Origin: Pelagibacterales bacterium MED-G40
Lineage (GTDB): Bacteria > Pseudomonadota > Alphaproteobacteria > Pelagibacterales > Pelagibacteraceae
Direction: 5' to 3'
Length of the DNA stretch: 64,000 bases
Assembly (NCBI GenBank): GCA_002457515.1
Contig: NTJN01000001.1
Coordinates: 124,001-188,000 of the forward strand
The notes under the pieces are model-generated. The model saw nothing but the letters and a program-made list of their open reading frames with translations. It did not search any database and had not been told where the DNA came from. Position 1 is the stretch's first letter. Each line of letters begins with the position of its first letter. A program made the translations under genes and the position numbers. Of the stretch, positions 1 to 64,000 are shown piece after piece.

Positions 1-1253
1 TCTGGAGTAGCTAACACAACTACGCCTGTTCTCATGAACCATTCATTTAATTGAAGTATGCCATCACCATTAAAGTCAGCAATGAAAACTTGTTTCTGAG
101 CTGACCATGCTTGAACCCAATCAATAGCCATAACTGCACTAATAGGTTTTCCAATAATACCAGTTGGTAAATTAGGATCCATTAATGAAATTTTAGATAA
201 TGTTGCAAGCATTGGCGCTGATGAGTAAAGCAAGAAGATAAAGAATAGCGACCATGCTACTGATTTTCTAGCTTGTTTTACTGATGGAGTTGTAAAGTAT
301 CTCATAAGAATATGAGGTAACGATGCAGTTCCTATCATCATACACATTGCTAACGAGATATATTTCCATACAGCCATTCCACCTTCAGGCACACCTGAAT
401 GTGATACTGCAATAGATTTTAAGCCACCTGGTACTCCAGCTGCTTTAATATCTGCGGCACTGTTTTTGACTAGTCCAAATGATTGTTCTAGTTCACCTAT
501 TCTAGCTACCTCGTCGCCTAGCATTAAGTGAGGGAATACTCCTCCACCAATTCTATTACTAATCCAGAAAACTGGAATTAGATAAGCAACGATTAAAACT
601 ATATATTGTGCAACTTGCGTCCATGTAACGGCTCTCATTCCCCCTAACATAGAACACAACAAGATGCTTACTAATCCTACCCAAACACCTAGTTCAAATG
701 GAATTTGCAAGGCACGCGCAGCAATAGTTCCTGTAGCATTAATTTGTGCAGTCACATAAGTAAATGAAGCTAACACAAGAACTAATACAGCGCAGAATCT
801 TACTCCGTTACCGCCATATCTTGTTCCTATGAAATCAGGTACTGTGTAACATCCAAATTTTCTTAAGTATGGTGCTAATAAAGTTGATACAAGCACATAT
901 CCACCTGTCCAACCAACTAAGAAAGCCATGTAACCATAGCCTCCAAAATAAACACCACCTGCTAATGCTACGAAAGAAGCACCAGACATCCAGTCTGCTG
1001 CTGTTGCCATTCCATTAAATACTGTAGGCACTTGCCTTCCAGCTACATAATATGCATCAACTTGAACAGTTCTTGATAACCATCCAATAAGAGCATAAAT
1101 CGCAACTGTAAAAGCTACGAACATTATACCTATCGCCTCTTTAGAGACTCCGGCTTGTTCCATAATAGCCATCAATATGATGAATACTATAAAGCCACCT
1201 GTATATAGTCCGTATATTTTAGGAAGGTTTTGTATAAATCCACCTTTAAACAT
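1..1253 (-). CDS. Sodium:solute symporter large subunit (acetate/short-acid type), C-terminus cut by window edge
   Basis: Partial gene: the start (ATG at 1253) is present and the reading frame runs off the left edge after about 417 codons. The product is a polytopic inner-membrane protein of the solute:sodium symporter (SSS) family, the VC_2705-like subfamily that works with a DUF4212 small subunit. Visible family features are glycine-rich membrane segments and the conserved ATAADWMSGASF stretch early in the protein. Near the left edge (42-77) it encodes a perfect EF-hand-like loop, DFNGDGILQLNE. Its start overlaps the stop of the small-subunit gene (TAATG), so translation is probably coupled. 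Genes of this pair often sit beside acetyl-CoA synthetase, as here, which suggests acetate or another short carboxylate as substrate; substrate is inferred. Confidence 0.9.
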   Translation of the reverse strand, partial: MFKGGFIQNLPKIYGLYTGGFIVFIILMAIMEQAGVSKEAIGIMFVAFTVAIYALIGWLSRTVQVDAYYVAGRQVPTVFNGMATAADWMSGASFVALAGGVYFGGYGYMAFLVGWTGGYVLVSTLLAPYLRKFGCYTVPDFIGTRYGGNGVRFCAVLVLVLASFTYVTAQINATGTIAARALQIPFELGVWVGLVSILLCSMLGGMRAVTWTQVAQYIVLIVAYLIPVFWISNRIGGGVFPHLMLGDEVARIGELEQSFGLVKNSAADIKAAGVPGGLKSIAVSHSGVPEGGMAVWKYISLAMCMMIGTASLPHILMRYFTTPSVKQARKSVAWSLFFIFLLYSSAPMLATLSKISLMDPNLPTGIIGKPISAVMAIDWVQAWSAQKQVFIADFNGDGILQLNEWFMRTGVVVLATP

Positions 1254-1510
1254 TAGTTATCCTCCTTTTCTCCGAAGCCACACTCTTCGTCGATATCTTC
1301 TTGTTTACCTGCAAACCAGAATATTAATAAAACAAACGCAAGGAGCGATCCTTGTGCTGTCATATAATACGCTAGTGGGTATCCAAGAAAAGTCATAGAG
1401 TTGATTTCAGCTCCGAACATGAAGATAACAGTTGAAAAAAAGAACCAAATAACCAATGTAATTATCATATGGTTTTTTGACTTTTCCCAATGCTTCTCTT
1501 TGTTTGACAT
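1253..1510 (-). CDS. DUF4212 small subunit of solute:sodium symporter
   Basis: An 85-residue inner-membrane protein with two hydrophobic segments separated by the family-typical motif GYPLAYYMTAQGS. DUF4212 proteins are encoded directly upstream of SSS-type symporters and are thought to be accessory subunits. I chose ATG at 1510 because a strong purine ribosome-binding site (AGGGGG) lies just upstream; an in-frame ATG at 1555 would add 15 residues but reads through that site. The gene overlaps the symporter start by one base. Downstream role (stabilising or targeting the symporter) is family knowledge, not visible in the sequence. Confidence 0.88.
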   Translation of the reverse strand: MSNKEKHWEKSKNHMIITLVIWFFFSTVIFMFGAEINSMTFLGYPLAYYMTAQGSLLAFVLLIFWFAGKQEDIDEECGFGEKEDN

Positions 1511-1555
1511 TTTTCCCCCTTTAGGTTTTTTATCGTAAATTAATGGTTGGATCAT

Positions 1556-1567
1556 ACCTAACTAGGT
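1556..1567. promoter_or_regulatory. Short inverted repeat upstream of symporter genes, possible operator
   Basis: ACCTA-AC-TAGGT is a perfect 5-bp-arm inverted repeat in the 144-base gap between the divergent symporter operon (minus) and the gene at 1655 (plus). Its place upstream of a transport operon fits a regulator site, but a repeat this short can occur by chance. No clear -35/-10 pair stands out in the gap. Confidence 0.2.
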
Positions 1568-1654
1568 GGTAATTAAAAGTTAAAAAACCTGATTTTAGAT
1601 GCTACAAAGCTTTAAAATTAAAGGGAAAATACAGCTATATATTTTTAATACAAC

Positions 1655-2287
1655 GTGAGATTGAATTTACATAAGTTTATAGACACATTCAAAGTTCTTA
1701 AAGAATACCTATTTCCAGTTAGAAAATTAACGGATAAATTTCAATCTTTGACATCGTTGGTTCAACTTAAAAAATTTATCCAAGAAAGGTCAGCACACGT
1801 TTCTCAAACAACACTTTTTGGTTATATAAAAACTAGGATGGGATTTAAGCACTATCTAATGTTTGATGATAAATCTTTTTTAGAATCTTTGGATATAGCT
1901 AAGTGGAATATTTACGCATCATCTCTTCTTGATTGTACTTTCTATACCTTTTCTTATCTTTATGGGAAAAAGAATTTTGATTGCACAAAAAATGCTGAGA
2001 AAATATTTGTCGAAATTCTTCTTGAAGAAGAATCGAATGGCTTGCCAAGGAAAATAAGCGATGAAATTAGAAAGGAATTTAAAATAAAATTACGTAGTAC
2101 TAATTGGAGTAGTTATTATTTAAATGAACCTTTTAAGAATAGCGGCCTATCATTGTATAAGTGGTCACCCATCGCTGATGAATTAAAAAAATTAGACAAA
2201 GAAGTTGTTTTAAATTCAATAAAGTTTAAATGGAATACCGTACAAAATGAGTTTGAGGATTTTACTAAAAATTTTAAAAATTTTTAA
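1655..2287 (+). CDS. Uncharacterised alphaproteobacterial-type protein
   Basis: A 210-residue soluble protein with no signal peptide or membrane segment. I do not recognise a named domain. The central part (about residues 45-110, containing the stretch [11 protein letters not shown] and a W/Y-rich segment around the [14 protein letters not shown] motif) resembles, from memory, a family of uncharacterised alphaproteobacterial proteins, but no activity can be read from it. The start is a GTG with no evident ribosome-binding site. It is divergent from the symporter operon and convergent with acs, overlapping the acs end by four bases. Function unknown. Confidence 0.7.
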
Positions 2288-4377
2288 TTTTTATTTTGTC
2301 TGTTGTCTATTAAAGAGTCAACCACACTTGGATCAGCTAAAGTAGTTGTATCACCTAAATCATTATGTTCGTTAGCTGCAATTTTTCTTAAAATTCTTCT
2401 CATAATTTTTCCCGATCGTGTTTTGGGTAACGCAGGTGCGAATTGAATTATATCTGGTGTAGCGATTGGGCCAATTTGTTTTCTAACCCAAAGTTTTAAT
2501 TCTCTATCCAAATCTCCACTAGGTTGTTCTCCAGCTTTTAAAGTTACATAGCAATATAAACCATTACCTTTTATATCGTGCGGAAATCCAACAACAGCAG
2601 CCTCGGCTACACGATTGTGAGCTACAAATGCACTTTCTATTTCAGCTGTTCCAAGATTATGTCCTGAAACAATAATTACATCATCAACTCTTCCTGTGAT
2701 CCAATAATAACCATCTTTATCTCTTTTACATCCATCACCAGAAAAATATTTCCCATCGTATTGAGAAAAATAAGTATCAATAAATCTTTTATGATCTCCA
2801 TAAACTGTTCTCATTTGTCCAGGCCAAGAAGCACTCATACAAAGCCTTCCTTTACAAGCTCCTTTCAAAACTTTACCTGTTTCATCAACTATTACTGGTT
2901 TGATTCCATAAAATGGTTTAGTGGCCGAACCAGGCTTAAGATCAATCGCACCTGGTTGTGCTGAAATTAGTATACCGCCAGTCTCTGTTTGCCACCATGT
3001 GTCTACTATTGGGCATTTAGATTCACCAACTACTTTGTAATACCACATCCATGCTTCTGGGTTTATAGGCTCTCCTACTGTGCCTAATAATTTAAGAGAT
3101 TTTCTGCTAGTCTTTTTAACTGGCTCATCTCCCTCTCTCATTAGCGCACGTATTGCAGTGGGTGCTGTATAAAAAATATTAACTTTATATTTATCTACAA
3201 TTTGCCACCATCTTGAATAATCTGGATAAGTAGGAATACCCTCAAACATTATAGTAGTCGCTGCGTTAGATAGGGGTCCATAAACTATATAACTATGACC
3301 TGTAACCCATCCGATGTCTGCACTACAAAAATAAATATCTTTTGGTTTATAATCAAAAATATATTGGTGTGTCATAGAGGCATAAACCATATAACCTCCA
3401 GTAGTGTGTAAAACTCCCTTTGGCTTTCCCGTTGATCCCGATGTATACAAAATGAATAACGGATCTTCAGCATTCATTTCCTCTGGGTCGCATTTGGATG
3501 AAACATTTGATGTTATCTCATCATAAAAGACATCTCTTTCATGATTCCAACTTACTTGATTACCTGTTCTCTTAACCACTACACATTTTTTAACTTCTGG
3601 GCACTGCAATAATGCTTCATCTGCAATTTGTTTAAGAGGTATAATTTTACCACCTCTTACTCCTTCGTCTGCTGTAATAAGAAACTCTGACTCACAGTCA
3701 TTAATTCTTGTAGCAATAGAATCAGGTGAAAAACCACCGAATATTATCGAGTGAATTGCTCCTATTCTTGCACATGCAAGCATAGTGTAAACTAGTTCAG
3801 GAATCATTGTTAAATAAATTGTTACTCTGTCACCTTTTTGTACTCCAATGCTTTTAAGTCCATTAGCTGCTTTGCAAACATTTTTGTGTAACTCTTTATA
3901 AGAAATTTTTTTATGATCGGTTGGATCATCCCCAACCCAAATTATAGCAGTTTTTTTACCATTTCTTTTTAAGTGCCTATCTGTACAGTTAGCTGATGCA
4001 TTAAGTGTACCGTCATAAAACCATTTAATTTTAACTTCCTCTTTTGAATATTTTACATCTTTTATTTTTGTATAAGGTTTAATCCAAGAAATTCTTTTAC
4101 CCTCTTTTTTCCAAAACTTATCGTTATCTTTAATAGATAAGTTATATTTTTTTTGATATTTTGCTTTATTGACGTAAGCTTGTTTAGACCAGTTTTCAGA
4201 TACTTTAAAAACTGAATTTCCATCGTCATCACTGACTTCTAAAGAAGCTCTAGAATTATTAGTTCCTTTGATTTTTTTGGAAATCTTTTTTCTAGATTTC
4301 CTTCTAAATCTACTTTTTTTAGACTTTCTTCTAGTTTTGTTTTTATTCTTTCTTTTTTTACGACTTCTCTTCGCCAT
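2284..4377 (-). CDS. acs: Acetyl-CoA synthetase (AMP-forming) with basic N-terminal extension
   Basis: Activates acetate to acetyl-CoA through acetyl-AMP in the cytoplasm. The 697 residues carry the ANL-superfamily P-loop [11 protein letters not shown] at 311-321, the Acs N-terminal FW segment near residue 88, and the C-terminal TRSGKIMRR motif with the catalytic, acetylation-regulated lysine at about 657. The enzyme is normally about 650 residues; here the first 37-38 residues are an extra, almost purely Lys/Arg/Ser segment. The ATG at 4377 has an excellent ribosome-binding site (GGGGGAG), so the extension is probably translated. The neighbouring symporter pair suggests uptake and activation of the same acid. 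Confidence 0.95.
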
Positions 4378-4394
4378 AAAATTTTCTCCCCCTT

Positions 4395-4808
4395 TTATTT
4401 TATACCCATCTTATAAATTATTTTCCAGCTTTTAAAATCTATAGGCATCACAGACAGTCTACTTTGCTTAATTAGAGGTAAATGCTTAATAAGCTTATTT
4501 TTTTTAACTTGGTCTAGAGTTACTGGTTTTTCAAGTTTTTTGATAAACCTAACCTGGACAGCTAAGAATCTTCCTTTTTTATCAGTTTTATCCGGAAAGG
4601 AACTTTTAACAACTTTCACTATCCCTACTATCTCCTTTCCTATATTTGAGTGATAAAAAAAACAAAGATCATTAACATTCATTTTTGATAAATTGTTTCG
4701 AGCTTGATAGTTTCTAACTCCATCCCAAACAGCTCCTTTATTCCCTGCTTTTTTCTGATCATCTATCGACCAGACGTCTGGTTCAGATTTTAAAAGCCAA
4801 TACTGCAT
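4395..4808 (-). CDS. EVE domain protein
   Basis: A 137-residue single-domain protein of the EVE (PUA-like) family related to human thymocyte nuclear protein 1. The opening [14 protein letters not shown] and the segment [13 protein letters not shown] are family hallmarks forming the aromatic pocket that reads modified bases. EVE proteins are thought to bind modified DNA or RNA, and in proteobacteria frequently accompany tRNA-modification or housekeeping genes. Its start abuts the tsaD stop (sharing base 4808), and acs follows 17 bases downstream, so the three minus-strand genes may share a transcript. The physiological ligand is unknown. Confidence 0.9.
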
Positions 4809-5887
4809 TAAAGTTTTAAACCTGGTCCCTTCATGAATGGCGCAGATTTATCGAGAGGCCATCTAGACTTAGCTATTGCAGTGTTCGCGTTATCTGTAAG
4901 CTTTTTATTAAATCTTTTAATTCCAGCCCATGCAATCATAGCAGCATTATCTCCACAAAATTTTAAATTTGGAAAAGTAGGATTAAAATTCATTTTTTTA
5001 GAAACTAAACTTAAACTCTCTCTAATCGATTTATTTGCCGCAACTCCTCCAGCAACAACAAAAGTAGCTTTATTTTTTTTTGTTAATTCCTTAAACTGAC
5101 TCATTGCAACCAAAGTTTTCTTTTTTAAAATTTGATTAATAGTTTCCTGGAATGATGCTGCTAAATTATACTTAAACTGATTGTTTTTTTTAATTTTTTT
5201 TGTTTCTCTTAAAACTGCTGTTTTAAGACCAGCAAAAGACAAGTTACATCCGCCTTTATTAATAATAGGTTGTGGTAATTTAAAAAAATTTTTATCTCCT
5301 TTTTTTGCAAATCTTTCTACAATAGGTCCACCTGGGTATCCTAGTTCTAACATCTTTGCTGTTTTGTCAAAAGCCTCTCCTAGCGCATCATCAATAGTTG
5401 TACCTAATTGTTTATACTTATTTATATTCTTTACTATTAAAAACTGAGAATGACCTCCAGAAATTAAAAGTAAAAGATATGGAAAATTTATTTTCTTTTC
5501 TAAACCTGGGCTTAATGCATGCCCCTCTAGATGATTAACAGCAACAAAAGGTTTATTTAGAAATTTGGCTATTGATTTTCCAATATTTAATCCTACAGTT
5601 AGACACACTATTAAACCTGGTCCTGCAGTAGCTGCCACACCGTCAATCTGACTAAGTTTAATTTTACTTTCTTTTAATGCCCTTTTGATTATAAAATCTA
5701 TATTTTCCACATGTGCTCTTGCAGCTATTTCGGGAACTACCCCGCCAAATTTTTCGTGCTCTTTGATTTGACTAGATACAATGCTAGATAAAACTTTTGC
5801 AGATCCATTACTTTTTTGCTGTACAATAGCTGCTGCTGTTTCGTCACAGCTGGTTTCAATTCCTAAAAAAGTAAGTTTTTTTTTCAT
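4808..5887 (-). CDS. tsaD: tRNA N6-adenosine threonylcarbamoyltransferase TsaD
   Basis: Transfers the threonylcarbamoyl group to A37 of tRNAs reading ANN codons, in complex with TsaB/TsaE. The 359-residue length is normal. The ASKHA-type N-terminus GIETSCDETAAAI (residues 9-21), the metal-binding HLEGH (His119, His123) and the phosphate motif SGGHSQ are visible, as is the late CGDNAAMIA stretch. The start ATG at 5887 is 38 bases from the divergent hemC start. tsaD and hemC are commonly adjacent and divergent in alphaproteobacteria, which supports both calls. Confidence 0.96.
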   Translation of the reverse strand: MKKKLTFLGIETSCDETAAAIVQQKSNGSAKVLSSIVSSQIKEHEKFGGVVPEIAARAHVENIDFIIKRALKESKIKLSQIDGVAATAGPGLIVCLTVGLNIGKSIAKFLNKPFVAVNHLEGHALSPGLEKKINFPYLLLLISGGHSQFLIVKNINKYKQLGTTIDDALGEAFDKTAKMLELGYPGGPIVERFAKKGDKNFFKLPQPIINKGGCNLSFAGLKTAVLRETKKIKKNNQFKYNLAASFQETINQILKKKTLVAMSQFKELTKKNKATFVVAGGVAANKSIRESLSLVSKKMNFNPTFPNLKFCGDNAAMIAWAGIKRFNKKLTDNANTAIAKSRWPLDKSAPFMKGPGLKL

Positions 5888-5925
5888 TAAATTCGATATT
5901 ATAAAATATAAATTTTAATTGATAA

Positions 5926-6846
5926 ATGAACAATAAAATAACAATAGGAACAAGGGGCAGCAAGCTTTCATTAGCCTATACTAATAAGGTAAAGAGTTTA
6001 ATCCGTGAGAAAGGCCTAATCGAAGATAAAAATATTAACATTAAGATCATAAAAACTTCTGGGGACTTAATTCAAAATAAAAAAATTTCAGAAATAGGCG
6101 GAAAAAGTTTGTTTTGTAAAGAGATTGAAGATGAATTAGTTAGTGGAAAAATTGATGTTGCAGTTCATTCACTTAAGGACATGGAGTCTCTAGAAAGAAA
6201 AGAGCTTGAGGTTTTAGCTTATATTGAAAGAAATGATCCTAGAGATTCTTTAATTTCAGTAAAATATAAAAGCTTAGCAGAAATCAATTCAGGCATAATA
6301 GGTTCTGGGTCAAAGAGAAGAGAGCTGCAATTAAAATTAATTAACAAAAATATAAAAATAAAAAGTATTCGAGGCAACATTGATACAAGGATACAAAAGG
6401 TTATAGATGGTCAGTACGATGCTATAATTTTAGCACTAGCAGGTTTAAAAATGTTAAGTTTAGAAAAACATGTAATAGAAATTTTTCCTACAGAAAACTT
6501 TTTACCATCAGTTGGCCAAGGTATTATTGCGGCTCAATGCAGAAAAGAAGATATAAAAACAAAAGAGCTTTTGAGTAAAATAAATCATAAAGAAACTAAA
6601 ATTTGCGCAATCACTGAAAGAGCTTTTTTAAAAACTATAGGAGGGGACTGTGAAACAGCAGTTGGTGGTAATGCTACTATAGAAAATGATTTGTTAAAAC
6701 TTAGAGTTCAGCTTTTTTCTGACGATGGAAAAAAAGTTTTTGATTTAGAAAAAAAAGGAAGTACAAACGAACCTGAAAATCTTGGAAAACTTGTTGGAGA
6801 AGAAATTCTTAAATCTGCAGGTAAAAACTTTAAAAAAAAAATATGA
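5926..6846 (+). CDS. hemC: Porphobilinogen deaminase (hydroxymethylbilane synthase)
   Basis: Polymerises four porphobilinogens into hydroxymethylbilane in haem synthesis. The 306-residue protein shows the N-terminal TIGTRGSKLSLA motif, VHSLKDME around residues 80-88 with the catalytic Asp85, and the dipyrromethane-cofactor cysteine Cys242 in IGGDCETAVGG. It overlaps hemD by four bases (ATGA), so the two are translationally coupled. Haem made here would serve the cytochromes matured by the ccm genes and SdhC/D encoded elsewhere in the window. Confidence 0.96.
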   Translation: MNNKITIGTRGSKLSLAYTNKVKSLIREKGLIEDKNINIKIIKTSGDLIQNKKISEIGGKSLFCKEIEDELVSGKIDVAVHSLKDMESLERKELEVLAYIERNDPRDSLISVKYKSLAEINSGIIGSGSKRRELQLKLINKNIKIKSIRGNIDTRIQKVIDGQYDAIILALAGLKMLSLEKHVIEIFPTENFLPSVGQGIIAAQCRKEDIKTKELLSKINHKETKICAITERAFLKTIGGDCETAVGGNATIENDLLKLRVQLFSDDGKKVFDLEKKGSTNEPENLGKLVGEEILKSAGKNFKKKI

Positions 6847-7544
6847 ATATTATTTTAACGCGACCATTGATAGACTCTGAAGACCTAATGGCTAAATTTT
6901 TTTCTTTAGGTCATAAAATTATTCATGTACCAACTTTAAAAATATCTTCCCTAAATATGGATCCGATTGATCTTGATAAATTTGATGCAATTATTTTTAC
7001 AAGCGCAAATGCTATTAAGTATTTTAAAACTGAAAAGAAAAAAAATAATATAATTTGTTTTTGTGTTGGTTCTATAAGCGAAAAACTAGCCAGGATGAAT
7101 GGCTTTATTAACACTATTTCTGCTGGAGGCACTGTTAATGCCTTAAAACATTTAATTATTAGTTCAAACAAAACGAAAAAAAATAAAAAAATTGCTTATA
7201 TTTGCGGCGACAACATCAGCTTTGATTTAGATTTAGATTTAATTAAAGAAGGCTATAAGATTGAAAAAATTGTCAATTATTCCTCAGAAAAAATTTTAGA
7301 CATTAATACTCAAGATAAGGAACTAATTAAAAACAATCCACCACACTACATTTTTGTTTACTCTCAGAGAAGTGCTCAAAGTTTTATTGAAATAGTGAAA
7401 AAATACTCATTATATCCATTAATGACAGGGTCTACTGTAATGTGTATAAGTAAAAAAGTAGCTAGCGTTTTTGAAAAAGAAAAATGGAAAAAAATAAAAA
7501 TATTTAATCCTGGAGAGGAACTGTTTAGCTTAAAAATTATTTGA
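6843..7544 (+). CDS. hemD: Uroporphyrinogen-III synthase
   Basis: Cyclises and inverts ring D of hydroxymethylbilane. The family is poorly conserved in sequence; identification rests on the N-terminal ILTRPLIDSEDLMAKF, the first-domain FTSANAIKYF segment, the YVYSQRSAQSF-like segment (FVYSQRSAQSFIEIV), the 233-residue length and its position directly after hemC with a four-base overlap. Cytoplasmic. The following channel gene starts five bases after its stop if the ATG at 7550 is used. Confidence 0.88.
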   Translation: MNIILTRPLIDSEDLMAKFFSLGHKIIHVPTLKISSLNMDPIDLDKFDAIIFTSANAIKYFKTEKKKNNIICFCVGSISEKLARMNGFINTISAGGTVNALKHLIISSNKTKKNKKIAYICGDNISFDLDLDLIKEGYKIEKIVNYSSEKILDINTQDKELIKNNPPHYIFVYSQRSAQSFIEIVKKYSLYPLMTGSTVMCISKKVASVFEKEKWKKIKIFNPGEELFSLKII

Positions 7545-7549
7545 TTAAA

Positions 7550-8641
7550 ATGAATGTATTAGAAAATTTTAAAGATTTATTTTTAGAAATTTGGCAAACT
7601 GGTATTGCAGGTGTTAACTTTACTCAAATTGGGTTAGCAATAGCAATTTTTTTGTTTTTTTTATTACTTCGCGGTTTAATTTCAAAATTTATTCTTCAAA
7701 GATTGAAAAACTATGTTGCTAAAACGTCAAATAAATTTGACGATGCGTTAGTCCAAGCATCCGAAGGACCTGTTAAATTTTTCCCGGTGGTATTAGGAAT
7801 ATTCATAGCTTCATCCTATATGGATTTTGATGGAAAAATGTCTATCTTTGTTGACAATATTAATCGTTCTTTAATTACAATTTTAATATTTTGGTTGATC
7901 CATCAAATTGTTGAACCTATAACTTTTTTAATCAAAAGAATTGAAGAGCTATTATCAAAAGATTTACTCAACTGGGTAATCAAAGCAAATAAAATTTTAA
8001 TTATTTTTTTTGGTTTTGCTGCGACATTAGACATTTGGGGTATTAAAATTGCTCCTATTATTGCTGGTCTTGGTTTATTTGGGGTTGCTGTAGCATTGGG
8101 TGCCCAAGACCTGTTTAAAAATTTAATTTCAGGAGTTTTAGTACTTGTAGAAAAAAGATTTAAAATTGGAGATTGGATATATGTTGAGGGGATTATCGAG
8201 GGAATTGTTGAAAGAATAGGTTTTAGATCTACGGTTATAAGAAAATTTGACAAATCGATTGCTACAATACCTAATTCCTCATTTGCAGAGAATGCTGTAA
8301 TTAATATTACAGAGACAACAAACTGGAGAATAAGCTGGATAATTACTTTGCAATATAACACGACTATAGAACAACTTAAAAATATTAGAGACCAAATAGA
8401 AAAATATATTACTACATCTAAAGATTATAAAATTAGTGAGAGCACAGAGCATGCTATAAGGATAGATAAATTTTCTGATAGCTCAATAGACATGTATATT
8501 AGGTGCTTTACAAAAACCGATGATTGGGGTGAGTGGCTTAAAGTGAAAGAGAGACTTGCAATGGAAGTAAAACAAATTGTTGAAAAAAACGGAGCTTCTT
8601 TTGCGTTTCCAAGTACTTCAATTTATGTGGAAAAAAAATAA
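7550..8641 (+). CDS. MscS-family mechanosensitive ion channel
   Basis: Inner-membrane small-conductance mechanosensitive channel protein of about 363 residues. Several N-terminal hydrophobic helices precede the pore-lining helix and the hallmark segment GVAVALGAQDLFKNLISG followed by EKRFKIGDWI, the MscS beta-domain entrance. A TTG three codons upstream (7541) would overlap hemD, but the ATG at 7550 is a better start. It ends on the first base of the YggT gene (TAATG), consistent with coupling. Likely role is release of solutes on hypo-osmotic shock; some family members transport specific ions, which cannot be decided here. Confidence 0.92.
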   Translation: MNVLENFKDLFLEIWQTGIAGVNFTQIGLAIAIFLFFLLLRGLISKFILQRLKNYVAKTSNKFDDALVQASEGPVKFFPVVLGIFIASSYMDFDGKMSIFVDNINRSLITILIFWLIHQIVEPITFLIKRIEELLSKDLLNWVIKANKILIIFFGFAATLDIWGIKIAPIIAGLGLFGVAVALGAQDLFKNLISGVLVLVEKRFKIGDWIYVEGIIEGIVERIGFRSTVIRKFDKSIATIPNSSFAENAVINITETTNWRISWIITLQYNTTIEQLKNIRDQIEKYITTSKDYKISESTEHAIRIDKFSDSSIDMYIRCFTKTDDWGEWLKVKERLAMEVKQIVEKNGASFAFPSTSIYVEKK

Positions 8642-8931
8642 TGAAATCAATTTTAATATTATTTGACAATATTATTACGCTCTACATATGGGTATTGATT
8701 ATAAATGTTATAATCAGTTGGTTGATAGCTTTTAATATTTTGAATACCAGCAATAGATTTGTTTACTCTGTCTTAGATGTATCACACAAACTTACAGATC
8801 CTCCACTTAATTTTATAAGAAGATATCTCCCGAATTTAGGTTCAATTGATATCTCTCCAATTATTTTAATATTAGCTTTAATGTTTTTAAGAAATTTAGT
8901 TTTTGAATTACTCGCACCAACAATGTTTTAA
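8641..8931 (+). CDS. YggT family membrane protein
   Basis: A 96-residue inner-membrane protein with two hydrophobic segments (about 5-28 and 63-90) and the family-typical loop containing LTDPPLNFIRRYLPN, where a Pro-rich stretch links the helices. YggT/YlmG proteins are linked to cell division or membrane organisation in bacteria and to nucleoid/photosystem organisation in plastids; no biochemical activity is established. It overlaps the preceding channel gene by one base and is followed two bases later by folD. Confidence 0.9.
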   Translation: MKSILILFDNIITLYIWVLIINVIISWLIAFNILNTSNRFVYSVLDVSHKLTDPPLNFIRRYLPNLGSIDISPIILILALMFLRNLVFELLAPTMF

Positions 8932-8933
8932 AT

Positions 8934-9773
8934 ATGATTATTGACGGTAAAAAAATATCTAAAGATCTGGTAGAAAAAGTTAAAGATGAAGTCTCTAAAA
9001 TTAAGAAAAATGGTAAAAGCCCAGGATTATCTGTAATTTTAATTGGAGACTATGCCCCAAGCCAGATTTATGTAAAAAATAAAGAAAAGCTTGCTAAAGA
9101 GGCAGGTATTAATTCTGAGGTCATAAGATATCCCAAAGAAATTTCTGAGAAAGAAGTTTTAAAAAAAATTGATGAACTGAACGACAATTCTGAAATTTCA
9201 GGAATTTTAGTTCAACTACCCTTACCATCTCATATTAATAAAGAAAAAATTATTAATGCCATTAAGCCATCCAAAGATGTTGATGGTTTTCACCCAATGA
9301 ATGTTGGTGGCTTAGCATCAGGCACAACATCAATAGTTCCTTGCACACCACTTGGATGCCTTTTTTTAATTAAAAGTGTTGAAAAAAATTTAGAAGGAAA
9401 GAATGCAGTTATTTTAGGCAGATCAAATTTAAATGGAAAACCCATGGCGCAACTTTTATTAAAGGAAAATTGTACAGTTACGATACTTCACTCAAAAACA
9501 AAAGATCTTAAAACAGAATGCAAAAGAGCTGACATACTAATAGCTGCAGTAGGCGTTAAAGAAATGGTAAAAGGGGATTGGATAAAAAAAGATGCAATAG
9601 TAATTGATGTAGGAATAAATAAGGATAACGGCAAAATAGTTGGTGATGTTGATTTTGAGTCCTCAAAGAATATTGCTAAAGCAATCACTCCAGTTCCAGG
9701 AGGGGTTGGTCCGATGACAATAGCATGTTTGCTTAAAAATACATTGGAGTGCTTCAAAAAATCTAATTCTTAA
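8934..9773 (+). CDS. folD: Methylene-THF dehydrogenase / cyclohydrolase FolD
   Basis: Bifunctional one-carbon enzyme: oxidises 5,10-methylene-THF to methenyl-THF with NADP+ and hydrolyses it to 10-formyl-THF. The 279-residue length is typical. Tyr46 and Lys50 of the YVKNK active-site motif, the dinucleotide segment GRSNLNGKPMAQLLL and the C-terminal PVPGGVGPMTIACL signature are present. One-carbon oxidation is a prominent theme in SAR11-type metabolism. Gene order (YggT then folD, two-base gap) suggests co-transcription with the hemC run. Confidence 0.97.
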   Translation: MIIDGKKISKDLVEKVKDEVSKIKKNGKSPGLSVILIGDYAPSQIYVKNKEKLAKEAGINSEVIRYPKEISEKEVLKKIDELNDNSEISGILVQLPLPSHINKEKIINAIKPSKDVDGFHPMNVGGLASGTTSIVPCTPLGCLFLIKSVEKNLEGKNAVILGRSNLNGKPMAQLLLKENCTVTILHSKTKDLKTECKRADILIAAVGVKEMVKGDWIKKDAIVIDVGINKDNGKIVGDVDFESSKNIAKAITPVPGGVGPMTIACLLKNTLECFKKSNS

Positions 9774-9800
9774 AGTTGTAAAATTCTGTAGTTTGCTTAA

Positions 9801-11279
9801 ATGAAATTATTTTTAATTTTAGGCAATCAACTTTTTGACACCAAATATCTGAAAGAATACTCAGAATTTACTTTTTATATGTCAGAAGACTATGGACTGT
9901 GCACATTCCAAAAACACCACAAATTAAAAATCCTGCTTTTTTTGTCATCAATGAGATCATACAGAGACGAACTAAGAACAAAAAAATTTAAAATAATTTA
10001 CAACGACTGTAATAAAGAATTTAAAAGCTCTTATGAAAAAAAACTTGAAAGGGTAATTAAAGAAAAAAAAATAAAAGAAGTAAATTTTTTTGAAATAGAG
10101 GATAAATTTTTTGAAAAAAGATTAAAATCATTCTTATTAAAAAAGAAAATTAACTTTAAAGAGATTAAATCTCCAATGTTTTTAATGGATAGAGAAGAGT
10201 TCAAAAACTATCTTTCAAAAAATAAAAGACCTTTTATGGCTAATTTTTATAAAATTGTTCGAACAAAAATGAGTTTGTTGATGAATAGAGATGGTACACC
10301 AAAAGGAAATAAATGGAGTTTTGATGAGGAAAATAGAAAAAAGCTTCCTAACATTATTAAAATTCCTGAAATTTCTAAAGTAAAAGACACAAAAGACACT
10401 TTACTATTAAAAAGATTTATAAATTCTAATTTTAGAGACCATCCCGGAAATACTGATAAGTTTTGGTTCCCTACAACTAGAAAAGATGCAAACAAATGGC
10501 TTGATGAGTTTTTAAAAGAAAGAATAAAGTTATTTGGAGATTACGAGGATGCAGTGACCGATAAGTCTAATACAGTTTTTCATAGCGCTTTAAGCCCTTT
10601 GATAAACTTGGGATTAATTACTCCAGAGGAAATAATCGTGAAGTTAAGAAAGATAGAAAATAAAACACCAATGAACTCTCTAGAGGGATACATCAGACAA
10701 ATTATTGGCTGGAGAGAATTTATGAGAGGAATTTATCAGAATTATGACCAGAGATTAGAAAAAACAAATTTTTTTAACCACAAAAAAAAAATGAAAAAAT
10801 CTTGGTACGAAGGTACTACAGGTTTAGATCCTCTAGATTATGCAATTAACAATGCAAAAAACTATGCCTGGTCGCATCACATTGAGAGACTAATGATTTT
10901 AGCAAATATTATGAACCTTTGTGAGATTAATCCAAAACAAGTTTATAAATGGTTTATGGAAATGTTTGTAGATTCATCCGATTGGGTTATGGCTCCTAAT
11001 GTTTATGGCATGGGATTATTTAGCGATGGTGGAATTTTTGCTACTAAACCTTATATCTGTGGATCAAGTTATTTCCTAAAGATGATGTATTTTAAAAAAG
11101 GGCCTTGGTGTGATGTTATGGATGGCTTGTACTGGAAATTTATAGACAGAAACAAAAAATTCTTTTTAAAAAATCCGCGACTTGCAATGATGGTTAGAGT
11201 TTCTGAAAAAATGAATAAAGAGAGAAAGTTAAGAATTTTTAAAGCTGCTGAAAAATTTGTAAAACAAAATACTATTTAA
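9801..11279 (+). CDS. FeS-BCP / PhrB-type (6-4) photolyase-related protein, cluster loop apparently lost
   Basis: A 492-residue flavoprotein of the bacterial FeS cryptochrome/photolyase (PhrB, CryB) family, expected to repair UV photoproducts using FAD and light. Visible are an N-terminal antenna-type domain (LILGNQLF at 5-12), IGWREFMRGIY at 302-312, WSHHIERLMILANIMNLCE around 357-375, the DSSDWVMAPNVYGMGLFSDGG segment (391-411) and a C-terminal LYWKF. The family usually carries a CxxC followed about a dozen residues later by a Cys just before the LYW motif, which bind a [4Fe-4S] cluster with one further Cys. Here the loop is shortened to about MYFKKGPWCD: only Cys374, Cys420 and Cys437 lie in this region and the CxxC pair is gone. 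The cluster is therefore probably absent. A DUF2256 gene follows by one base. Confidence 0.88.
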   Translation: MKLFLILGNQLFDTKYLKEYSEFTFYMSEDYGLCTFQKHHKLKILLFLSSMRSYRDELRTKKFKIIYNDCNKEFKSSYEKKLERVIKEKKIKEVNFFEIEDKFFEKRLKSFLLKKKINFKEIKSPMFLMDREEFKNYLSKNKRPFMANFYKIVRTKMSLLMNRDGTPKGNKWSFDEENRKKLPNIIKIPEISKVKDTKDTLLLKRFINSNFRDHPGNTDKFWFPTTRKDANKWLDEFLKERIKLFGDYEDAVTDKSNTVFHSALSPLINLGLITPEEIIVKLRKIENKTPMNSLEGYIRQIIGWREFMRGIYQNYDQRLEKTNFFNHKKKMKKSWYEGTTGLDPLDYAINNAKNYAWSHHIERLMILANIMNLCEINPKQVYKWFMEMFVDSSDWVMAPNVYGMGLFSDGGIFATKPYICGSSYFLKMMYFKKGPWCDVMDGLYWKFIDRNKKFFLKNPRLAMMVRVSEKMNKERKLRIFKAAEKFVKQNTI

Positions 11280-11280
11280 A

Positions 11281-11412
11281 GTGATTAAAAAATTTAATCT
11301 TCCTACGAAAATCTGTGCCGTGTGTAATAAACCTTTTAATTGGAGAAAAAAGTGGAGACTCAATTGGAAAAAAGTTAAGTACTGCTCTAAGAAGTGTGCA
11401 GGATTAAAGTAA
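11281..11412 (+). CDS. DUF2256 small zinc-ribbon-like protein
   Basis: A 43-residue protein starting at GTG 11281, one base after the photolyase stop. It has two Cys pairs, CAVC at residues 12-15 and CSKKC at 35-39, separated by a basic, Trp-rich segment (WRKKWRLNWKKVKYC), matching the DUF2256 family from memory. DUF2256 genes are very often next to photolyase/cryptochrome genes, as here. The Cys pairs suggest a zinc site; function is unknown, perhaps a partner or assembly factor for the photolyase. It is convergent with the next gene and ends two bases from it. Confidence 0.85.
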   Translation: MIKKFNLPTKICAVCNKPFNWRKKWRLNWKKVKYCSKKCAGLK

Positions 11413-11414
11413 TT

Positions 11415-12551
11415 CTAATGTAAATTAAAATTACTTATAATTTTAGGTATATGATTTTTAAAATTGAAAAATCCTTTGTTTGAAAATTGCCAAGCAAATC
11501 TATCTTCATCTCGTAAAATAAAGTTTAACTTTAAACCATGTTTTTTTCTTAAGCTATTTAAGTATGAGTAATTTTCACCTACGCAAGGATATATTACATC
11601 GAAATATTTAAGTTTTTCTATCAAAGTTTGGAATTTGATCTCATCATATACTTGTATTTGATTTAACCTTGTTTTTTGGTCATTAATCATTTTTGATTTG
11701 AATTCAAATATTTTTTTTTCAAGTTTTATCTTTCGAATATCGTTACTTAATAAAATTAAATAAATATTTTTATAATCTTTTAATTTTCTATTTTCTAGAT
11801 TTAATTCATTTTCAAAAGTGATTAAATTTTCATTAGAATTATCCTCAAAGTTTAAACCTAACGGAGTTAGCTCATAATCTCTAATATCTGTTATTGGTAA
11901 AGCTTTTTCATTAAGTTTGACATTTTGATATTTGTTATTTGTAAACTTATCAATATTCCAAGACTGAGCGATATAATGTTTACCTTTAGTTTGGAGTCCC
12001 GCTACCCACCTCCAACTTAAAGTATTTGATGCTGCGTCACCATCTAGTAAATTTTTCATAAAAAATTCAGCTCCTTTCTGCCATGGTAAATTTAAAGTAA
12101 ATATCCAAATACTAGCAAACCACATTCTGGTGTGATTATGTAGGTAATTATTTTCTTTAAGCTCTGTAACCCAATCATTAAAACATTTAATTTGAGTTTC
12201 TCCATTTATGGCCCGCTTATAGTTGTCGTCTTCATTAATGCCTTTTAAGTCCTCTATAAAATCTGACCATACTTTTGGCCTAAGTTCCAACCAACCCTTC
12301 CAATAAATTCTCCAGAAAATTTCTTGAATATATTTGTCAACTTTTTGAAAAGGATGTTTTAATAAAACTTTTTTAATAGTTTCATATTCTGAAATTAAAC
12401 GATGAGTAATATATGGAGATAGGCAAGAAACGTTATTTCTATTTTTTACACCAAAATCAAAATTTCTTTTTGAGTTATAATTTAAAATATCGTTTTCTAT
12501 AAAACTATTCAGTTTATTTAAAACACTTAATCTAGATGTTTCGAAATTCAT
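11415..12551 (-). CDS. Photolyase-like FAD-binding protein with permuted domain order
   Basis: A 378-residue protein. Residues 1-220 match the FAD-binding half of photolyases/cryptochromes: SCLSPY (42-47), the EIFWRIYWKGW helix (77-87), NHTRMWFASIWI (139-150) and DGDAASNTLSWRWVAG (170-185). The usual N-terminal antenna (alpha/beta) domain is missing; instead a roughly 120-residue segment with alpha/beta character follows at about 258-378, ending in RDEDRFAWQFSNKGFFNFK (347-365). That looks like a permuted arrangement. The start shares a base with the stop of the upstream small membrane gene (TAATG). Role may be repair of UV damage or light sensing; neither is shown by the sequence. Confidence 0.75.
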   Translation of the reverse strand: MNFETSRLSVLNKLNSFIENDILNYNSKRNFDFGVKNRNNVSCLSPYITHRLISEYETIKKVLLKHPFQKVDKYIQEIFWRIYWKGWLELRPKVWSDFIEDLKGINEDDNYKRAINGETQIKCFNDWVTELKENNYLHNHTRMWFASIWIFTLNLPWQKGAEFFMKNLLDGDAASNTLSWRWVAGLQTKGKHYIAQSWNIDKFTNNKYQNVKLNEKALPITDIRDYELTPLGLNFEDNSNENLITFENELNLENRKLKDYKNIYLILLSNDIRKIKLEKKIFEFKSKMINDQKTRLNQIQVYDEIKFQTLIEKLKYFDVIYPCVGENYSYLNSLRKKHGLKLNFILRDEDRFAWQFSNKGFFNFKNHIPKIISNFNLH

Positions 12552-12751
12552 TAATCTTCTTCATCTCTCCACTCATCAATGTATAGCTTCCAACATGCGA
12601 ATGTTACACATGGTATACCTACACAAAAACCTAATAATATTCCATTATCTCTTCCAAGATAGAAAGAACCTATTTGGGTTGATAAAATAGGCGGAACACA
12701 AAGTATTAATACGATGATTAATAATCTTGTAACAAAGCTTGGTCTTTTCAT
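12551..12751 (-). CDS. Small two-helix membrane protein
   Basis: 66 residues with two hydrophobic segments (about 8-26 and 38-54) and an acidic tail ending WRDEED. I recognise no family. It directly precedes the permuted photolyase-like gene, sharing one base of stop and start, so the two are likely co-expressed; a light- or membrane-related role would be speculation. The divergent neighbour at 12807 is separated by 55 bases that must hold promoters for both directions. Confidence 0.75.
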   Translation of the reverse strand: MKRPSFVTRLLIIVLILCVPPILSTQIGSFYLGRDNGILLGFCVGIPCVTFACWKLYIDEWRDEED

Positions 12752-12795
12752 ATTACTTAATAGTTACTTTTTTTTTCTTTTTTGGGTATTATTCA

Positions 12796-12801
12796 TATAA
12801 T
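12796..12801 (+). promoter_or_regulatory. Perfect -10 box (TATAAT), likely leaderless promoter of 12807 gene
   Basis: TATAAT ends five bases before the ATG at 12807, and no ribosome-binding site fits between them. A start of transcription at or next to the ATG would give a leaderless mRNA. No good -35 hexamer is seen at 16-18 bases upstream. Confidence 0.45.
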
Positions 12802-12806
12802 CGCAT

Positions 12807-13358
12807 ATGGCAAAAAAAATATTAATATTTATTATTTTTAGCCTATTTATTTCTTCTAGTTCATTCTCAGAAACTGAAATTATAAAAGAGTTACAAAAGG
12901 GAGGTAAAATTGTCTTAATAAGGCACGCCTTAGCACCCGGTGGAGGTGATCCACCAGATTTTAAATTAGACGAGTGTGCTACTCAAAGAAATTTAGACTC
13001 AGAGGGAATTAATCAATCAAAAAGGATAGGTTTATTTTTTTCAAAAAACCAGATTCCTATTGATAAGGTCTTATCAAGCGAGTGGTGTAGATGTAAAGAT
13101 ACAGCAAGGTTCGCCTTTAAAAATTTTGACACCTTCAATGCTTTAAACTCCTTTTTTGATGAGAGATTTAAAAAAAATAAGACTAGACAAATTCAAGATT
13201 TAAAAGACTTTTTAAAAAAATGGGACAGCAAAAAAAATTTAGTTTTAATTACTCACTATGTTGTAATTTTAGAGATATCTAATAAAACTGTTTCTTCTGG
13301 AGAAATAGTTATTTTAGACAAAAATTTAAACTTTATTGGTAGTATTAATTACATTTAA
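12807..13358 (+). CDS. Exported histidine phosphatase family protein
   Basis: A 183-residue protein with a signal peptide (residues 1 to about 21, hydrophobic core then SSSSFSE) and a histidine-phosphatase (phosphoglycerate-mutase-like) domain. The phospho-accepting motif LIRHALAPGG starts near residue 36, a conserved arginine-bearing SSEWCRCKDTA follows, and the second catalytic His is in LITHYV near residue 147. The chain is shorter than mutases and resembles periplasmic SixA-like or uncharacterised marine phosphatases. Substrate unknown; in an environment poor in phosphate it may release phosphate from organic esters, which is inference. Confidence 0.85.
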   Translation: MAKKILIFIIFSLFISSSSFSETEIIKELQKGGKIVLIRHALAPGGGDPPDFKLDECATQRNLDSEGINQSKRIGLFFSKNQIPIDKVLSSEWCRCKDTARFAFKNFDTFNALNSFFDERFKKNKTRQIQDLKDFLKKWDSKKNLVLITHYVVILEISNKTVSSGEIVILDKNLNFIGSINYI

Positions 13359-13376
13359 TAATAATAATTTTTTAAA

Positions 13377-13610
13377 TTATGATTTTCTAGGATCTTTGAT
13401 GCTTTTTAACTTATCTGAAATTCCAGATATTTTTAATGTTATGTAAACTAGATATAAAACGCTAAATCCTAAAAACATCGTAGAAAAAACTGTGAAAATT
13501 GCGGATAGAATTTTCTCCTGAAACCAATTTTCTATTCCAGAATTTGACTGGTATAAAATGTTCCAGAAAAGAACAAAGGCTATTTCATAAACAATTATTA
13601 ATTTTAACAT
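13377..13610 (-). CDS. Small membrane protein, unrecognised
   Basis: 77 residues with two hydrophobic stretches (about 2-20 and 36-60) flanking a short polar loop, and a basic tail rich in Lys and Ser. No family recognised. It follows the SDR gene by one base (SDR stop 13612, this ATG 13610) at the end of a minus-strand run that includes argG and PsiE-like genes. Convergent with the histidine-phosphatase gene across an 18-base AT gap with no clear terminator. Confidence 0.7.
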   Translation of the reverse strand: MLKLIIVYEIAFVLFWNILYQSNSGIENWFQEKILSAIFTVFSTMFLGFSVLYLVYITLKISGISDKLKSIKDPRKS

Positions 13611-13611
13611 T

Positions 13612-14328
13612 TTAACCTACGTTAGACCTTCCACCATCTACACCAATTATCTGTCCAGTTATCCATGAACTCTCATTAGATAATAAAAACTTTGCTAAAG
13701 CAGCTGAGTCTAATCCTTCACCTAACCTTTTAAGAGGATGTTGTTTAGCTATGGCTTCTGATATTTTAGGGTTCTTAAGCATTTTGCTAGCCATTTTTGA
13801 GTTAGATAAACTAGGTGCAATACAATTTATTCTCACGTGAGGCGCTAATTCAGAGGCAAGCGATATAGTTAAACCTTCTAAAGATGCTTTAACTGGAGAA
13901 ATAATACTATGATTTGGAAAACCTTGTTTTACTGCTACAGTTGAAAAAAGAACTATAGACGACTTATTTTTTTTTAAATTGTCTTGAAATTTTCTAATCA
14001 CATCAACAATTGGAAAAAAATTTAGACCAAAACTATTTAAATAATCTTTTTTGGTAACAAGATTTACTGGTTTCAAATCAATAGATCCAACACAATATGC
14101 TATTCCAGCAATATCTATTTCTTTCAAATCTTCTTGTAGTTTTTCAACGAAATTACTATCCAAAACATCATTTATACTATGACTAAATCCAGTTTCATTA
14201 CTTAATTCCAAAATCTCACTTTCATTTTTACCAATAAGATGGGCTTCAAAAGAATCTCTCTTCATTAATTTTGTTAATGAACTTCCTACTGCTCCCGTAG
14301 CTCCGAAAATTAAGAACTTTTTTTTCAT
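13612..14328 (-). CDS. Short-chain dehydrogenase/reductase family protein lacking the catalytic tyrosine
   Basis: A 238-residue Rossmann protein: the nucleotide-binding GATGAVGSS (9-17), a YCVGSI segment near 78-83 in place of NNAG, Ser129 in LFSTVA, Lys147 and the C-terminal GQIIGVDGG (225-233) are classical SDR features. In the YxxxK active site the tyrosine position is Ile143 (IISPVK), so ordinary SDR oxidoreductase chemistry is unlikely. It may be a non-catalytic cofactor-binding protein or use another residue. It lies 15 bases after the PsiE-like gene and one base before a small membrane gene. Confidence 0.88.
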   Translation of the reverse strand: MKKKFLIFGATGAVGSSLTKLMKRDSFEAHLIGKNESEILELSNETGFSHSINDVLDSNFVEKLQEDLKEIDIAGIAYCVGSIDLKPVNLVTKKDYLNSFGLNFFPIVDVIRKFQDNLKKNKSSIVLFSTVAVKQGFPNHSIISPVKASLEGLTISLASELAPHVRINCIAPSLSNSKMASKMLKNPKISEAIAKQHPLKRLGEGLDSAALAKFLLSNESSWITGQIIGVDGGRSNVG

Positions 14329-14343
14329 ATTTTTGGAATTAAA

Positions 14344-14730
14344 CTAAATATCGTTACTTTTTTTATTATCTATTTTAAGGTACTTACTATTTCTTAACCT
14401 AATAACAACAGTTGCTAAAGCAACTACTAAAATTGCTGTTGAAATATAAATTAATGAAGTAGGATCATCATTTTTATCTTGAAGGATTATGTATCTTGCA
14501 AGAGCCGTTATAGCAATTATCATCGGATAGGTTATTCTTACAGATCTAGTTTCCCAATAAGACCTAACTAGTCCGATTACCTCAATGTAAATGAACAATA
14601 ATAATAAATCTGCTAAATCAATAGCTCTATTCTGAAACATCTCTACTATTTCTAAAATAAATCCTAATATTGTTGCAAAAAGCACAAACAATACTGCTGT
14701 TAGTTGGATATTTCTAATTAAGCTATTCAT
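14344..14730 (-). CDS. PsiE family membrane protein
   Basis: A 128-residue protein with four hydrophobic helices and the family-like segments LLLLFIYIEVIGLVRSYWE (about 42-60) and ITALARYIIL (about 74-83). PsiE is a phosphate-starvation-inducible membrane protein in E. coli whose function is not known. The gene start overlaps the argG stop by one base (TAATG), suggesting coupling to argG rather than a dedicated phosphate promoter. Inner membrane. No Pho-box-like site was recognised upstream. Confidence 0.85.
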   Translation of the reverse strand: MNSLIRNIQLTAVLFVLFATILGFILEIVEMFQNRAIDLADLLLLFIYIEVIGLVRSYWETRSVRITYPMIIAITALARYIILQDKNDDPTSLIYISTAILVVALATVVIRLRNSKYLKIDNKKSNDI

Positions 14731-15902
14731 TATAATTTTTTTGCGTGATATTTAATAAAATTTTCAACTTTCTTCTTGTTAAAATGCTTATTCTCCTCAA
14801 AAGATACCTTTTTCATTGAATAAGCTTTATTGCTACTTTTTCTAGATAAAATTATCACATTACCCTTAAAAATCTTCAGGACAACTTGTCCTACAACCAA
14901 ATTTCTTTTTTTATCAATTAGCTTTTGAAGCATTATTCTTTTCTTTGAAAACCAATAGCCATTGTAAACAAGTTCTGAGTAAATAGGCATTATTCTCTCT
15001 TTGTTGTGCATAGTATCTTTATCTAATGTAATAGACTCAATAGCCCTATGCGCACAATATAAAATAGTCCCTCCTGGTGTCTCATAAACTCCTCTTGATT
15101 TTATTCCAATAAATCTATTCTCAACTAAATCAACTCTCCCAACTCCATTTTTTCCACCTATTTGATTCAGCTTATCCAAAAGTTTTTCAGGTTTAAGTTT
15201 TTTCCCATTAATTGAAATTGGATCTCCATTTTTAAAATCTATTTTAACAACTGTAGCTTTGTTAGGAGTTTTTTCTATTGGCTTTGTTCTTTGGAAAATA
15301 AACTCTGGAGCAGCATTTTTTGGATTTTCTAGAACTTTGCCTTCTGTTGAAGTGTGAAAAATATTGTCATCAACTGAAAAAGGAGGTGCTCCCTTTTTAT
15401 CTTTTGTTATAGGGATTTTATTTTTTTTAGCATACCTGATTAAGTCTGTTCTTGATTGAAATTTCCATTCTCTCCAAGGAGCAATTACCTTAATTTTTTT
15501 TCCAAAATAAGCGTAAGCTAATTCGAATCTTATTTGATCATTTCCTTTACCTGTTGCTCCGTGAGAAACTGCGAAGGCTCCAAATTTTTTTGCAATTGAT
15601 ATTTGTCTTTTTCCAATCAAAGGTCTTGCAATAGACGTTCCCAATAAATATATTCCCTCGTAAACTGCGTGAGCTCTTATCATTGGAAATACATATTCTT
15701 TTACAAAAATATTTTTTAAATCTTCTATAATTATTTTTTTTACTCCTAGTTTTTTTGCATTTTTAATTATTTTTTTTCTATCAATTACTTGACCAATATC
15801 AGCAGTGTAAGCAATTATTTCAGCTTTATATTTTTCTTGAAGCCATCTAAGAATTATTGAAGTGTCCAATCCACCTGAATAAGCTAAAACAATCTTTTTC
15901 AT
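14730..15902 (-). CDS. argG: Argininosuccinate synthase
   Basis: Joins citrulline and aspartate with ATP to argininosuccinate in arginine synthesis. The 390 residues start with the PP-loop LAYSGGLDTSI (6-16); SHGATGKGNDQIRFELAY around 113-130 and the GRVDLVENRFIGIKSRG segment around 256-272 are diagnostic. Length is close to the usual 400. It sits directly after the IalB-like gene (adjacent bases 15902/15903) and before the PsiE-like gene in a tight minus-strand run. Confidence 0.97.
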   Translation of the reverse strand: MKKIVLAYSGGLDTSIILRWLQEKYKAEIIAYTADIGQVIDRKKIIKNAKKLGVKKIIIEDLKNIFVKEYVFPMIRAHAVYEGIYLLGTSIARPLIGKRQISIAKKFGAFAVSHGATGKGNDQIRFELAYAYFGKKIKVIAPWREWKFQSRTDLIRYAKKNKIPITKDKKGAPPFSVDDNIFHTSTEGKVLENPKNAAPEFIFQRTKPIEKTPNKATVVKIDFKNGDPISINGKKLKPEKLLDKLNQIGGKNGVGRVDLVENRFIGIKSRGVYETPGGTILYCAHRAIESITLDKDTMHNKERIMPIYSELVYNGYWFSKKRIMLQKLIDKKRNLVVGQVVLKIFKGNVIILSRKSSNKAYSMKKVSFEENKHFNKKKVENFIKYHAKKL

Positions 15903-16400
15903 TTAGCCGCAAACTTTTTTGGCAGTGTTGTATGCTTTTGTAAATCCCATCATTGAGTAATGATCTGTAGTTTGTGTGCCATTCTTTGCATTAGCTTTAA
16001 TCATTAAATTTGTTGCTCTCTTCATTACCTTAATAAATTTTTTTTCTTCTCTTTCATCAAGCAACCAGGCAAATTTTTCTTGTGAAAAAAAACTAAAACT
16101 ACTTTTTCCTGATTTTGCAACTACACTTGACGGTTTATATAAGTGTCCACTAGTGATGCTAACTTCATCTGTGATATTTTCTCCAGGTCTAAAAGTAACA
16201 AATAGTCTAGAGTCCTCTCTTTTAAAACTTTCTGGACCTCTTTTAGAAGGGACAGATTGAGCAAAACAGATTTTACCTTTGTCTGTATTCGTCGTAAAAC
16301 TTTGCCAGTTTTTATATTTTCCAACAGACTTCGGGGTTTCTGCGATTGCTTCAACAGATATTACAAAAAACAATTGTATTAAAAATAATCTAAACTTCAT
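15903..16400 (-). CDS. Invasion-associated locus B (IalB)-like exported protein
   Basis: 165 residues with a signal peptide (1 to about 20, ending AIAET). The mature part follows the IalB pattern common in alphaproteobacteria: a W-bearing start (KNWQSFTT), GKICFAQS with Cys44, SITSGHLY, then TQTTDHYSMMGFTKAY and a terminal Cys (KVCG) that may pair with Cys44 in the periplasm. IalB homologues in free-living bacteria have no settled role; the invasion name comes from Bartonella. Directly upstream of argG. Confidence 0.85.
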   Translation of the reverse strand: MKFRLFLIQLFFVISVEAIAETPKSVGKYKNWQSFTTNTDKGKICFAQSVPSKRGPESFKREDSRLFVTFRPGENITDEVSITSGHLYKPSSVVAKSGKSSFSFFSQEKFAWLLDEREEKKFIKVMKRATNLMIKANAKNGTQTTDHYSMMGFTKAYNTAKKVCG

Positions 16401-16449
16401 AATGAATATTTATACTAAAAAAAAAGTATTTCAATGGTTGCTAAACATT

Positions 16450-17487
16450 TTATGGCGCTGGGTTAGGATTATTGTTATGTATTAAATTAATTTTTTCTAT
16501 TATTTCTTCAGTTAGTTCAATTTTTATACTATCTATATTCTCTTTTAATTGATCCATTGTAGTTGCACCTATAATATTACTTGTAACAAAGGGTCTAGAA
16601 TTTACAAATGCCTGTGCCAATTGAACCATCGTCATATTATTTTCTTTAGAAAGTTTATAGTATTCATCATAGGCTTTCATCGCTATAGGATTAAGCATTC
16701 TTTCCCAACCCTTAAACAAAGTCATTCTTGCATCCTTTGGCATTTGACCGTTTCTATATTTTCCTGATAATGCTCCAGATGCTAAAGGATAGTAAACTAA
16801 CAAACCACATTTTTCTCTTATAGAAATTTCTGACATACCTATTTCATATGTTCTATTTACTAAGCTATAAGGATTTTGAACCGACATCATTCTAGGTAAA
16901 TTTTTATTTTTTGATATCTCCAAATATTTTGAAAGACCATAAGGAGTTTCGTTTGATACCCCAATGTATCTAATTTTTCCATTTTTGATAAATTTTTCTA
17001 GCGCTTGTAAAACTTTTTCAAAATCATTCCATTCACCCTCATTTTTATCTACTTTATATTCCCTTCTACCAAAACAATTTGTGGACCTTTCAGGCCAATG
17101 TAGTTGATAGAGATCTATATAATCTGTTTTTAACCTTTTCAGACTGTCATCTATAGCTTTACCAATTTTTTTTTCAGAAAAGCTGTTTTCACCCCCTCTT
17201 ATCCAATCCAAACCAGGACCCGCTACTTTTGAAGCTAAAATTATTTTTTTCCTATTTTTTCTTTTTTCAAACCAGTTACCAATCATTATTTCTGTTTTAC
17301 CATAGGAGTCCTTAGTAGGAGGAACAGAGTAAAGTTCGGCAGTATCAAAAAAATTAACACCTTGGTCAACCGAGTAATCCATTTGTTCAAAAGCATCTTT
17401 CTCTGAATTTTGAGTTCCCCATGTCATAGTGCCAAGACAAATGAGACTTACACTTAAATTTGTATTACCAAGTTTTCTAAATTTCAT
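16450..17487 (-). CDS. Aldo/keto reductase (Tas-like)
   Basis: A 345-residue NADPH-dependent TIM-barrel reductase. The catalytic tetrad is visible as Asp48 (FFDTAELY), Tyr53, Lys87 (LASK) and His130 (LYQLHWP). The insertion of YSVPPTKDSYG after the active-site tyrosine and overall length match the Tas/YghZ branch. Substrate not predictable. The start ATG at 17487 is divergent from the BI-1 gene across 77 bases, and the gene is the first of the minus-strand run down to 13377, although a 49-base gap separates it from the IalB-like gene. Confidence 0.93.
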   Translation of the reverse strand: MKFRKLGNTNLSVSLICLGTMTWGTQNSEKDAFEQMDYSVDQGVNFFDTAELYSVPPTKDSYGKTEIMIGNWFEKRKNRKKIILASKVAGPGLDWIRGGENSFSEKKIGKAIDDSLKRLKTDYIDLYQLHWPERSTNCFGRREYKVDKNEGEWNDFEKVLQALEKFIKNGKIRYIGVSNETPYGLSKYLEISKNKNLPRMMSVQNPYSLVNRTYEIGMSEISIREKCGLLVYYPLASGALSGKYRNGQMPKDARMTLFKGWERMLNPIAMKAYDEYYKLSKENNMTMVQLAQAFVNSRPFVTSNIIGATTMDQLKENIDSIKIELTEEIIEKINLIHNNNPNPAP

Positions 17488-17530
17488 AATTTTGTAATAA
17501 TTTGTTGAAAATTAATGTAAATATTGCATA

Positions 17531-17558
17531 TTGAAAAGCAGAAAAAAGATATTATATT
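17531..17558 (+). promoter_or_regulatory. Promoter of BI-1 gene (TTGAAA-16-TATATT)
   Basis: TTGAAA at 17531-17536 and TATATT at 17553-17558 are spaced by 16 bases, good sigma-70-type elements. The -10 box ends six bases before the ATG at 17565, and no ribosome-binding site lies between, so the transcript is probably leaderless. Confidence 0.5.
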
Positions 17559-17564
17559 GTTATT

Positions 17565-18320
17565 ATGGATCAAAATAAACAAACCGCTACGGTAAAATCA
17601 TCATTATCTCAAGCTATTATAGATCAGGGATTAAGAGCTTATATGCTTAACGTTTATAATTATATGGCATCAGGAGTTCTTCTTACGGGATTTGTGGCTT
17701 TAGTTTTGTTTAAGCTAGCAGTGGTTACAGACTCATCAACTGGGCAAATAATTGGTCTAACGAGTGTTGGTAATGCAATATATAACTCGGCTTTAATGTG
17801 GGTTTTAATGTTAGCTCCACTAGGAATAGTTTTTTATTTGGGATTTAAAATAGCAAATATGAGCGTATCAAAAGCTCAAACTATGTTCTGGATTTTTGCT
17901 GCTCTAATGGGCGCCTCTCTATCATCTATATTTTTGGTTTACACCGGAACGAGTATTACACGAGTATTTTTTATAACAGCCGGAACTTTTGGAGCTATGA
18001 GTATTTATGGCTACACTACTAAAAGAGATCTAACAAAGCTTGGCTCATTTTTAATGATGGGGTTAATAGGTATAATTATTGCATCAATTGTTAACATATT
18101 TATGAAATCTTCAATGATGTATTTTGTAATCTCTATACTAGGAGTACTAATCTTTGTTGGTTTAACTGCATACGATACTCAAAAAATTAAGAATATGTAT
18201 TTAGCTAGCGATAGTGGAGAGCTTATGGGTAAAAAAGCAGTAATGGGTGCTTTAACTTTATATTTGGATTTTATAAATTTATTTATAATGCTTTTAAGAC
18301 TTTTTGGTCAAAGAAGATAA
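17565..18320 (+). CDS. Bax inhibitor-1 / YccA family membrane protein
   Basis: A 251-residue inner-membrane protein with about seven hydrophobic helices. The BI-1 family signature is seen in the helix pairs around FWIFAALMGASLSS (107-120), the TKRDLTKLGSFLMMGL segment (about 153-168) and the C-terminal YDTQKIK plus ALTLYLDFINLFIMLLRL. Family members modulate proton/calcium leak and, as YccA, regulate FtsH proteolysis; the role here is inferred only from homology. Convergent with the DUF2794 gene, seven bases apart. Confidence 0.93.
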   Translation: MDQNKQTATVKSSLSQAIIDQGLRAYMLNVYNYMASGVLLTGFVALVLFKLAVVTDSSTGQIIGLTSVGNAIYNSALMWVLMLAPLGIVFYLGFKIANMSVSKAQTMFWIFAALMGASLSSIFLVYTGTSITRVFFITAGTFGAMSIYGYTTKRDLTKLGSFLMMGLIGIIIASIVNIFMKSSMMYFVISILGVLIFVGLTAYDTQKIKNMYLASDSGELMGKKAVMGALTLYLDFINLFIMLLRLFGQRR

Positions 18321-18327
18321 AAAATAG

Positions 18328-18675
18328 CTATTTCACCAACCTTAACTTATTCCAGCCAGTTTTAGTTATTAATTTATTAAGATTTTCGGATTGATTTATA
18401 ATTTTACCATCCTTGTCTTTAATCAAAAATTTTTCATTAATATATTTAGGTCTTAAATTTTTAAGTATTCTAATTACAGGTTTGTCAGAAGCCCTTTGAT
18501 ACACATCAAAAGAAATTTCTTTGTTTCCTGTTGAAAGCCCATAATCTTTCCAAGTTCCATTTGAGACCATTTTTGCGTAAAGATTTAAAATAGTCTGAAG
18601 TTCTTTCTTAATAAAAAAGATTTCTTTTTTATTTTTTTGAATATTATTATTTATAACTAGCTTTAATTTTTTCAT
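18328..18675 (-). CDS. DUF2794 protein
   Basis: A 115-residue soluble protein. The segment ELQTILNLYAKMVSNGTWKDYG (about 25-46) and the following FDVYQRASDKPVIRILK strand match alphaproteobacterial DUF2794, a family of unknown function found next to general housekeeping genes. The start overlaps the yciB stop region by four bases (18672-18675), implying translational coupling. No catalytic motif is visible. Confidence 0.88.
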   Translation of the reverse strand: MKKLKLVINNNIQKNKKEIFFIKKELQTILNLYAKMVSNGTWKDYGLSTGNKEISFDVYQRASDKPVIRILKNLRPKYINEKFLIKDKDGKIINQSENLNKLITKTGWNKLRLVK

Positions 18676-19217
18676 ATTTTATGTTTATTTATCAAAGGAA
18701 TTTGTAAAGCTGTAAATATAAAAGTTAAAGGTAATATACCCCAAACTTTAAAGTTTACCCACATATGCTCACTTTGAGTTCTCCAAACTATTTCATTTAA
18801 TAAAGCTAAAAAAATAAAAAAATAAGCCCACCTATTATTTAGCTTTTTCCACCCAGTCTCATCAAGTTCTAAAGCATTTTTTAAGAAAAATTTTAAACAA
18901 TTTTTTTTAAAAAATAAATTACCAATTAAAAGAACTGCTGCAAAGATTAAATTTATTATAGTTGGTTTTAAATATAAGAAAATTGGATTTTGAAAATATA
19001 AAGTTAGACCACCAAAAACTGAGATTATAATTCCTCCAATTAAAGGAATATAAGGTATTTTTTTTTCAACAAAATACACCACAACTACAGAGATGATTGT
19101 GGCTAGAATTAAAGGCGGTATGGCAACTATTAAATCTTTATCACTTTTATAATACACTGTAAAAAAAATAAGAAGCGGACCAAAATCTGCAATAAACTTT
19201 AATAAAGACTTATTCAC
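18672..19217 (-). CDS. yciB: Septation / intracellular-septum protein YciB (IspZ)
   Basis: A 181-residue inner-membrane protein with five or six hydrophobic helices. The start KSLLKFIADFGPLLIFFTVYY and the later GWKKLNNRWAYFFIFLALLNEIVWR segment (with the NRWA and NE motif) are diagnostic of YciB/IspZ. Family members influence cell-envelope synthesis and septation, interacting with elongation and division proteins. Here it shares a transcript with the overlapping DUF2794 gene and is divergent from hspQ across 86 bases. Confidence 0.92.
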   Translation of the reverse strand: MNKSLLKFIADFGPLLIFFTVYYKSDKDLIVAIPPLILATIISVVVVYFVEKKIPYIPLIGGIIISVFGGLTLYFQNPIFLYLKPTIINLIFAAVLLIGNLFFKKNCLKFFLKNALELDETGWKKLNNRWAYFFIFLALLNEIVWRTQSEHMWVNFKVWGILPLTFIFTALQIPLINKHKI

Positions 19218-19303
19218 AAAATATTTTTAACATAAATTTATTCTTTAATAAATTTATATGTTGATTTTTTCATAAAAATTATTAACTATTAACTATATTG
19301 TAA

Positions 19304-19624
19304 ATGTCTATTAATAATGCAAAATTCTCAATTGGAAATGTAGTTAAACACCGCCACTTTGACTTTAGGGGTGTAATTTATGATGTTGATTTTGAGTTTA
19401 ACAATTCAGAAGAATGGTATCAATCTATACCAAAAGACGTTAGACCAAGAAAAGATCAACCATTTTATCATTTATTAGCTGAGAGCAATGGTGTCACATA
19501 TGAGGCGTATGTTTCTGAGCAAAATTTGCTGCACGATAAATCAGGAGAGCCGGTGAAGCACCCGCTTATTGAAGAGATTTTTTCTGGAAAAAAAGGCAGT
19601 AGTTATTTTAAGCTCTCTAATTAA
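19304..19624 (+). CDS. hspQ: HspQ / YccV-like protein
   Basis: A 106-residue small protein. FSIGNVVKHRHFDFRGVIYDVD (8-29) followed by PFYHLLAES and YVSEQNLL is the hemimethylated-DNA-binding YccV-like fold. In E. coli HspQ is a heat-inducible specificity factor for Lon; in eukaryotes similar domains read DNA state. A TATATT at 19294-19299 lies just ahead of the ATG and could be its -10 box, though with only four bases between. Followed by a 186-base gap containing a strong hairpin. Confidence 0.92.
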   Translation: MSINNAKFSIGNVVKHRHFDFRGVIYDVDFEFNNSEEWYQSIPKDVRPRKDQPFYHLLAESNGVTYEAYVSEQNLLHDKSGEPVKHPLIEEIFSGKKGSSYFKLSN

Positions 19625-19701
19625 TAAAAAGGTTACCTCGCCACAAATTAAACATTATTAACTCAAAACTATGACAAAAATTTAACTTATCTTTCGGGGT
19701 G

Positions 19702-19766
19702 TTAGAGCCTGATTGGGAATTACTCATACTTCTTTAACTCCCTCTCAATTCTCAATTGGGCCTAAA
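19702..19766 (+). ncRNA. Candidate structured RNA (long imperfect hairpin) between hspQ and ccmC
   Basis: In the largest gap of the window (19625-19810) the segment GATTGGGAATT (19711-19721) pairs with AATTCTCAATT (19747-19757) through 11 bp including two G-U pairs, and the flanks TTAGAGCCT and GGGCCTAA extend the stem by about eight pairs with one bulged A. The loop is about 25 bases. GC content is locally higher than surroundings. It could be a small RNA, a leader for ccmC (45 bases downstream) or a terminator-like structure, but there is no T-tract. The pairing works for both strands, so the strand is assumed. Confidence 0.4.
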
Positions 19767-19810
19767 TTACTTCTTCACAAAAAAATCATATTAATGTAGT
19801 TAGTTCAATA

Positions 19811-20518
19811 ATGTTTAACTTTTTTTCACCTACTAATATTTTTTTAGCTTTAAGCAAAGTACAAAAATTTATTAATTCAATATTTTTTCCGATCTTGATT
19901 GTAAGTTTGGTTTTTGCATTAATTTTATCTCCTGCAGACCATATACAGGGTGATGCAATGCGCATAATGTATGTACATGTTCCTTCAGCTTGGCTAGGTC
20001 TCGCGTGTTTTTCAGCAATAACAGTATTATCAATATCAGCTTTTATTTTTAAGATTAAAAATTTCTTTTACATAAACAAAAGTTTAGCTCCGATAGGTTT
20101 GTTTTTTACTTTTTTAGCTATAGTCACTGGTTCACTTTGGGGAGAGCCCACATGGGGAACTTGGTGGGTTTGGGATGCAAGATTGACATCTATGATGGTT
20201 TTAATGTTTTTTTATATTATTTATATTTTATGTTTCAAATTAATTAAGAAAGAACAGCTTTTATTAAAGATTTCATCTTTGATAGCAATTTTAGGAGCAA
20301 TCAACTTACCAATTATTAAATACTCAGTAGACTGGTGGACAACACTACATCAACCAGCAAGTATAAAATTTGGAGTCTCTAATAGTATACATTCATCAAT
20401 GATGTTGCCATTACTATCAATGTTATTAGTTTTATTGTTGTATGGTGCGCTAATTTTTCTAATGAAATATAAAACAGAAATCATTAGAATAAAGAAAAAA
20501 AACATTAAAAGATTATGA
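19811..20518 (+). CDS. ccmC: Cytochrome c maturation protein CcmC (haem handling)
   Basis: A 235-residue inner-membrane protein with six helices and the tryptophan-rich haem-binding motif WGTWWVWDARLTS (around 118-130), flanked by conserved histidines (VHVPSAW near 56 and LHQPAS near 184). CcmC loads haem onto CcmE in the periplasm. It heads a run ccmC-D-E-F-G-H and overlaps ccmD by four bases. Genes for the ABC components CcmA and CcmB are not beside it. Confidence 0.95.
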   Translation: MFNFFSPTNIFLALSKVQKFINSIFFPILIVSLVFALILSPADHIQGDAMRIMYVHVPSAWLGLACFSAITVLSISAFIFKIKNFFYINKSLAPIGLFFTFLAIVTGSLWGEPTWGTWWVWDARLTSMMVLMFFYIIYILCFKLIKKEQLLLKISSLIAILGAINLPIIKYSVDWWTTLHQPASIKFGVSNSIHSSMMLPLLSMLLVLLLYGALIFLMKYKTEIIRIKKKNIKRL

Positions 20519-20748
20519 TATCAAATTTAATATTAATGAATGGCTACGGTGTTTTTGTTTGGTCTTCGTTCGGAATAGTTTTAATCTCTGGATTTATTCT
20601 TTATTTAAGAACTAAAAAAACTTTAGACAAATACGAGAAAGAATTTTTACTTGAGTTAGAGTCTTTGTCAGAAGCTAAAAAAAAACATGTATTAGAGAAT
20701 TCTAAAATTGCTAACAAAATTTTAGTAGAAAATTCAAAAACAAATTAA
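20515..20748 (+). CDS. ccmD: Haem exporter protein CcmD
   Basis: A small protein (77 residues from ATG 20515, or 70 from an internal ATG at 20536) with a single membrane helix (YGVFVWSSFGIVLISGFILYL) and a charged cytoplasmic tail, the usual CcmD layout. CcmD helps release holo-CcmE from CcmABC. The tail, about 45 residues of Lys/Glu-rich sequence, is longer than many homologues. The ATGA overlap with ccmC supports the 20515 start. Assignment relies mostly on position because the family is short and variable. Confidence 0.85.
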   Translation: MISNLILMNGYGVFVWSSFGIVLISGFILYLRTKKTLDKYEKEFLLELESLSEAKKKHVLENSKIANKILVENSKTN

Positions 20749-20759
20749 AGCATTCTTTA

Positions 20760-21179
20760 ATGCTAACAAAAAAAGTTAAAAATAGGATAATATTTTTAAT
20801 AGCTACTATATTTATTTTTATAATTTCAATCTTTTTTGTATTGAAATCTTTAAACGAAAGTATTCTTTATTTTCATACTCCAACAGAAATTAATCAAAAA
20901 AAAAATCTATCCTTTGAAAAAAAAATGAGAGTTGGCGGAATGGTTAAAAAAAAATCAATATTAAGTGACTCAAAAGGTGTACAATTTATTATTACAGATC
21001 TTCGAAATGAAATTATTGTAACTTATTCAGGAACCGTCCCAAACTTATTCGCTGAAGGTAAGGGAGTAATAGCCGAGGGGAAACTAAAGGATAAAAAGTT
21101 TTTCATAGCAGATAAAATTTTAGCAAAGCATGATGAAAATTATATGCCTCCAGAAATGAAAACAAATTTAGAAAACTAA
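20760..21179 (+). CDS. ccmE: Cytochrome c haem chaperone CcmE
   Basis: 139 residues: one N-terminal membrane anchor (about 9-28) and a periplasmic OB-fold domain. The covalent haem-binding His124 and Tyr128 lie in AKHDENYMPPE, the canonical HxxxY form. RVGGMVKKKSI (57-67) and FAEGKGVIAEGKL (97-109) are family motifs. CcmE carries haem from CcmC to CcmF/H. It ends on the first base of ccmF (TAATG). Confidence 0.95.
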   Translation: MLTKKVKNRIIFLIATIFIFIISIFFVLKSLNESILYFHTPTEINQKKNLSFEKKMRVGGMVKKKSILSDSKGVQFIITDLRNEIIVTYSGTVPNLFAEGKGVIAEGKLKDKKFFIADKILAKHDENYMPPEMKTNLEN

Positions 21180-23062
21180 TGTTAAGTAATACAGGAATAA
21201 CTTTGGTAATTTTAACGACTCTTTTAAGTATCACAGTAATCTATAAATCTTTTGTCGATCTTCACATTAAAAATAATTTAGTAAATCAAAAAATTTTAAA
21301 TTTAGTAACTTTTCAAACTACTTTTTCTATTCTTAGCTTTATCGTATTGATTGTTGCTTTTGTTATTTCTGATTTTTCTTTAGTGAATGTCTATGAAAAT
21401 TCACACACAAAGAAGCCACTTTTTTATAAGATATCTGGAGCATGGGGCAGTCATGAGGGAAGCTTACTGTTATGGATAAATATACTTGTAATTTTCTCTT
21501 TTTTATTTTTGGTTTTTACCAAACACAATAATAAATCTTATCTTCTGTACACTCTAATTTTTCAAAATTTTTTAATACTAGGATTTTTAATTTTTTTACT
21601 TATTAATTCAAATCCATTTAGTAAAATTTATCCTATTCCAATAGAGGGACTTGGTTTAAATCCAATTTTGCAGGACCCAGCTTTAGCAATTCATCCTCCT
21701 TTGCTTTATATTGGTTTCGTGGGATCCTCAATTTATTTCTCTGCAGGAATAGCATCATTGATAAGTAATTGTAGAGATAAGTTTTTTGCAAAATCAATAA
21801 AACCTTGGGTATTAATATCTTGGTCGTTTCAAACACTTGGTATTACTGCTGGATCTATTTGGGCTTACTATGAATTAGGATGGGGTGGGTTTTGGTTTTG
21901 GGATCCTGTAGAAAATGCATCATTAATGCCTTGGTTTGTCATTACTGCACTTATGCATTCAGTTATAGTTTTAGAAAAAAGAAATTCAATTTACTCTTGG
22001 GTAATTATTTTATGTTTATTAACTTTTACGATAAGTGTGACCGGAACTTTTTTAGTAAGATCTGGTATATTAAATTCAGTTCATACTTTTGCGAATGATC
22101 CTTCACGAGGATTATATATTTTAATTTTTTTATCTTTGATGATATTTTTGGCACTAATTGTTTTTTTTCGCTATAGCAAGAAAGAGGAATATAACTTCTT
22201 ATTAAAAAGCAAAGAAACATTAATATTAGCAAATAATTGGTTTATGTTTTTTTTTCTAACTGCAGTGATGATAGGAACTCTTTATCCTATAATTTTAGAA
22301 GTTTTAAACAACACTAAAATTTCTGTGGGTCCACCATTCTATAGTGCAGTTATATTTCCATTTGTAATTCCATTTTTGATCTTTATGGCACTTGGACCTA
22401 AAATAAATTGGATTAAGAATAAGTATAAAGAATTTTTATCAAACTTTTTAATACTAATTGCTGCAATAATTCTTAATTTTTTAATTTATTTCCTTTTGGG
22501 TAAATATAGTATTATTTCAAATTTAATCATAATTTCCTCAATTTTTTTAATTATACATTCAGTAAAAGATCTTTTAACTTTTTTTAAAAATAAAACTGTA
22601 AGTGACATTTCAAGAATTATTTCTCATTTAGGATTTGGAATGCTAATTCTTTTTATTGGTATTAGTCATAATTTTACAACTGAAAATGACTTTAATTTAA
22701 AAGTTGGAGAGAAAAAAAAATTTAGCGTTTATCAAATTAATTTTAATTCTATCCAAATGGAGAATGAAAAAAACTACAAAAAAATAGTCGGAGAGTTTAG
22801 ATTAATAAACCTCAAAAGTAATTTTGAGGAAATTTTATATCCTGAAATAAGAATTTATGAACAGCCAGAAACACTAACTTATGAAGCTTCAATAAAAACA
22901 AAATTATCGTCTGATATTTATCTTACTATGAGTAATATTTCTCGATCAGATTATTACAATATTAAGTTTCAAAAGAAACCCTTCATGATTTGGATATGGA
23001 TTTCAGCAATACTAATTGCAAGTGGAGGATTTATAAGATTAATTAAAATTAAAACACGATGA
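21179..23062 (+). CDS. ccmF: Cytochrome c haem lyase subunit CcmF
   Basis: A 627-residue inner-membrane protein with many helices. The motif GSHEGSLLLWI (around 89-99) and the WWD-type haem-binding domain GWGGFWFWDPVENASLMPW (around 234-252) are diagnostic, and histidine-bearing loops (IHPPLL near 172; NSVHTFANDPSRG near 299) fit the haem-ligand scheme. CcmF, with CcmH, attaches haem to apocytochrome c. Overlaps ccmG by four bases. Length is at the short end of the 630-660 usual range. Confidence 0.97.
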   Translation: MLSNTGITLVILTTLLSITVIYKSFVDLHIKNNLVNQKILNLVTFQTTFSILSFIVLIVAFVISDFSLVNVYENSHTKKPLFYKISGAWGSHEGSLLLWINILVIFSFLFLVFTKHNNKSYLLYTLIFQNFLILGFLIFLLINSNPFSKIYPIPIEGLGLNPILQDPALAIHPPLLYIGFVGSSIYFSAGIASLISNCRDKFFAKSIKPWVLISWSFQTLGITAGSIWAYYELGWGGFWFWDPVENASLMPWFVITALMHSVIVLEKRNSIYSWVIILCLLTFTISVTGTFLVRSGILNSVHTFANDPSRGLYILIFLSLMIFLALIVFFRYSKKEEYNFLLKSKETLILANNWFMFFFLTAVMIGTLYPIILEVLNNTKISVGPPFYSAVIFPFVIPFLIFMALGPKINWIKNKYKEFLSNFLILIAAIILNFLIYFLLGKYSIISNLIIISSIFLIIHSVKDLLTFFKNKTVSDISRIISHLGFGMLILFIGISHNFTTENDFNLKVGEKKKFSVYQINFNSIQMENEKNYKKIVGEFRLINLKSNFEEILYPEIRIYEQPETLTYEASIKTKLSSDIYLTMSNISRSDYYNIKFQKKPFMIWIWISAILIASGGFIRLIKIKTR

Positions 23063-23580
23063 AAAAAACTTTTTTAAAACTCATTTTATTTGCTTTAGCT
23101 ATTTTTATAATAGGAACTTTCTATGTTGGTTTAAAAAAAACAGAAATTTATGATACTAAAAATCTAATTGGAACAAATTTAGATAATTTTACACTGAATT
23201 CTCTAAATGAGGATTTAGAAATTAATCAAGAATTAATAAAAGAGAATCAATATAATTTAATAAATTTTTGGGCATCTTGGTGTGGTCCTTGTAGAGCTGA
23301 ACATAAATATTTAATGAATTTAAATAGAAATGCAAAAAATTTAAAATTAATTGGAATAAATTTTAAAGATGATAAAAAAAATGCAAATAAATTTCTTTCA
23401 AAATTTGGTGATCCTTATCATTATTCAGCTGCTGACTCAGAAGGTAAAGTTTCAATAAACTTTGGAGTTTACGGTATTCCTGAAAGTATATTGGTAGATA
23501 ATAATTTGAAAATTATTAAAAAATTTATTGGACCACTTAATCAAGATGAATACAAAGATATAATAAATTTAACAAAGTAG
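23059..23580 (+). CDS. ccmG: Thiol:disulfide oxidoreductase CcmG/DsbE
   Basis: A 173-residue membrane-anchored thioredoxin-fold protein: one N-terminal helix (4-24), then the active site WASWCGPCRAEH with Cys75 and Cys78 and the cis-proline motif YGIPES. It reduces the CXXCH haem-binding site of apocytochromes in the periplasm. Placed between ccmF and ccmH in the usual order, overlapping ccmF by four bases, with an eight-base gap to ccmH. Confidence 0.95.
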   Translation: MKKTFLKLILFALAIFIIGTFYVGLKKTEIYDTKNLIGTNLDNFTLNSLNEDLEINQELIKENQYNLINFWASWCGPCRAEHKYLMNLNRNAKNLKLIGINFKDDKKNANKFLSKFGDPYHYSAADSEGKVSINFGVYGIPESILVDNNLKIIKKFIGPLNQDEYKDIINLTK

Positions 23581-23588
23581 TTAGACTT

Positions 23589-23960
23589 GTGAAAAAAATA
23601 ATCCTTATAATTTTTTTTTTAACTTTCTCTCATCTTAAATCTGATGAAGTTACTAAACTTCATATAGAAATTTATAAAAATCTTCGCTGCCTAGTATGCC
23701 AAGGTCAATCAATAGCTGACTCTAATTCTGAATTTGCACAAACTGTTAAATTGGTAGTTAAAGATAAAATAAATGAAGGCAAATCTAAAAAAGAAATATA
23801 TGAATTTTTAATAAGTAAGTACGGTGAGTGGATAGTCTACCAACCACGATTTAACAGAGGCAATTTCCTTTTATGGTTTTTGCCTTATTTGATTTTAATT
23901 TTCGGCGCAATAATTATTTATGCTTTGATAAAAAAAAGAAAGAATAATAAGGCTAATTGA
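23589..23960 (+). CDS. ccmH: Cytochrome c maturation protein CcmH (CycL, short form)
   Basis: A 123-residue protein starting at GTG 23589, with a signal peptide (1-18), the redox motif LRCLVCQGQSIADS (Cys34, Cys37), and a C-terminal membrane helix (about 95-115). This is the short CcmH form without the CcmI-type TPR domain. It reduces apocytochrome thiols with CcmG and forms the haem lyase with CcmF. No ccmI is visible next to it; the operon appears to end here, 39 bases before an unrelated outer-membrane gene. Confidence 0.95.
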   Translation: MKKIILIIFFLTFSHLKSDEVTKLHIEIYKNLRCLVCQGQSIADSNSEFAQTVKLVVKDKINEGKSKKEIYEFLISKYGEWIVYQPRFNRGNFLLWFLPYLILIFGAIIIYALIKKRKNNKAN

Positions 23961-23999
23961 AGCTATACTTTTTAAAGATATGGTAGTATTTTTCTATAA

Positions 24000-24503
24000 A
24001 TGAAAATAAAAATTCTATTAATTTTAGTTAGCTCTTTGTTTTTAAGTTCAAGCTTGTTAGCTCAGGAGAGCAACAAGAATATAACTTTTTATACAGGTAA
24101 ATTTGATACAACAGATACAGTTGGGGATGACAAAACAAATTTATTTGGTATAGAACACAAAAATCCAAATTTATTTAGAGATACGTTTTTAGGTAAAGTC
24201 TCCCCGGTTACTGGAGGATTTGTATCTGGCAAAGGCTCCACCTATTTGTATACAGGTGTAGAAGCAGAATATGATTTAGGACCTGTAAAAATTTTACCGA
24301 GTTTTACTCCTGGGTACTATCAAAAAGGAGATGGAAAAGATTTAGGTGACGTTCTTGAATTTAAAAGCGAAGTCAAAGTAGGTTTTGACATATTTGAAAA
24401 TTCTAAGATTGGCTATAGCTACAGCCATATTTCTAATAATGACTGGGGAGAAAAAAACCCCGGTGCTGACAATCAATCAATAACTTTTTCAAAAAAGTTT
24501 TAA
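24000..24503 (+). CDS. PagL-like lipid A deacylase / acyloxyacyl hydrolase family beta-barrel
   Basis: 167 residues with a signal peptide (1-21, ending LLAQE) and an outer-membrane beta-barrel pattern of alternating strands to a terminal Phe (KKF). The C-terminal motif GYSYSHISNNDWGEKNPGAD contains the His-Ser pair (HIS) used by PagL to remove the 3-O acyl chain of lipid A, and LGDVLEFKSEVKVGFD precedes it as in the family. Whether it is active on lipid A cannot be told. Not part of the ccm pathway despite adjacency. Confidence 0.8.
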   Translation: MKIKILLILVSSLFLSSSLLAQESNKNITFYTGKFDTTDTVGDDKTNLFGIEHKNPNLFRDTFLGKVSPVTGGFVSGKGSTYLYTGVEAEYDLGPVKILPSFTPGYYQKGDGKDLGDVLEFKSEVKVGFDIFENSKIGYSYSHISNNDWGEKNPGADNQSITFSKKF

Positions 24504-24516
24504 ACAAATTTCAATA

Positions 24517-25668
24517 ATGTCTTTAGATCGCTGCTACAATTTTGATGATTTTAGAAAACTAGCCAAAAAGAAACTACCTTCTCCAATCTTTCATTATATT
24601 GACGGTGGGTCAGATGATGAGACAACTCTTAGAAGAAATACTGAGTCCTTTAACGATTGTGATTTGATCCCAAGTGTTTTGGCGGGAGTTGGTAATATAG
24701 ATTTATCAACTACAGTATTTGGAAAAAAAATCAATTTTCCATTATTTTTGGGAGCTACTTCTATGAACCGCCTTTATCATCATGAAGGAGAAAGAGCTAC
24801 TGCACAAGCTGCTGAAAAAATGGGCACAATGTTTGGCACATCCACAATGGCCACAACAAGCATTGAAGAGATTGGAAATTTAACCAAAGGTCCAAAATTA
24901 TTTCAACTTTATATACATAAAGATAGAGGTCTTACAGATAATCTGATTGAGAGATGTGAACAAGCTAACTTTGATGCGATGTGTTTAACTGTAGATACAG
25001 TAGTAGCTGGTAATAGAGAAAGAGATCATAGATCGGGTTTTAGTACTCCTCCTAGACTTACATTAAAAAGTTTATTAAGTTTTGCACTTCACCCCGAATG
25101 GAGTTTAAATTATTTATTTCGTAAAAAATTCAAGCTGGCGAATATTGTACACATGACAGAAAAAGGAAGCAGCATTGATAGATCAGTTATGGGTTACATT
25201 AACGAACAATTTGATCCATCAATGAACTGGAAAGACGCAGAGTACTGTGTGAAGAAGTGGAAAAAACCATTTGCACTTAAAGGAGTTATGTCAGTAGAAG
25301 ATGCAAAGAGGGCCATTGATATTGGTTGCAGCGCCATAATGATTTCTAATCATGGAGGAAGACAACTAGATGGTTCAAGAGCACCTTTTGATCAATTAGC
25401 AGATATAGTAGATGCAGTAGGGGATAAGATAGAAGTAATTTTAGATGGTGGAGTTAAAAGAGGAACTCATGTTCTAAAAGCCCTAGCATTAGGAGCTAAA
25501 GCTTGTAGTTTTGGAAAAGGATATTTATTTGCTTTAGCGGCCGGAGGACAAAAAGGAATAGAGTCTATATTGCAAAAAATGCATGACGAAATTAAAAGAG
25601 ATATGATATTAATGGGTTGTAAAACTGTAAAAGACCTTAATAGATCAAAAATTGTATATAGAAAATGA
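24517..25668 (+). CDS. FMN-dependent alpha-hydroxyacid oxidase/dehydrogenase (LldD-like)
   Basis: A 383-residue TIM-barrel flavoprotein oxidising an L-2-hydroxyacid such as lactate or glycolate. Visible are the N-terminal YIDGGSDDETTLRRN, QLYIHKDRG (130-138), Lys254 in the FALKGV strand, and the catalytic-base His279 with Arg282 in SNHGGRQLDG, followed by the phosphate-binding LDGGVKRGTHVLKAL. Lactate, glycolate and mandelate enzymes share these motifs; substrate is open, but adjacency to glcDEF favours small hydroxyacids. Overlaps the aminotransferase start by four bases. Confidence 0.92.
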   Translation: MSLDRCYNFDDFRKLAKKKLPSPIFHYIDGGSDDETTLRRNTESFNDCDLIPSVLAGVGNIDLSTTVFGKKINFPLFLGATSMNRLYHHEGERATAQAAEKMGTMFGTSTMATTSIEEIGNLTKGPKLFQLYIHKDRGLTDNLIERCEQANFDAMCLTVDTVVAGNRERDHRSGFSTPPRLTLKSLLSFALHPEWSLNYLFRKKFKLANIVHMTEKGSSIDRSVMGYINEQFDPSMNWKDAEYCVKKWKKPFALKGVMSVEDAKRAIDIGCSAIMISNHGGRQLDGSRAPFDQLADIVDAVGDKIEVILDGGVKRGTHVLKALALGAKACSFGKGYLFALAAGGQKGIESILQKMHDEIKRDMILMGCKTVKDLNRSKIVYRK

Positions 25669-26831
25669 AATTAGCAAAAAGCTTAGATAGACTTGGAACA
25701 GAATCGGCCTTCGCAGTACTAGCTGAAGCAAAAAAGCTTGAAGCTCAAGGAAAAGAGATGATTCATTTAGCATTAGGACAGCCAGATTTTAAAACACCTA
25801 AACATATTGTTGAAGCTGCAAAAAAAGCTTTAGATGACGGCCATCATGGATATGTTTTATCAAATGGAATTTTAGAGTGCAGACAATCTGTTACAAGAAA
25901 AATAAAAAAACTTTATAATCAAGACATTGATCCTGAGAGAATTATGATAATGCCAGGCGGCAAACCAACTATGCATTATGCAATACAATGTTTAGGTGAA
26001 CCTGGCGCAGAAATCATTCACCCAACTCCAGCGTTTCCGATTTATGAGTCTATGATTAATTACACTGGTTCAACCCCGGTGCCTTATGACTTAACAGAAG
26101 ACAAAAATTTAAAATTCAATCCTGAAAAAATTTTATCACTAATTACAGATAAAACTAGATTGTTAATTTTAATAAATCCAAACAACCCAACCGGTAGTTT
26201 TGTTGAAAAGTCAGAAATTGACTTTTTAGCTGAGGGACTTAAAAAACATCCTCATGTTACAATTTTAAGTGATGAGATTTACAGTAGACAAATCTTTGAT
26301 GGTAAAGAGATGCCAACATTCTTTAACTATCCTGAATTAAGAGAGAGACTTATCGTTTTAGAGGGGTGGAGTAAAGCATACTCTATGACAGGATGGAGAT
26401 TGGGATGGAGCTTCTGGCCGAAAAATTTAATTGAGCACGTTAATAAACTTTTGATTAATAGTGTGTCTTGTGTAAATGCAGCAGCCCAATACGCAGGAAT
26501 TGCTGCGCTAGATGGTTCAGATGACTCAATTAAACACATGATGGAAAAATTTACATTACGAAGAAAGTTAATTCACGAGGGTTTGAACAATCTCCCAGGC
26601 GTAGAATGTAGCTTGCCAGGTGGAGCATTTTATGCATTTCCTAAAGTAATCGGAACAGGGATGAATGGTGTAGACTTTACAAAAAAATGTATGCATGAAG
26701 CTGGTGTTGCAATTGTTCCTGGAACAGCTTTTGGTAAAACAGCCGAGAATTATGTAAGATTTAGCTTTGCTGCTTCACAAGATAATATAAGACAAGCTCT
26801 TGAGAAAATCAGAAAAATGCTTAGTAAGTGA
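25665..26831 (+). CDS. Class I/II PLP-dependent aminotransferase
   Basis: A 388-residue fold-type I aminotransferase. The PLP lysine is Lys237 in EGWSKAYSMTGWRLG, and NPNNPTGS (171-178) and SDEIY (202-206) are cofactor contacts. The AspC-like class I family includes aspartate, aromatic and alanine aminotransferases. The ATGA overlap with the hydroxyacid oxidase and the glcDEF genes downstream suggest it aminates the oxoacid produced (for instance glyoxylate to glycine), which is an inference from context. Confidence 0.9.
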   Translation: MKLAKSLDRLGTESAFAVLAEAKKLEAQGKEMIHLALGQPDFKTPKHIVEAAKKALDDGHHGYVLSNGILECRQSVTRKIKKLYNQDIDPERIMIMPGGKPTMHYAIQCLGEPGAEIIHPTPAFPIYESMINYTGSTPVPYDLTEDKNLKFNPEKILSLITDKTRLLILINPNNPTGSFVEKSEIDFLAEGLKKHPHVTILSDEIYSRQIFDGKEMPTFFNYPELRERLIVLEGWSKAYSMTGWRLGWSFWPKNLIEHVNKLLINSVSCVNAAAQYAGIAALDGSDDSIKHMMEKFTLRRKLIHEGLNNLPGVECSLPGGAFYAFPKVIGTGMNGVDFTKKCMHEAGVAIVPGTAFGKTAENYVRFSFAASQDNIRQALEKIRKMLSK

Positions 26832-26843
26832 CATTAATGTATT

Positions 26844-26872
26844 TTGACCAAAAACAATTAAAATTGTAAAGT
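26844..26872 (+). promoter_or_regulatory. Possible promoter upstream of glcD
   Basis: TTGACC at 26844-26849 and TAAAGT at 26867-26872 are 17 bases apart, in the 48-base gap between the aminotransferase and glcD. The -35 is near consensus, the -10 weaker. It would allow glcDEF to be transcribed separately from the upstream pair. Confidence 0.35.
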
Positions 26873-26879
26873 AATAATT

Positions 26880-28376
26880 ATGACTGGTTTACAAATGCCA
26901 AAGGTTCAAAAATCTATTATCTCTAATAGGGATAAAATTATTTCTGATATTAGGAAAATAATTCGCAAGGAAAATGTTTTGTCTCATGAAGATGAAATAC
27001 GCCCATACGAGACAGATGCATTAACTGCATATAGACAAATGCCCTTACTTGTAGCATTACCTGAAACAGTAGAAGAAGTAAGTGAGATTTTAAAATATTG
27101 TAATGCTAATAAAATTAAAGTTGTTCCTAGAGGAGCAGGAACAGGACTAACCGGAGGTTCTTTACCTTTAGAGGATTGTGTTTTATTAAGCATGGGAAAG
27201 TTCAATAAAATTTTGGAAGTTGATTTTAAAAACAAGTGTGTTGTTGCACAACCATGTGTAACAAATTTATCTATTACACAAGCTGTTGAGGATAAAAATT
27301 TTTATTATGCACCCGATCCATCCAGTCAATTAGCTTGCTCAATTGGTGGTAATGTATCAACAAACTCAGGTGGAGTTCATTCTTTAAAATACGGAGCAAC
27401 AACAAACAATTTGTTAGGCATACAAATGGTTTTAATGGATGGGACTATAACACGATTTGGTGGAAAAACTTTAGACTCAGAAGGCTATGACTTTTTAGGT
27501 TTAATGACGGGCTCTGAAGGTTTATTAGGCGTAATTACCGAAGTGACTGTAAAGATTTTAAAAACACCTGAGAATGTAAAAGCAGCTTTAGTTGGTTTTC
27601 CAAGCATTGAAGATGCAGGAAGATGTGTATCTGAAATAATAGCTGAAGGAATAATTCCTGCTGGAATGGAAATTATGGATAAAGCTTTAACAAAAGCTAC
27701 AAATGACTTTTCTAAAGCTGGATATCCTATAGATGCAGAAGCAATGATGATAATCGAGTTAGATGGAACCGAATCAGAAGTTTCTGAATTAATACAAAGA
27801 ATAGAGTCTATCGCAAATAAAAATAATTGTTCTAGTATTAAAATCAATAAATCAAAAGAAGAACGACTAAAATTTTGGGCGGGGCGAAAAGCAGCCTTTC
27901 CTGCTTGTGGAGTTCTAGCGCCAGATTATTTATGTATGGATGGCTCAATACCAAGAGGCAAATTAGCAGAAGTCTTAAAAGAAATTACAAGATTATCAAA
28001 AAAATATAATTTACCTGTAGCAAATGCGTTTCACGCAGGAGATGGCAATCTTCACCCTTTAATAATGTTTGATGCAAATGACAAAGAGTCTCTGAGAAAG
28101 ACAGAAGAATTTGGTGCGGAAATTTTAAAATATTGTGTCAAAGTCGGAGGCGCATTAACCGGGGAACATGGAGTTGGCATAGAAAAGAGAGAGTTAATGT
28201 GTGAAGCTTTTAACAATAATGATATTCAACAACAGTTGAATATCAAAGTTGCCCTTGACCCAAACTCTTTATTAAATCCAGGGAAAGTTTATCCAATATT
28301 AAGAAAATGTGCTGAGGAAGGAAGAGTCCATGTCCATGGAGGAAAAACAAAATTTCCAGACTTACCTAGATTTTAA
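26880..28376 (+). CDS. glcD: Glycolate oxidase subunit GlcD (FAD-linked)
   Basis: A 498-residue VAO-family flavoprotein, catalytic subunit of glycolate dehydrogenase converting glycolate to glyoxylate. PRGAGTGLTGGSLP (about 82-95) is the FAD pyrophosphate loop; SGGVHSLKYG (about 163-172), HAGDGNLHP and GEHGVGIEKR near the C-terminus are GlcD hallmarks. Glycolate from phytoplankton is a known carbon source of SAR11-type cells. The glcE frame starts inside its last 50 bases. Confidence 0.95.
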   Translation: MTGLQMPKVQKSIISNRDKIISDIRKIIRKENVLSHEDEIRPYETDALTAYRQMPLLVALPETVEEVSEILKYCNANKIKVVPRGAGTGLTGGSLPLEDCVLLSMGKFNKILEVDFKNKCVVAQPCVTNLSITQAVEDKNFYYAPDPSSQLACSIGGNVSTNSGGVHSLKYGATTNNLLGIQMVLMDGTITRFGGKTLDSEGYDFLGLMTGSEGLLGVITEVTVKILKTPENVKAALVGFPSIEDAGRCVSEIIAEGIIPAGMEIMDKALTKATNDFSKAGYPIDAEAMMIIELDGTESEVSELIQRIESIANKNNCSSIKINKSKEERLKFWAGRKAAFPACGVLAPDYLCMDGSIPRGKLAEVLKEITRLSKKYNLPVANAFHAGDGNLHPLIMFDANDKESLRKTEEFGAEILKYCVKVGGALTGEHGVGIEKRELMCEAFNNNDIQQQLNIKVALDPNSLLNPGKVYPILRKCAEEGRVHVHGGKTKFPDLPRF

Positions 28377-29589
28377 TCAAACAGTACTCAAGCCCAAAAC
28401 TGAAAATGAAATCTCTGAAGTTGTAAGAGAATGTTACAAAAAAAATATTCCATTAGAGATAAATGGTTCAAAATCTAAAAATAAGATTGGAAAGAACTTT
28501 CAAACTGAAAAAACTTTAGATATGTCAAGTTATTCAGGAATTATAGACTACAAGCCCGAAGAACTTTACATAAAAGCAAAAGCAGGAACTTCATTAGAGA
28601 TAATCAACAATGCTCTTGAAAAAAATAATCAACAACTTGCATTCGAACCAACAGATTTTGGTTGTCTTTTTTCAGGAAAAAAAAATTTAGGAACTATTGG
28701 AGGGGTTATGGCTTGTAATTTTGCAGGCCCTAGAAGATTTAAAGTTGGGAGTGTTAGAGATCACGTATTAGGATTTAAAGGAATTAATGGTAAAGGAGAA
28801 ATAATAAAATCAGGAGGAACTGTAGTAAAAAATGTTACAGGTTATGATCTAAGTAAAATATTATCTGGTTCTTTTGGGACCCTTGCAGTTTTATCTGAAA
28901 TAGCTGTTAAAGTTTTACCTAAATCACCTTGTAATAAAACTTTAGTTATTGACAATCCACATATCAAAAAAGCTTTAGAATATTTAAATCTTGCTTTGTC
29001 ATCTTCTTCAGATTGTTCAGGAGGAGTATTTTATCCAGAAATTTTTAGAAATTACTTCTCTCTTAACGATCTAACAATTAAAGGCGCATTAACAGCCATA
29101 AGAATTGAGGGTCCAGCAAAATCAGTAGATAAAAGAATAGAAAAACTAATGAAAGAAATAAATGTTAATTCTAAAGAGGTATCTATTCTTGAACCAGAAC
29201 AATCTAATGTTTTTTGGAAAAATACACAAAATTTGAATGTGTTTTCTGCTACAAAAAGCAATTTATTAAGAATAGTTTCTCCCCCAAGTGAAACTTTTGA
29301 TTTAATCCAGAAACTCAAAAAGTTTGATATAAAATATTTTATTGACTGGGGAGGAAATTTAGTTTGGCTAGAAATTAACAAAGTCAGTCCAAAAATTTTG
29401 AGAGAAATTACTGATATTGTTAGATCTGCTAAGGGTTATTTGACGGTTATCAAAATAGAGGAGCATTTAAAAGCTCAAATAGATATTTTTGCAATTGACT
29501 CAATAAAATATAAAATAACAGAAAAAATTAAAAAAAGTTTTGATCCAAGGAGAATATTAAACCCAGGAAAAATGTATATAGGTATTTAA
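28330..29589 (+). CDS. glcE: Glycolate oxidase subunit GlcE
   Basis: An FAD-binding protein of about 419 residues, shorter companion of GlcD. The FAD_binding_4 pattern is seen as a LEINGSKSKNKIG loop replacing the GlcD-type Gly-rich loop, then GTIGGVMACNFAGPRRFKVG and SGGTVVKNVTGYDLSKILSGSFG. Ends in RRILNPGKMY like GlcD. I chose ATG 28330, preceded by GGAAGGAAGAG; GTG 28309 and ATG 28336 are alternatives. It overlaps glcD by 47 bases and shares one base with glcF. Confidence 0.93.
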   Translation: MSMEEKQNFQTYLDFNQTVLKPKTENEISEVVRECYKKNIPLEINGSKSKNKIGKNFQTEKTLDMSSYSGIIDYKPEELYIKAKAGTSLEIINNALEKNNQQLAFEPTDFGCLFSGKKNLGTIGGVMACNFAGPRRFKVGSVRDHVLGFKGINGKGEIIKSGGTVVKNVTGYDLSKILSGSFGTLAVLSEIAVKVLPKSPCNKTLVIDNPHIKKALEYLNLALSSSSDCSGGVFYPEIFRNYFSLNDLTIKGALTAIRIEGPAKSVDKRIEKLMKEINVNSKEVSILEPEQSNVFWKNTQNLNVFSATKSNLLRIVSPPSETFDLIQKLKKFDIKYFIDWGGNLVWLEINKVSPKILREITDIVRSAKGYLTVIKIEEHLKAQIDIFAIDSIKYKITEKIKKSFDPRRILNPGKMYIGI

Positions 29590-30887
29590 TGCAAACAACA
29601 TTTTCAGAGACACAATTAAAAAATAAAGATAACAATTCTAGTGAAAAAATTATTAGAAAGTGTGTTCATTGCGGAATGTGTAATGCAACATGCCCAACAT
29701 ATAAAATTATTGGCGATGAACTAGATGGTCCTAGAGGCAGGATATATCTTATAAAAGATATGTTGGAAAATAACAAACCTGCTAGTAAAAAAATTGCTAA
29801 ACATATAGATCGTTGTTTGTCGTGTTATGCTTGTATGACTACATGTCCATCAGGTGTAAACTACATGCATTTAATCGACCATGGTCGAAATCATGTGGAA
29901 GCAACTTACAAAAGACCTTTGCTTGAGAGAATATTCAGATCAATATTATCTTTTGTTTTACCCAATGCTTTTATTTTTAGAATTGTTGCTCATTTAACTA
30001 AACCAATTAAGTTAATTAGTTTTTTATTACCGAGTTTTTTAAAAAACTCATTAAAATTTATGCCCTTGAACTTGCCTGGTAAAAAATTGGCAGAACAAAA
30101 AAATTATCCTTCAAAATTAAAAAAAACTGTTGCTAGAGTCGCCTTGTTAACTGGCTGCGTTCAAAGAGTTATATCTCCTCAAATAAATGAAGCCACAATT
30201 AGACTATTAAATAGAAATGGTGTTGAAGTTGTCGTAATTCCTGAAATCGAATGCTGTGGTTCGCTCAACCACCATTTGGGAAAAAAAGATTTAGCGCACA
30301 AGTCATTCGTAAAAAATATTGATGCTTGGCATAAGGAATACCTGGAAAATGGTTTAGATGCGATTATAAGTAATACATCTGGATGTGGAACAACTCTTAA
30401 GGATTATGAATTTATATTTAGAAATGATAAAGAAATGAAAAAAAAAGCAAAAAAAATTTCAGAACTTACTAAAGATATAACAGAGTACTTAAGTGAGAAT
30501 ATAAAATTAGAATTTAAAAAAGATGATAAAAGTAAATATAAAATTGCCTACCATTCACCTTGCTCCATGCAGCATGGTCAAAAAGTTCACCATCAACCCA
30601 TTCATTTAATTAAAAAAACAGGACATACAGTTTTAGATATACCTGACGGGCATATTTGCTGTGGGTCCGCTGGAACTTATAATATTCTACAACAAAAAAT
30701 TGCTAAAACTCTACTAAATGAAAAAGTTGAAAATATAAAAAAAATTTCACCTGATTTTATTTCTACTGGGAATATAGGTTGCATGACCCAAATTTCTTCT
30801 GGAACTTCTATCCCAATTGTTCACACCGTAGAAATTATAGATTGGTTTACTGGAGGACCCAAGCCTCAAAATCTAAAAAATATTTAA
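29589..30887 (+). CDS. glcF: Glycolate oxidase iron-sulfur subunit GlcF
   Basis: A 432-residue iron-sulfur protein passing electrons from GlcD/E to the quinone pool. Two 4Fe-4S motifs are clear: Cys25, 28, 31, 35 (CVHCGMCNATCP) and Cys76, 79, 82, 86 (CLSCYACMTTCP). Two CCG-type domains follow (IECCGSLNHHLG and HICCGSAGTYNIL). Starts on the last base of glcE. Completes the GlcDEF complex in the standard order. Confidence 0.95.
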   Translation: MQTTFSETQLKNKDNNSSEKIIRKCVHCGMCNATCPTYKIIGDELDGPRGRIYLIKDMLENNKPASKKIAKHIDRCLSCYACMTTCPSGVNYMHLIDHGRNHVEATYKRPLLERIFRSILSFVLPNAFIFRIVAHLTKPIKLISFLLPSFLKNSLKFMPLNLPGKKLAEQKNYPSKLKKTVARVALLTGCVQRVISPQINEATIRLLNRNGVEVVVIPEIECCGSLNHHLGKKDLAHKSFVKNIDAWHKEYLENGLDAIISNTSGCGTTLKDYEFIFRNDKEMKKKAKKISELTKDITEYLSENIKLEFKKDDKSKYKIAYHSPCSMQHGQKVHHQPIHLIKKTGHTVLDIPDGHICCGSAGTYNILQQKIAKTLLNEKVENIKKISPDFISTGNIGCMTQISSGTSIPIVHTVEIIDWFTGGPKPQNLKNI

Positions 30888-30888
30888 A

Positions 30889-31842
30889 ATGAAAAAAATT
30901 CTTATAACGAGAAGGCTCTTGAGATCATGTGAAGATAAAGCAGTAAAAGTATTTGATGCGAAATTAAACTCAAATGACGAACTTTATTCCCAAGAAAAAC
31001 TATTAGATCTTAGCGTAGGTTGTGATGGAATATTATCATCTTTAACTGATAAATTGGATGAGGACACAATAAACAAACTACCTGGCAGTGTAAAAATCTT
31101 ATCAAATTTTGCTGTAGGATTTGGCAATATTAATATTGTGGCTGCAAAAAAAAAAAATATTTTAGTAACTAATACACCTGAAGTTTTAACTGATGCTACA
31201 GCAGAAATTGGAATCTTGCTCATATTGGGAGCATGCAGAAGAGCTTCGGAGGGTATAGAAGCAGCAAGAGAGTCAAGTTGGAAGTGGTCAGCAGATTATC
31301 TAATTGGAAAACAACTTACTGGGACTAGATTAGGAATTCTTGGCATGGGAAGAATTGGACGTAAAATTGCAAAAATAGCAATGTCTTTGGGTATGGTTAT
31401 TCATTATCATAACCGATCAAAATTAAATGCTGATAAAGAAAATGGAGCAACTTACCACAAAGAATTAAAAAGTTTATTATCTGTTTCTGATGTTTTATCA
31501 GTGTGTTGTCCTGCCTCAAAAGAAACAGTAAATTTAATCAATAAAGATACATTAGAATATTTACCAAAGGGAGCTGTAGTTACAAACGTTGCTAGAGGAG
31601 ATATTGTAGACGATGAAGCTTTAATTGATGCTCTTAACAGAAGAAAAGTGTATGCAGTAGGTTTAGATGTATATAAAGGAGAACCAAATTTAAATCCTGG
31701 ATACTTGAAACATAAAAGTGCATTTATTCTTCCTCATTTAGGTAGCGCAACTAAAGAAACAAGAACAGCAATGGCGAATCTAGCCATAAATAATCTTGAA
31801 GAGTTCTTTAAAACAGGAAATTGCAAAAATAAGGTAAATTAG
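30889..31842 (+). CDS. D-2-hydroxyacid dehydrogenase (glyoxylate/hydroxypyruvate reductase type)
   Basis: A 317-residue NAD(P)-dependent enzyme. The Rossmann motif LGMGRIGRKIA (151-161), catalytic Arg236 in NVARGDIVDD, Glu265 in DVYKGEP and His283 in LPHLGSAT are all in place. The branch with FAVGFGNI (about 74-81) includes glyoxylate reductases and gluconate-2-dehydrogenases. Two bases after glcF, so it could reduce glyoxylate or hydroxypyruvate in a cycle with GlcDEF; exact substrate not determined. Confidence 0.9.
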   Translation: MKKILITRRLLRSCEDKAVKVFDAKLNSNDELYSQEKLLDLSVGCDGILSSLTDKLDEDTINKLPGSVKILSNFAVGFGNINIVAAKKKNILVTNTPEVLTDATAEIGILLILGACRRASEGIEAARESSWKWSADYLIGKQLTGTRLGILGMGRIGRKIAKIAMSLGMVIHYHNRSKLNADKENGATYHKELKSLLSVSDVLSVCCPASKETVNLINKDTLEYLPKGAVVTNVARGDIVDDEALIDALNRRKVYAVGLDVYKGEPNLNPGYLKHKSAFILPHLGSATKETRTAMANLAINNLEEFFKTGNCKNKVN

Positions 31843-31869
31843 ATATTTATTTTACCACTTGAAGTTGTA

Positions 31870-31886
31870 AGAATTAAAAAAATTCT
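31870..31886. repeat. Inverted repeat upstream of TRAP genes
   Basis: AGAATT-AAAAA-AATTCT forms a perfect 6-bp inverted repeat in the 115-base gap before the TRAP binding-protein gene. It may be an operator, or a weak terminator for the upstream dehydrogenase. AT-rich context raises the chance of coincidence. Confidence 0.25.
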
Positions 31887-31957
31887 AAAATTTCATCAAG
31901 ACTCTTAAAAATTTATATGTTTAAATATTTTTAATTATTAATAATTAAGGGGGACAT

Positions 31958-33109
31958 ATGTCAAAAAAAACAATCAAAGGAGTTAAAACTCCTTCAAGAC
32001 GTAAGTTCTTTAAAGCAGCTGCAGTAACAGGTGCAGCAGCGGCAGCAACAGTTGCAATGCCAAACATTGCATTCGGTGCTCCGAAAACTTTAAAGATGCA
32101 AGCAGCTTGGCCTTCAGGAGCAAATATATTCTTCGAAATGGCCGGCGACTATGCAAAAATGGTCAGCGACATGTCAGGCGGTCAATTAAAGATTGACCTT
32201 CAACCTGTAGGTTCAGTTGTTAAAACTGGAGAGATAGGTCAAGCAGTAAGTTCAGGTGTACTAGATATGGGACACTGGGTAACTGCTTACTGGTATGGTA
32301 AAAATGCTGCAGCTTCATTATTTGGTACAGGTCCATCATACGGAATGTCATCTCAAGAAGTTATGGGATGGATGGAGTACGGTGGAGGTAGAAAACTTTA
32401 TAACGAAACACTTTCAAAAGTTGGTTTCGATTATGTTGGTTTCTTCCATATGCCAATGCCTGCACAGCCATTTGGTTGGTTCAAAAAGAATGTAACTAAA
32501 GTGTCTGATGTTAAAGGAATGAAGTACAGAACAGTTGGTTTAGCGACTAACGTATTAACAGCAATGGGAATGGTAGTTAGACAATTACCTGGCGGTGAAA
32601 TTCAACCTGCAATGAAAACAGGATTGATTGAAGCTGCTGAGTTTAACAACCCAACTTCAGACTCTCAGTTTGGTATGCAAGATGTTTCTAAGCATTATCA
32701 CTTAGGAAGCTTCCACCAATCTCAAGAGATGTTTGAAATTCCAGTAAATAAGAAAACATTTAATGGTTTATCGCCTGCACACCAAGCGATACTAAAAAAT
32801 GCTGCTTATGCTGCGAATACAGACAACTACTTCAAAGCGTTAGTTAGATACTCAGCTGATTTATCTAAATTGATGAATCAACACAAAGTAAATGTGTATC
32901 AAACATCTGATGAAATCTTAGCTCAACAATTAAAAGGTTGGGATAAAGTAATAGGTGATTTCAATAAGAAAGATCCATTCTTTAAAAAGATTGTAGATTC
33001 TCAGAAGAAATACGCTAAGAGAGTTATGAAATACTTACTCATGAATCAGCCAAATTACAAATTGGCTTATGAAAATGAGTTTGGAAACATTGCTAAAGTT
33101 AAAATTTAA
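31958..33109 (+). CDS. TRAP transporter substrate-binding protein (DctP family)
   Basis: A 383-residue periplasmic binding protein with a Tat-type signal: SRRKFFK at 13-19, an Ala-rich hydrophobic stretch and a cleavage site near AFGA (about 41). The mature protein follows the DctP/TakP fold, with RTVGLATNVLTAMGMVVRQLPGGEI containing the Arg that usually contacts a carboxylate and the helix ending in EFNNPTSD. The Tat signal and sequence style point to the alpha-keto/mannitol-chloroaromatic subgroup. Strong ribosome-binding site AAGGGGG before ATG 31958, fitting high expression. Ligand probably a small organic acid. Confidence 0.92.
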   Translation: MSKKTIKGVKTPSRRKFFKAAAVTGAAAAATVAMPNIAFGAPKTLKMQAAWPSGANIFFEMAGDYAKMVSDMSGGQLKIDLQPVGSVVKTGEIGQAVSSGVLDMGHWVTAYWYGKNAAASLFGTGPSYGMSSQEVMGWMEYGGGRKLYNETLSKVGFDYVGFFHMPMPAQPFGWFKKNVTKVSDVKGMKYRTVGLATNVLTAMGMVVRQLPGGEIQPAMKTGLIEAAEFNNPTSDSQFGMQDVSKHYHLGSFHQSQEMFEIPVNKKTFNGLSPAHQAILKNAAYAANTDNYFKALVRYSADLSKLMNQHKVNVYQTSDEILAQQLKGWDKVIGDFNKKDPFFKKIVDSQKKYAKRVMKYLLMNQPNYKLAYENEFGNIAKVKI

Positions 33110-33127
33110 TTAACTTTTTATAAATTT

Positions 33128-33157
33128 AAAAAGGGGGTTTTTTAACCCCCTTTTTTT
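33128..33157 (+). terminator. Intrinsic terminator after TRAP binding protein
   Basis: GGGGGTT (33133-33139), loop TTTT, AACCCCC (33144-33150), then seven T. The A-run upstream extends the stem with the T-run. It sits between the binding-protein gene and the permease genes, so it probably trims permease expression relative to the binding protein. The strongest terminator in the window. Confidence 0.9.
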
Positions 33158-33193
33158 ATGGAAAAAATTAAAAATTTAGAATAGTTTATTTTT

Positions 33194-33778
33194 ATGAGAG
33201 GATTTATCAGCTTTGCAGATCATTTAAGCACTTCGGTAGGAAAGGCTTTTTCATGGTGTATCGTGATATTAATGGGCGGAACATGTTACGAAGTGGTTAT
33301 GGCTTATGCTTTTAATGCTCCAACTTTATGGAACTTTGATTTTAGTTTACAAATGTACGGAGCTATATTTATGATGGCAGGAGCTTACTGTTTATCCACA
33401 GAGTCTCATGTTAGAGGAGATGTAATTTACAGATTATTCAAACCTAAAGTACAAGGTTATATAGATTTAGTTTTATATTTTATATTTTTCTTTCCAGGAG
33501 TTATTGCTTTAGCTTTCTATGGATATGAATATGCAGCACTTGCTTGGAAAATTAAAGAAACAAGTTGGAATAGCCCTGCGCAAATTCAAATTTATATGGC
33601 GAAAGCTTTAATACCTTCAGCTGGAGTTCTTTTAATAATACAAGGTATCAGTGAAGTCTTTAGATCAATTATTTGTATTCAAACAGGCCACTGGCCAGCT
33701 AGAATGGTTGTTGCAGAAGAAACAGAAAAAATTTTAATGAGAACTTCACAAGACGAGGATCAAAAAGATGTTATTTAG
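33194..33778 (+). CDS. TRAP transporter small permease (DctQ family)
   Basis: A 194-residue inner-membrane protein with four hydrophobic helices, including the conserved region around WNFDFSLQMYGAIFMMAGAYCLSTESHVRGDV (split by loops), where ESHVRGD is the DctQ signature. It pairs with the large permease encoded by the next gene, which it overlaps by 11 bases. Downstream of an internal terminator, so likely expressed from read-through transcription. Confidence 0.92.
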   Translation: MRGFISFADHLSTSVGKAFSWCIVILMGGTCYEVVMAYAFNAPTLWNFDFSLQMYGAIFMMAGAYCLSTESHVRGDVIYRLFKPKVQGYIDLVLYFIFFFPGVIALAFYGYEYAALAWKIKETSWNSPAQIQIYMAKALIPSAGVLLIIQGISEVFRSIICIQTGHWPARMVVAEETEKILMRTSQDEDQKDVI

Positions 33779-35129
33779 TTTAACAAATCCAGAAGTGGCA
33801 ATCTTAATGATGGCGATATTTTTATTTACAGTGCTTCTTGGATTCCCTATTGCATTCACATTAATGGCAATGGGAGTTGGTTTTGGTTATTACGCTTACT
33901 TTGACCCTACTCGAATGGAACATTTATTTGATAATAGAATTTTTCAATTATTTGTTCAAAACACATACACTGTAATGGATAACACTGTTTTAACTGCAGT
34001 CCCCTTATTTTTATTTATGGGATATCTTGTAGAGAGAGCAGGGATTGTTTCTCGATTGTTTTTTGCAATTAGATTAGCCTCTCATAAATTACCAGCTTCT
34101 ATGGCTGTAGCAGCACTAATAACCTGTGCACTATTTTCTACAGCGACAGGAATTATTGGTGCGGTTGTTACTTTAATGGGTTTGTTAGCTTGGCCGGCCA
34201 TGATCAAAGCAGGTTATGACAAAAAATTTGCTTCTGGCGTTATATGTTCAGGAGGATGTCTTGGAATATTAATTCCACCAAGCATTATGCTTATTGTCTA
34301 CTCAGTTATTGCTCAGCTTTCACCTTTAAGATTATTTGCTGCCGCAATACTTCCTGGTTTATTACTTGCAGGACTATATATAGGTTATGCAATTACAAGA
34401 GCTTATTTCAATCCATCTATAGCACCTAAACCACCTGAAGAAGAAATACCTCCAAGAGCCGAAATACTGAAAGAGGTTATGGTTTCTTTTCTTCCTCTCT
34501 TCTCACTTATTATTCTGGTACTTGGAACAATTTTAGGAGGTTTAGCAACACCAGCTGAAGCGGCAGGAGTTGGAGCTTTTGGTGCAATTGTTCTATCTTA
34601 TTTTTATAAGACTTTAAAATGGAAAAATTTTAAAGAATCAGTTTTTCTTACCGCTAAGACAACGGCAATGATAATGTGGTTATTCATAGGGTCGTGGACC
34701 TTTTCATCTGTTTTTTCTTATCTAGGAGGTCATGAAGTATTTGAGCATTTCTTTAAATCTATGGATCTTGCCCCTTGGCAATTTTTAGTTATTACTCAGA
34801 TTATAATTTTTTTACTTGGATGGCCATTGGAATGGACTGAAATATTAATTATTTTTGTTCCGATATTTTTACCTTTAGTAGAATTTTTTGGAGTTAATCC
34901 ATATTTCTTCGCGATGTTGATAGCTTTAAATCTACAAACTTCTTTTTTAACTCCACCCATGGCAATGTCTGCGTATTATTTGAAGGGTGTTCAAACGAAA
35001 AATGTAGAACTTATGGAAATCTTTAGAGGCATAATGCCTTTTTTAGCAATAGTAATTTTTGCAATGGTATTAATGTATTTATTCCCAGGCATCGCCCTTT
35101 GGTTACCTGACGTCTTATTTGCAAACTAA
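33768..35129 (+). CDS. TRAP transporter large permease (DctM family)
   Basis: A 453-residue inner-membrane protein with about twelve hydrophobic helices; it forms the Na+-dependent transport channel. Signatures include FLFMGYLVERAGIVSRL (about 82-98), the CSGGCLGILIPPSIMLIVYS stretch (split around residue 165-180) and the C-terminal LNLQTSFLTPPMAMSAYYL. DctM proteins with an extended loop (IAPKPPEEEIPPRAE near 222-236) belong to the larger mannitol/chloroaromatic-type branch. Nine bases before the amidase. Confidence 0.94.
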   Translation: MLFSLTNPEVAILMMAIFLFTVLLGFPIAFTLMAMGVGFGYYAYFDPTRMEHLFDNRIFQLFVQNTYTVMDNTVLTAVPLFLFMGYLVERAGIVSRLFFAIRLASHKLPASMAVAALITCALFSTATGIIGAVVTLMGLLAWPAMIKAGYDKKFASGVICSGGCLGILIPPSIMLIVYSVIAQLSPLRLFAAAILPGLLLAGLYIGYAITRAYFNPSIAPKPPEEEIPPRAEILKEVMVSFLPLFSLIILVLGTILGGLATPAEAAGVGAFGAIVLSYFYKTLKWKNFKESVFLTAKTTAMIMWLFIGSWTFSSVFSYLGGHEVFEHFFKSMDLAPWQFLVITQIIIFLLGWPLEWTEILIIFVPIFLPLVEFFGVNPYFFAMLIALNLQTSFLTPPMAMSAYYLKGVQTKNVELMEIFRGIMPFLAIVIFAMVLMYLFPGIALWLPDVLFAN

Positions 35130-35138
35130 TAACTTATA

Positions 35139-36470
35139 ATGATAGATACAGCCTCTCTAAATGCCAACGAACTGGTTTCCAAGTTAAAATCTGGCGACAT
35201 TTCTTCTGTAGAACTATGTAAAACTTATATAAAAAGAATTGAAGAATTTGATAAAGAAGTTCAAGCCTGGGCCTTTTTAGATAAAAAGATTCTTTTAGAA
35301 AAAGCAGAAGAAGCAGATGAATATAGAAAGTCTGGTAAACCTCTAGGTTCTTTGCACGGGCTTCCAATTGCAATTAAAGATATAATTGGAACATATGACA
35401 TGCCAACAGAGTGCGGAACAGTTTTTAGAAAAAAAATGTCTAGTTCTCAAGATTCTGAAATAGTTAATTTATTAAAGACAGCTGGAGCTATCATTATGGG
35501 AAAAACAGTAACTTGTGAATTAGCTTACATTCATCCTAGTAAAACAAAAAATCCTCATGACTATTCTAGAACACCAGGAGGCTCATCAAGTGGATCTGCT
35601 GCTGTTATAGCTTCTCACATGGCACATTTATCAATCGGATCTCAAACCGGCGGATCAGTAATTAGACCCGCTTCTTACTGCGGAGTTGTGGGGTATAAAC
35701 CATCTTATGGATTAATTTCAAGAAATGGAGTTTTAAAAACTTCAGATAAACTTGATACAGTAGGTGTATTTGGAAAAACCGTAAAGGATGTAGCTCTACT
35801 AGCAAAAACTTTAATAAAAAAGGATTTATATGATCCTGCCACAGTTCATTTTGCTGCTGATGATATGATAAAAATTTGTGAAGAAGGACCAATTTTTGAA
35901 CCAAAGTTTATTTTTTACAAAACTGAAAACTGGAAAAATATTGATAAAGAGTCCCAAAAAGCTTTCGAATTTTTAATTAAAAAATTAAATAAAAATATTG
36001 AGGTTTTTGATACACCCTCATATTTTAAAAAAATTCCAAAATATCATCAAATCATTCATGAAACGGATTTAGCTAATAATTTTCAAGTTTATTATAAAAA
36101 AGACAAGAACAAACTTTCAAAAGAAATGAGAGATGCGATTGAAAGAGGAATGAAATACTCAGCAAAAGATTATACAGATGCAATTGATTTCATGAAGCAA
36201 AGTTACGAGTCTTACAAAGAAGTTTTTGAGGATTATCATGGCATTATAACACCTTCCTCAAGCGGAGTAGCAGATAAAGGTTTAAAATCTACTGGAAGTG
36301 CTGACTTTCAAAAAACTTGGACATATTTAGGATTACCAACTATTTCACTCCCTTTACTAACTGGGGAAAATAACTTACCATTAGGAGTTCAGTTAGTTGG
36401 AAATAAACTTGATGATTTAAGGTTTTTAGGTACTGCTAACTGGCTGGAGAAAAACTGTAAAGATGAATAA
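35139..36470 (+). CDS. Amidase (amidase signature family)
   Basis: A 443-residue Ser-Ser-Lys hydrolase. Lys80 (GLPIAIKDI), the cis-Ser in TPGGSSSGSAA (about 151) and nucleophile Ser173 in GSQTGGSVIRPAS are present. The family includes GatA, but no gatB/gatC neighbours occur, so this is a stand-alone amidase hydrolysing some small amide. Its position nine bases after the TRAP permease suggests the transported compound may be, or may yield, its substrate. Confidence 0.88.
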   Translation: MIDTASLNANELVSKLKSGDISSVELCKTYIKRIEEFDKEVQAWAFLDKKILLEKAEEADEYRKSGKPLGSLHGLPIAIKDIIGTYDMPTECGTVFRKKMSSSQDSEIVNLLKTAGAIIMGKTVTCELAYIHPSKTKNPHDYSRTPGGSSSGSAAVIASHMAHLSIGSQTGGSVIRPASYCGVVGYKPSYGLISRNGVLKTSDKLDTVGVFGKTVKDVALLAKTLIKKDLYDPATVHFAADDMIKICEEGPIFEPKFIFYKTENWKNIDKESQKAFEFLIKKLNKNIEVFDTPSYFKKIPKYHQIIHETDLANNFQVYYKKDKNKLSKEMRDAIERGMKYSAKDYTDAIDFMKQSYESYKEVFEDYHGIITPSSSGVADKGLKSTGSADFQKTWTYLGLPTISLPLLTGENNLPLGVQLVGNKLDDLRFLGTANWLEKNCKDE

Positions 36471-36639
36471 GATAACTTCTATAATTGGATGTGCTTTCTG
36501 TATTGCTTTTCTGATTGGTTTAGCAACAACATTAACCAGGTCAATGATGATAGGTTTTTTAGATGTTTTGCCAGTTTACATTTTAATGGGCTTGGTAATT
36601 TTTATGATGATTTATGAGGCCTTCATCCAAAAAAAGTAA
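36463..36639 (+). CDS. Small two-helix membrane protein, unrecognised
   Basis: A 58-residue hydrophobic protein (ATG 36463): helix one about 5-24 (IIGCAFCIAFLIGLATTL) and helix two about 36-52, separated by a short loop with RSMM and LDVLP, ending in FIQKK. It overlaps the amidase end by 8 bases and the DMT transporter start by 26 bases. Overlap on both sides suggests a coupled operon. No family recognised; a short ORF this hydrophobic in a gap otherwise lacking any gene is likely real. Confidence 0.55.
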   Translation: MNKITSIIGCAFCIAFLIGLATTLTRSMMIGFLDVLPVYILMGLVIFMMIYEAFIQKK

Positions 36640-37516
36640 AAATCTTTTTTTTCCTTACTTTTTATTATTTTTACAACCTGTATTTATGGCAAGCAATCTA
36701 ATTGTAGCTAGAGGTGGAGTAGAATTTGTTCCTCCAATTTCTTTAGCTTTTTGGAGGTGGACAACAGTTTTTGCTTTACTCATACCTTTTTTTTATAAGC
36801 CCATATTAATAAAAATTAAAAGCTTTAAAAAAGAATTTTTTAAACTTTTTTTTCTGGGAACTACTGGGTGTGGAATATGTGGAGCATTTCCTTTCATTGC
36901 CGGCCAAACGACGACTGTTGTAAATATGGCTGTGATTTATACTTCTTCGCCAATATTTATAATTTTGTTATCAAGTTTTATTTATAAGGAAAAAATAAAT
37001 TTAATACAAATTTTAGGATTAATACTGTGTTTATTTGGAGTTTTTTCAATTATTTCTAAAGGAGATATTTCAATTTTATCAAGTCTACAATTTACAGTTG
37101 GAGATATTTGGATGTTGGGAGCTGCAATTAGCTGGGCCCTTTATTCTATTTATTTGCTTAATTGGAAATCAAAATTTGATTTGTTGACTAGATTTGTTTT
37201 AATTGCAATGTTTGGATCGATATCACTATTTCCTTTTTATTTGCTAGAGGAATTTCAAAGACAAAGCACAAACTTTGATTTTAATTTTCTTTTTTGGGTA
37301 ATCTTTGCAGCAATTTTTCCCGCAATAATTGCTTTTACACTTTATGCCAAAGTTCAAAAATATTTAGGTGCGTCAATTACTGGTTTTACATTATATTTAT
37401 TTACAGTTTATGGTGCTTTTTATGGTCTAATATTTTTTGGCGAAACTTTAGAATATTATCATTTAATAGGAGCCTTTTTGGTTTTTATAGGAATCTATCT
37501 TGCAAAAAAAAATTAA
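36614..37516 (+). CDS. EamA/DMT family transporter
   Basis: A 300-residue inner-membrane protein with about ten helices in two EamA repeats (10-140 and 160-298). First repeat shows FMASNLIVARG and the AFWRWTTVFALLIPF segment; second shows LGAAISWALYSIYLLNW and the C-terminal GAFYGLIFFGETLEYYHLIGAFLVFIGIYL (split). These are drug/metabolite exporters of broad type; substrate unknown. Start ATG 36614 lies inside the preceding small gene. Confidence 0.9.
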   Translation: MRPSSKKSKNLFFPYFLLFLQPVFMASNLIVARGGVEFVPPISLAFWRWTTVFALLIPFFYKPILIKIKSFKKEFFKLFFLGTTGCGICGAFPFIAGQTTTVVNMAVIYTSSPIFIILLSSFIYKEKINLIQILGLILCLFGVFSIISKGDISILSSLQFTVGDIWMLGAAISWALYSIYLLNWKSKFDLLTRFVLIAMFGSISLFPFYLLEEFQRQSTNFDFNFLFWVIFAAIFPAIIAFTLYAKVQKYLGASITGFTLYLFTVYGAFYGLIFFGETLEYYHLIGAFLVFIGIYLAKKN

Positions 37517-37520
37517 ATAT

Positions 37521-38312
37521 ATGTTTACCTTTTTTACGGCAATAATAATAATTTATTTGCTGATAATAGTTTTTATGTACTTTAATCAACGTAACTTGCT
37601 TTACAGTCCTTCTGAAAACAATTACGCCAATGACTCTGTTGAATTTACTTTTGAAGAAGTAAGTATACCGACACCTACAGGTATTAGTATTAAGGGATGG
37701 TTACATAAAAAAGATTTGAAACAAAAAAAAACACTTGTTTTTTTTCATGGAAACGCTGGTGACTTATCTAACAGAGTACACAAACTTAATTTAATTAAAA
37801 ATTTTGACATAAACTTTTTAATAGTGGCTTATAGAGGTTTTAGTGGGAATGAAGGCAAGCCAACGGAAAAAGGATTATACGAAGACGCGAAAAGTACTTT
37901 AAATTGGTTATCAAAAAACAAAATTACCGATGATAAAATTATTATCTACGGCGAGTCCCTAGGCACTGGTGTTTCAGTAGAAGTTACACAAAATAAGAAA
38001 TATGCTGGTCTTATTTTAGAGTCACCATTCACCTCAATAGTAGATGCCGCAAAATTTTATTACCCTTATTTACCTGTATCGTTTATCCTCAAAGATAAAT
38101 ACGAAAGCTTAAAAAAATTAAAAAATATAAAGATTCCTATTTTAGTAATGCATGGAAAAAAAGACAGAATCGTTCCATTTAAAATGGGAAAAAGAGTTTT
38201 TGAAAGAGCCAATGAGCCTAAATATTCATATTTTCCAGAAGAAGATGATCATATGATGGAATATAATGAAAATCTTTTAAGAGTTTTAAATAAATTTTTA
38301 AATTCAATTTAA
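37521..38312 (+). CDS. Membrane-anchored alpha/beta hydrolase
   Basis: 263 residues from ATG 37521 (a TTG at 37500 would overlap the DMT gene). An N-terminal anchor (about 3-21) is followed by a Bem46/YfhR-like alpha/beta hydrolase: oxyanion segment FFHGNAGD (74-81), nucleophile Ser146 in GESLGTG, Asp215 in HGKKDRIVP and His243 in DDHMM. Likely esterase or thioesterase with the active site in the periplasm or at the membrane; substrate unknown. Converges with ftsY, overlapping by four bases. Confidence 0.88.
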   Translation: MFTFFTAIIIIYLLIIVFMYFNQRNLLYSPSENNYANDSVEFTFEEVSIPTPTGISIKGWLHKKDLKQKKTLVFFHGNAGDLSNRVHKLNLIKNFDINFLIVAYRGFSGNEGKPTEKGLYEDAKSTLNWLSKNKITDDKIIIYGESLGTGVSVEVTQNKKYAGLILESPFTSIVDAAKFYYPYLPVSFILKDKYESLKKLKNIKIPILVMHGKKDRIVPFKMGKRVFERANEPKYSYFPEEDDHMMEYNENLLRVLNKFLNSI

Positions 38313-39184
38313 TTTTCTAACATTAATTTTGTAAATTCTTTTGCATTAAATGGACGCAAATCGCTTTCTTTCTCCCCAACCCCTACTGCAATTATAGGTA
38401 AATTAAACTTTTTACAAATAGATAAAATTATACCGGCCCTTGCTTCACTATCCAATTTTGTGATTATTAAACTTGTTATGTTAGATGCTTTCTTAAATTC
38501 ACTTACTTGATTTATAGCGTTTTGGCCTGTTGTAGCATCTAAAACTAAAATAGTTTCATGAGGGTAGTCAGAATTTATTTTTTGTAAAACTTTAAATATT
38601 TTTTTATACTCATCCATTAAATTTTTTTTATTTTGAAGTCTTCCTGCGGTGTCAATTAAAGCTAAATCTAATTTTTTTTCTTCAGCGAACTTTACTGTTT
38701 TATAAGCAACAGATGCAGAATCAGATCCTAAATCTGATTTAATAAAATCAACGTTAATTTTTTTTGACCAGACTTCAAGCTGCTCAATAGCGGCTGCCCT
38801 AAAAGTATCAGCTGCACCAAAAACAATTTTTTTTCCCTCATCTTTATATAACCTACCTAACTTGCCGATTGTAGTCGTTTTACCAACACCATTTACCCCA
38901 GCCACAACTACAACTGTAGGAGAATTTTTTTGAATCTTCTTAAGACTTTTTTCATATGGTTGAAGTATTTTTGAAATTTGATTACCTAGAAAATTAAATA
39001 TTTCTTTTTCATCTTTTATCTCCTTGCCAATCTTTTCTTTTTTAAACTCATCTTTTAATTGTGCAGCCATCACTGGCCCAACATCTGACTCAATAAGAAG
39101 TTCTTCAAATTTATCAAGTAAGTTTTCATCTATCTTTTTTTTACTTAATAAATTGGTAAATTTAAAATTTTCAAAAAACTTCAT
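38309..39184 (-). CDS. ftsY: Signal recognition particle receptor FtsY
   Basis: A 291-residue SRP GTPase docking ribosome-SRP complexes at the inner membrane. P-loop GVNGVGKTT (96-104), DTAGRLQ (about 186-192) and TKLD near 250 are visible. It has NG domains only, without the long acidic N-terminal A domain of E. coli FtsY, which is common in streamlined bacteria. Overlaps dapF by four bases; miaB-like mtaB, often between them, is absent here. Confidence 0.95.
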   Translation of the reverse strand: MKFFENFKFTNLLSKKKIDENLLDKFEELLIESDVGPVMAAQLKDEFKKEKIGKEIKDEKEIFNFLGNQISKILQPYEKSLKKIQKNSPTVVVVAGVNGVGKTTTIGKLGRLYKDEGKKIVFGAADTFRAAAIEQLEVWSKKINVDFIKSDLGSDSASVAYKTVKFAEEKKLDLALIDTAGRLQNKKNLMDEYKKIFKVLQKINSDYPHETILVLDATTGQNAINQVSEFKKASNITSLIITKLDSEARAGIILSICKKFNLPIIAVGVGEKESDLRPFNAKEFTKLMLEN

Positions 39185-40002
39185 GATATTTCAAAGTCAA
39201 TCTTTTTAACTTCAGAGACAGGACCAGTCATAAATATATTATCTGTTTTATCTATTTTTATATTTAAAAAACCTTCTTTAAATTTTATATCTACTTCATC
39301 ATTAACTAATCTACTTTTAAACGCAGCAACAGCTGTTGCACAAGCTGCAGTTCCACATGCTTTAGTAAGTCCAGCACCTCTTTCCCATACATTAACAGTT
39401 ATGTTTTTTTCATCTACAACTTGAGCAAATGTTACATTAGTTTTTTCTGGAAATAGAGCATGGTTTTCGATTTTAGGACCTATCGTATTTAGGTTATGTT
39501 CAAAACAATTTTTTACGAAAAAAATTATATGTGGATTTCCAACGTTCACACAAAATCCACCAGCAAATGTTTTGTTATCAATCATGATAGTTATATCGGC
39601 AGGATTTATTTTTTTTGATAAGGGAATATCCTCAAAACTTAACAGAGGTTTTCCTATTTCAAGTTCTACTAGAAAATCACCTACTATTTTTGCGTTAAGC
39701 AGCCGGTTATCAGTTTTTAATTTTACCTCTTTAGTGTTTAGTTTTTTACCTAAAAGGTAAGCCACGCATCTAGATCCGTTTCCACATGCACTTATCTCAC
39801 CTCCATCAGAGTTAAAAATTGTTATTGGAAAAGAATTTCCTTTTTCTTTTTCTATAAAGATTATTTGGTCAAAACCAATATTAGTTCTATTCCCCAATTC
39901 AATAATTTTTTCTTTTGTCAAATTAATAGAATTTTTTCTTCTATCAATAATGACAAAATCATTACCTAAGCCATCCATTTTGTAAGCGTTAATTATTGCC
40001 AT
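39181..40002 (-). CDS. dapF: Diaminopimelate epimerase
   Basis: Interconverts LL- and meso-diaminopimelate for lysine and peptidoglycan. Catalytic Cys73 in SACGNGSRC and Cys216 in TKACGTAACA are both present, with the substrate loop FNSDGGE (63-69). Length 273 is normal. Start ATG 40002 is divergent from ffh across 160 bases holding candidate RNA hairpins. Confidence 0.96.
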   Translation of the reverse strand: MAIINAYKMDGLGNDFVIIDRRKNSINLTKEKIIELGNRTNIGFDQIIFIEKEKGNSFPITIFNSDGGEISACGNGSRCVAYLLGKKLNTKEVKLKTDNRLLNAKIVGDFLVELEIGKPLLSFEDIPLSKKINPADITIMIDNKTFAGGFCVNVGNPHIIFFVKNCFEHNLNTIGPKIENHALFPEKTNVTFAQVVDEKNITVNVWERGAGLTKACGTAACATAVAAFKSRLVNDEVDIKFKEGFLNIKIDKTDNIFMTGPVSEVKKIDFEIS

Positions 40003-40063
40003 TAATGATTAGTATAATTATTCATTGACTTTTAAAACCCTTAATTGTAGCTTCTCGTCACTT

Positions 40064-40143
40064 CCGCAAATAGTAAATTTTGCGGTGCCTTTAGAAATAA
40101 AGGGATCGACACTAGTCAGCGAGGGTTCGCCCACTAGTGCGAT
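40064..40143 (+). ncRNA. Candidate structured RNA / ffh leader: three consecutive hairpins
   Basis: In the 160-base gap between dapF and ffh: hairpin 1 pairs CCGCAAA (40064-40070) with TTTGCGG (40079-40085); hairpin 2 is CCTTTA-GAAA-TAAAGG (40088-40103), a perfect stem closed by a GNRA-type loop; hairpin 3 is ATCG-a-CACTAGT ... ACTAGTG-CGAT (40105-40143), 11 pairs with one bulged A, plus an inner GGG-TTCG-CCC. Spacing is tight and GC is well above background. It ends 19 bases before the ffh start, so it may be an ffh leader or a separate small RNA. It does not show the SRP RNA core motif. The GAAA loop favours the plus strand. Confidence 0.6.
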
Positions 40144-40162
40144 AGTTGTTGGGTAATTATAA

Positions 40163-41515
40163 ATGTTTGAAAATTTAACTAATAAATTAGAAAATATATT
40201 TTCTAACCTTAAAAAAGCGCCTTCATTAAATGAAGAACAAGTAGACTCTGGCCTTAAAGAAATTAGACAGGCATTACTTGAAGCTGATGTTTCTCTTCCA
40301 TTCGCAAAAGATTTTATTCAGAATATTAAACCAAAAGCTATTGGACAAGAAATAATTAGATCAACATCTCCAGGACAGATGATTGTAAAAATTGTTAACG
40401 ACGAGTTAATAAAAGTCTTAGGAGTAAAAAATCAAGAATTAAATTTTAACGCTGTTCCGCCAGTATCTTTACTTTTGGTAGGTTTACAAGGTTCTGGAAA
40501 AACTACAACAGCAACAAAATTAGCCAAACATATTGAAAAGAAATTCAAAAAAAAAACAATGCTAGTTAGTTTGGACGTTTATAGACCTGCAGCTCAAGAA
40601 CAACTTAAAATTTTGGCTGAAAAAAATAACATTGTAAATCTTCCAATTGTAGAAAAGCAATTACCTTTAGATATTACAAAAAGAGCACTTGGGGCAGCGA
40701 ATCTTAATGGTTCTGACGTTATAATTTTTGATACAGCAGGAAGAACACAAATTGATCTTAATATGATGACTGAAATAAAACAGATCAAGGAATTAACAAA
40801 ACCTACCGAGACAATATTAGTTGCTGACTCACTTACAGGTCAAATTGCAGTTAATATAGCAAAAGAATTTGACTCAGCTGTAGATATTTCTGGAATAATT
40901 TTAACCAGAGTTGATGGAGACGGAAGAGGCGGGGCTGCTTTGAGCATGAAAGGTGTTACAGGCAAACCCATAAAATATATAGGTGTTGGTGAAAAAGTAG
41001 AAGACCTTGAAGCGTTTCATCCTGACCGAATAGCGAATAGAATTTTAGGTATGGGAGACATTGTTTCTCTTGTAGAAAAAGCATCTCAGGATTTAGATGA
41101 GGAAAAAATTAAAAAAACAGAAGACGAACTAAAACAAGGGGCTTTCACAATGAATTCCTATCTTGATCAACTTAGACAAATGAAAAAAATGGGTGGCATG
41201 GAAGGAGTCATGTCAATGATGCCTGGCGTTAGTAAAGTTAAAGAACAAATGAAAAATTCATCAATAGATGAAGATTTTTTAACTGCTAACGAGGCAATTA
41301 TTCTCTCCATGACCAAAAAAGAAAGAGAGAACCCAAAAATTATTAGCGGTTCTCGAAGGAAGAGGATTTCCGAAGGCGCAGGAGTTGATGTTTCTAAAAT
41401 AAATAAATTATTAAAACAATTTAAAATGATGTCAGACATGATGAAAAAAGTGTCAAAAGGTAAAAAAATTCCATCAGGAGCAATACCTGATGAAATATTA
41501 AATCAACTCAAATGA
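40163..41515 (+). CDS. ffh: Signal recognition particle protein Ffh
   Basis: A 450-residue SRP GTPase binding signal peptides and SRP RNA. P-loop GLQGSGKTT (107-115), DTAGRTQID (about 192-200) and TRVDGDGRGGAALS are in the NG domain; the methionine-rich M domain follows from about 300 (MKKMGGMEGVMSMMPG) with the SRRKRISEGAGV RNA-binding stretch. Heads the run ffh-rpsP-trmD-rplS; ten bases to rpsP. Confidence 0.97.
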   Translation: MFENLTNKLENIFSNLKKAPSLNEEQVDSGLKEIRQALLEADVSLPFAKDFIQNIKPKAIGQEIIRSTSPGQMIVKIVNDELIKVLGVKNQELNFNAVPPVSLLLVGLQGSGKTTTATKLAKHIEKKFKKKTMLVSLDVYRPAAQEQLKILAEKNNIVNLPIVEKQLPLDITKRALGAANLNGSDVIIFDTAGRTQIDLNMMTEIKQIKELTKPTETILVADSLTGQIAVNIAKEFDSAVDISGIILTRVDGDGRGGAALSMKGVTGKPIKYIGVGEKVEDLEAFHPDRIANRILGMGDIVSLVEKASQDLDEEKIKKTEDELKQGAFTMNSYLDQLRQMKKMGGMEGVMSMMPGVSKVKEQMKNSSIDEDFLTANEAIILSMTKKERENPKIISGSRRKRISEGAGVDVSKINKLLKQFKMMSDMMKKVSKGKKIPSGAIPDEILNQLK

Positions 41516-41525
41516 AAGGAAAAAA

Positions 41526-41987
41526 ATGTTAAAAATTAGATTGTCTATGGGCGGTGTTAGAAAAAGGCCTATCTATAAAATTGTAGTTGCGGACAGCAGG
41601 TTTCCAAGAGACGGAAGATTTGTTGAAAAATTAGGATCATTCAATCCTCTTTTACCAAAAGAAAAGAAAGAAAGAATTAAGATTGAAACTGAAAGAGTAA
41701 AATACTGGATTAGCAAAGGTGCAAAACCAACTTTGAGAGTTTCAAGAATTTTAGGTGAAGCGCAAATATTTCCTATGCCTAAGCCCGGAAATAATCCTCT
41801 TAAAGCTGTTCCTAAAAAAGACAGAAAAAAAGAAGATAGTAAAGAAGAACCTAAAAAAGAAGCTCCGAAACAGGAAGCTAAGAAAGAAGAACCTAAAAAA
41901 GAAGCTCCGAAACAGGAAGCTAAGAAAGAAGAACCTAAAAAAGAAGCTCCGAAACAGGAAGCTAAGAAAAATGAGGAGAAAAAATAA
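41526..41987 (+). CDS. rpsP: 30S ribosomal protein S16 with repetitive C-terminal tail
   Basis: The first about 90 residues are a normal S16 (IRLSMGGVRKRPIYKIVVAD, GRFVEKLGSFNP), binding 16S rRNA during early 30S assembly. S16 is usually 80-90 residues; this one is 153, with a Lys/Glu/Pro/Ala tail containing three perfect 14-residue repeats (EEPKKEAPKQEAKK). Preceded by a good ribosome-binding site (AAAGGA). The next gene is trmD only two bases away; rimM, usually between them, is missing. Confidence 0.97.
   Translation: MLKIRLSMGGVRKRPIYKIVVADSRFPRDGRFVEKLGSFNPLLPKEKKERIKIETERVKYWISKGAKPTLRVSRILGEAQIFPMPKPGNNPLKAVPKKDRKKEDSKEEPKKEAPKQEAKKEEPKKEAPKQEAKKEEPKKEAPKQEAKKNEEKK
41844..41969 (+). 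repeat. Three perfect tandem 42-bp repeats in rpsP
   Basis: Units at 41844-41885, 41886-41927 and 41928-41969 are identical base for base. Each is 14 codons, so copy-number change keeps the frame. Identity at synonymous sites implies recent duplication or active slippage/recombination. Confidence 0.95.
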
Positions 41988-41989
41988 TA

Positions 41990-42694
41990 ATGTGGAAAGC
42001 GAGAATATTTACATTATATCCAGAAATATTTCCAGGCGCTCTTACCAAAGGGATTTATGGTAAAGCGTTAGAAAAAAAAATTTGGAATTTAGATTTGGTA
42101 AATATAAGAGACTCTGCAGAAGACAAACATAAAACTGTAGATGACACACCTTTTGGAGGAGGAAGTGGTATGCTTTTAAAAGCTGACGTACTAGGAAAAT
42201 CTATTGATAAAAATGTGCAGCAAGGTGAAAGAATTTTTTATCTGTCGCCAAAAGGAAAAAAATTTGATCAAAAGTTTGCAAAAGAATTATCAAAAGAAAA
42301 AACTATTAATTTAATTTGTGGTCATTTTGAAGGTGTGGATGATCGTATTTTAAACACAAGAAAGATTGAAGAAATTAGTATTGGTGATTATATTTTGTCT
42401 GGCGGTGAGTCAGCGGCTTTTGTAGTTATCGATAGCATACTTAGACTTTTACCTGGAGTAATAGGAAACGTCACTTCAAACAAAGAAGAAAGTTTTGAAA
42501 ATGGATTGTTAGAGTATCCTCAATATACCAAACCTCAACTTTGGGAGAAAAAAAGTGTTCCTGATGTTCTATTATCAGGAGATCACGCTAAAATTAAAAG
42601 CTGGCGTTTATCTCAATCAGAGGCTATAACACGTCGCCAGAGACCAGATTTGTGGAAAAAACACATTAAAAAAAATAAAAATGAAAAACATTGA
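41990..42694 (+). CDS. trmD: tRNA (guanine37-N1)-methyltransferase TrmD
   Basis: Methylates G37 of tRNAs to prevent +1 frameshifting. The 234 residues show [13 protein letters not shown] (5-17), the GGGSGMLLK loop (about 56-64), the SAM-knot segment [12 protein letters not shown] (105-116) and [10 protein letters not shown] (about 130-139), all TrmD hallmarks of the SPOUT fold. Ends within rplS by 14 bases. Expected in this operon position. Confidence 0.96.
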
Positions 42695-43193
42695 AGACAT
42701 AAACAGAGAAGCAGTAAAAAAAATTACCTCTAATAAAAAAATTACTAATTTTGCGCCAGGAGATACAATTAAAGTTGGGGTTAAAATAGTTGAGGGCAAA
42801 AGGGAAAGAATTCAATTTTTTGAGGGAGTTTGTATTGCTAAAAAAAATAGAGACATAAATTCCTCTTTTACTGTTAGAAAAATATCCTTCGGTGAAGGTG
42901 TAGAAAGAACTTTTGCATTGTATAGTCCAATTGTAGACTCAGTAAAAGTTATAAGATCTGGGAATGTTAGAAGAGCTAAATTATACTATTTAAGAACTAG
43001 ACAAGGGAAATCTGCAAGAATAGCAGAAAAAATTAAAAAAAAAATTGGAGTGGATGTTTCTGTTGAGCCAGAAGAACCAAAAGCTAAACCTGACACAGTT
43101 TCTGTAAAAGAAGAGGTTAAAGTTGTGGAAACAAAAAAAGAGACACCAAAAGTCGAAACTAAAGCAGAGAAGCCTACTGGCAAAAAAAAATAA
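42681..43193 (+). CDS. rplS: 50S ribosomal protein L19 with charged C-terminal tail
   Basis: Residues 1 to about 118 are a standard L19 ([43 protein letters not shown]), which sits at the subunit interface. The usual length is about 115-130; here a further about 50 residues of Glu/Lys/Val/Pro follow ([18 protein letters not shown] and KPTGKKK at the end). The tail is similar in style to the S16 tail three genes upstream but not repetitive at the DNA level. Five bases before leuC. Confidence 0.96.
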
Positions 43194-43198
43194 TTTAA

Positions 43199-44599
43199 AT
43201 GTCTAAAACGCTATACGATAAGATATGGGAAAACCATCTTGTTCACGAACAAAAAGAAGGAACATCATTAATTTATGTAGATCGTCACTTAGTTCATGAA
43301 GTCACAAGCCCCCAAGCTTTTGAAGGATTGAGGTTACAAAAAAGAAAATTAAGAAGGCCTGACTTTACACTTGCAGTCTCAGACCACAATGTTCCAACAA
43401 CTGACAGATCTAAAGGAATTGATGATGAAGAGTCTAGAATTCAAGTAGAAACTTTAAGAAAAAATTGTAAAGAATTCGGAGTAGAGCTTTTCGATGTAAA
43501 TGATAAAAGACAAGGTATCGTTCACGTAATTGGACCTGAACAGGGTTTTACTCAACCAGGTGCAGTTATAGTTTGTGGAGATAGTCATACTGCTACTCAT
43601 GGAGCATTTGGTGCGCTAGCTTTTGGAATCGGAACTTCAGAAGTGGAACACGTTTTAGCCACACAGACTCTCATTCAAAAAAAAACTAAAAACTTAAGAA
43701 TAAATGTTAATGGTACATTACCCAAAGGAGTAACTGCTAAAGACGTAATTTTAAAAATTATTGGAACGATTGGTACCGCAGGTGGTACCGGCTATGTTGT
43801 TGAATACGCAGGAAGCGTTATAAGTAATTTGAGTATGGAAGAAAGAATGACGATTTGTAATATGACTATCGAAGCCGGAGCAAGAGCAGGATTGATAGCA
43901 CCCGATCAAAAAACTTTTGATTACTTAAAAGGTAGAACTATGTCTCCTAAAGGTGAAAATTGGGATAAAGCAGTTAAATTTTGGAAAACCTTGTACTCAG
44001 ATAAAAATTGTACTTTTGATAAAGAGATTGACGTTCAAGGCGAAGATATAGAACCATTAGTAACCTGGGGCACCTCTCCTCAAGACGTTTCACCTGTTAC
44101 TGGTTTAGTACCAGATCCTGAAAAAGAAAAGAATGAAGATAGAAAAATGGCAATGAAAAGATCTCTCGAATATATGGGTTTGAAAGCCAATACAAAAATT
44201 TCAGATATTAAAATTGATAAAATTTTTATTGGAAGCTGCACTAATGGAAGAATAGAGGACCTTAGAGTTGCTGCTGATCTTCTTAAAGGAAAAAAAATTG
44301 CAAAAAATATAAGTGCTATGGTAGTGCCTGGATCAGGACTTGTTAAACAACAAGCAGAAAAAGAGGGACTAGATAAAATATTTAAAGAAGCAGGCTTTGA
44401 GTGGAGAGAGCCAGGATGCTCAATGTGTCTAGGAATGAATCCTGATCAACTTAAACCAAAAGAAAGATGTGCGTCTACTTCCAATAGGAACTTCGAGGGA
44501 AGACAAGGTAGGGGCGGCAGAACGCATTTAGTGAGTCCTGGGATGGCTATTGCAGCAGCAATCAATGGGCATCTTTCTGATGTAAGAGAGATAAAATAA
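43199..44599 (+). CDS. leuC: 3-isopropylmalate dehydratase large subunit
   Basis: With LeuD isomerises 2- to 3-isopropylmalate in leucine synthesis. The 466 residues include [14 protein letters not shown] (about 122-135), the cluster Cys in [12 protein letters not shown] and the paired Cys in [11 protein letters not shown], giving three 4Fe-4S ligands. Normal length. Shares one base with leuD (TAATG). Confidence 0.96.
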
Positions 44600-45207
44600 T
44601 GGAAAAGTTTACTGATTTAAAATCTATACCTTCTTATTTATCGCTACAAAATATTGATACAGATATGATAATACCTAAACAATTTTTGAAAACTATAAAA
44701 AGAACAGGACTAGGAAAAAGTTTATTTTATGAAATGAGATACGATGAAAATGGCAAAGCAATAAAAGACTTTATTTTAAATAAAGAACCATACAATAAGT
44801 CTAGAATTTTAATATCTGGTAAAAATTTTGGATGTGGTTCGTCAAGAGAACATGCTCCTTGGGCTTTATTAGATTTTGGAATTAAATGCGTAATTAGTTC
44901 TAGTTTTGCGGACATATTTTATAATAATTGCTTCAAGAATGGCATATTGCCAATTAAAATTGATGAGCAAAAAGTTTTAAAATTATCAGAGTATTCTAAA
45001 AGAAAAAAAGAGATAGAAATCAATTTAGAAAAACAAGAAATTAAATCTGGAAATGAAATCAATAAATTTGAAATTGACTCTTTCAAAAAGAAATGTTTGT
45101 TGGAAGGTTTAGATGATATTGCTTTATCAATGGAGAAATTAAGCAAGATAAATGATTTTGAAAAAAATTTAATATCAGAAAAACCATGGATTATAAATAA
45201 TGCCTAA
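44599..45207 (+). CDS. leuD: 3-isopropylmalate dehydratase small subunit
   Basis: 202 residues, the swivel domain partner of Leu[15 protein letters not shown] (19-32) and the [17 protein letters not shown] segment (73-89) are diagnostic. Overlaps leuB by eight bases, keeping leuCDB as a translationally linked unit. leuA is not in the window. Confidence 0.96.
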
Positions 45208-46303
45208 CAAAAGTAGAAAAATTTTGCTTTTACCAGGAGATGGTATAGGTCCAGAAGTAGTTAGAGAAGTTAAAAAAATACTTGAATGGTTTAACAAAAA
45301 TAAATCATTAGATTTTAAATTTGAAGAGGAATTAATTGGCGGAGCGTCTATTGATAAAAATAAAATTCCAATTACTGATGAAGTTTTTTATAAATCTTTA
45401 GAGTCAGATGCGGTAATTCTAGGTGCTTGTGGCGGCCCTAAGTGGGATAATTTAGAGTTCTCAAAAAAACCAGAAAGAGCTCTTTTAAAATTAAGAAAAG
45501 AATTAAAATTATTTGCAAATCTAAGGCCCGCGATTTGTTTTAAGCAGTTAGTCGACTCCTCTACCTTAAAACCAGAGGTAGTTTCAGGCTTGGATATAAT
45601 GATTGTTAGAGAGTTAACAGGTGGGATATATTTTGGCGAGCCTAGGGGTATACAGCCTATTAAAAACAATGAGAGAAAAGGAATAAACACTCACACTTAT
45701 ACAACAAGTGAAATACACAGAATAGCCAGAGTCGCTTTTGATTTAGCAAAAAAAAGGAACAACAAAGTTACCTCTTGTGAAAAATCAAATGTAATGGAAG
45801 CTGGAGTTTTGTGGAGAGAAGAGGTTCAAGCGTTAAAAGATAAAGAGTTTAAGAAGATCGAGTTAAATCATATGTTAGCAGATAATTGCGCAATGCAGCT
45901 TCTTAGAAATCCTAAACAATTTGATGTCATATTAGCTGACAACCTTTTTGGAGATATGCTCTCAGATGAGGCTGCAATGTTAACTGGCTCACTAGGTCTG
46001 TTACCATCCGCCTCTTTAGGTGAAAAGGACAAAGATGGAAAAATTAGATCATTATATGAACCTGTTCATGGCTCTGCTCCTGATATAACTGGGAAAAATA
46101 TAGCTAACCCTATTGCAACAATATTAAGCTTATCAATGGCTTTAAGATATTCTTTAGACCTCATCAAAGAAGCTGATTTAATCGATTCAGCTGTGCAAAA
46201 AGTACTAGACGATGGTTTAAGAACAAAAGATATAATATCACCAGGCAAAAAAGAAATCTCCACAACTGATATGGGTGATGCAATTATTTCAAAATTGAAA
46301 TAA
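45200..46303 (+). CDS. leuB: 3-isopropylmalate dehydrogenase
   Basis: NAD-dependent oxidative decarboxylation to the leucine 2-oxoacid. The 367-residue protein shows [12 protein letters not shown] (10-21), [14 protein letters not shown] (about 146-159), the metal-binding [14 protein letters not shown] and the adenosine site [10 protein letters not shown]. Complete, with a ten-base gap to asd. Confidence 0.96.
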
Positions 46304-46312
46304 AAGGGTATT

Positions 46313-47302
46313 ATGAATTTAGCGATAATAGGAGCCACAGGCAATGTGGGAAGAAAAATAATAGAAATACTTGAAAAGTCAAAAATTAAAATTGATGAAT
46401 TATTTTTAATTGCGTCTGAAAAAAGTGCTGGAAAAAAGTTAAAATTTAAAAACAAAGAAATACAGGTTACGGTTCTAGAGGAATATGATTTTTCAAGTGC
46501 TGAGATAACTATTTTTGCTGCGGGAAAAAATGTTGCACAAGACTGGATACCAATCGCATCTAATCAAACTATAATAATCGACAACTCTAGTTGTTTTAGA
46601 ATGGACAATAATGTTCCTTTAGTTGTTCCAGAGGTGAATCCAGAGGCTTTAAAATCCCATGAAAATATAATTTCAAATCCTAATTGTTCTACAATACAGT
46701 TAGTTTTAGTTTTAAAACCTTTACATAAACTTTATAAAATTAAAAGAGTTATAGTTTCAACATATCAAGCAGTTTCTGGAGCGGGAAAAGATTCAATGGA
46801 TGAACTATTTACTCAAACAAGAGAGTATTTAGACAATAAAAAAATTGAGTCTAAAAATTTTACAAAACAAATCGCTTTCAACCTAATTCCTCACATCGAT
46901 ACATTTGTTGAAGACGGATACACAAAAGAAGAATGGAAAATGGAAAATGAAACAAAAAAAATATTAGATAAAGAAATTAATTTAACTGCTACTTGTGTAA
47001 GAGTGCCAGTGAAAACTTCGCATTCAGAATCAGTAAATATTGAGTTTGAGAATGATTATGACTTAAAACAAATTAAAGAAATATTAGGTAAAGCTCCAGG
47101 GTGTAAAGTAATAGATGAGCATAAGGACGCTGGATATATAACTCCATTTGAAGCGGAAGGAGACAATTTTACTTACATTTCAAGAATTAGAAAGGATAAT
47201 TCAAATAAAAAAGCTATAAATTTATGGGTAGTTTCTGATAATCTACTTAAGGGAGCGGCTTTAAATACTGTTCAAATTTTAGAAACATTGATTAAAAAGT
47301 AA
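46313..47302 (+). CDS. asd: Aspartate-semialdehyde dehydrogenase
   Basis: Reduces aspartyl phosphate to the semialdehyde for lysine, threonine and methionine. The 329 residues show IGATGNVGRKI (6-16), NSSCFRM (about 91-97), catalytic Cys125 in SNPNCSTIQ, and the conserved His in PVKTSHSES. Product feeds diaminopimelate synthesis, whose late enzyme dapF is also in this window. Ten bases before sdhC. Confidence 0.95.
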   Translation: MNLAIIGATGNVGRKIIEILEKSKIKIDELFLIASEKSAGKKLKFKNKEIQVTVLEEYDFSSAEITIFAAGKNVAQDWIPIASNQTIIIDNSSCFRMDNNVPLVVPEVNPEALKSHENIISNPNCSTIQLVLVLKPLHKLYKIKRVIVSTYQAVSGAGKDSMDELFTQTREYLDNKKIESKNFTKQIAFNLIPHIDTFVEDGYTKEEWKMENETKKILDKEINLTATCVRVPVKTSHSESVNIEFENDYDLKQIKEILGKAPGCKVIDEHKDAGYITPFEAEGDNFTYISRIRKDNSNKKAINLWVVSDNLLKGAALNTVQILETLIKK

Positions 47303-47311
47303 AACTATATA

Positions 47312-47710
47312 ATGAAAGAAGAAAAGCAATATGAGAATAATCCTTTAACACCTCATCTACAAATCTATAAATGGAATATATCTTCTTTGCTTTCAATCAC
47401 TCATAGAATTATCACTGTAGTCAATTTATTTGCCATAACATTAATTTGTTTTTGGATAATCTCATTATACTTTGGTCCAGCTAATTATGAGGTAACACAA
47501 TTATTTTTAAAATCGTTTTTTGGAAAATTTTTTATTATATCATTATGCTGGTCTTTTAGTTTTCATGTTTTAAATGAGATCAGACATTTAGCCTGGGATT
47601 TAGGTTACGGCTTTGACCTTAAAGTTTCAAAAATTACTGGACTAATTACTATTCTTGGATCTTTTATTTTAACAGCGCTTATTTATTTAATTGGAAAGAA
47701 TTTATTATAA
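47312..47710 (+). CDS. sdhC: Succinate dehydrogenase cytochrome b556 subunit SdhC
   Basis: A 132-residue inner-membrane anchor with three helices. NPLTPHLQIYKWNISSLLSITHRI (9-32) is the SdhC quinone-site signature and HVLNEIRHLAWDLG near 88-101 supplies the haem-ligand His. Binds quinone and haem b with SdhD. One base from sdhD if ATG 47712 is used. Confidence 0.94.
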   Translation: MKEEKQYENNPLTPHLQIYKWNISSLLSITHRIITVVNLFAITLICFWIISLYFGPANYEVTQLFLKSFFGKFFIISLCWSFSFHVLNEIRHLAWDLGYGFDLKVSKITGLITILGSFILTALIYLIGKNLL

Positions 47711-47711
47711 G

Positions 47712-48041
47712 ATGCATATTTCTACAAAAAAATGGTTATTTCAAAAGTATAGCTCAGCTATCTTATTACCTTTAATGATTTGGTTCATTATAAACTTAGT
47801 TTCGATATTTCAATCTGATTATTCTAGTTTAATAGCATTTATTACAGCCCAGCCATCTAGCTTGTTGCTCTCTACATTTCTCATTATTGCCTTTTTTTTC
47901 TCATCATTGACTGTAAGTGAGATATTTGAGGATTATATACATAATGAAAAAATAAAAAATGTCGCAAACAAATTACTATTTATCTTTGGTATAATAATGC
48001 CATTGATTACGATTATAACGATATTTAATTTGGAAATATGA
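47712..48041 (+). CDS. sdhD: Succinate dehydrogenase membrane anchor SdhD
   Basis: A 109-residue three-helix membrane protein. The family is weakly conserved; [19 protein letters not shown] near the N-terminus, the [14 protein letters not shown] segment with a conserved His and Tyr-bearing loop, and position between sdhC and sdhA identify it. ATG 47712 was chosen over the upstream ATG at 47691, which lies inside sdhC. Overlaps sdhA by four bases. Confidence 0.9.
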
Positions 48042-49813
48042 AAAGTTACAAAATTATAGATCACGAATATGATGTAGTAGTTCTAGGTGCAGGAGGATCT
48101 GGTCTTAGAGCTGCGGTAGGATTATCAGAAGCAGGTTTGAAGACCGCATGTATTTCAAAAGTATTTCCAACTCGAAGTCACACTTCAGCTGCCCAAGGTG
48201 GAATATCTGCAGCTTTAGGAAACATGGGCGAAGATGACTGGAGATGGCACATGTATGATACAGTTAAGGGATCAGATTGGTTGGGAGATCAAGACGCGAT
48301 AGAATATCTATGCAAAGAAGCTCCTAGAGCTGTAATAGAACTTGAAAAATATGGCGTTCCATTTAGCAGGACTAAAGACGGTAAAATATATCAAAGACCA
48401 TTCGGGGGTATGACAAAAAATTATGGCAACGGAACAGTTCAAAGAACTTGTGCTGCAGCTGATAGAACTGGTCATGCTATTTTACACACTCTTTACGGAC
48501 AAGCTTTAAAACATAACACTGAATTTTTTATAGAATATTTTGCTTTAGATTTAATAATGAAAAATGGAGAATGCAAAGGGTTAATAGCATGGAATTTAAA
48601 TGATGGAACAATACACAGGTTTAGATCTCACATAACAATAATTGCAACTGGTGGCTATGGAAAAATTTATTATTCAGCAACATCTGCTCATACTTGCACT
48701 GGCGATGGGAATGCTATGGTTTTAAGGGCAGGACTTCCTTTACAAGATATGGAATTTGTTCAATTTCATCCTACTGGAATTTATGGTGTAGGATGTTTAA
48801 TATCAGAAGGTGTTAGAGGAGAAGGGGGATTTCTATTAAATTCAAGAGGTGAAAGATTTATGGAAAGGTATGCCCCAACAGCAAAAGATCTAGCGTCAAG
48901 AGATGTGGTTAGTAGATCGATAGCAATAGAAATAAATGAAGGCAGAGGTGTAGGCAAAGAAAAAGATCATGTCCATCTGCACTTAGATCATTTAGATCAA
49001 AAAGTAATTGATGAGAGGCTTCCTGGTATTGCTGAGTCAGCAAAAACTTTTTCTGGTGTTGATGTTACTAAAGATCCAATACCAGTAGTGCCTACAGTGC
49101 ATTATAATATGGGAGGAATACCAACAAATTATAGAGCTGAAGTACTTACGCTCAATGGATCAGAACAAACTGTTCCTGGTTTAATGGCTATAGGTGAAGC
49201 TGCGTGTGTATCTGTTCATGGAGCCAATAGGTTAGGCTCTAATTCATTAATAGACTTAGTTGTTTTTGGGAAAGCTGCAGCAAAAAGGGCAGCCGAATTA
49301 GTAAAACCAGGCAAACCTCACTCAGAAATTGATAGTACAGAGACAGATAGATGTTTAGATAGATTTGATAAAATTAGAAACTCTAAAGGAAAAACTAAAA
49401 CCTCTGAACTAAGGTTATCTATGCAAAAGACAATGCAAAGTAAGTGTGCTGTTTTTAGAACAGAAAAGACCTTAAAAGAGGGGGTGAAAGCAATAAGAGA
49501 ACCTTTTGCTGGAATGGAGGATTTATCTATTAAAGATCAATCACTTCTCTTTAATACCGATTTAGTTGAAACTTTAGAATTTGATAATCTTATACGTCAA
49601 GCCATGACTACAATGGACTCTGCCTATCACAGAAAAGAAAGTAGAGGAGCTCATGCTAGAGAAGATTTTTCTAAAAGAGATGATAAAAACTTCATGAAAC
49701 ACACTTTAGCGTGGCAAACGGGTGAAGAAATTAAGGTAAAATACAGGGATGTACACTCAAGAACCTTGACTAATGACGTTCAATACTTCCCACCTAAAGA
49801 AAGAGTATATTAA
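48038..49813 (+). CDS. sdhA: Succinate dehydrogenase flavoprotein subunit
   Basis: A 591-residue FAD protein oxidising succinate to fumarate on the cytoplasmic face. [13 protein letters not shown] (17-29) is the dinucleotide fold; covalent FAD attachment is at His48 in [12 protein letters not shown]; the active-site HPTGIYG (about 243-249) and [16 protein letters not shown] follow. Normal length. Shares one base with sdhB. Confidence 0.97.
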
Positions 49814-50589
49814 TGTCACAGTTTAGCTTACCAAAAAATTCAAAAATTTTAAAAGGCGATTATTACGAAGACAAAACAGGATCAACAAATATTAAGAACA
49901 TTAATGTTTATAGATGGAATCCAGATGATGGTAAAAATCCAAGGATTGATACTTTTGAAGTTGATATGAATAATTGCGGTCCAAAAGTTCTAGATATTCT
50001 TTTCAAAATTAAAAATGAATTTGACTCTTCTTTGACCTTTAGAAGATCGTGTGCTCATGGCGTGTGTGGTTCTTGCGCGATGAATGTTGATGGTGTAAAT
50101 ACTTTATCTTGTATAAAATCCCATTCTGACATTAACGGAGAAATTAATATTTATCCTCTACCCCATCTAAAGGTTGTTAAGGATTTAATTGGGGATCTTA
50201 GCAATCTTTATAAACAGTATGAGTCAATTCAACCGTGGCTCAAAACATCAAAAACAAATTTAGAAAAAGAGGAAATCTTACAATCTGAAAAGGACAGATC
50301 AAAACTTGATGGATATTACGAATGTATCCTTTGTGCATGCTGTTCAACTTCTTGTCCTAGTTACTGGTGGAATGGTGAAAAATATCTAGGTCCTGCAGTT
50401 CTTTTACAGGCCTATAGATGGATAGCGGATAGTAGGGATGAAGAAAAAAAAGAAAGATTAAAAAAAGTTGCAGATGAATTTAAACTATATAGATGTCATA
50501 CAATTATGAACTGTGCTAATTCTTGCCCAAAAGGTCTAAATCCAGCAAAAGCTATCGGGTCTATAAAAAAAATGCTTGCAACGAGTTAA
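49813..50589 (+). CDS. sdhB: Succinate dehydrogenase iron-sulfur subunit
   Basis: 258 residues carrying the three clusters: 2Fe-2S in [15 protein letters not shown] with a later LSC, 4Fe-4S in [16 protein letters not shown], and 3Fe-4S in [17 protein letters not shown]. All expected cysteines are visible. Transfers electrons from SdhA to quinone at SdhC/D. 23 bases before mmsA. Confidence 0.97.
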
Positions 50590-50612
50590 AAGCTTATTTA
50601 TTCAATTAAGAT

Positions 50613-52106
50613 ATGGATTTAATTGAACACTTTGTAAATGGAAAAAAATTCTCTGGAGACTCTAAAAAAACTGGAAAAGTTTTTAATCCTGCCACTGGCG
50701 AGCAAAGTGCAGAAGTAAAGTTAGCTTCTTCAGCTGACTTAAATAAAGCAGTAGAAAACTCAGTTAATGCCCTTGAGTCATGGTCTAACAAACCTCCTCT
50801 TCAAAGAGCTAGAGTAATGTTTAAATTTAAAGAGCTGATTGAAAAAAATTTTGATGAATTAACCAAGATAATAGTATCAGAACATGGAAAGGTATATGAG
50901 GATGCGAAGGGATCATTAACTAGAGGATTAGAGATAGTTGAGTATGCCTGTGGAATACCTCAAATGCTTAAAGGAGAATTTACTGAGAATGTCGGAACTA
51001 ATGTGGATAGTTGGTCTGTTAGGCAACCATTAGGAGTTTGTGCTGGAATAACTCCTTTTAATTTTCCTGCTATGGTTCCAATGTGGATGTTTCCAATGGC
51101 GATAGCATGTGGGAACACTTTCATTCTAAAACCTTCAGAGAAAGATCCTTCATGCTCAATAAGATTGGCAGAATTATTTCTTGAAGCCGGATTGCCTGAG
51201 GGAGTATTTAATGTCATTAACGGAGGAAAAGAGGCAGTTGATGCTATAATAAATAACAAAAATATATCAGCAGTAAGTTTTGTAGGCTCTACTCCTATCG
51301 CCAAATACATATATGAGAATTGTGCAAAAAATGAAAAAAGAGTTCAAGCACTCGGAGGAGCTAAAAATCACTGTGTTGTTATGCCAGATTGCGATCTAGA
51401 TCAAGCAGTTAATGGTCTAATGGGCGCTGCTTATGGTTCAGCTGGTGAAAGATGTATGGCTCAATCTGTTGTAGTTGCCGTTGGTAATATTGCTGATTCT
51501 CTTGTAAAAAAACTTGCAAAAAAAGTTGAAATTTTAAAAATTGGACCTGGGTTAGATAAGAAATCTGAGATGGGTCCTCTGATTACAAAAGAACATTTAG
51601 ATAAAGTCAAAAACTATGTTGATATAGGGGTTAAAGAAGGGGCCAAGCTGATTGTTGATGGAAGAAAATTGAATTTACAAGGTTTTGATAAAGGATTTTT
51701 TATGGGCGGTTGTTTATTTGATCATGTAAAAAAAAGTATGAAAATTTACAAAGAGGAAATATTTGGCCCAGTATTATCAGTCGTTAGAGTGAAAAATTTT
51801 GATGAAGCTCTTAAATTAGTTAATGACCATGAGTTTGGAAACGGTGTAAGTATTTTTACTAGAGACGGAGATACTAGTAGGACATTTTCAAATAAAGCAA
51901 AAATTGGTATGGTTGGTATAAATATACCAATACCAGTACCAGTAGCTTTCCATAGTTTTGGAGGATGGAAAAGATCTTTATTTGGTGATCAACATATGCA
52001 TGGGCCAGAAGGCGTAAGATTTTATACAAAACTAAAAACAATTACTTCAAGATGGCCTTCAGGTTTGAGATCTGATCCAGAATTTACAATGCCTACTATG
52101 AAATAA
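50613..52106 (+). CDS. mmsA: Methylmalonate-semialdehyde dehydrogenase (CoA-acylating)
   Basis: A 497-residue ALDH-superfamily enzyme converting methylmalonate or malonate semialdehyde to propionyl- or acetyl-CoA. The catalytic Cys281 lies in [11 protein letters not shown], the MmsA-type form, with [17 protein letters not shown] (144-160) characteristic of the subfamily. Its place between sdhB and mdh is unusual for a TCA operon but works for feeding valine, inositol or beta-alanine breakdown products into the cycle. One base before mdh. Confidence 0.93.
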
Positions 52107-52107
52107 A

Positions 52108-53067
52108 ATGAAAAAAAAAATTACATTAATTGGTGCTGGACAAATAGGTGGTACATTAGCTCACTTAATTGCTTTAAAACAGTTAGGCGATGTTGTTCTT
52201 TTTGATATAGCCGAAGGAATAGCTAAAGGCAAAGCTCTAGATATAGCACAATCATCGCCAGTAGAGGGGTTCAATGTTAATATTTCTGGAACAAGCAATT
52301 ATGAAGATACAAAAAATTCCGATGTTATAATTATAACCGCTGGTATTCCTAGGAAACCCGGAATGTCTAGAGATGACCTTTTAGGAATTAATCTGAAAAT
52401 TATTAAACAAGTAGCCCTCGGAATTAAAAATACCTCACCTAATGCATTCGTAATTTGTATTACTAATCCGTTAGATGTTATCGTAATGGCTCTTCAAAAA
52501 TATTCAGGCTTACCTATAAATAAAGTAGTTGGCATGGCAGGAATCTTAGACTCATCAAGATTTATCTACTTTTTATCTCAAGAATTAAAACTTCCAACGA
52601 ACAAAATTAAATCACTGGTTCTTGGCGGACACGGAGATAGTATGGTTGCAATGATAAATCACACTTTTGTTGATGGTAAAAATCTAAAAGAACTAATAGA
52701 GGGTGGAGTAATTAAAAAAGAAAAATTAGACAGTATTGTAGAAAGAACCAAAAAAGGTGGAGCAGAAATTGTAAAATTTCTTGAAAAAGGCTCTGCATTT
52801 TATGCTCCTGCAGCATCCGGTGTTGAAATGGCAGAAAGTTATTTGAAAGATTTAAAAAAAGAACTACCTTGCGCTGCTTATCTAAATGGAGAATACGGTG
52901 TAAAAGACCTTTATGCAGGAGTTCCTGTAAAAATTGGTAAAGATGGCGTTGAGAAGGTAATTGAGATAAAGTTATCACAAGATGAAAAAAAACAGTTTGA
53001 TCACTCTATCAAAGCTGTTCAAGAATTATTCGATGCTGCAAAAAAAATTGATAGTTCATTAGTTTAA
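52108..53067 (+). CDS. mdh: Malate dehydrogenase
   Basis: A 319-residue NAD malate dehydrogenase of the LDH-like type used in alphaproteobacteria. [12 protein letters not shown] (9-20), substrate-specific [13 protein letters not shown] (80-92) with paired Arg, and catalytic His175 in GGHGDSM are visible. In many alphaproteobacteria mdh is followed directly by sucCD; here a 5.2 kb block intervenes. Confidence 0.95.
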
Positions 53068-53087
53068 AATAAGAATTAAAAGTTTTA

Positions 53088-53918
53088 ATGCTATTAGATT
53101 ATAAAAATCTTAGAAATAAATATTTAAAATATTTTGATAATGATGAACATTATTGTGATTTCGTTTTAGCCGATGTAGTTTTTGGCTTTTCAGAAATATA
53201 CTATTTTTTAAATAAAAATAATGTTTCTTCTGTTTTAGAAATCGGTTCAGGAACTGGCATTCTTTTAAATGAGTTAAAAGAAAATTTTCCAAATATCCAG
53301 TTCTCGGGCATTGATCCAAATATAAGTGGTTTTCATAATTTAAAAACAGTTATTAGCAAACTTAATAAAGATGGCTACAACATTAAAGTAGAAAGTACGG
53401 GTGTAGAAAAATACTCTAGTGACAAAAAATTTGATTTAATATTTTCAATCAACGTCTTCGAACATGTCGAGGATCAAGTTCAATATTTATTAAAAACTCA
53501 TCAGTTGTTGAACAAAAATGGCCTCAATATAATACTTTGTCCTAATTATGACTTTCCTTATGAGCCTCATTTTGTAATTCCAATTATTATAAATAAAAAG
53601 ATTACAAAATTTTTATTTAATTCTAAAATTAAAAATTTTGAAAAAAAAGAAAATGAACATGGTTTATGGGATGGATTAAGTTTTCTTGGAAGAAAAAAAA
53701 TTGAAAAAATTTTAAAAAAAAATAATTATAGCTACTTTTTAGATGACACTATTAAGGTTAGAATGCTAAATAGGCTTAATAGTGATAAGGCTTTTAAAAA
53801 AAGACAAGGTATTGCAGGTACGCTCGCTAAAATATCTAAGTTCTTTATGATTGATAAATTGGTTTTCAATTTACTTAGGGTTCCTTTCCCATATATGAAG
53901 CTAATAATAAAAAAATAG
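53088..53918 (+). CDS. SAM-dependent methyltransferase (class I)
   Basis: A 276-residue enzyme with motif I VLEIGSGTG (49-57), acidic motif II IDPN near 76-79 and FSINVFEHVED (about 120-130). A C-terminal hydrophobic/basic segment (about 245-276) may associate with the membrane. Substrate unknown; neighbours encode glycan-type membrane transferases, so a sugar or lipid-linked glycan is possible. First gene of the block between mdh and sucC, 20 bases after mdh. Confidence 0.85.
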   Translation: MLLDYKNLRNKYLKYFDNDEHYCDFVLADVVFGFSEIYYFLNKNNVSSVLEIGSGTGILLNELKENFPNIQFSGIDPNISGFHNLKTVISKLNKDGYNIKVESTGVEKYSSDKKFDLIFSINVFEHVEDQVQYLLKTHQLLNKNGLNIILCPNYDFPYEPHFVIPIIINKKITKFLFNSKIKNFEKKENEHGLWDGLSFLGRKKIEKILKKNNYSYFLDDTIKVRMLNRLNSDKAFKKRQGIAGTLAKISKFFMIDKLVFNLLRVPFPYMKLIIKK

Positions 53919-53922
53919 ATTT

Positions 53923-55488
53923 ATGAATAGATTAAAAATTTTATTTTCTAATAAAGAATTTTTAATGATAATTTTTTTGATTTTATTTTCTATACTATTC
54001 AACCAGTATTATGGAAGCAGAGGTGTTTTTCCTCACGATAGTTTTTCACATTTCGAAACCGGTTATAGAATTTTGCTTGGTGAATTTCCATTTAAAGATT
54101 ATTGGGTAGTATCTGGTCCATTTATAGATTATCTACAAGGCCTGTTTTTTTTAATATTAGGCACTAATTGGCAAAGTTATGTTTTTCATGCCTCTGTAAT
54201 TAATTGCCTAGTCACAGTAGCAACTTTTATTCTTCTAAGAAATTTTAACTTAAATATTTTTTATAGTTTTATCTATTCAATTTTTTTTTCTATACTCGCC
54301 TATCCATCTAGCGGAACTCCATTTGTAGATCATCATTCTACCTTTTTTTCTTTATTAGGGATTTATGCTTTGATTTTAGGTATTAAAAATAACAAAAAAC
54401 ATTATTGGATTTTTTTTCCAATTTTTTTTATATTTGCTTTTTTATCTAAACAAGTTCCCGCCTCATATATAATTTTATTTATCTTACCTATCTCTATTTT
54501 CTATTTAATCAGAAAAAAAAAATATCATTTCATAAAAATAACTTTTTTAAGTGGCGTCTTAATATCATTGATTTTAATAATCATAGGATACATTAGTGGA
54601 ATTGATTTATTATCATTTATGGAACAGTATATTTTTTATCCTCCAAGCATAGGAGAAAGTAGAATTGAAAATTTGAAAATTTCACTTCCTGGTTTTTTAA
54701 ATCACTTTAAATTTATTTTTATAGCCCTATTTCCATTGGTCTATATTAACCTTAAAAGACTTTTTTCTCGCAGTGGTTACTCTAATAATAATGATTTTTA
54801 TTACTTTTTAATTATATTCATCTTTTCTGCATGTTTAATATTTCATCAAGTGCTGACCAAGAATCAAACATTTATATTTTTTTTAGTTCCGCTAATAACA
54901 GCTTTTTCTCATATTTATATTGGAAAAGTTAAAAATTTATTTAATTACTTTATTATTATATTTTGTTTATTTGTAACGCTTAAATATCATTTGAGATTTA
55001 ATGAGGGCAGAAAGTTTCATGAGCTTACGGGAGTGGATTTTAAATTAGCAATTAAGGCAGAAAAGATTGATGCTAAATTGAAAGGTTTAAAATGGATTTC
55101 ACCTCAATATAAAAACCCAAAGACAGAAGTTGTGCTTCTAAATCAAATTAAAAAAATCTTAAAAAATGACAGAAGAAATATTATGGTTTTAGGTAATTAC
55201 CCTTTTTTGTCAGTTATTTTGGAAAAAAATTTTTCTTCAACAACAAGATGGCATACCTTTGATGGCACAGACTACCCACAGATAGGAAATAAATATTATT
55301 CAAGTTACAAAGATTTATTTATTAAAGTTTTAAAAGAGAAAAAAATTAAAGTTATTTACTCAATTACTCCAATTAAAAACTCAAATATTTACGACTACAT
55401 ATCTAAAGATTGTTTTGAAGAAACTAAAATAAATGAAAATGTTAAATCTTATGAATTGAAGTTTTGTAATGATTTAAACTTTTTTTAG
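53923..55488 (+). CDS. GT-C-type membrane glycosyltransferase (ArnT/PMT-like), putative
   Basis: A 521-residue protein with about ten or eleven hydrophobic helices and a C-terminal soluble domain of about 150 residues. The first periplasmic loop has acidic residues in FPHDSFSHFETGYRILLGE (32-50), followed by FKDYWVVSGPFIDYLQG, typical of GT-C lipid-phosphate-sugar transferases. A later loop has VDHHSTFFSLLG. Probably transfers a sugar from a polyprenyl carrier to a cell-surface glycan; acceptor unknown. Converges with the next gene, overlapping by 15 bases. Confidence 0.75.
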   Translation: MNRLKILFSNKEFLMIIFLILFSILFNQYYGSRGVFPHDSFSHFETGYRILLGEFPFKDYWVVSGPFIDYLQGLFFLILGTNWQSYVFHASVINCLVTVATFILLRNFNLNIFYSFIYSIFFSILAYPSSGTPFVDHHSTFFSLLGIYALILGIKNNKKHYWIFFPIFFIFAFLSKQVPASYIILFILPISIFYLIRKKKYHFIKITFLSGVLISLILIIIGYISGIDLLSFMEQYIFYPPSIGESRIENLKISLPGFLNHFKFIFIALFPLVYINLKRLFSRSGYSNNNDFYYFLIIFIFSACLIFHQVLTKNQTFIFFLVPLITAFSHIYIGKVKNLFNYFIIIFCLFVTLKYHLRFNEGRKFHELTGVDFKLAIKAEKIDAKLKGLKWISPQYKNPKTEVVLLNQIKKILKNDRRNIMVLGNYPFLSVILEKNFSSTTRWHTFDGTDYPQIGNKYYSSYKDLFIKVLKEKKIKVIYSITPIKNSNIYDYISKDCFEETKINENVKSYELKFCNDLNFF

Positions 55489-56289
55489 TACAATTTGTCT
55501 ACCAGTTGCAAAAACTTTAGGGAATAATTTTGTTAGGAAATTATCACATTTGTCCAAAATCTTTAAAAATAAAGTGTTAAGAGGTACGTAAAAAGTTGTA
55601 GAATGAACACCTCCTGAATTTAAAAAAACAAAACATTCATATATTTTTTCATGTTCAATTTTATATAAATTACCTATATTTTTCTCAAAAAACTTAACAT
55701 CATCAAAAATCAGGTTAGGCACTGCTGCATTTCCCATCCAGACATTGTTTTCCTCTGTAACTGGCTCTTTTTTACTCCAAGGGTTGACGGTAAAATCAAA
55801 ACCTTCATGTCTCATTAAAATTATCACCATTTGCAAGACCAACGAACAATAAGCCTCTTGAATAATTAACCTACCACCTTTTTTTAAAATTCTATGAGTT
55901 TCATTAAAAAACTTAATTGGGTATGGAATATGGTGTACCATATTTGATGCAATGATGTAGTCAAAAGAATTTTCATTAAAGTGAGTTTTTTGTGCATCAA
56001 TATTTTTAAAGTCCAAGTGTTGATGTTCAGAAAAATCACTTATTTTTAAGTTTTTATTTAAAATAAATTTTTTTGATAAACCCGCGCCAGCTCCAACTTC
56101 AAGACCTAAATCGCTGTCTTTTATAAATTTATTCATCCATGAATACCTTTTTGACAACAAATACTTTAAGTTTTTATTTTGATCTTTTTCAAAATTTTCA
56201 ATCACTTTTTCGACTGCTCCAACATTAGACATCCTATCGTCTTGTTCTTTAAATTTAATTTTTTTTAAAATTTTAAGCATATAATTCAA
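55474..56289 (-). CDS. SAM-dependent methyltransferase (class I)
   Basis: A 271-residue methyltransferase: motif I LGLEVGAGAG (61-70), an ISDFSEHQH segment near 83-91, and YIIASNMVHHIPYP (about 110-123) then LKKGGRLIIQE (134-144), as in Methyltransf_11 enzymes. Not closely similar to the methyltransferase at 53088. Belongs to a minus-strand group with two membrane genes; substrate may be a surface sugar or lipid. Confidence 0.85.
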   Translation of the reverse strand: MNYMLKILKKIKFKEQDDRMSNVGAVEKVIENFEKDQNKNLKYLLSKRYSWMNKFIKDSDLGLEVGAGAGLSKKFILNKNLKISDFSEHQHLDFKNIDAQKTHFNENSFDYIIASNMVHHIPYPIKFFNETHRILKKGGRLIIQEAYCSLVLQMVIILMRHEGFDFTVNPWSKKEPVTEENNVWMGNAAVPNLIFDDVKFFEKNIGNLYKIEHEKIYECFVFLNSGGVHSTTFYVPLNTLFLKILDKCDNFLTKLFPKVFATGRQIVLKKV

Positions 56290-56300
56290 TGCCCTAATAC

Positions 56301-56567
56301 TTATTGATTATTTCTTGATAATTCTAATTTGATTTTGTTAATAAAATCGTTAATTAGTTTAGCATCTTCAGGATTTAAATAATTTTCTTTTTCAACTGCA
56401 TTTTTAAGTTCTTTTCTTAATTTATCTTTAAAATAAATTATATTTTCTCTAGACTTAATTTCATTTAACTCATACTTAAATTCTTTGATTTTTACTCCAA
56501 AAGTTAATTGGAACAGTATAAATATACAACCAAAAATAAATAACGTTTTGTAAACAAATAATTTCAT
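56301..56567 (-). CDS. Small anchored protein with predicted helical tail
   Basis: 88 residues: an N-terminal hydrophobic helix (about 4-24) followed by a highly charged Lys/Glu region with heptad-like spacing (about 26-85), probably a membrane-anchored coiled coil. No family recognised. Starts three bases after the stop of the large membrane gene and ends 11 bases before the methyltransferase, so likely part of that operon. Confidence 0.65.
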   Translation of the reverse strand: MKLFVYKTLFIFGCIFILFQLTFGVKIKEFKYELNEIKSRENIIYFKDKLRKELKNAVEKENYLNPEDAKLINDFINKIKLELSRNNQ

Positions 56568-56570
56568 ATT

Positions 56571-58232
56571 TTAATTTTTTTTATATATCTCATAAACTAC
56601 AACATTATCAATTACGAATGTATTTATTTTTGAAAAGTTTGACGGGATTTTGTACTTATCATCGTACTTTTTATCTACCTCAGATGTGAAATTCGTATAA
56701 ATATAATCGGCATTTTGATAATCTTGTCCTACTATATTAATTTTTTTTCTATCTTTTACATTCAACAGCTTTTTACTCCTTTCTAGAGGAAGATAGGATG
56801 CTGAAGCGACTGATATATAATTTTTATCTTTTTCAATTTCTAAAATTTCTCTAAGAAACTTATTTCCAGAAAGTCCCCAATAATCTACTTCAAATTTTTT
56901 GTGAATTGAGGAAGTTTTGTTAAAAAAACTATTAAAATAAATATTTTGGTAAGGATGGTATACGATCATCTTATATGAAATGAAAATTAGATAAATAGAT
57001 ATAAAGAAAAGAATGAAATTTTGTTTTGATTTAAAATTTGAACTTAATAAAACTAAATAGAGCGCGTAAGTAGAGATATAAATAATAAATATATTATTAA
57101 AATAAAGATGTCTCCATCCAGTAAATATACTTACGTCAAATAAGATCAAATAAAAAATAATACATGTTAAATTAAATAAAATAAATAAGTCTTTTTTTTC
57201 TTTTTTACTTCTCCATAAGTCGTAATAATAACTTTCCTTCTTGATATTTAAAAATTTTAAAAAAAATCTTTTTATGATGTAAAAATAACCAATAAAAAAT
57301 AAAACTAAGTAAAGAACTGGAGTAGTGATACCTATCCAAGTTACTATATAACTGTAAGGTACAGAGTTGCCTCTGATGTACTCAGAATTAAAAAGCATTT
57401 TAATCCCTGATAGATGAGAATGATGAGAAAAATATTTGTAAGCCTCTATAAAGTTTGCAAATGGGTTACTCCATAGATACGGCCAAAATAAAGTTAAAAA
57501 TAATAAAAATGTAAAACAAAAAAAAATTAAACCCTTTAAATATTTTACATCTTCTGTTTTTGATAAAATACTTAAAAAATAAAACCCTATAAATGATAGT
57601 GGTAAAAAAATTCCATACATTCTCTGTGAAGTACTTAATGCAGTAAAAAAGGCAAAAAGTAAAAAATTTTTATAATTCATTTTATCAAACAATTTAAAGC
57701 AGAAATAAATTGATATACTTAAAAGCGATAAGAAAATTATATCTTTTGGATTATAAAAACTATTGCCGTAAATTCTAGGAGATAAAATAAAAAATAATAC
57801 TCCAATTAAAGCTACCTTATAGCTAGAGAATCTATTTAATAATGTTTTATAAAAAAAAACTGCTCCGATAAAAAATAAAAAAAAAGTGAAAAGATGTTTT
57901 AAGTGAAAATAATTTTTTGGATCATTTATTTCAAAAATTACTTCTAAAAAAGCTGCTGGTAAATCAAAAATTACTCCATAAAACGGATGATCCTCAACAT
58001 GTGAAACAGTAAAATCTTTTGATAGAGCAAATTTATCAGCCACTTCTCTACTCAATTCCTCAAAAGGAGTAAATTCTAATACATATTTTAACCAGTATAA
58101 TCCAGAGGATCTTTGAAATTCTTCATCAATGGATATACCGTAATCCTTATAGGTCAAAGTGCCTACTAAGAAAAATAACAGAAATAATAAAAATGTAATT
58201 TTTTTTGAAATATTAATATTTTTTTCAATCAT
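56571..58232 (-). CDS. Large polytopic membrane protein, GT-C glycosyltransferase-like
   Basis: A 553-residue protein with about eleven hydrophobic helices and a C-terminal soluble tail. The first loop begins DYGISIDEEFQRSSGLYWL (29-47), with acidic residues at the usual GT-C catalytic position, and a further acidic, His-bearing patch in SHVEDHPFYG (about 78-87). Resembles dolichyl-phosphate-mannose-type transferases of variable surface-glycan clusters. Divergent from sucC across 60 bases. Function inferred only from architecture. Confidence 0.7.
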   Translation of the reverse strand: MIEKNINISKKITFLLFLLFFLVGTLTYKDYGISIDEEFQRSSGLYWLKYVLEFTPFEELSREVADKFALSKDFTVSHVEDHPFYGVIFDLPAAFLEVIFEINDPKNYFHLKHLFTFFLFFIGAVFFYKTLLNRFSSYKVALIGVLFFILSPRIYGNSFYNPKDIIFLSLLSISIYFCFKLFDKMNYKNFLLFAFFTALSTSQRMYGIFLPLSFIGFYFLSILSKTEDVKYLKGLIFFCFTFLLFLTLFWPYLWSNPFANFIEAYKYFSHHSHLSGIKMLFNSEYIRGNSVPYSYIVTWIGITTPVLYLVLFFIGYFYIIKRFFLKFLNIKKESYYYDLWRSKKEKKDLFILFNLTCIIFYLILFDVSIFTGWRHLYFNNIFIIYISTYALYLVLLSSNFKSKQNFILFFISIYLIFISYKMIVYHPYQNIYFNSFFNKTSSIHKKFEVDYWGLSGNKFLREILEIEKDKNYISVASASYLPLERSKKLLNVKDRKKINIVGQDYQNADYIYTNFTSEVDKKYDDKYKIPSNFSKINTFVIDNVVVYEIYKKN

Positions 58233-58277
58233 TTGAAATTAAGAGAAAATTTACTATAAAAAAGAAAACAATTAAAG

Positions 58278-58283
58278 TATAAA
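58278..58283 (+). promoter_or_regulatory. Possible -10 box of sucC
   Basis: TATAAA ends nine bases before the sucC ATG at 58293, implying a leader of only a few bases; no ribosome-binding site is seen. No clear -35. The block inserted upstream would have required sucC to have its own promoter. Confidence 0.4.
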
Positions 58284-58292
58284 CCCAATCAG

Positions 58293-59453
58293 ATGAACAT
58301 TCATGAATATCAAGCCAAAAAGATTTTAAAAGATAATGGCGCACCAGTTTCAAATGGTTTTGTAATCTCCTCAACCTCTGAAATTGAGAATAAGCTAATT
58401 CAATTAAAAGGAAAAAAATTTGTTTTAAAAGCCCAAATTCACGCTGGAGGCAGAGGAAAGGCTGGAGGCATTAGGTTAGTAGAGGGAATAGATAGAATTA
58501 AAGATGAAGCTGAAAAAATGTTTGGAAAAGTTTTAGTTACCCACCAAACAGGACCCAAAGGCAAAGAAGTTAAAAAGCTTTATATTGAAGAAGCCTCAAA
58601 TATCGCTAAAGAATTTTATCTTTCTTGCTTAGTTGACAGAGCCAGTTCTAAAATTGCTTTTATAAGTAGTACTAAAGGTGGAGTAGATATTGAAAAAGTT
58701 GCTAAGGAAAATCCTGAAGAAATTATAACTACTAAGATAAACCCAACAGAAGAAATTAAAAACGAACAAATCGAACAAATTATTAAACCCTTCAATTTCA
58801 ATGAGGAACAAAAAAGAGAGGGAAAAAAATTAATTCATTCTTTATTTACAATTTTAAAAGATAAGGATGCTAGTTTGATTGAGATTAATCCACTTATTAT
58901 AACTACAGAGTCAAAAATAATCTGTTTAGATGCCAAAATGAATTTTGATGACAATGCAATGTTCAGACAACCTGAGATATTTGAGCTTAGAGATTTAAAC
59001 GAAGAAGATCCCAAAGAGATTGAAGCTAAAAATTATGATTTGGCATATATAAAGCTTAATGGGTCTATAGGATGCATGGTTAATGGAGCCGGTTTGGCAA
59101 TGGCTACTATGGATATAATTAAATTTTATGGGGAAGAGCCTGCAAATTTTTTAGACGTAGGAGGAGGCGCCTCAAAGGAAAAAGTTTCTGCTGCATTCAA
59201 ACTCATACTTTCCGATAAAAATGTTAAAGCTATTTTGATTAATATTTTTGGAGGTATTATGCGATGCGATGTTCTTGCTCAAGGAGTTGTAGATGCAGCT
59301 AAAGAAAGTGAATTAAGTATACCACTTGTTGTAAGACTAGCCGGAACAAATTTTACTGAAGGTAAGGCAATCTTAGATAAATCTGGACTGAAAATTTTAT
59401 CTGCCTCTGATTTAAATGATGCAGCAAAAAAAGTGGTTGAGGCAATAAAATAA
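58293..59453 (+). CDS. sucC: Succinyl-CoA synthetase beta subunit
   Basis: 386 residues with the ATP-grasp start MNIHEYQAKKILKDNGAPV and KAQIHAGGRGKAGGI (about 46-60), and late nucleotide/phosphate loops FLDVGGGAS and NIFGGIMRCD. Makes ATP (or GTP) from succinyl-CoA with SucD. Length standard. Immediately abuts sucD, which starts on the following base. First gene downstream of the surface-glycan block. Confidence 0.97.
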   Translation: MNIHEYQAKKILKDNGAPVSNGFVISSTSEIENKLIQLKGKKFVLKAQIHAGGRGKAGGIRLVEGIDRIKDEAEKMFGKVLVTHQTGPKGKEVKKLYIEEASNIAKEFYLSCLVDRASSKIAFISSTKGGVDIEKVAKENPEEIITTKINPTEEIKNEQIEQIIKPFNFNEEQKREGKKLIHSLFTILKDKDASLIEINPLIITTESKIICLDAKMNFDDNAMFRQPEIFELRDLNEEDPKEIEAKNYDLAYIKLNGSIGCMVNGAGLAMATMDIIKFYGEEPANFLDVGGGASKEKVSAAFKLILSDKNVKAILINIFGGIMRCDVLAQGVVDAAKESELSIPLVVRLAGTNFTEGKAILDKSGLKILSASDLNDAAKKVVEAIK

Positions 59454-60329
59454 ATGTCAGTTTTAGTTAACAAAAATACAAGACTAATTTGTCAGGGTTT
59501 TACTGGTACTCATGGAACGTTTCATTCAGATCAAGCAATAAAATATGGCACTAATTTAGTTGGTGGCGTGACACCAAAAAAAGGAGGCACGAAGCATTTG
59601 GGTCTACCAGTTTTTAACTCAGTCGAGGAAGCTAAAAAAGATACTAATCCAAATGCTACAATGATTTATGTGCCCCCAAAATTTGCTGCAAATGCAATAA
59701 TAGAAGCAATAGAAGCAAAAATAGAATTGATTGTTTGTATAACCGAGGGCATTCCTATTAATGATATGTTAAAAGTAAAGAGTGAGTTATCTAAAAGTAA
59801 AAGCAGATTAATTGGACCTAATTGCCCTGGAATAATAACACCTGGAGAATGCAAGATTGGAATTATGCCTGGCAACATTCACAAAAAAGGTTCAGTTGGA
59901 ATTGTTTCCAGATCAGGAACTTTAACCTACGAAGCTGTTGCTCAAACAAGCACAAATCAAATGGGACAATCCACTTGTATTGGTATAGGTGGTGATCCGA
60001 TTAATGGAACAAATTTTATTGACTGTTTAGAGCTTTTTCTAAGAGACGAAGGAACACAATCTATTGTAATGATTGGTGAAATTGGTGGTTCAGCCGAGGA
60101 AGAAGCTTCAGAATTTTTAAAAAAGTCAAAAATTAAAAAACCTATAGTTGGTTTTATTGCTGGACTAACAGCTCCTCCAGGCAGACGAATGGGGCACGCT
60201 GGCGCAATAATATCTGGAGGAAAAGGTGGAGCTGAAGATAAGATAGAATTTATGAAATCGGCTGGTATAACCATTTCAAAATCTCCAGCTGATATTGGCA
60301 AAACACTGTATGATAAACTTAATGGTTGA
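59454..60329 (+). CDS. sucD: Succinyl-CoA synthetase alpha subunit
   Basis: 291 residues: CoA-binding [16 protein letters not shown] (14-29), [11 protein letters not shown] (36-46), and the phosphorylated His248 in [21 protein letters not shown] (121-132) is also diagnostic. Directly follows sucC with no gap; 33 bases before sucA. Confidence 0.97.
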
Positions 60330-60362
60330 TTTTTATAAATTTATGTTAAAATAAGCCATTAA

Positions 60363-63248
60363 ATGTCTTCTTCTAAAGATAACAACATCTTCAAAAAAAC
60401 TTCATTTTTAACTGGAGTAAACTCTTCTTTTATTGAGAAGTTTTACTCAGACTATTTATCTAATCCAGAGGATCTACCTAAAGACTGGAAACTATTTTTT
60501 GATGGGCTTCAAGATAATGAGGAGATTATATTAAAAAACCTAAAAGGACCTAGTTGGTCTCGAGTTAAAAAAAATCATTTAAGCAAAAAACTTATTGAAA
60601 AAAATATAAAAGAGAATTTATTAAATGACGATGAAACTAAAATAGATACAAACAAGTCCGTAAAAGCTATAGCGTTAATAAGAGCATACAGAATAAGAGG
60701 GCATTTGATAGCAAAATTGGATCCATTGGGAATGATGGAGAGAAAATATCTTGAAGACTTACATCCAAGTGATCACGGTTTTAAAAAAGAAGATTACAAT
60801 AAGAAAATTTATGTAGGTGCTTACATGCAAGGTGGCTACTCCACGATAAATGAGATTCTTACTTTTTTTAGAAAAATATATTGTTCGTCAATTGGTGTTG
60901 AGTATATGCATATTTCTGACCCAGCTGAAAAAACATGGTTTAGAGAAAGAATGGAAAAAAATGAAAATCATTTAAAATTTACAGAAAACGGAAAAAAAGC
61001 AATTTTAAATAAGCTTATTCAAGCAGAAGGCTTTGAAAAATTTTTAGCTATAAAATTTGTTGGAACTAAAAGGTTCGGACTTGATGGAGGAGAAGCTTTA
61101 ATACCCGCTTTGGAGCAGATAATAAAAAGAGGTGGGAGTCTTGGTTTTAAAGAGGTAAAAATAGGCCAACCTCATAGAGGTAGATTAAATATTCTAGCAA
61201 ACGTTTTACAAAAATCTTACAAAAGAATGTTTAACGAATTTACTGGAGAGTATGCTTCTTACAGCTCTGATTCTACTGGAGATGTAAAATATCATTTAGG
61301 AGCTTCTTCAAATAGAGAATTTGATGGCAACTTAGTGCACGTATCTTTAACTGATAATCCTTCACATCTTGAAGCTGTAAATCCTGTCGTGCTCGGACAG
61401 GTAAGAGCTAAACAGTTTTTCCATAAAGACAAAAAAAGAAAACAAGTAGTGCCAGTATTAATTCATGGGGATGCTTCTTTTGCTGGACAAGGTGTTGTTG
61501 CAGAATGTTTTGCTATGTCGGGTCTGCCTGGTCATAATACTGGAGGTACAATACATATAATTGTTAATAATCAAATAGGCTTTACAACGAGTCCTAAGTT
61601 TGCTCGTTCCTCACCTTATCCATCTGATTTAGCAAAAATGGTTGACGCACCAATCTTACATGTCAATGGCGATGATCCTGAGGCAGTGACACATTGTGCA
61701 AAAATTGCTACCGACTACAGACAAAAATTTAATAAAGATGTAGTTATAGATATGATTTGTTATAGAAGATTTGGGCACAATGAAGGAGACGAACCATCCT
61801 TTACTCAACCTACCATGTACAGAAAAATCAAAAAACATCCAACTGCACTTAGTATTTATTCAAAAAAATTAATCGACGAAGGCGTAATTACTTCTGAAGA
61901 ATTTAATAGCATGAAGATGAAATTTAAAAATCTTTTGGAGGAACAGTTTAAAACCGCTAAAGAATATAAACCTAAACTAGAATGGTATGAGGGCGTATGG
62001 TCAAGATTTAAACCCGAAAGAGGAAAAGATAAACGAGGTATTACAGGAGTGTCATCAGAAAAAATTAAAAAAATTGGTGAAAAAATTACCTCTACACCAA
62101 AAATTTTCAATGCCCATCCAACTTTAAAAAAGATACTTGAAAATAAGAAGAAGATGTTTCAAACTGGCAAAGGTTTTGATTGGTCAACAGCAGAACATCT
62201 AGCATTTGCGACTTTGTTAGATGAGGGTTATCCAGTGAGGCTTTCCGGACAGGACTCTGCAAGAGGAACTTTTAGTCAACGTCATTCTGTATTGAAAGAT
62301 CAATTAAATGGAAGTAAATACATTCCACTAAACAATATTTCAAAAAATCAAAAAAGATTTGAAGTAATAGATAGTTTGCTATCTGAAATGGCTGTTCTTG
62401 GTTTTGAATATGGTTATGCTCTATCAGAACCAACCACTCTTGTAATTTGGGAGGCACAATTTGGAGATTTTGCTAACGGTGCCCAGGTAATTATAGATCA
62501 ATTTATTGCTTCAGCTGAAAGAAAATGGGCAAGAGCCAATGGTCTCGTAATGTTGTTACCACATGGTTATGAAGGACAAGGACCTGAGCATTCATCAGCC
62601 AGACTAGAAAGATTTTTGCAATTATGTGCCCAGGAAAATATTCAAGTTGTAAATTGTACAACTCCAGCCAATTATTTTCATGCTTTGCGAAGACAAATTC
62701 ATAGAGATTTTAGAAAACCTTTGATCATTATGACTCCAAAATCCTTATTAAGAAATAAAATGTGCACCTCAAACATTGAGGACTTTACTAAAAAAAATAC
62801 TTTTCATAGAGTTCTCATTGATCACGCAGACTTACAAAAAAATAATTTAATCGAACTTGCAAAAGATAAAAAAATAAAAAAAGTAGTAATTTGTTCTGGA
62901 AAAATTTATTTTGATCTTCTTCAAGCGAGAGAAAAAAATAAAAATAAAAATGTATTTATTATAAGAATCGAACAATTATATCCATTTCCCGTAAAAACAC
63001 TTGCCAAAATATTAAAAAGATTTAGAAAGAAAACTGAATTTTTTTGGTGTCAAGAAGAACCTAAAAATATGGGTGCGTGGAATACTGTAAGAAACTATAT
63101 CCAGTGGAGTTTAAACTATATAAAAGCGGAGAATAAAGAAATAAAATACATTGGCAGAAAGCCTGCGGCGTCCCCAGCTAGTGGATATCTAAAAAAACAT
63201 CTTGCAGAGCAAAATGAAATATTAGAAAAGGTAGTAGGAAAGTTTTAA
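60363..63248 (+). CDS. sucA: 2-oxoglutarate dehydrogenase E1 component
   Basis: A 961-residue ThDP enzyme that decarboxylates 2-oxoglutarate and passes the succinyl group to SucB. N-terminal FLTGVNSSFIEKFYSDYL binds the E2 core; the central domain has GQPHRGRLN and the ThDP/Mg motif HGDASFAGQGVVAE ending with NNQIGFTT; the transketolase-like half has QDSARGTFSQRH and LPHGYEGQGPEHSSAR. Full length. Three bases before sucB. Confidence 0.97.
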   Translation: MSSSKDNNIFKKTSFLTGVNSSFIEKFYSDYLSNPEDLPKDWKLFFDGLQDNEEIILKNLKGPSWSRVKKNHLSKKLIEKNIKENLLNDDETKIDTNKSVKAIALIRAYRIRGHLIAKLDPLGMMERKYLEDLHPSDHGFKKEDYNKKIYVGAYMQGGYSTINEILTFFRKIYCSSIGVEYMHISDPAEKTWFRERMEKNENHLKFTENGKKAILNKLIQAEGFEKFLAIKFVGTKRFGLDGGEALIPALEQIIKRGGSLGFKEVKIGQPHRGRLNILANVLQKSYKRMFNEFTGEYASYSSDSTGDVKYHLGASSNREFDGNLVHVSLTDNPSHLEAVNPVVLGQVRAKQFFHKDKKRKQVVPVLIHGDASFAGQGVVAECFAMSGLPGHNTGGTIHIIVNNQIGFTTSPKFARSSPYPSDLAKMVDAPILHVNGDDPEAVTHCAKIATDYRQKFNKDVVIDMICYRRFGHNEGDEPSFTQPTMYRKIKKHPTALSIYSKKLIDEGVITSEEFNSMKMKFKNLLEEQFKTAKEYKPKLEWYEGVWSRFKPERGKDKRGITGVSSEKIKKIGEKITSTPKIFNAHPTLKKILENKKKMFQTGKGFDWSTAEHLAFATLLDEGYPVRLSGQDSARGTFSQRHSVLKDQLNGSKYIPLNNISKNQKRFEVIDSLLSEMAVLGFEYGYALSEPTTLVIWEAQFGDFANGAQVIIDQFIASAERKWARANGLVMLLPHGYEGQGPEHSSARLERFLQLCAQENIQVVNCTTPANYFHALRRQIHRDFRKPLIIMTPKSLLRNKMCTSNIEDFTKKNTFHRVLIDHADLQKNNLIELAKDKKIKKVVICSGKIYFDLLQAREKNKNKNVFIIRIEQLYPFPVKTLAKILKRFRKKTEFFWCQEEPKNMGAWNTVRNYIQWSLNYIKAENKEIKYIGRKPAASPASGYLKKHLAEQNEILEKVVGKF

Positions 63249-63251
63249 TTC

Positions 63252-64000
63252 ATGTCTCAAAAAATATTAGTTCCAACTTTAGGCGAGTCAGTAACCGAGG
63301 CGACAGTATCAAAGTGGTTAAAAAATCAAGGAGATCAAGTAACTTCTGATGAGCCTCTTGTCGAATTGGAGACGGACAAAGTAAATGTTGAAGTTCCTTC
63401 ACCATCTGATGGAACTTTGCAAAATATAACAGTTAAAGAAGGTCAAACAGTTAATGTGGGTTCGGTGCTAGGAACTATTGGTTCTAAAATCAAATCCGCA
63501 GAAAAAGAAGTAAAAGAAGAAAAAAAATATACTCCTCCAGTAAAAAAACAAGAAAAAATAGAAAAAGCTACAAAACCATTAAATGAAAAAAAACAAGTAA
63601 TTTCTGAGCCTCTTACTTTAGAAAAAGAAGATGTATCATATACAGAAGAGCAACCACTTATTTTAGAAGAGCAAAATATTGATCAAGCAGAAGAGCCACT
63701 AATACTCAATAGTTTACCAGAAAAGAAAAAAATAAAAGAAACTAAAAAAGTTGAAAAAACATTTTCTCCTGCAGCAAGAAAATTAGCTGCAGAAACAAAT
63801 GTCAACCTAGATGATATCGAAGGTTCTGGAAGAAATGGAATTATTTTAAAAGAAGATTTGTTAGGACTCATGGGTACTCAACCAGAGCCAACTAAAAGAA
63901 GATTAGCTTATGGACCTGAAGAAAGAATAAAAATGACTAGATTAAGATTAACGATTGCAAAAAGACTTAAAGATGCTCAGGACAGCGCAGCCATGTTAAC
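63252..64000 (+). CDS. sucB: Dihydrolipoyl succinyltransferase E2, N-terminal part (cut by window edge)
   Basis: The first 249 residues are present. A lipoyl domain with Lys43 in ELETDKVNVEVP (39-50), an acidic linker (about 85-170), the E3/E1-binding domain FSPAARKLAAETNVNLDDIEG (171-191) and the start of the catalytic domain (MTRLRLTIAKRL, 228-239) are visible. The linker has three near-repeats EPLTLEKED, QPLILEEQN and EPLILNS. Transfers succinyl to CoA in the 2-oxoglutarate dehydrogenase complex. Confidence 0.95.
   Translation, partial: MSQKILVPTLGESVTEATVSKWLKNQGDQVTSDEPLVELETDKVNVEVPSPSDGTLQNITVKEGQTVNVGSVLGTIGSKIKSAEKEVKEEKKYTPPVKKQEKIEKATKPLNEKKQVISEPLTLEKEDVSYTEEQPLILEEQNIDQAEEPLILNSLPEKKKIKETKKVEKTFSPAARKLAAETNVNLDDIEGSGRNGIILKEDLLGLMGTQPEPTKRRLAYGPEERIKMTRLRLTIAKRLKDAQDSAAML

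Follow-up and report, generated by a model that had tools for sequence, protein, structure and literature searches.

The 64,000-nucleotide stretch of DNA analysed here (the window) carries three stacked hairpins between dapF and ffh, and the locus raises the question of which RNA these hairpins form and to what the operon behind them might respond. The preliminary description, made from the letters of the DNA, had proposed a possible new ffh leader RNA that could control the operon in response to the level of SRP or of ribosomal proteins, or else an independent RNA.

The hairpin element and its locus

Gene order in the window was ftsY and dapF on the minus strand followed by ffh-rpsP-trmD-rplS-leuC-leuD-leuB on the plus strand (Table 1); ftsY and the leu genes were named from their own sequences. 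The hairpin element was located just 5' of ffh and divergent from dapF, in agreement with the preliminary description.

Folded alone, positions 40064-40143 formed exactly three adjacent hairpins, here named P1, P2 and P3, with a minimum free energy of -33.4 kcal/mol. Shuffled sequences averaged -16.6 (sd 3.0; z -5.57) and 0 of 200 shuffles were equally stable, which confirmed the three well-formed, nearly spacerless stems first described. Each hairpin also beat its own shuffles (z -4.2 for P1, -2.9 for P2 and -3.8 for P3), and the fold that included flanking sequence (40040-40180) had a z of -2.56. P2 was the GAAA-capped stem of the preliminary description.

P3 was composed of a CACTAGT/ACTAGTG stem, a CA/CC internal loop, an apical GCGA-GGGT-TCGC hairpin and a basal ATCG/CGAT extension with a bulged A. 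An inner TTCG loop had been read in this hairpin; the predicted fold instead placed a GGGT loop at the apex, closed by GCGA/TCGC, and the apical stem retained among relatives was GCGA/TCGC, not GGG/CCC. The 11-pair stem with a bulged A was present in the window, where it comprised seven family-wide pairs and the lower four ATCG/CGAT pairs, and it did not hold as a general description, since the lower four pairs were kept in the window and in many SAR11 and PS1 relatives and were weak across the class. With 60% of cells paired compared with 55% when shuffled, the basal extension with its bulged A was rejected as a general feature of P3. A C-C mismatch in P3 was found in 114 of 117 distinct loci, and in the other three the stem seems to have been assigned to the wrong place. 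The position beside the mismatch was A-C in 67 loci and C-G, U-A or G-U in 30.

An unpaired sequence resembling GTTGG or GTTTGG recurred a few nucleotides 3' of P3 throughout the class, whatever the distance to the start codon. Some predicted folds of PS1-clade leaders paired the 5' strand of P2 with this downstream GTTGG; judged by eye, the pairing was not transferable to SAR11 and was set aside.

Table 1. Features of the dapF/ffh region and the downstream operon, in window coordinates.
Feature	Position	Strand	Basis
TTGACT, predicted -35 box	40025..40030	+	TTGAC upstream of Rfam match in 139/139 loci
TAGCTT, probable -10 box	40048..40053	+	17-nt spacer; SAR11 relatives have TA(A/G)NTT in this position
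Hairpin P1, CCGCAAA/TTTGCGG	40064-40070 with 40079-40085	+	Folding, covariation; outside Rfam RF01793
Hairpin P2, CCTTTA-GAAA-TAAAGG	40088-40093 with 40098-40103	+	Folding, covariation
Rfam RF01793 (ffh motif) match	40095..40147	+	55.4 bits, gathering cut-off 35, E 8.1e-8, full length
Hairpin P3, ATCG-(A)-CACTAGT-(CA)-GCGA-GGGT-TCGC-(CC)-ACTAGTG-CGAT	40105-40143	+	Folding
TGTTGG, short unpaired sequence	40147..40152	+	Few nt past P3; GTTGG/GTTTGG/GCTG in relatives
ffh, first gene of the operon	40163..41515	+	Pfam SRP54, SRP_SPB, SRP54_N; ATG at 40163
rpsP (S16), candidate source of a feedback ligand	41526..41987	+	Pfam PF00886
trmD	41990..42694	+	Pfam PF01746
rplS (L19), second candidate source of a ligand	42681..43193	+	Pfam PF01245

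Identity of the core RNA

A scan of the whole window at Rfam cut-offs returned a single match, to RF01793, the ffh motif, and its score lay above the gathering cut-off. The third hairpin is RF01793, so the core RNA was already known, having been listed since 2009 with no function assigned. The preliminary description had let its claim of novelty depend on an Rfam scan; with a known element returned, a new RNA class was ruled out, and what survives of the proposal is an ffh leader with conserved stems. Only the 3' part of P2 overlaps the RF01793 model, in which it is unpaired.

In Ca. Pelagibacter ubique, Meyer et al. (2009; PMC2704228) placed the ffh motif in the ffh/dapF intergenic region, 5' of ffh, and described it as one bulged hairpin with two conserved bulge cytosines, more than 600 metagenomic representatives and a transcript detected in marine small-RNA data. 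The window element shares with that motif the same P3 with its CA/CC loop, the same gene and the same dapF/ffh region, and it has both the C-G-initiated hairpin and the internal loop with two conserved cytosines. It differs in that two more conserved hairpins lie 5' of the one described by Meyer et al. and in that some copies of the element precede rpsP with no ffh present. An "ffH leader RNA" has been listed among the RNAs detected as expressed in Bartonella bacilliformis, and RF01793 has been annotated among the sRNAs of Mesorhizobium huakuii. The motif is also reported from the orders to which Rhodobacter sphaeroides and Sinorhizobium meliloti belong. A literature search, with most subscription journals outside its reach, returned no account of the function of the leader, of P1 and P2, of a reassignment from Ffh or of the PS1 case described below.

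Rfam types RF01793 as an sRNA, and this typing, together with the transcript in the marine small-RNA data (PMC2704228) and the RNA detected in B. bacilliformis, would suit an independent small RNA acting in trans and set free by termination or processing after P3. However, the region between P3 and ffh held no terminator-like site, and the motif headed the same operon in all groups analysed, a position that an RNA acting in trans does not need. We consider a trans-acting RNA the least probable of the readings weighed here. A terminator or attenuator was likewise dropped, since no terminator-like site was found.

With 4.5S RNA (RF00169) the leader shares a functional link to Ffh only. No match to RF00169, with its Ffh-binding core, was found in the window or in 39900-40300 up to E 5, and the statement that the SRP RNA core was absent was therefore correct. 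A separate 4.5S gene was present in 86 of 101 relatives, and the leader was rejected on this count as an SRP RNA or as a replacement for an absent 4.5S RNA. The assembly to which the window belongs (85% complete) had no RF00169 match, which is probably an assembly gap.

Conservation of P1 and P2

RF01793 was present in 81 of 101 relatives of the window genome and in 110 of 386 sampled Alphaproteobacteria; carriers of the core RNA include abundant marine bacteria as well as many further Alphaproteobacteria. The stems outside the Rfam structure were conserved as well, as the proposal of a leader had supposed, and P1 and P2 both showed compensatory changes. In an alignment of 30 distinct sequences of the SAR11 order, changes on both sides were seen in five of six pairs of P2 (at one pair UA in 16 and CG in 14) and in three of seven pairs of P1, and 94-97% of P1 and P2 cells were paired. 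When partners across the whole structure of this alignment were slid by 1-3 columns, pairing fell from 96% to 33-47%.

A three-hairpin covariance model built from SAR11-order sequences alone found P1, P2 and P3 together in non-SAR11 Alphaproteobacteria, among targets preselected by their Rfam match. The best of these matches (69 bits, E 4.5e-16) had TTCCGGAAAG...CTTTCCGG as P1 and CCCCCGC...GCGGGGG as P2. Outside SAR11, both-side changes occurred in seven of seven P1 pairs and six of six P2 pairs in an alignment fitted to the structure. Because of this fitting an alignment-free folding test was carried out, comparing the stretch from the predicted transcription start to P3 with equal stretches downstream and upstream. 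Among 87 non-SAR11 loci the mean z was -1.84, compared with -0.18 downstream and -0.17 upstream; among 33 SAR11 loci it was -3.78, compared with about 0 in the controls. Mann-Whitney p values were 3e-21 and 4e-16, with no correction for common descent. In several of the deeper groups P1 and P2 appear altered or questionable. On these comparisons of sequence and predicted fold, P1 and P2 are taken as part of the element: they covary in SAR11 and, elsewhere in the Alphaproteobacteria, recur 5' of the Rfam hairpin.

Promoter and leader geometry

TTGAC was found 29-124 nt upstream of the Rfam match, mostly at 54-99 nt, in every one of the 139 loci; about 0.12 occurrences per 130 nt are expected by chance. 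The probable -10 box was not picked up by a generic promoter scan. From the spacing, transcription is predicted to start near 40060, about 4 nt before P1.

An Ffh start codon lay downstream of the Rfam match in 133 of 139 loci, 55-336 nt from the start of the match, and P3 therefore has no fixed relation to the ribosome-binding site. Such variable spacing speaks against a mechanism in which P3 simply masks the ribosome-binding site.

The wide variation in start-codon distance, the predicted 5' end some 4 nt from the first hairpin and the co-occurrence of hairpins and promoter in all loci also suit a passive structure, in which the hairpins would need no ligand and would shield the mRNA from decay that depends on the 5' end, or set transcription close to the promoter. 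However, stability alone would not call for a C-C mismatch in P3 that hardly varies or for an apical stem as well conserved as this one. A role of this kind in stabilisation or at the promoter, with no ligand involved, is the chief alternative to a regulatory leader, and we hold it to be unlikely.

A leader without ffh in the PS1/OCS116 clade

An Ffh start went undetected in six of the 139 loci. In one of these (L126) the Ffh-like start seen in the reading frame was beyond the range of the pattern. The remaining five come from a single family, the marine PS1 clade or OCS116 cluster (f45; 18 genomes, namely G143, G255, G341, G411, G477 and G486-G498, of which six were at least 90% complete), and in these five the next gene was that of ribosomal protein S16. 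RF01793 was present in 14 of the 18 genomes, directly upstream of rpsP, and the rpsP start codon lay 41-48 nt beyond the P3 core in every locus read. The full three-hairpin model matched the PS1-clade leaders at 37-49 bits.

In one PS1-clade locus (L170) the order was mtaB-dapF on the minus strand, the leader, and then rpsP-rimM-trmD-rplS-leuC-leuD-leuB, with mtaB, leuD and leuB named from sequence. This is the order of the window without ftsY and ffh and with rimM added, and the leader is divergent from dapF in both. Across L170 3686-11399, ftsY was missing beside dapF and ffh was missing 3' of the leader. The leuC-leuD-leuB genes followed rplS nearly without gaps both in the window (43193-46303) and in the PS1 clade, which suggests a ribosomal operon shared with leucine synthesis.

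Searches of the 18 PS1-clade genomes returned the Ffh M domain in none (the control was found in 14 of 14), no SRP54 GTPase over the cut-off in any, and hence no FtsY either, and 4.5S RNA in none; the Ffh protein of the window gave short P-loop matches alone, the best at E 0.003. From these genome searches, the family appears to have lost ffh along with the whole SRP machinery (Ffh, FtsY and 4.5S RNA). To our knowledge, SRP is held to be near-universal, and the apparent loss in this marine family is of interest by itself. It was not described in the literature covered, from which most subscription journals were absent.

This clade bears directly on the possibility, raised by Meyer et al. (2009; PMC2704228), that Ffh regulates itself. 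Under such SRP sensing, a shortage of 4.5S RNA would leave Ffh to bind the leader and repress its own operon, and the position of the motif 5' of ffh in nearly all loci speaks for it. Against it, the leader gave no SRP RNA match, Meyer et al. saw no likeness to the region of 4.5S RNA that Ffh binds (PMC2704228), and the leader does not keep company with ffh throughout, being retained on rpsP in a clade in which Ffh, FtsY and 4.5S RNA were undetectable. Where Ffh, FtsY and 4.5S RNA are all missing, the leader cannot serve as a sensor of Ffh or SRP. An Ffh-sensing switch is therefore improbable, only slightly less so than an RNA acting in trans, and of the two inputs first proposed for the operon, SRP levels and ribosomal protein levels, the second is favoured.

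A candidate ribosomal protein leader

Wherever both lay on one contig in motif-bearing genomes outside PS1, rpsP followed the motif in the same orientation and at no more than about 5 kb; contig breaks affected this count in G106, G253 and G418, and no S16 was found in G119, G305 and G347. The constant companions of the leader were rpsP, trmD and rplS. In other phyla, leaders have been identified or proposed for S16 and L19 (Eckert et al., 2020; PMC7247131), and feedback by one of these two proteins is therefore the simplest model.

It is about an even chance that the leader controls the (ffh-)rpsP-(rimM)-trmD-rplS operon, most likely by feedback from S16 or L19; we infer the regulation, the ligand and the level of control. 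For a fuller reading, a probability of roughly 0.4 seems appropriate: the "ffh motif" would be a misnamed, ancient alphaproteobacterial leader of three hairpins through which S16 or L19 controls an SRP/ribosome operon, and which has outlived the loss of SRP in PS1/OCS116. On the feedback model, transcription would begin at the conserved TTGAC promoter and give an RNA whose 5' end lies about 4 nt ahead of P1, P2 and P3. S16 or L19 in excess over rRNA would bind this leader, for which P3, where the C-C mismatch hardly varies, is the best candidate site, and binding would lower translation or stability of the mRNA.

The element resembles the S16 leader of Flavobacteria (rpsP, rimM) and the L19 leader of Firmicutes and Flavobacteria (PMC7247131) in being a structured 5' leader on an operon with rpsP and/or rplS. 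In those systems the encoded ribosomal protein has been proposed as the feedback agent, a role that we infer here, and the operon studied here differs in usually starting with ffh, a gene that Eckert et al. (2020; PMC7247131) do not mention. The conserved, covarying 5' structure sits on a ribosomal protein operon, directly before rpsP in the PS1 clade. On the other side, the motif precedes ffh and not a ribosomal protein gene in most lineages, and no Rfam ribosomal protein leader family matched 39900-40300 up to E 5. Moreover, every informative genome with the motif outside PS1 had rpsP linked to ffh, so that one clade alone separates the hypotheses, and the leader could persist there as a promoter-associated or stabilising element. 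The enlargement to three hairpins and a lineage that retains the leader after loss of ffh amount to a natural experiment against Ffh autoregulation, with S16 or L19 as a testable ligand.

RimM is unlikely as a general ligand, given that rimM was found in none of 37 searched genomes of the window's own family, several of them about 94% complete; in the sister family it was found in 20 of 24 genomes. In the window, rimM is missing between rpsP and trmD (41987-41990). S16 of the window ends in a C-terminal extension of repeated KKEEPKKEAPKQEA units (41850-41980), and S16 of the PS1 clade has an analogous EEAPAEEAKAEE tail.
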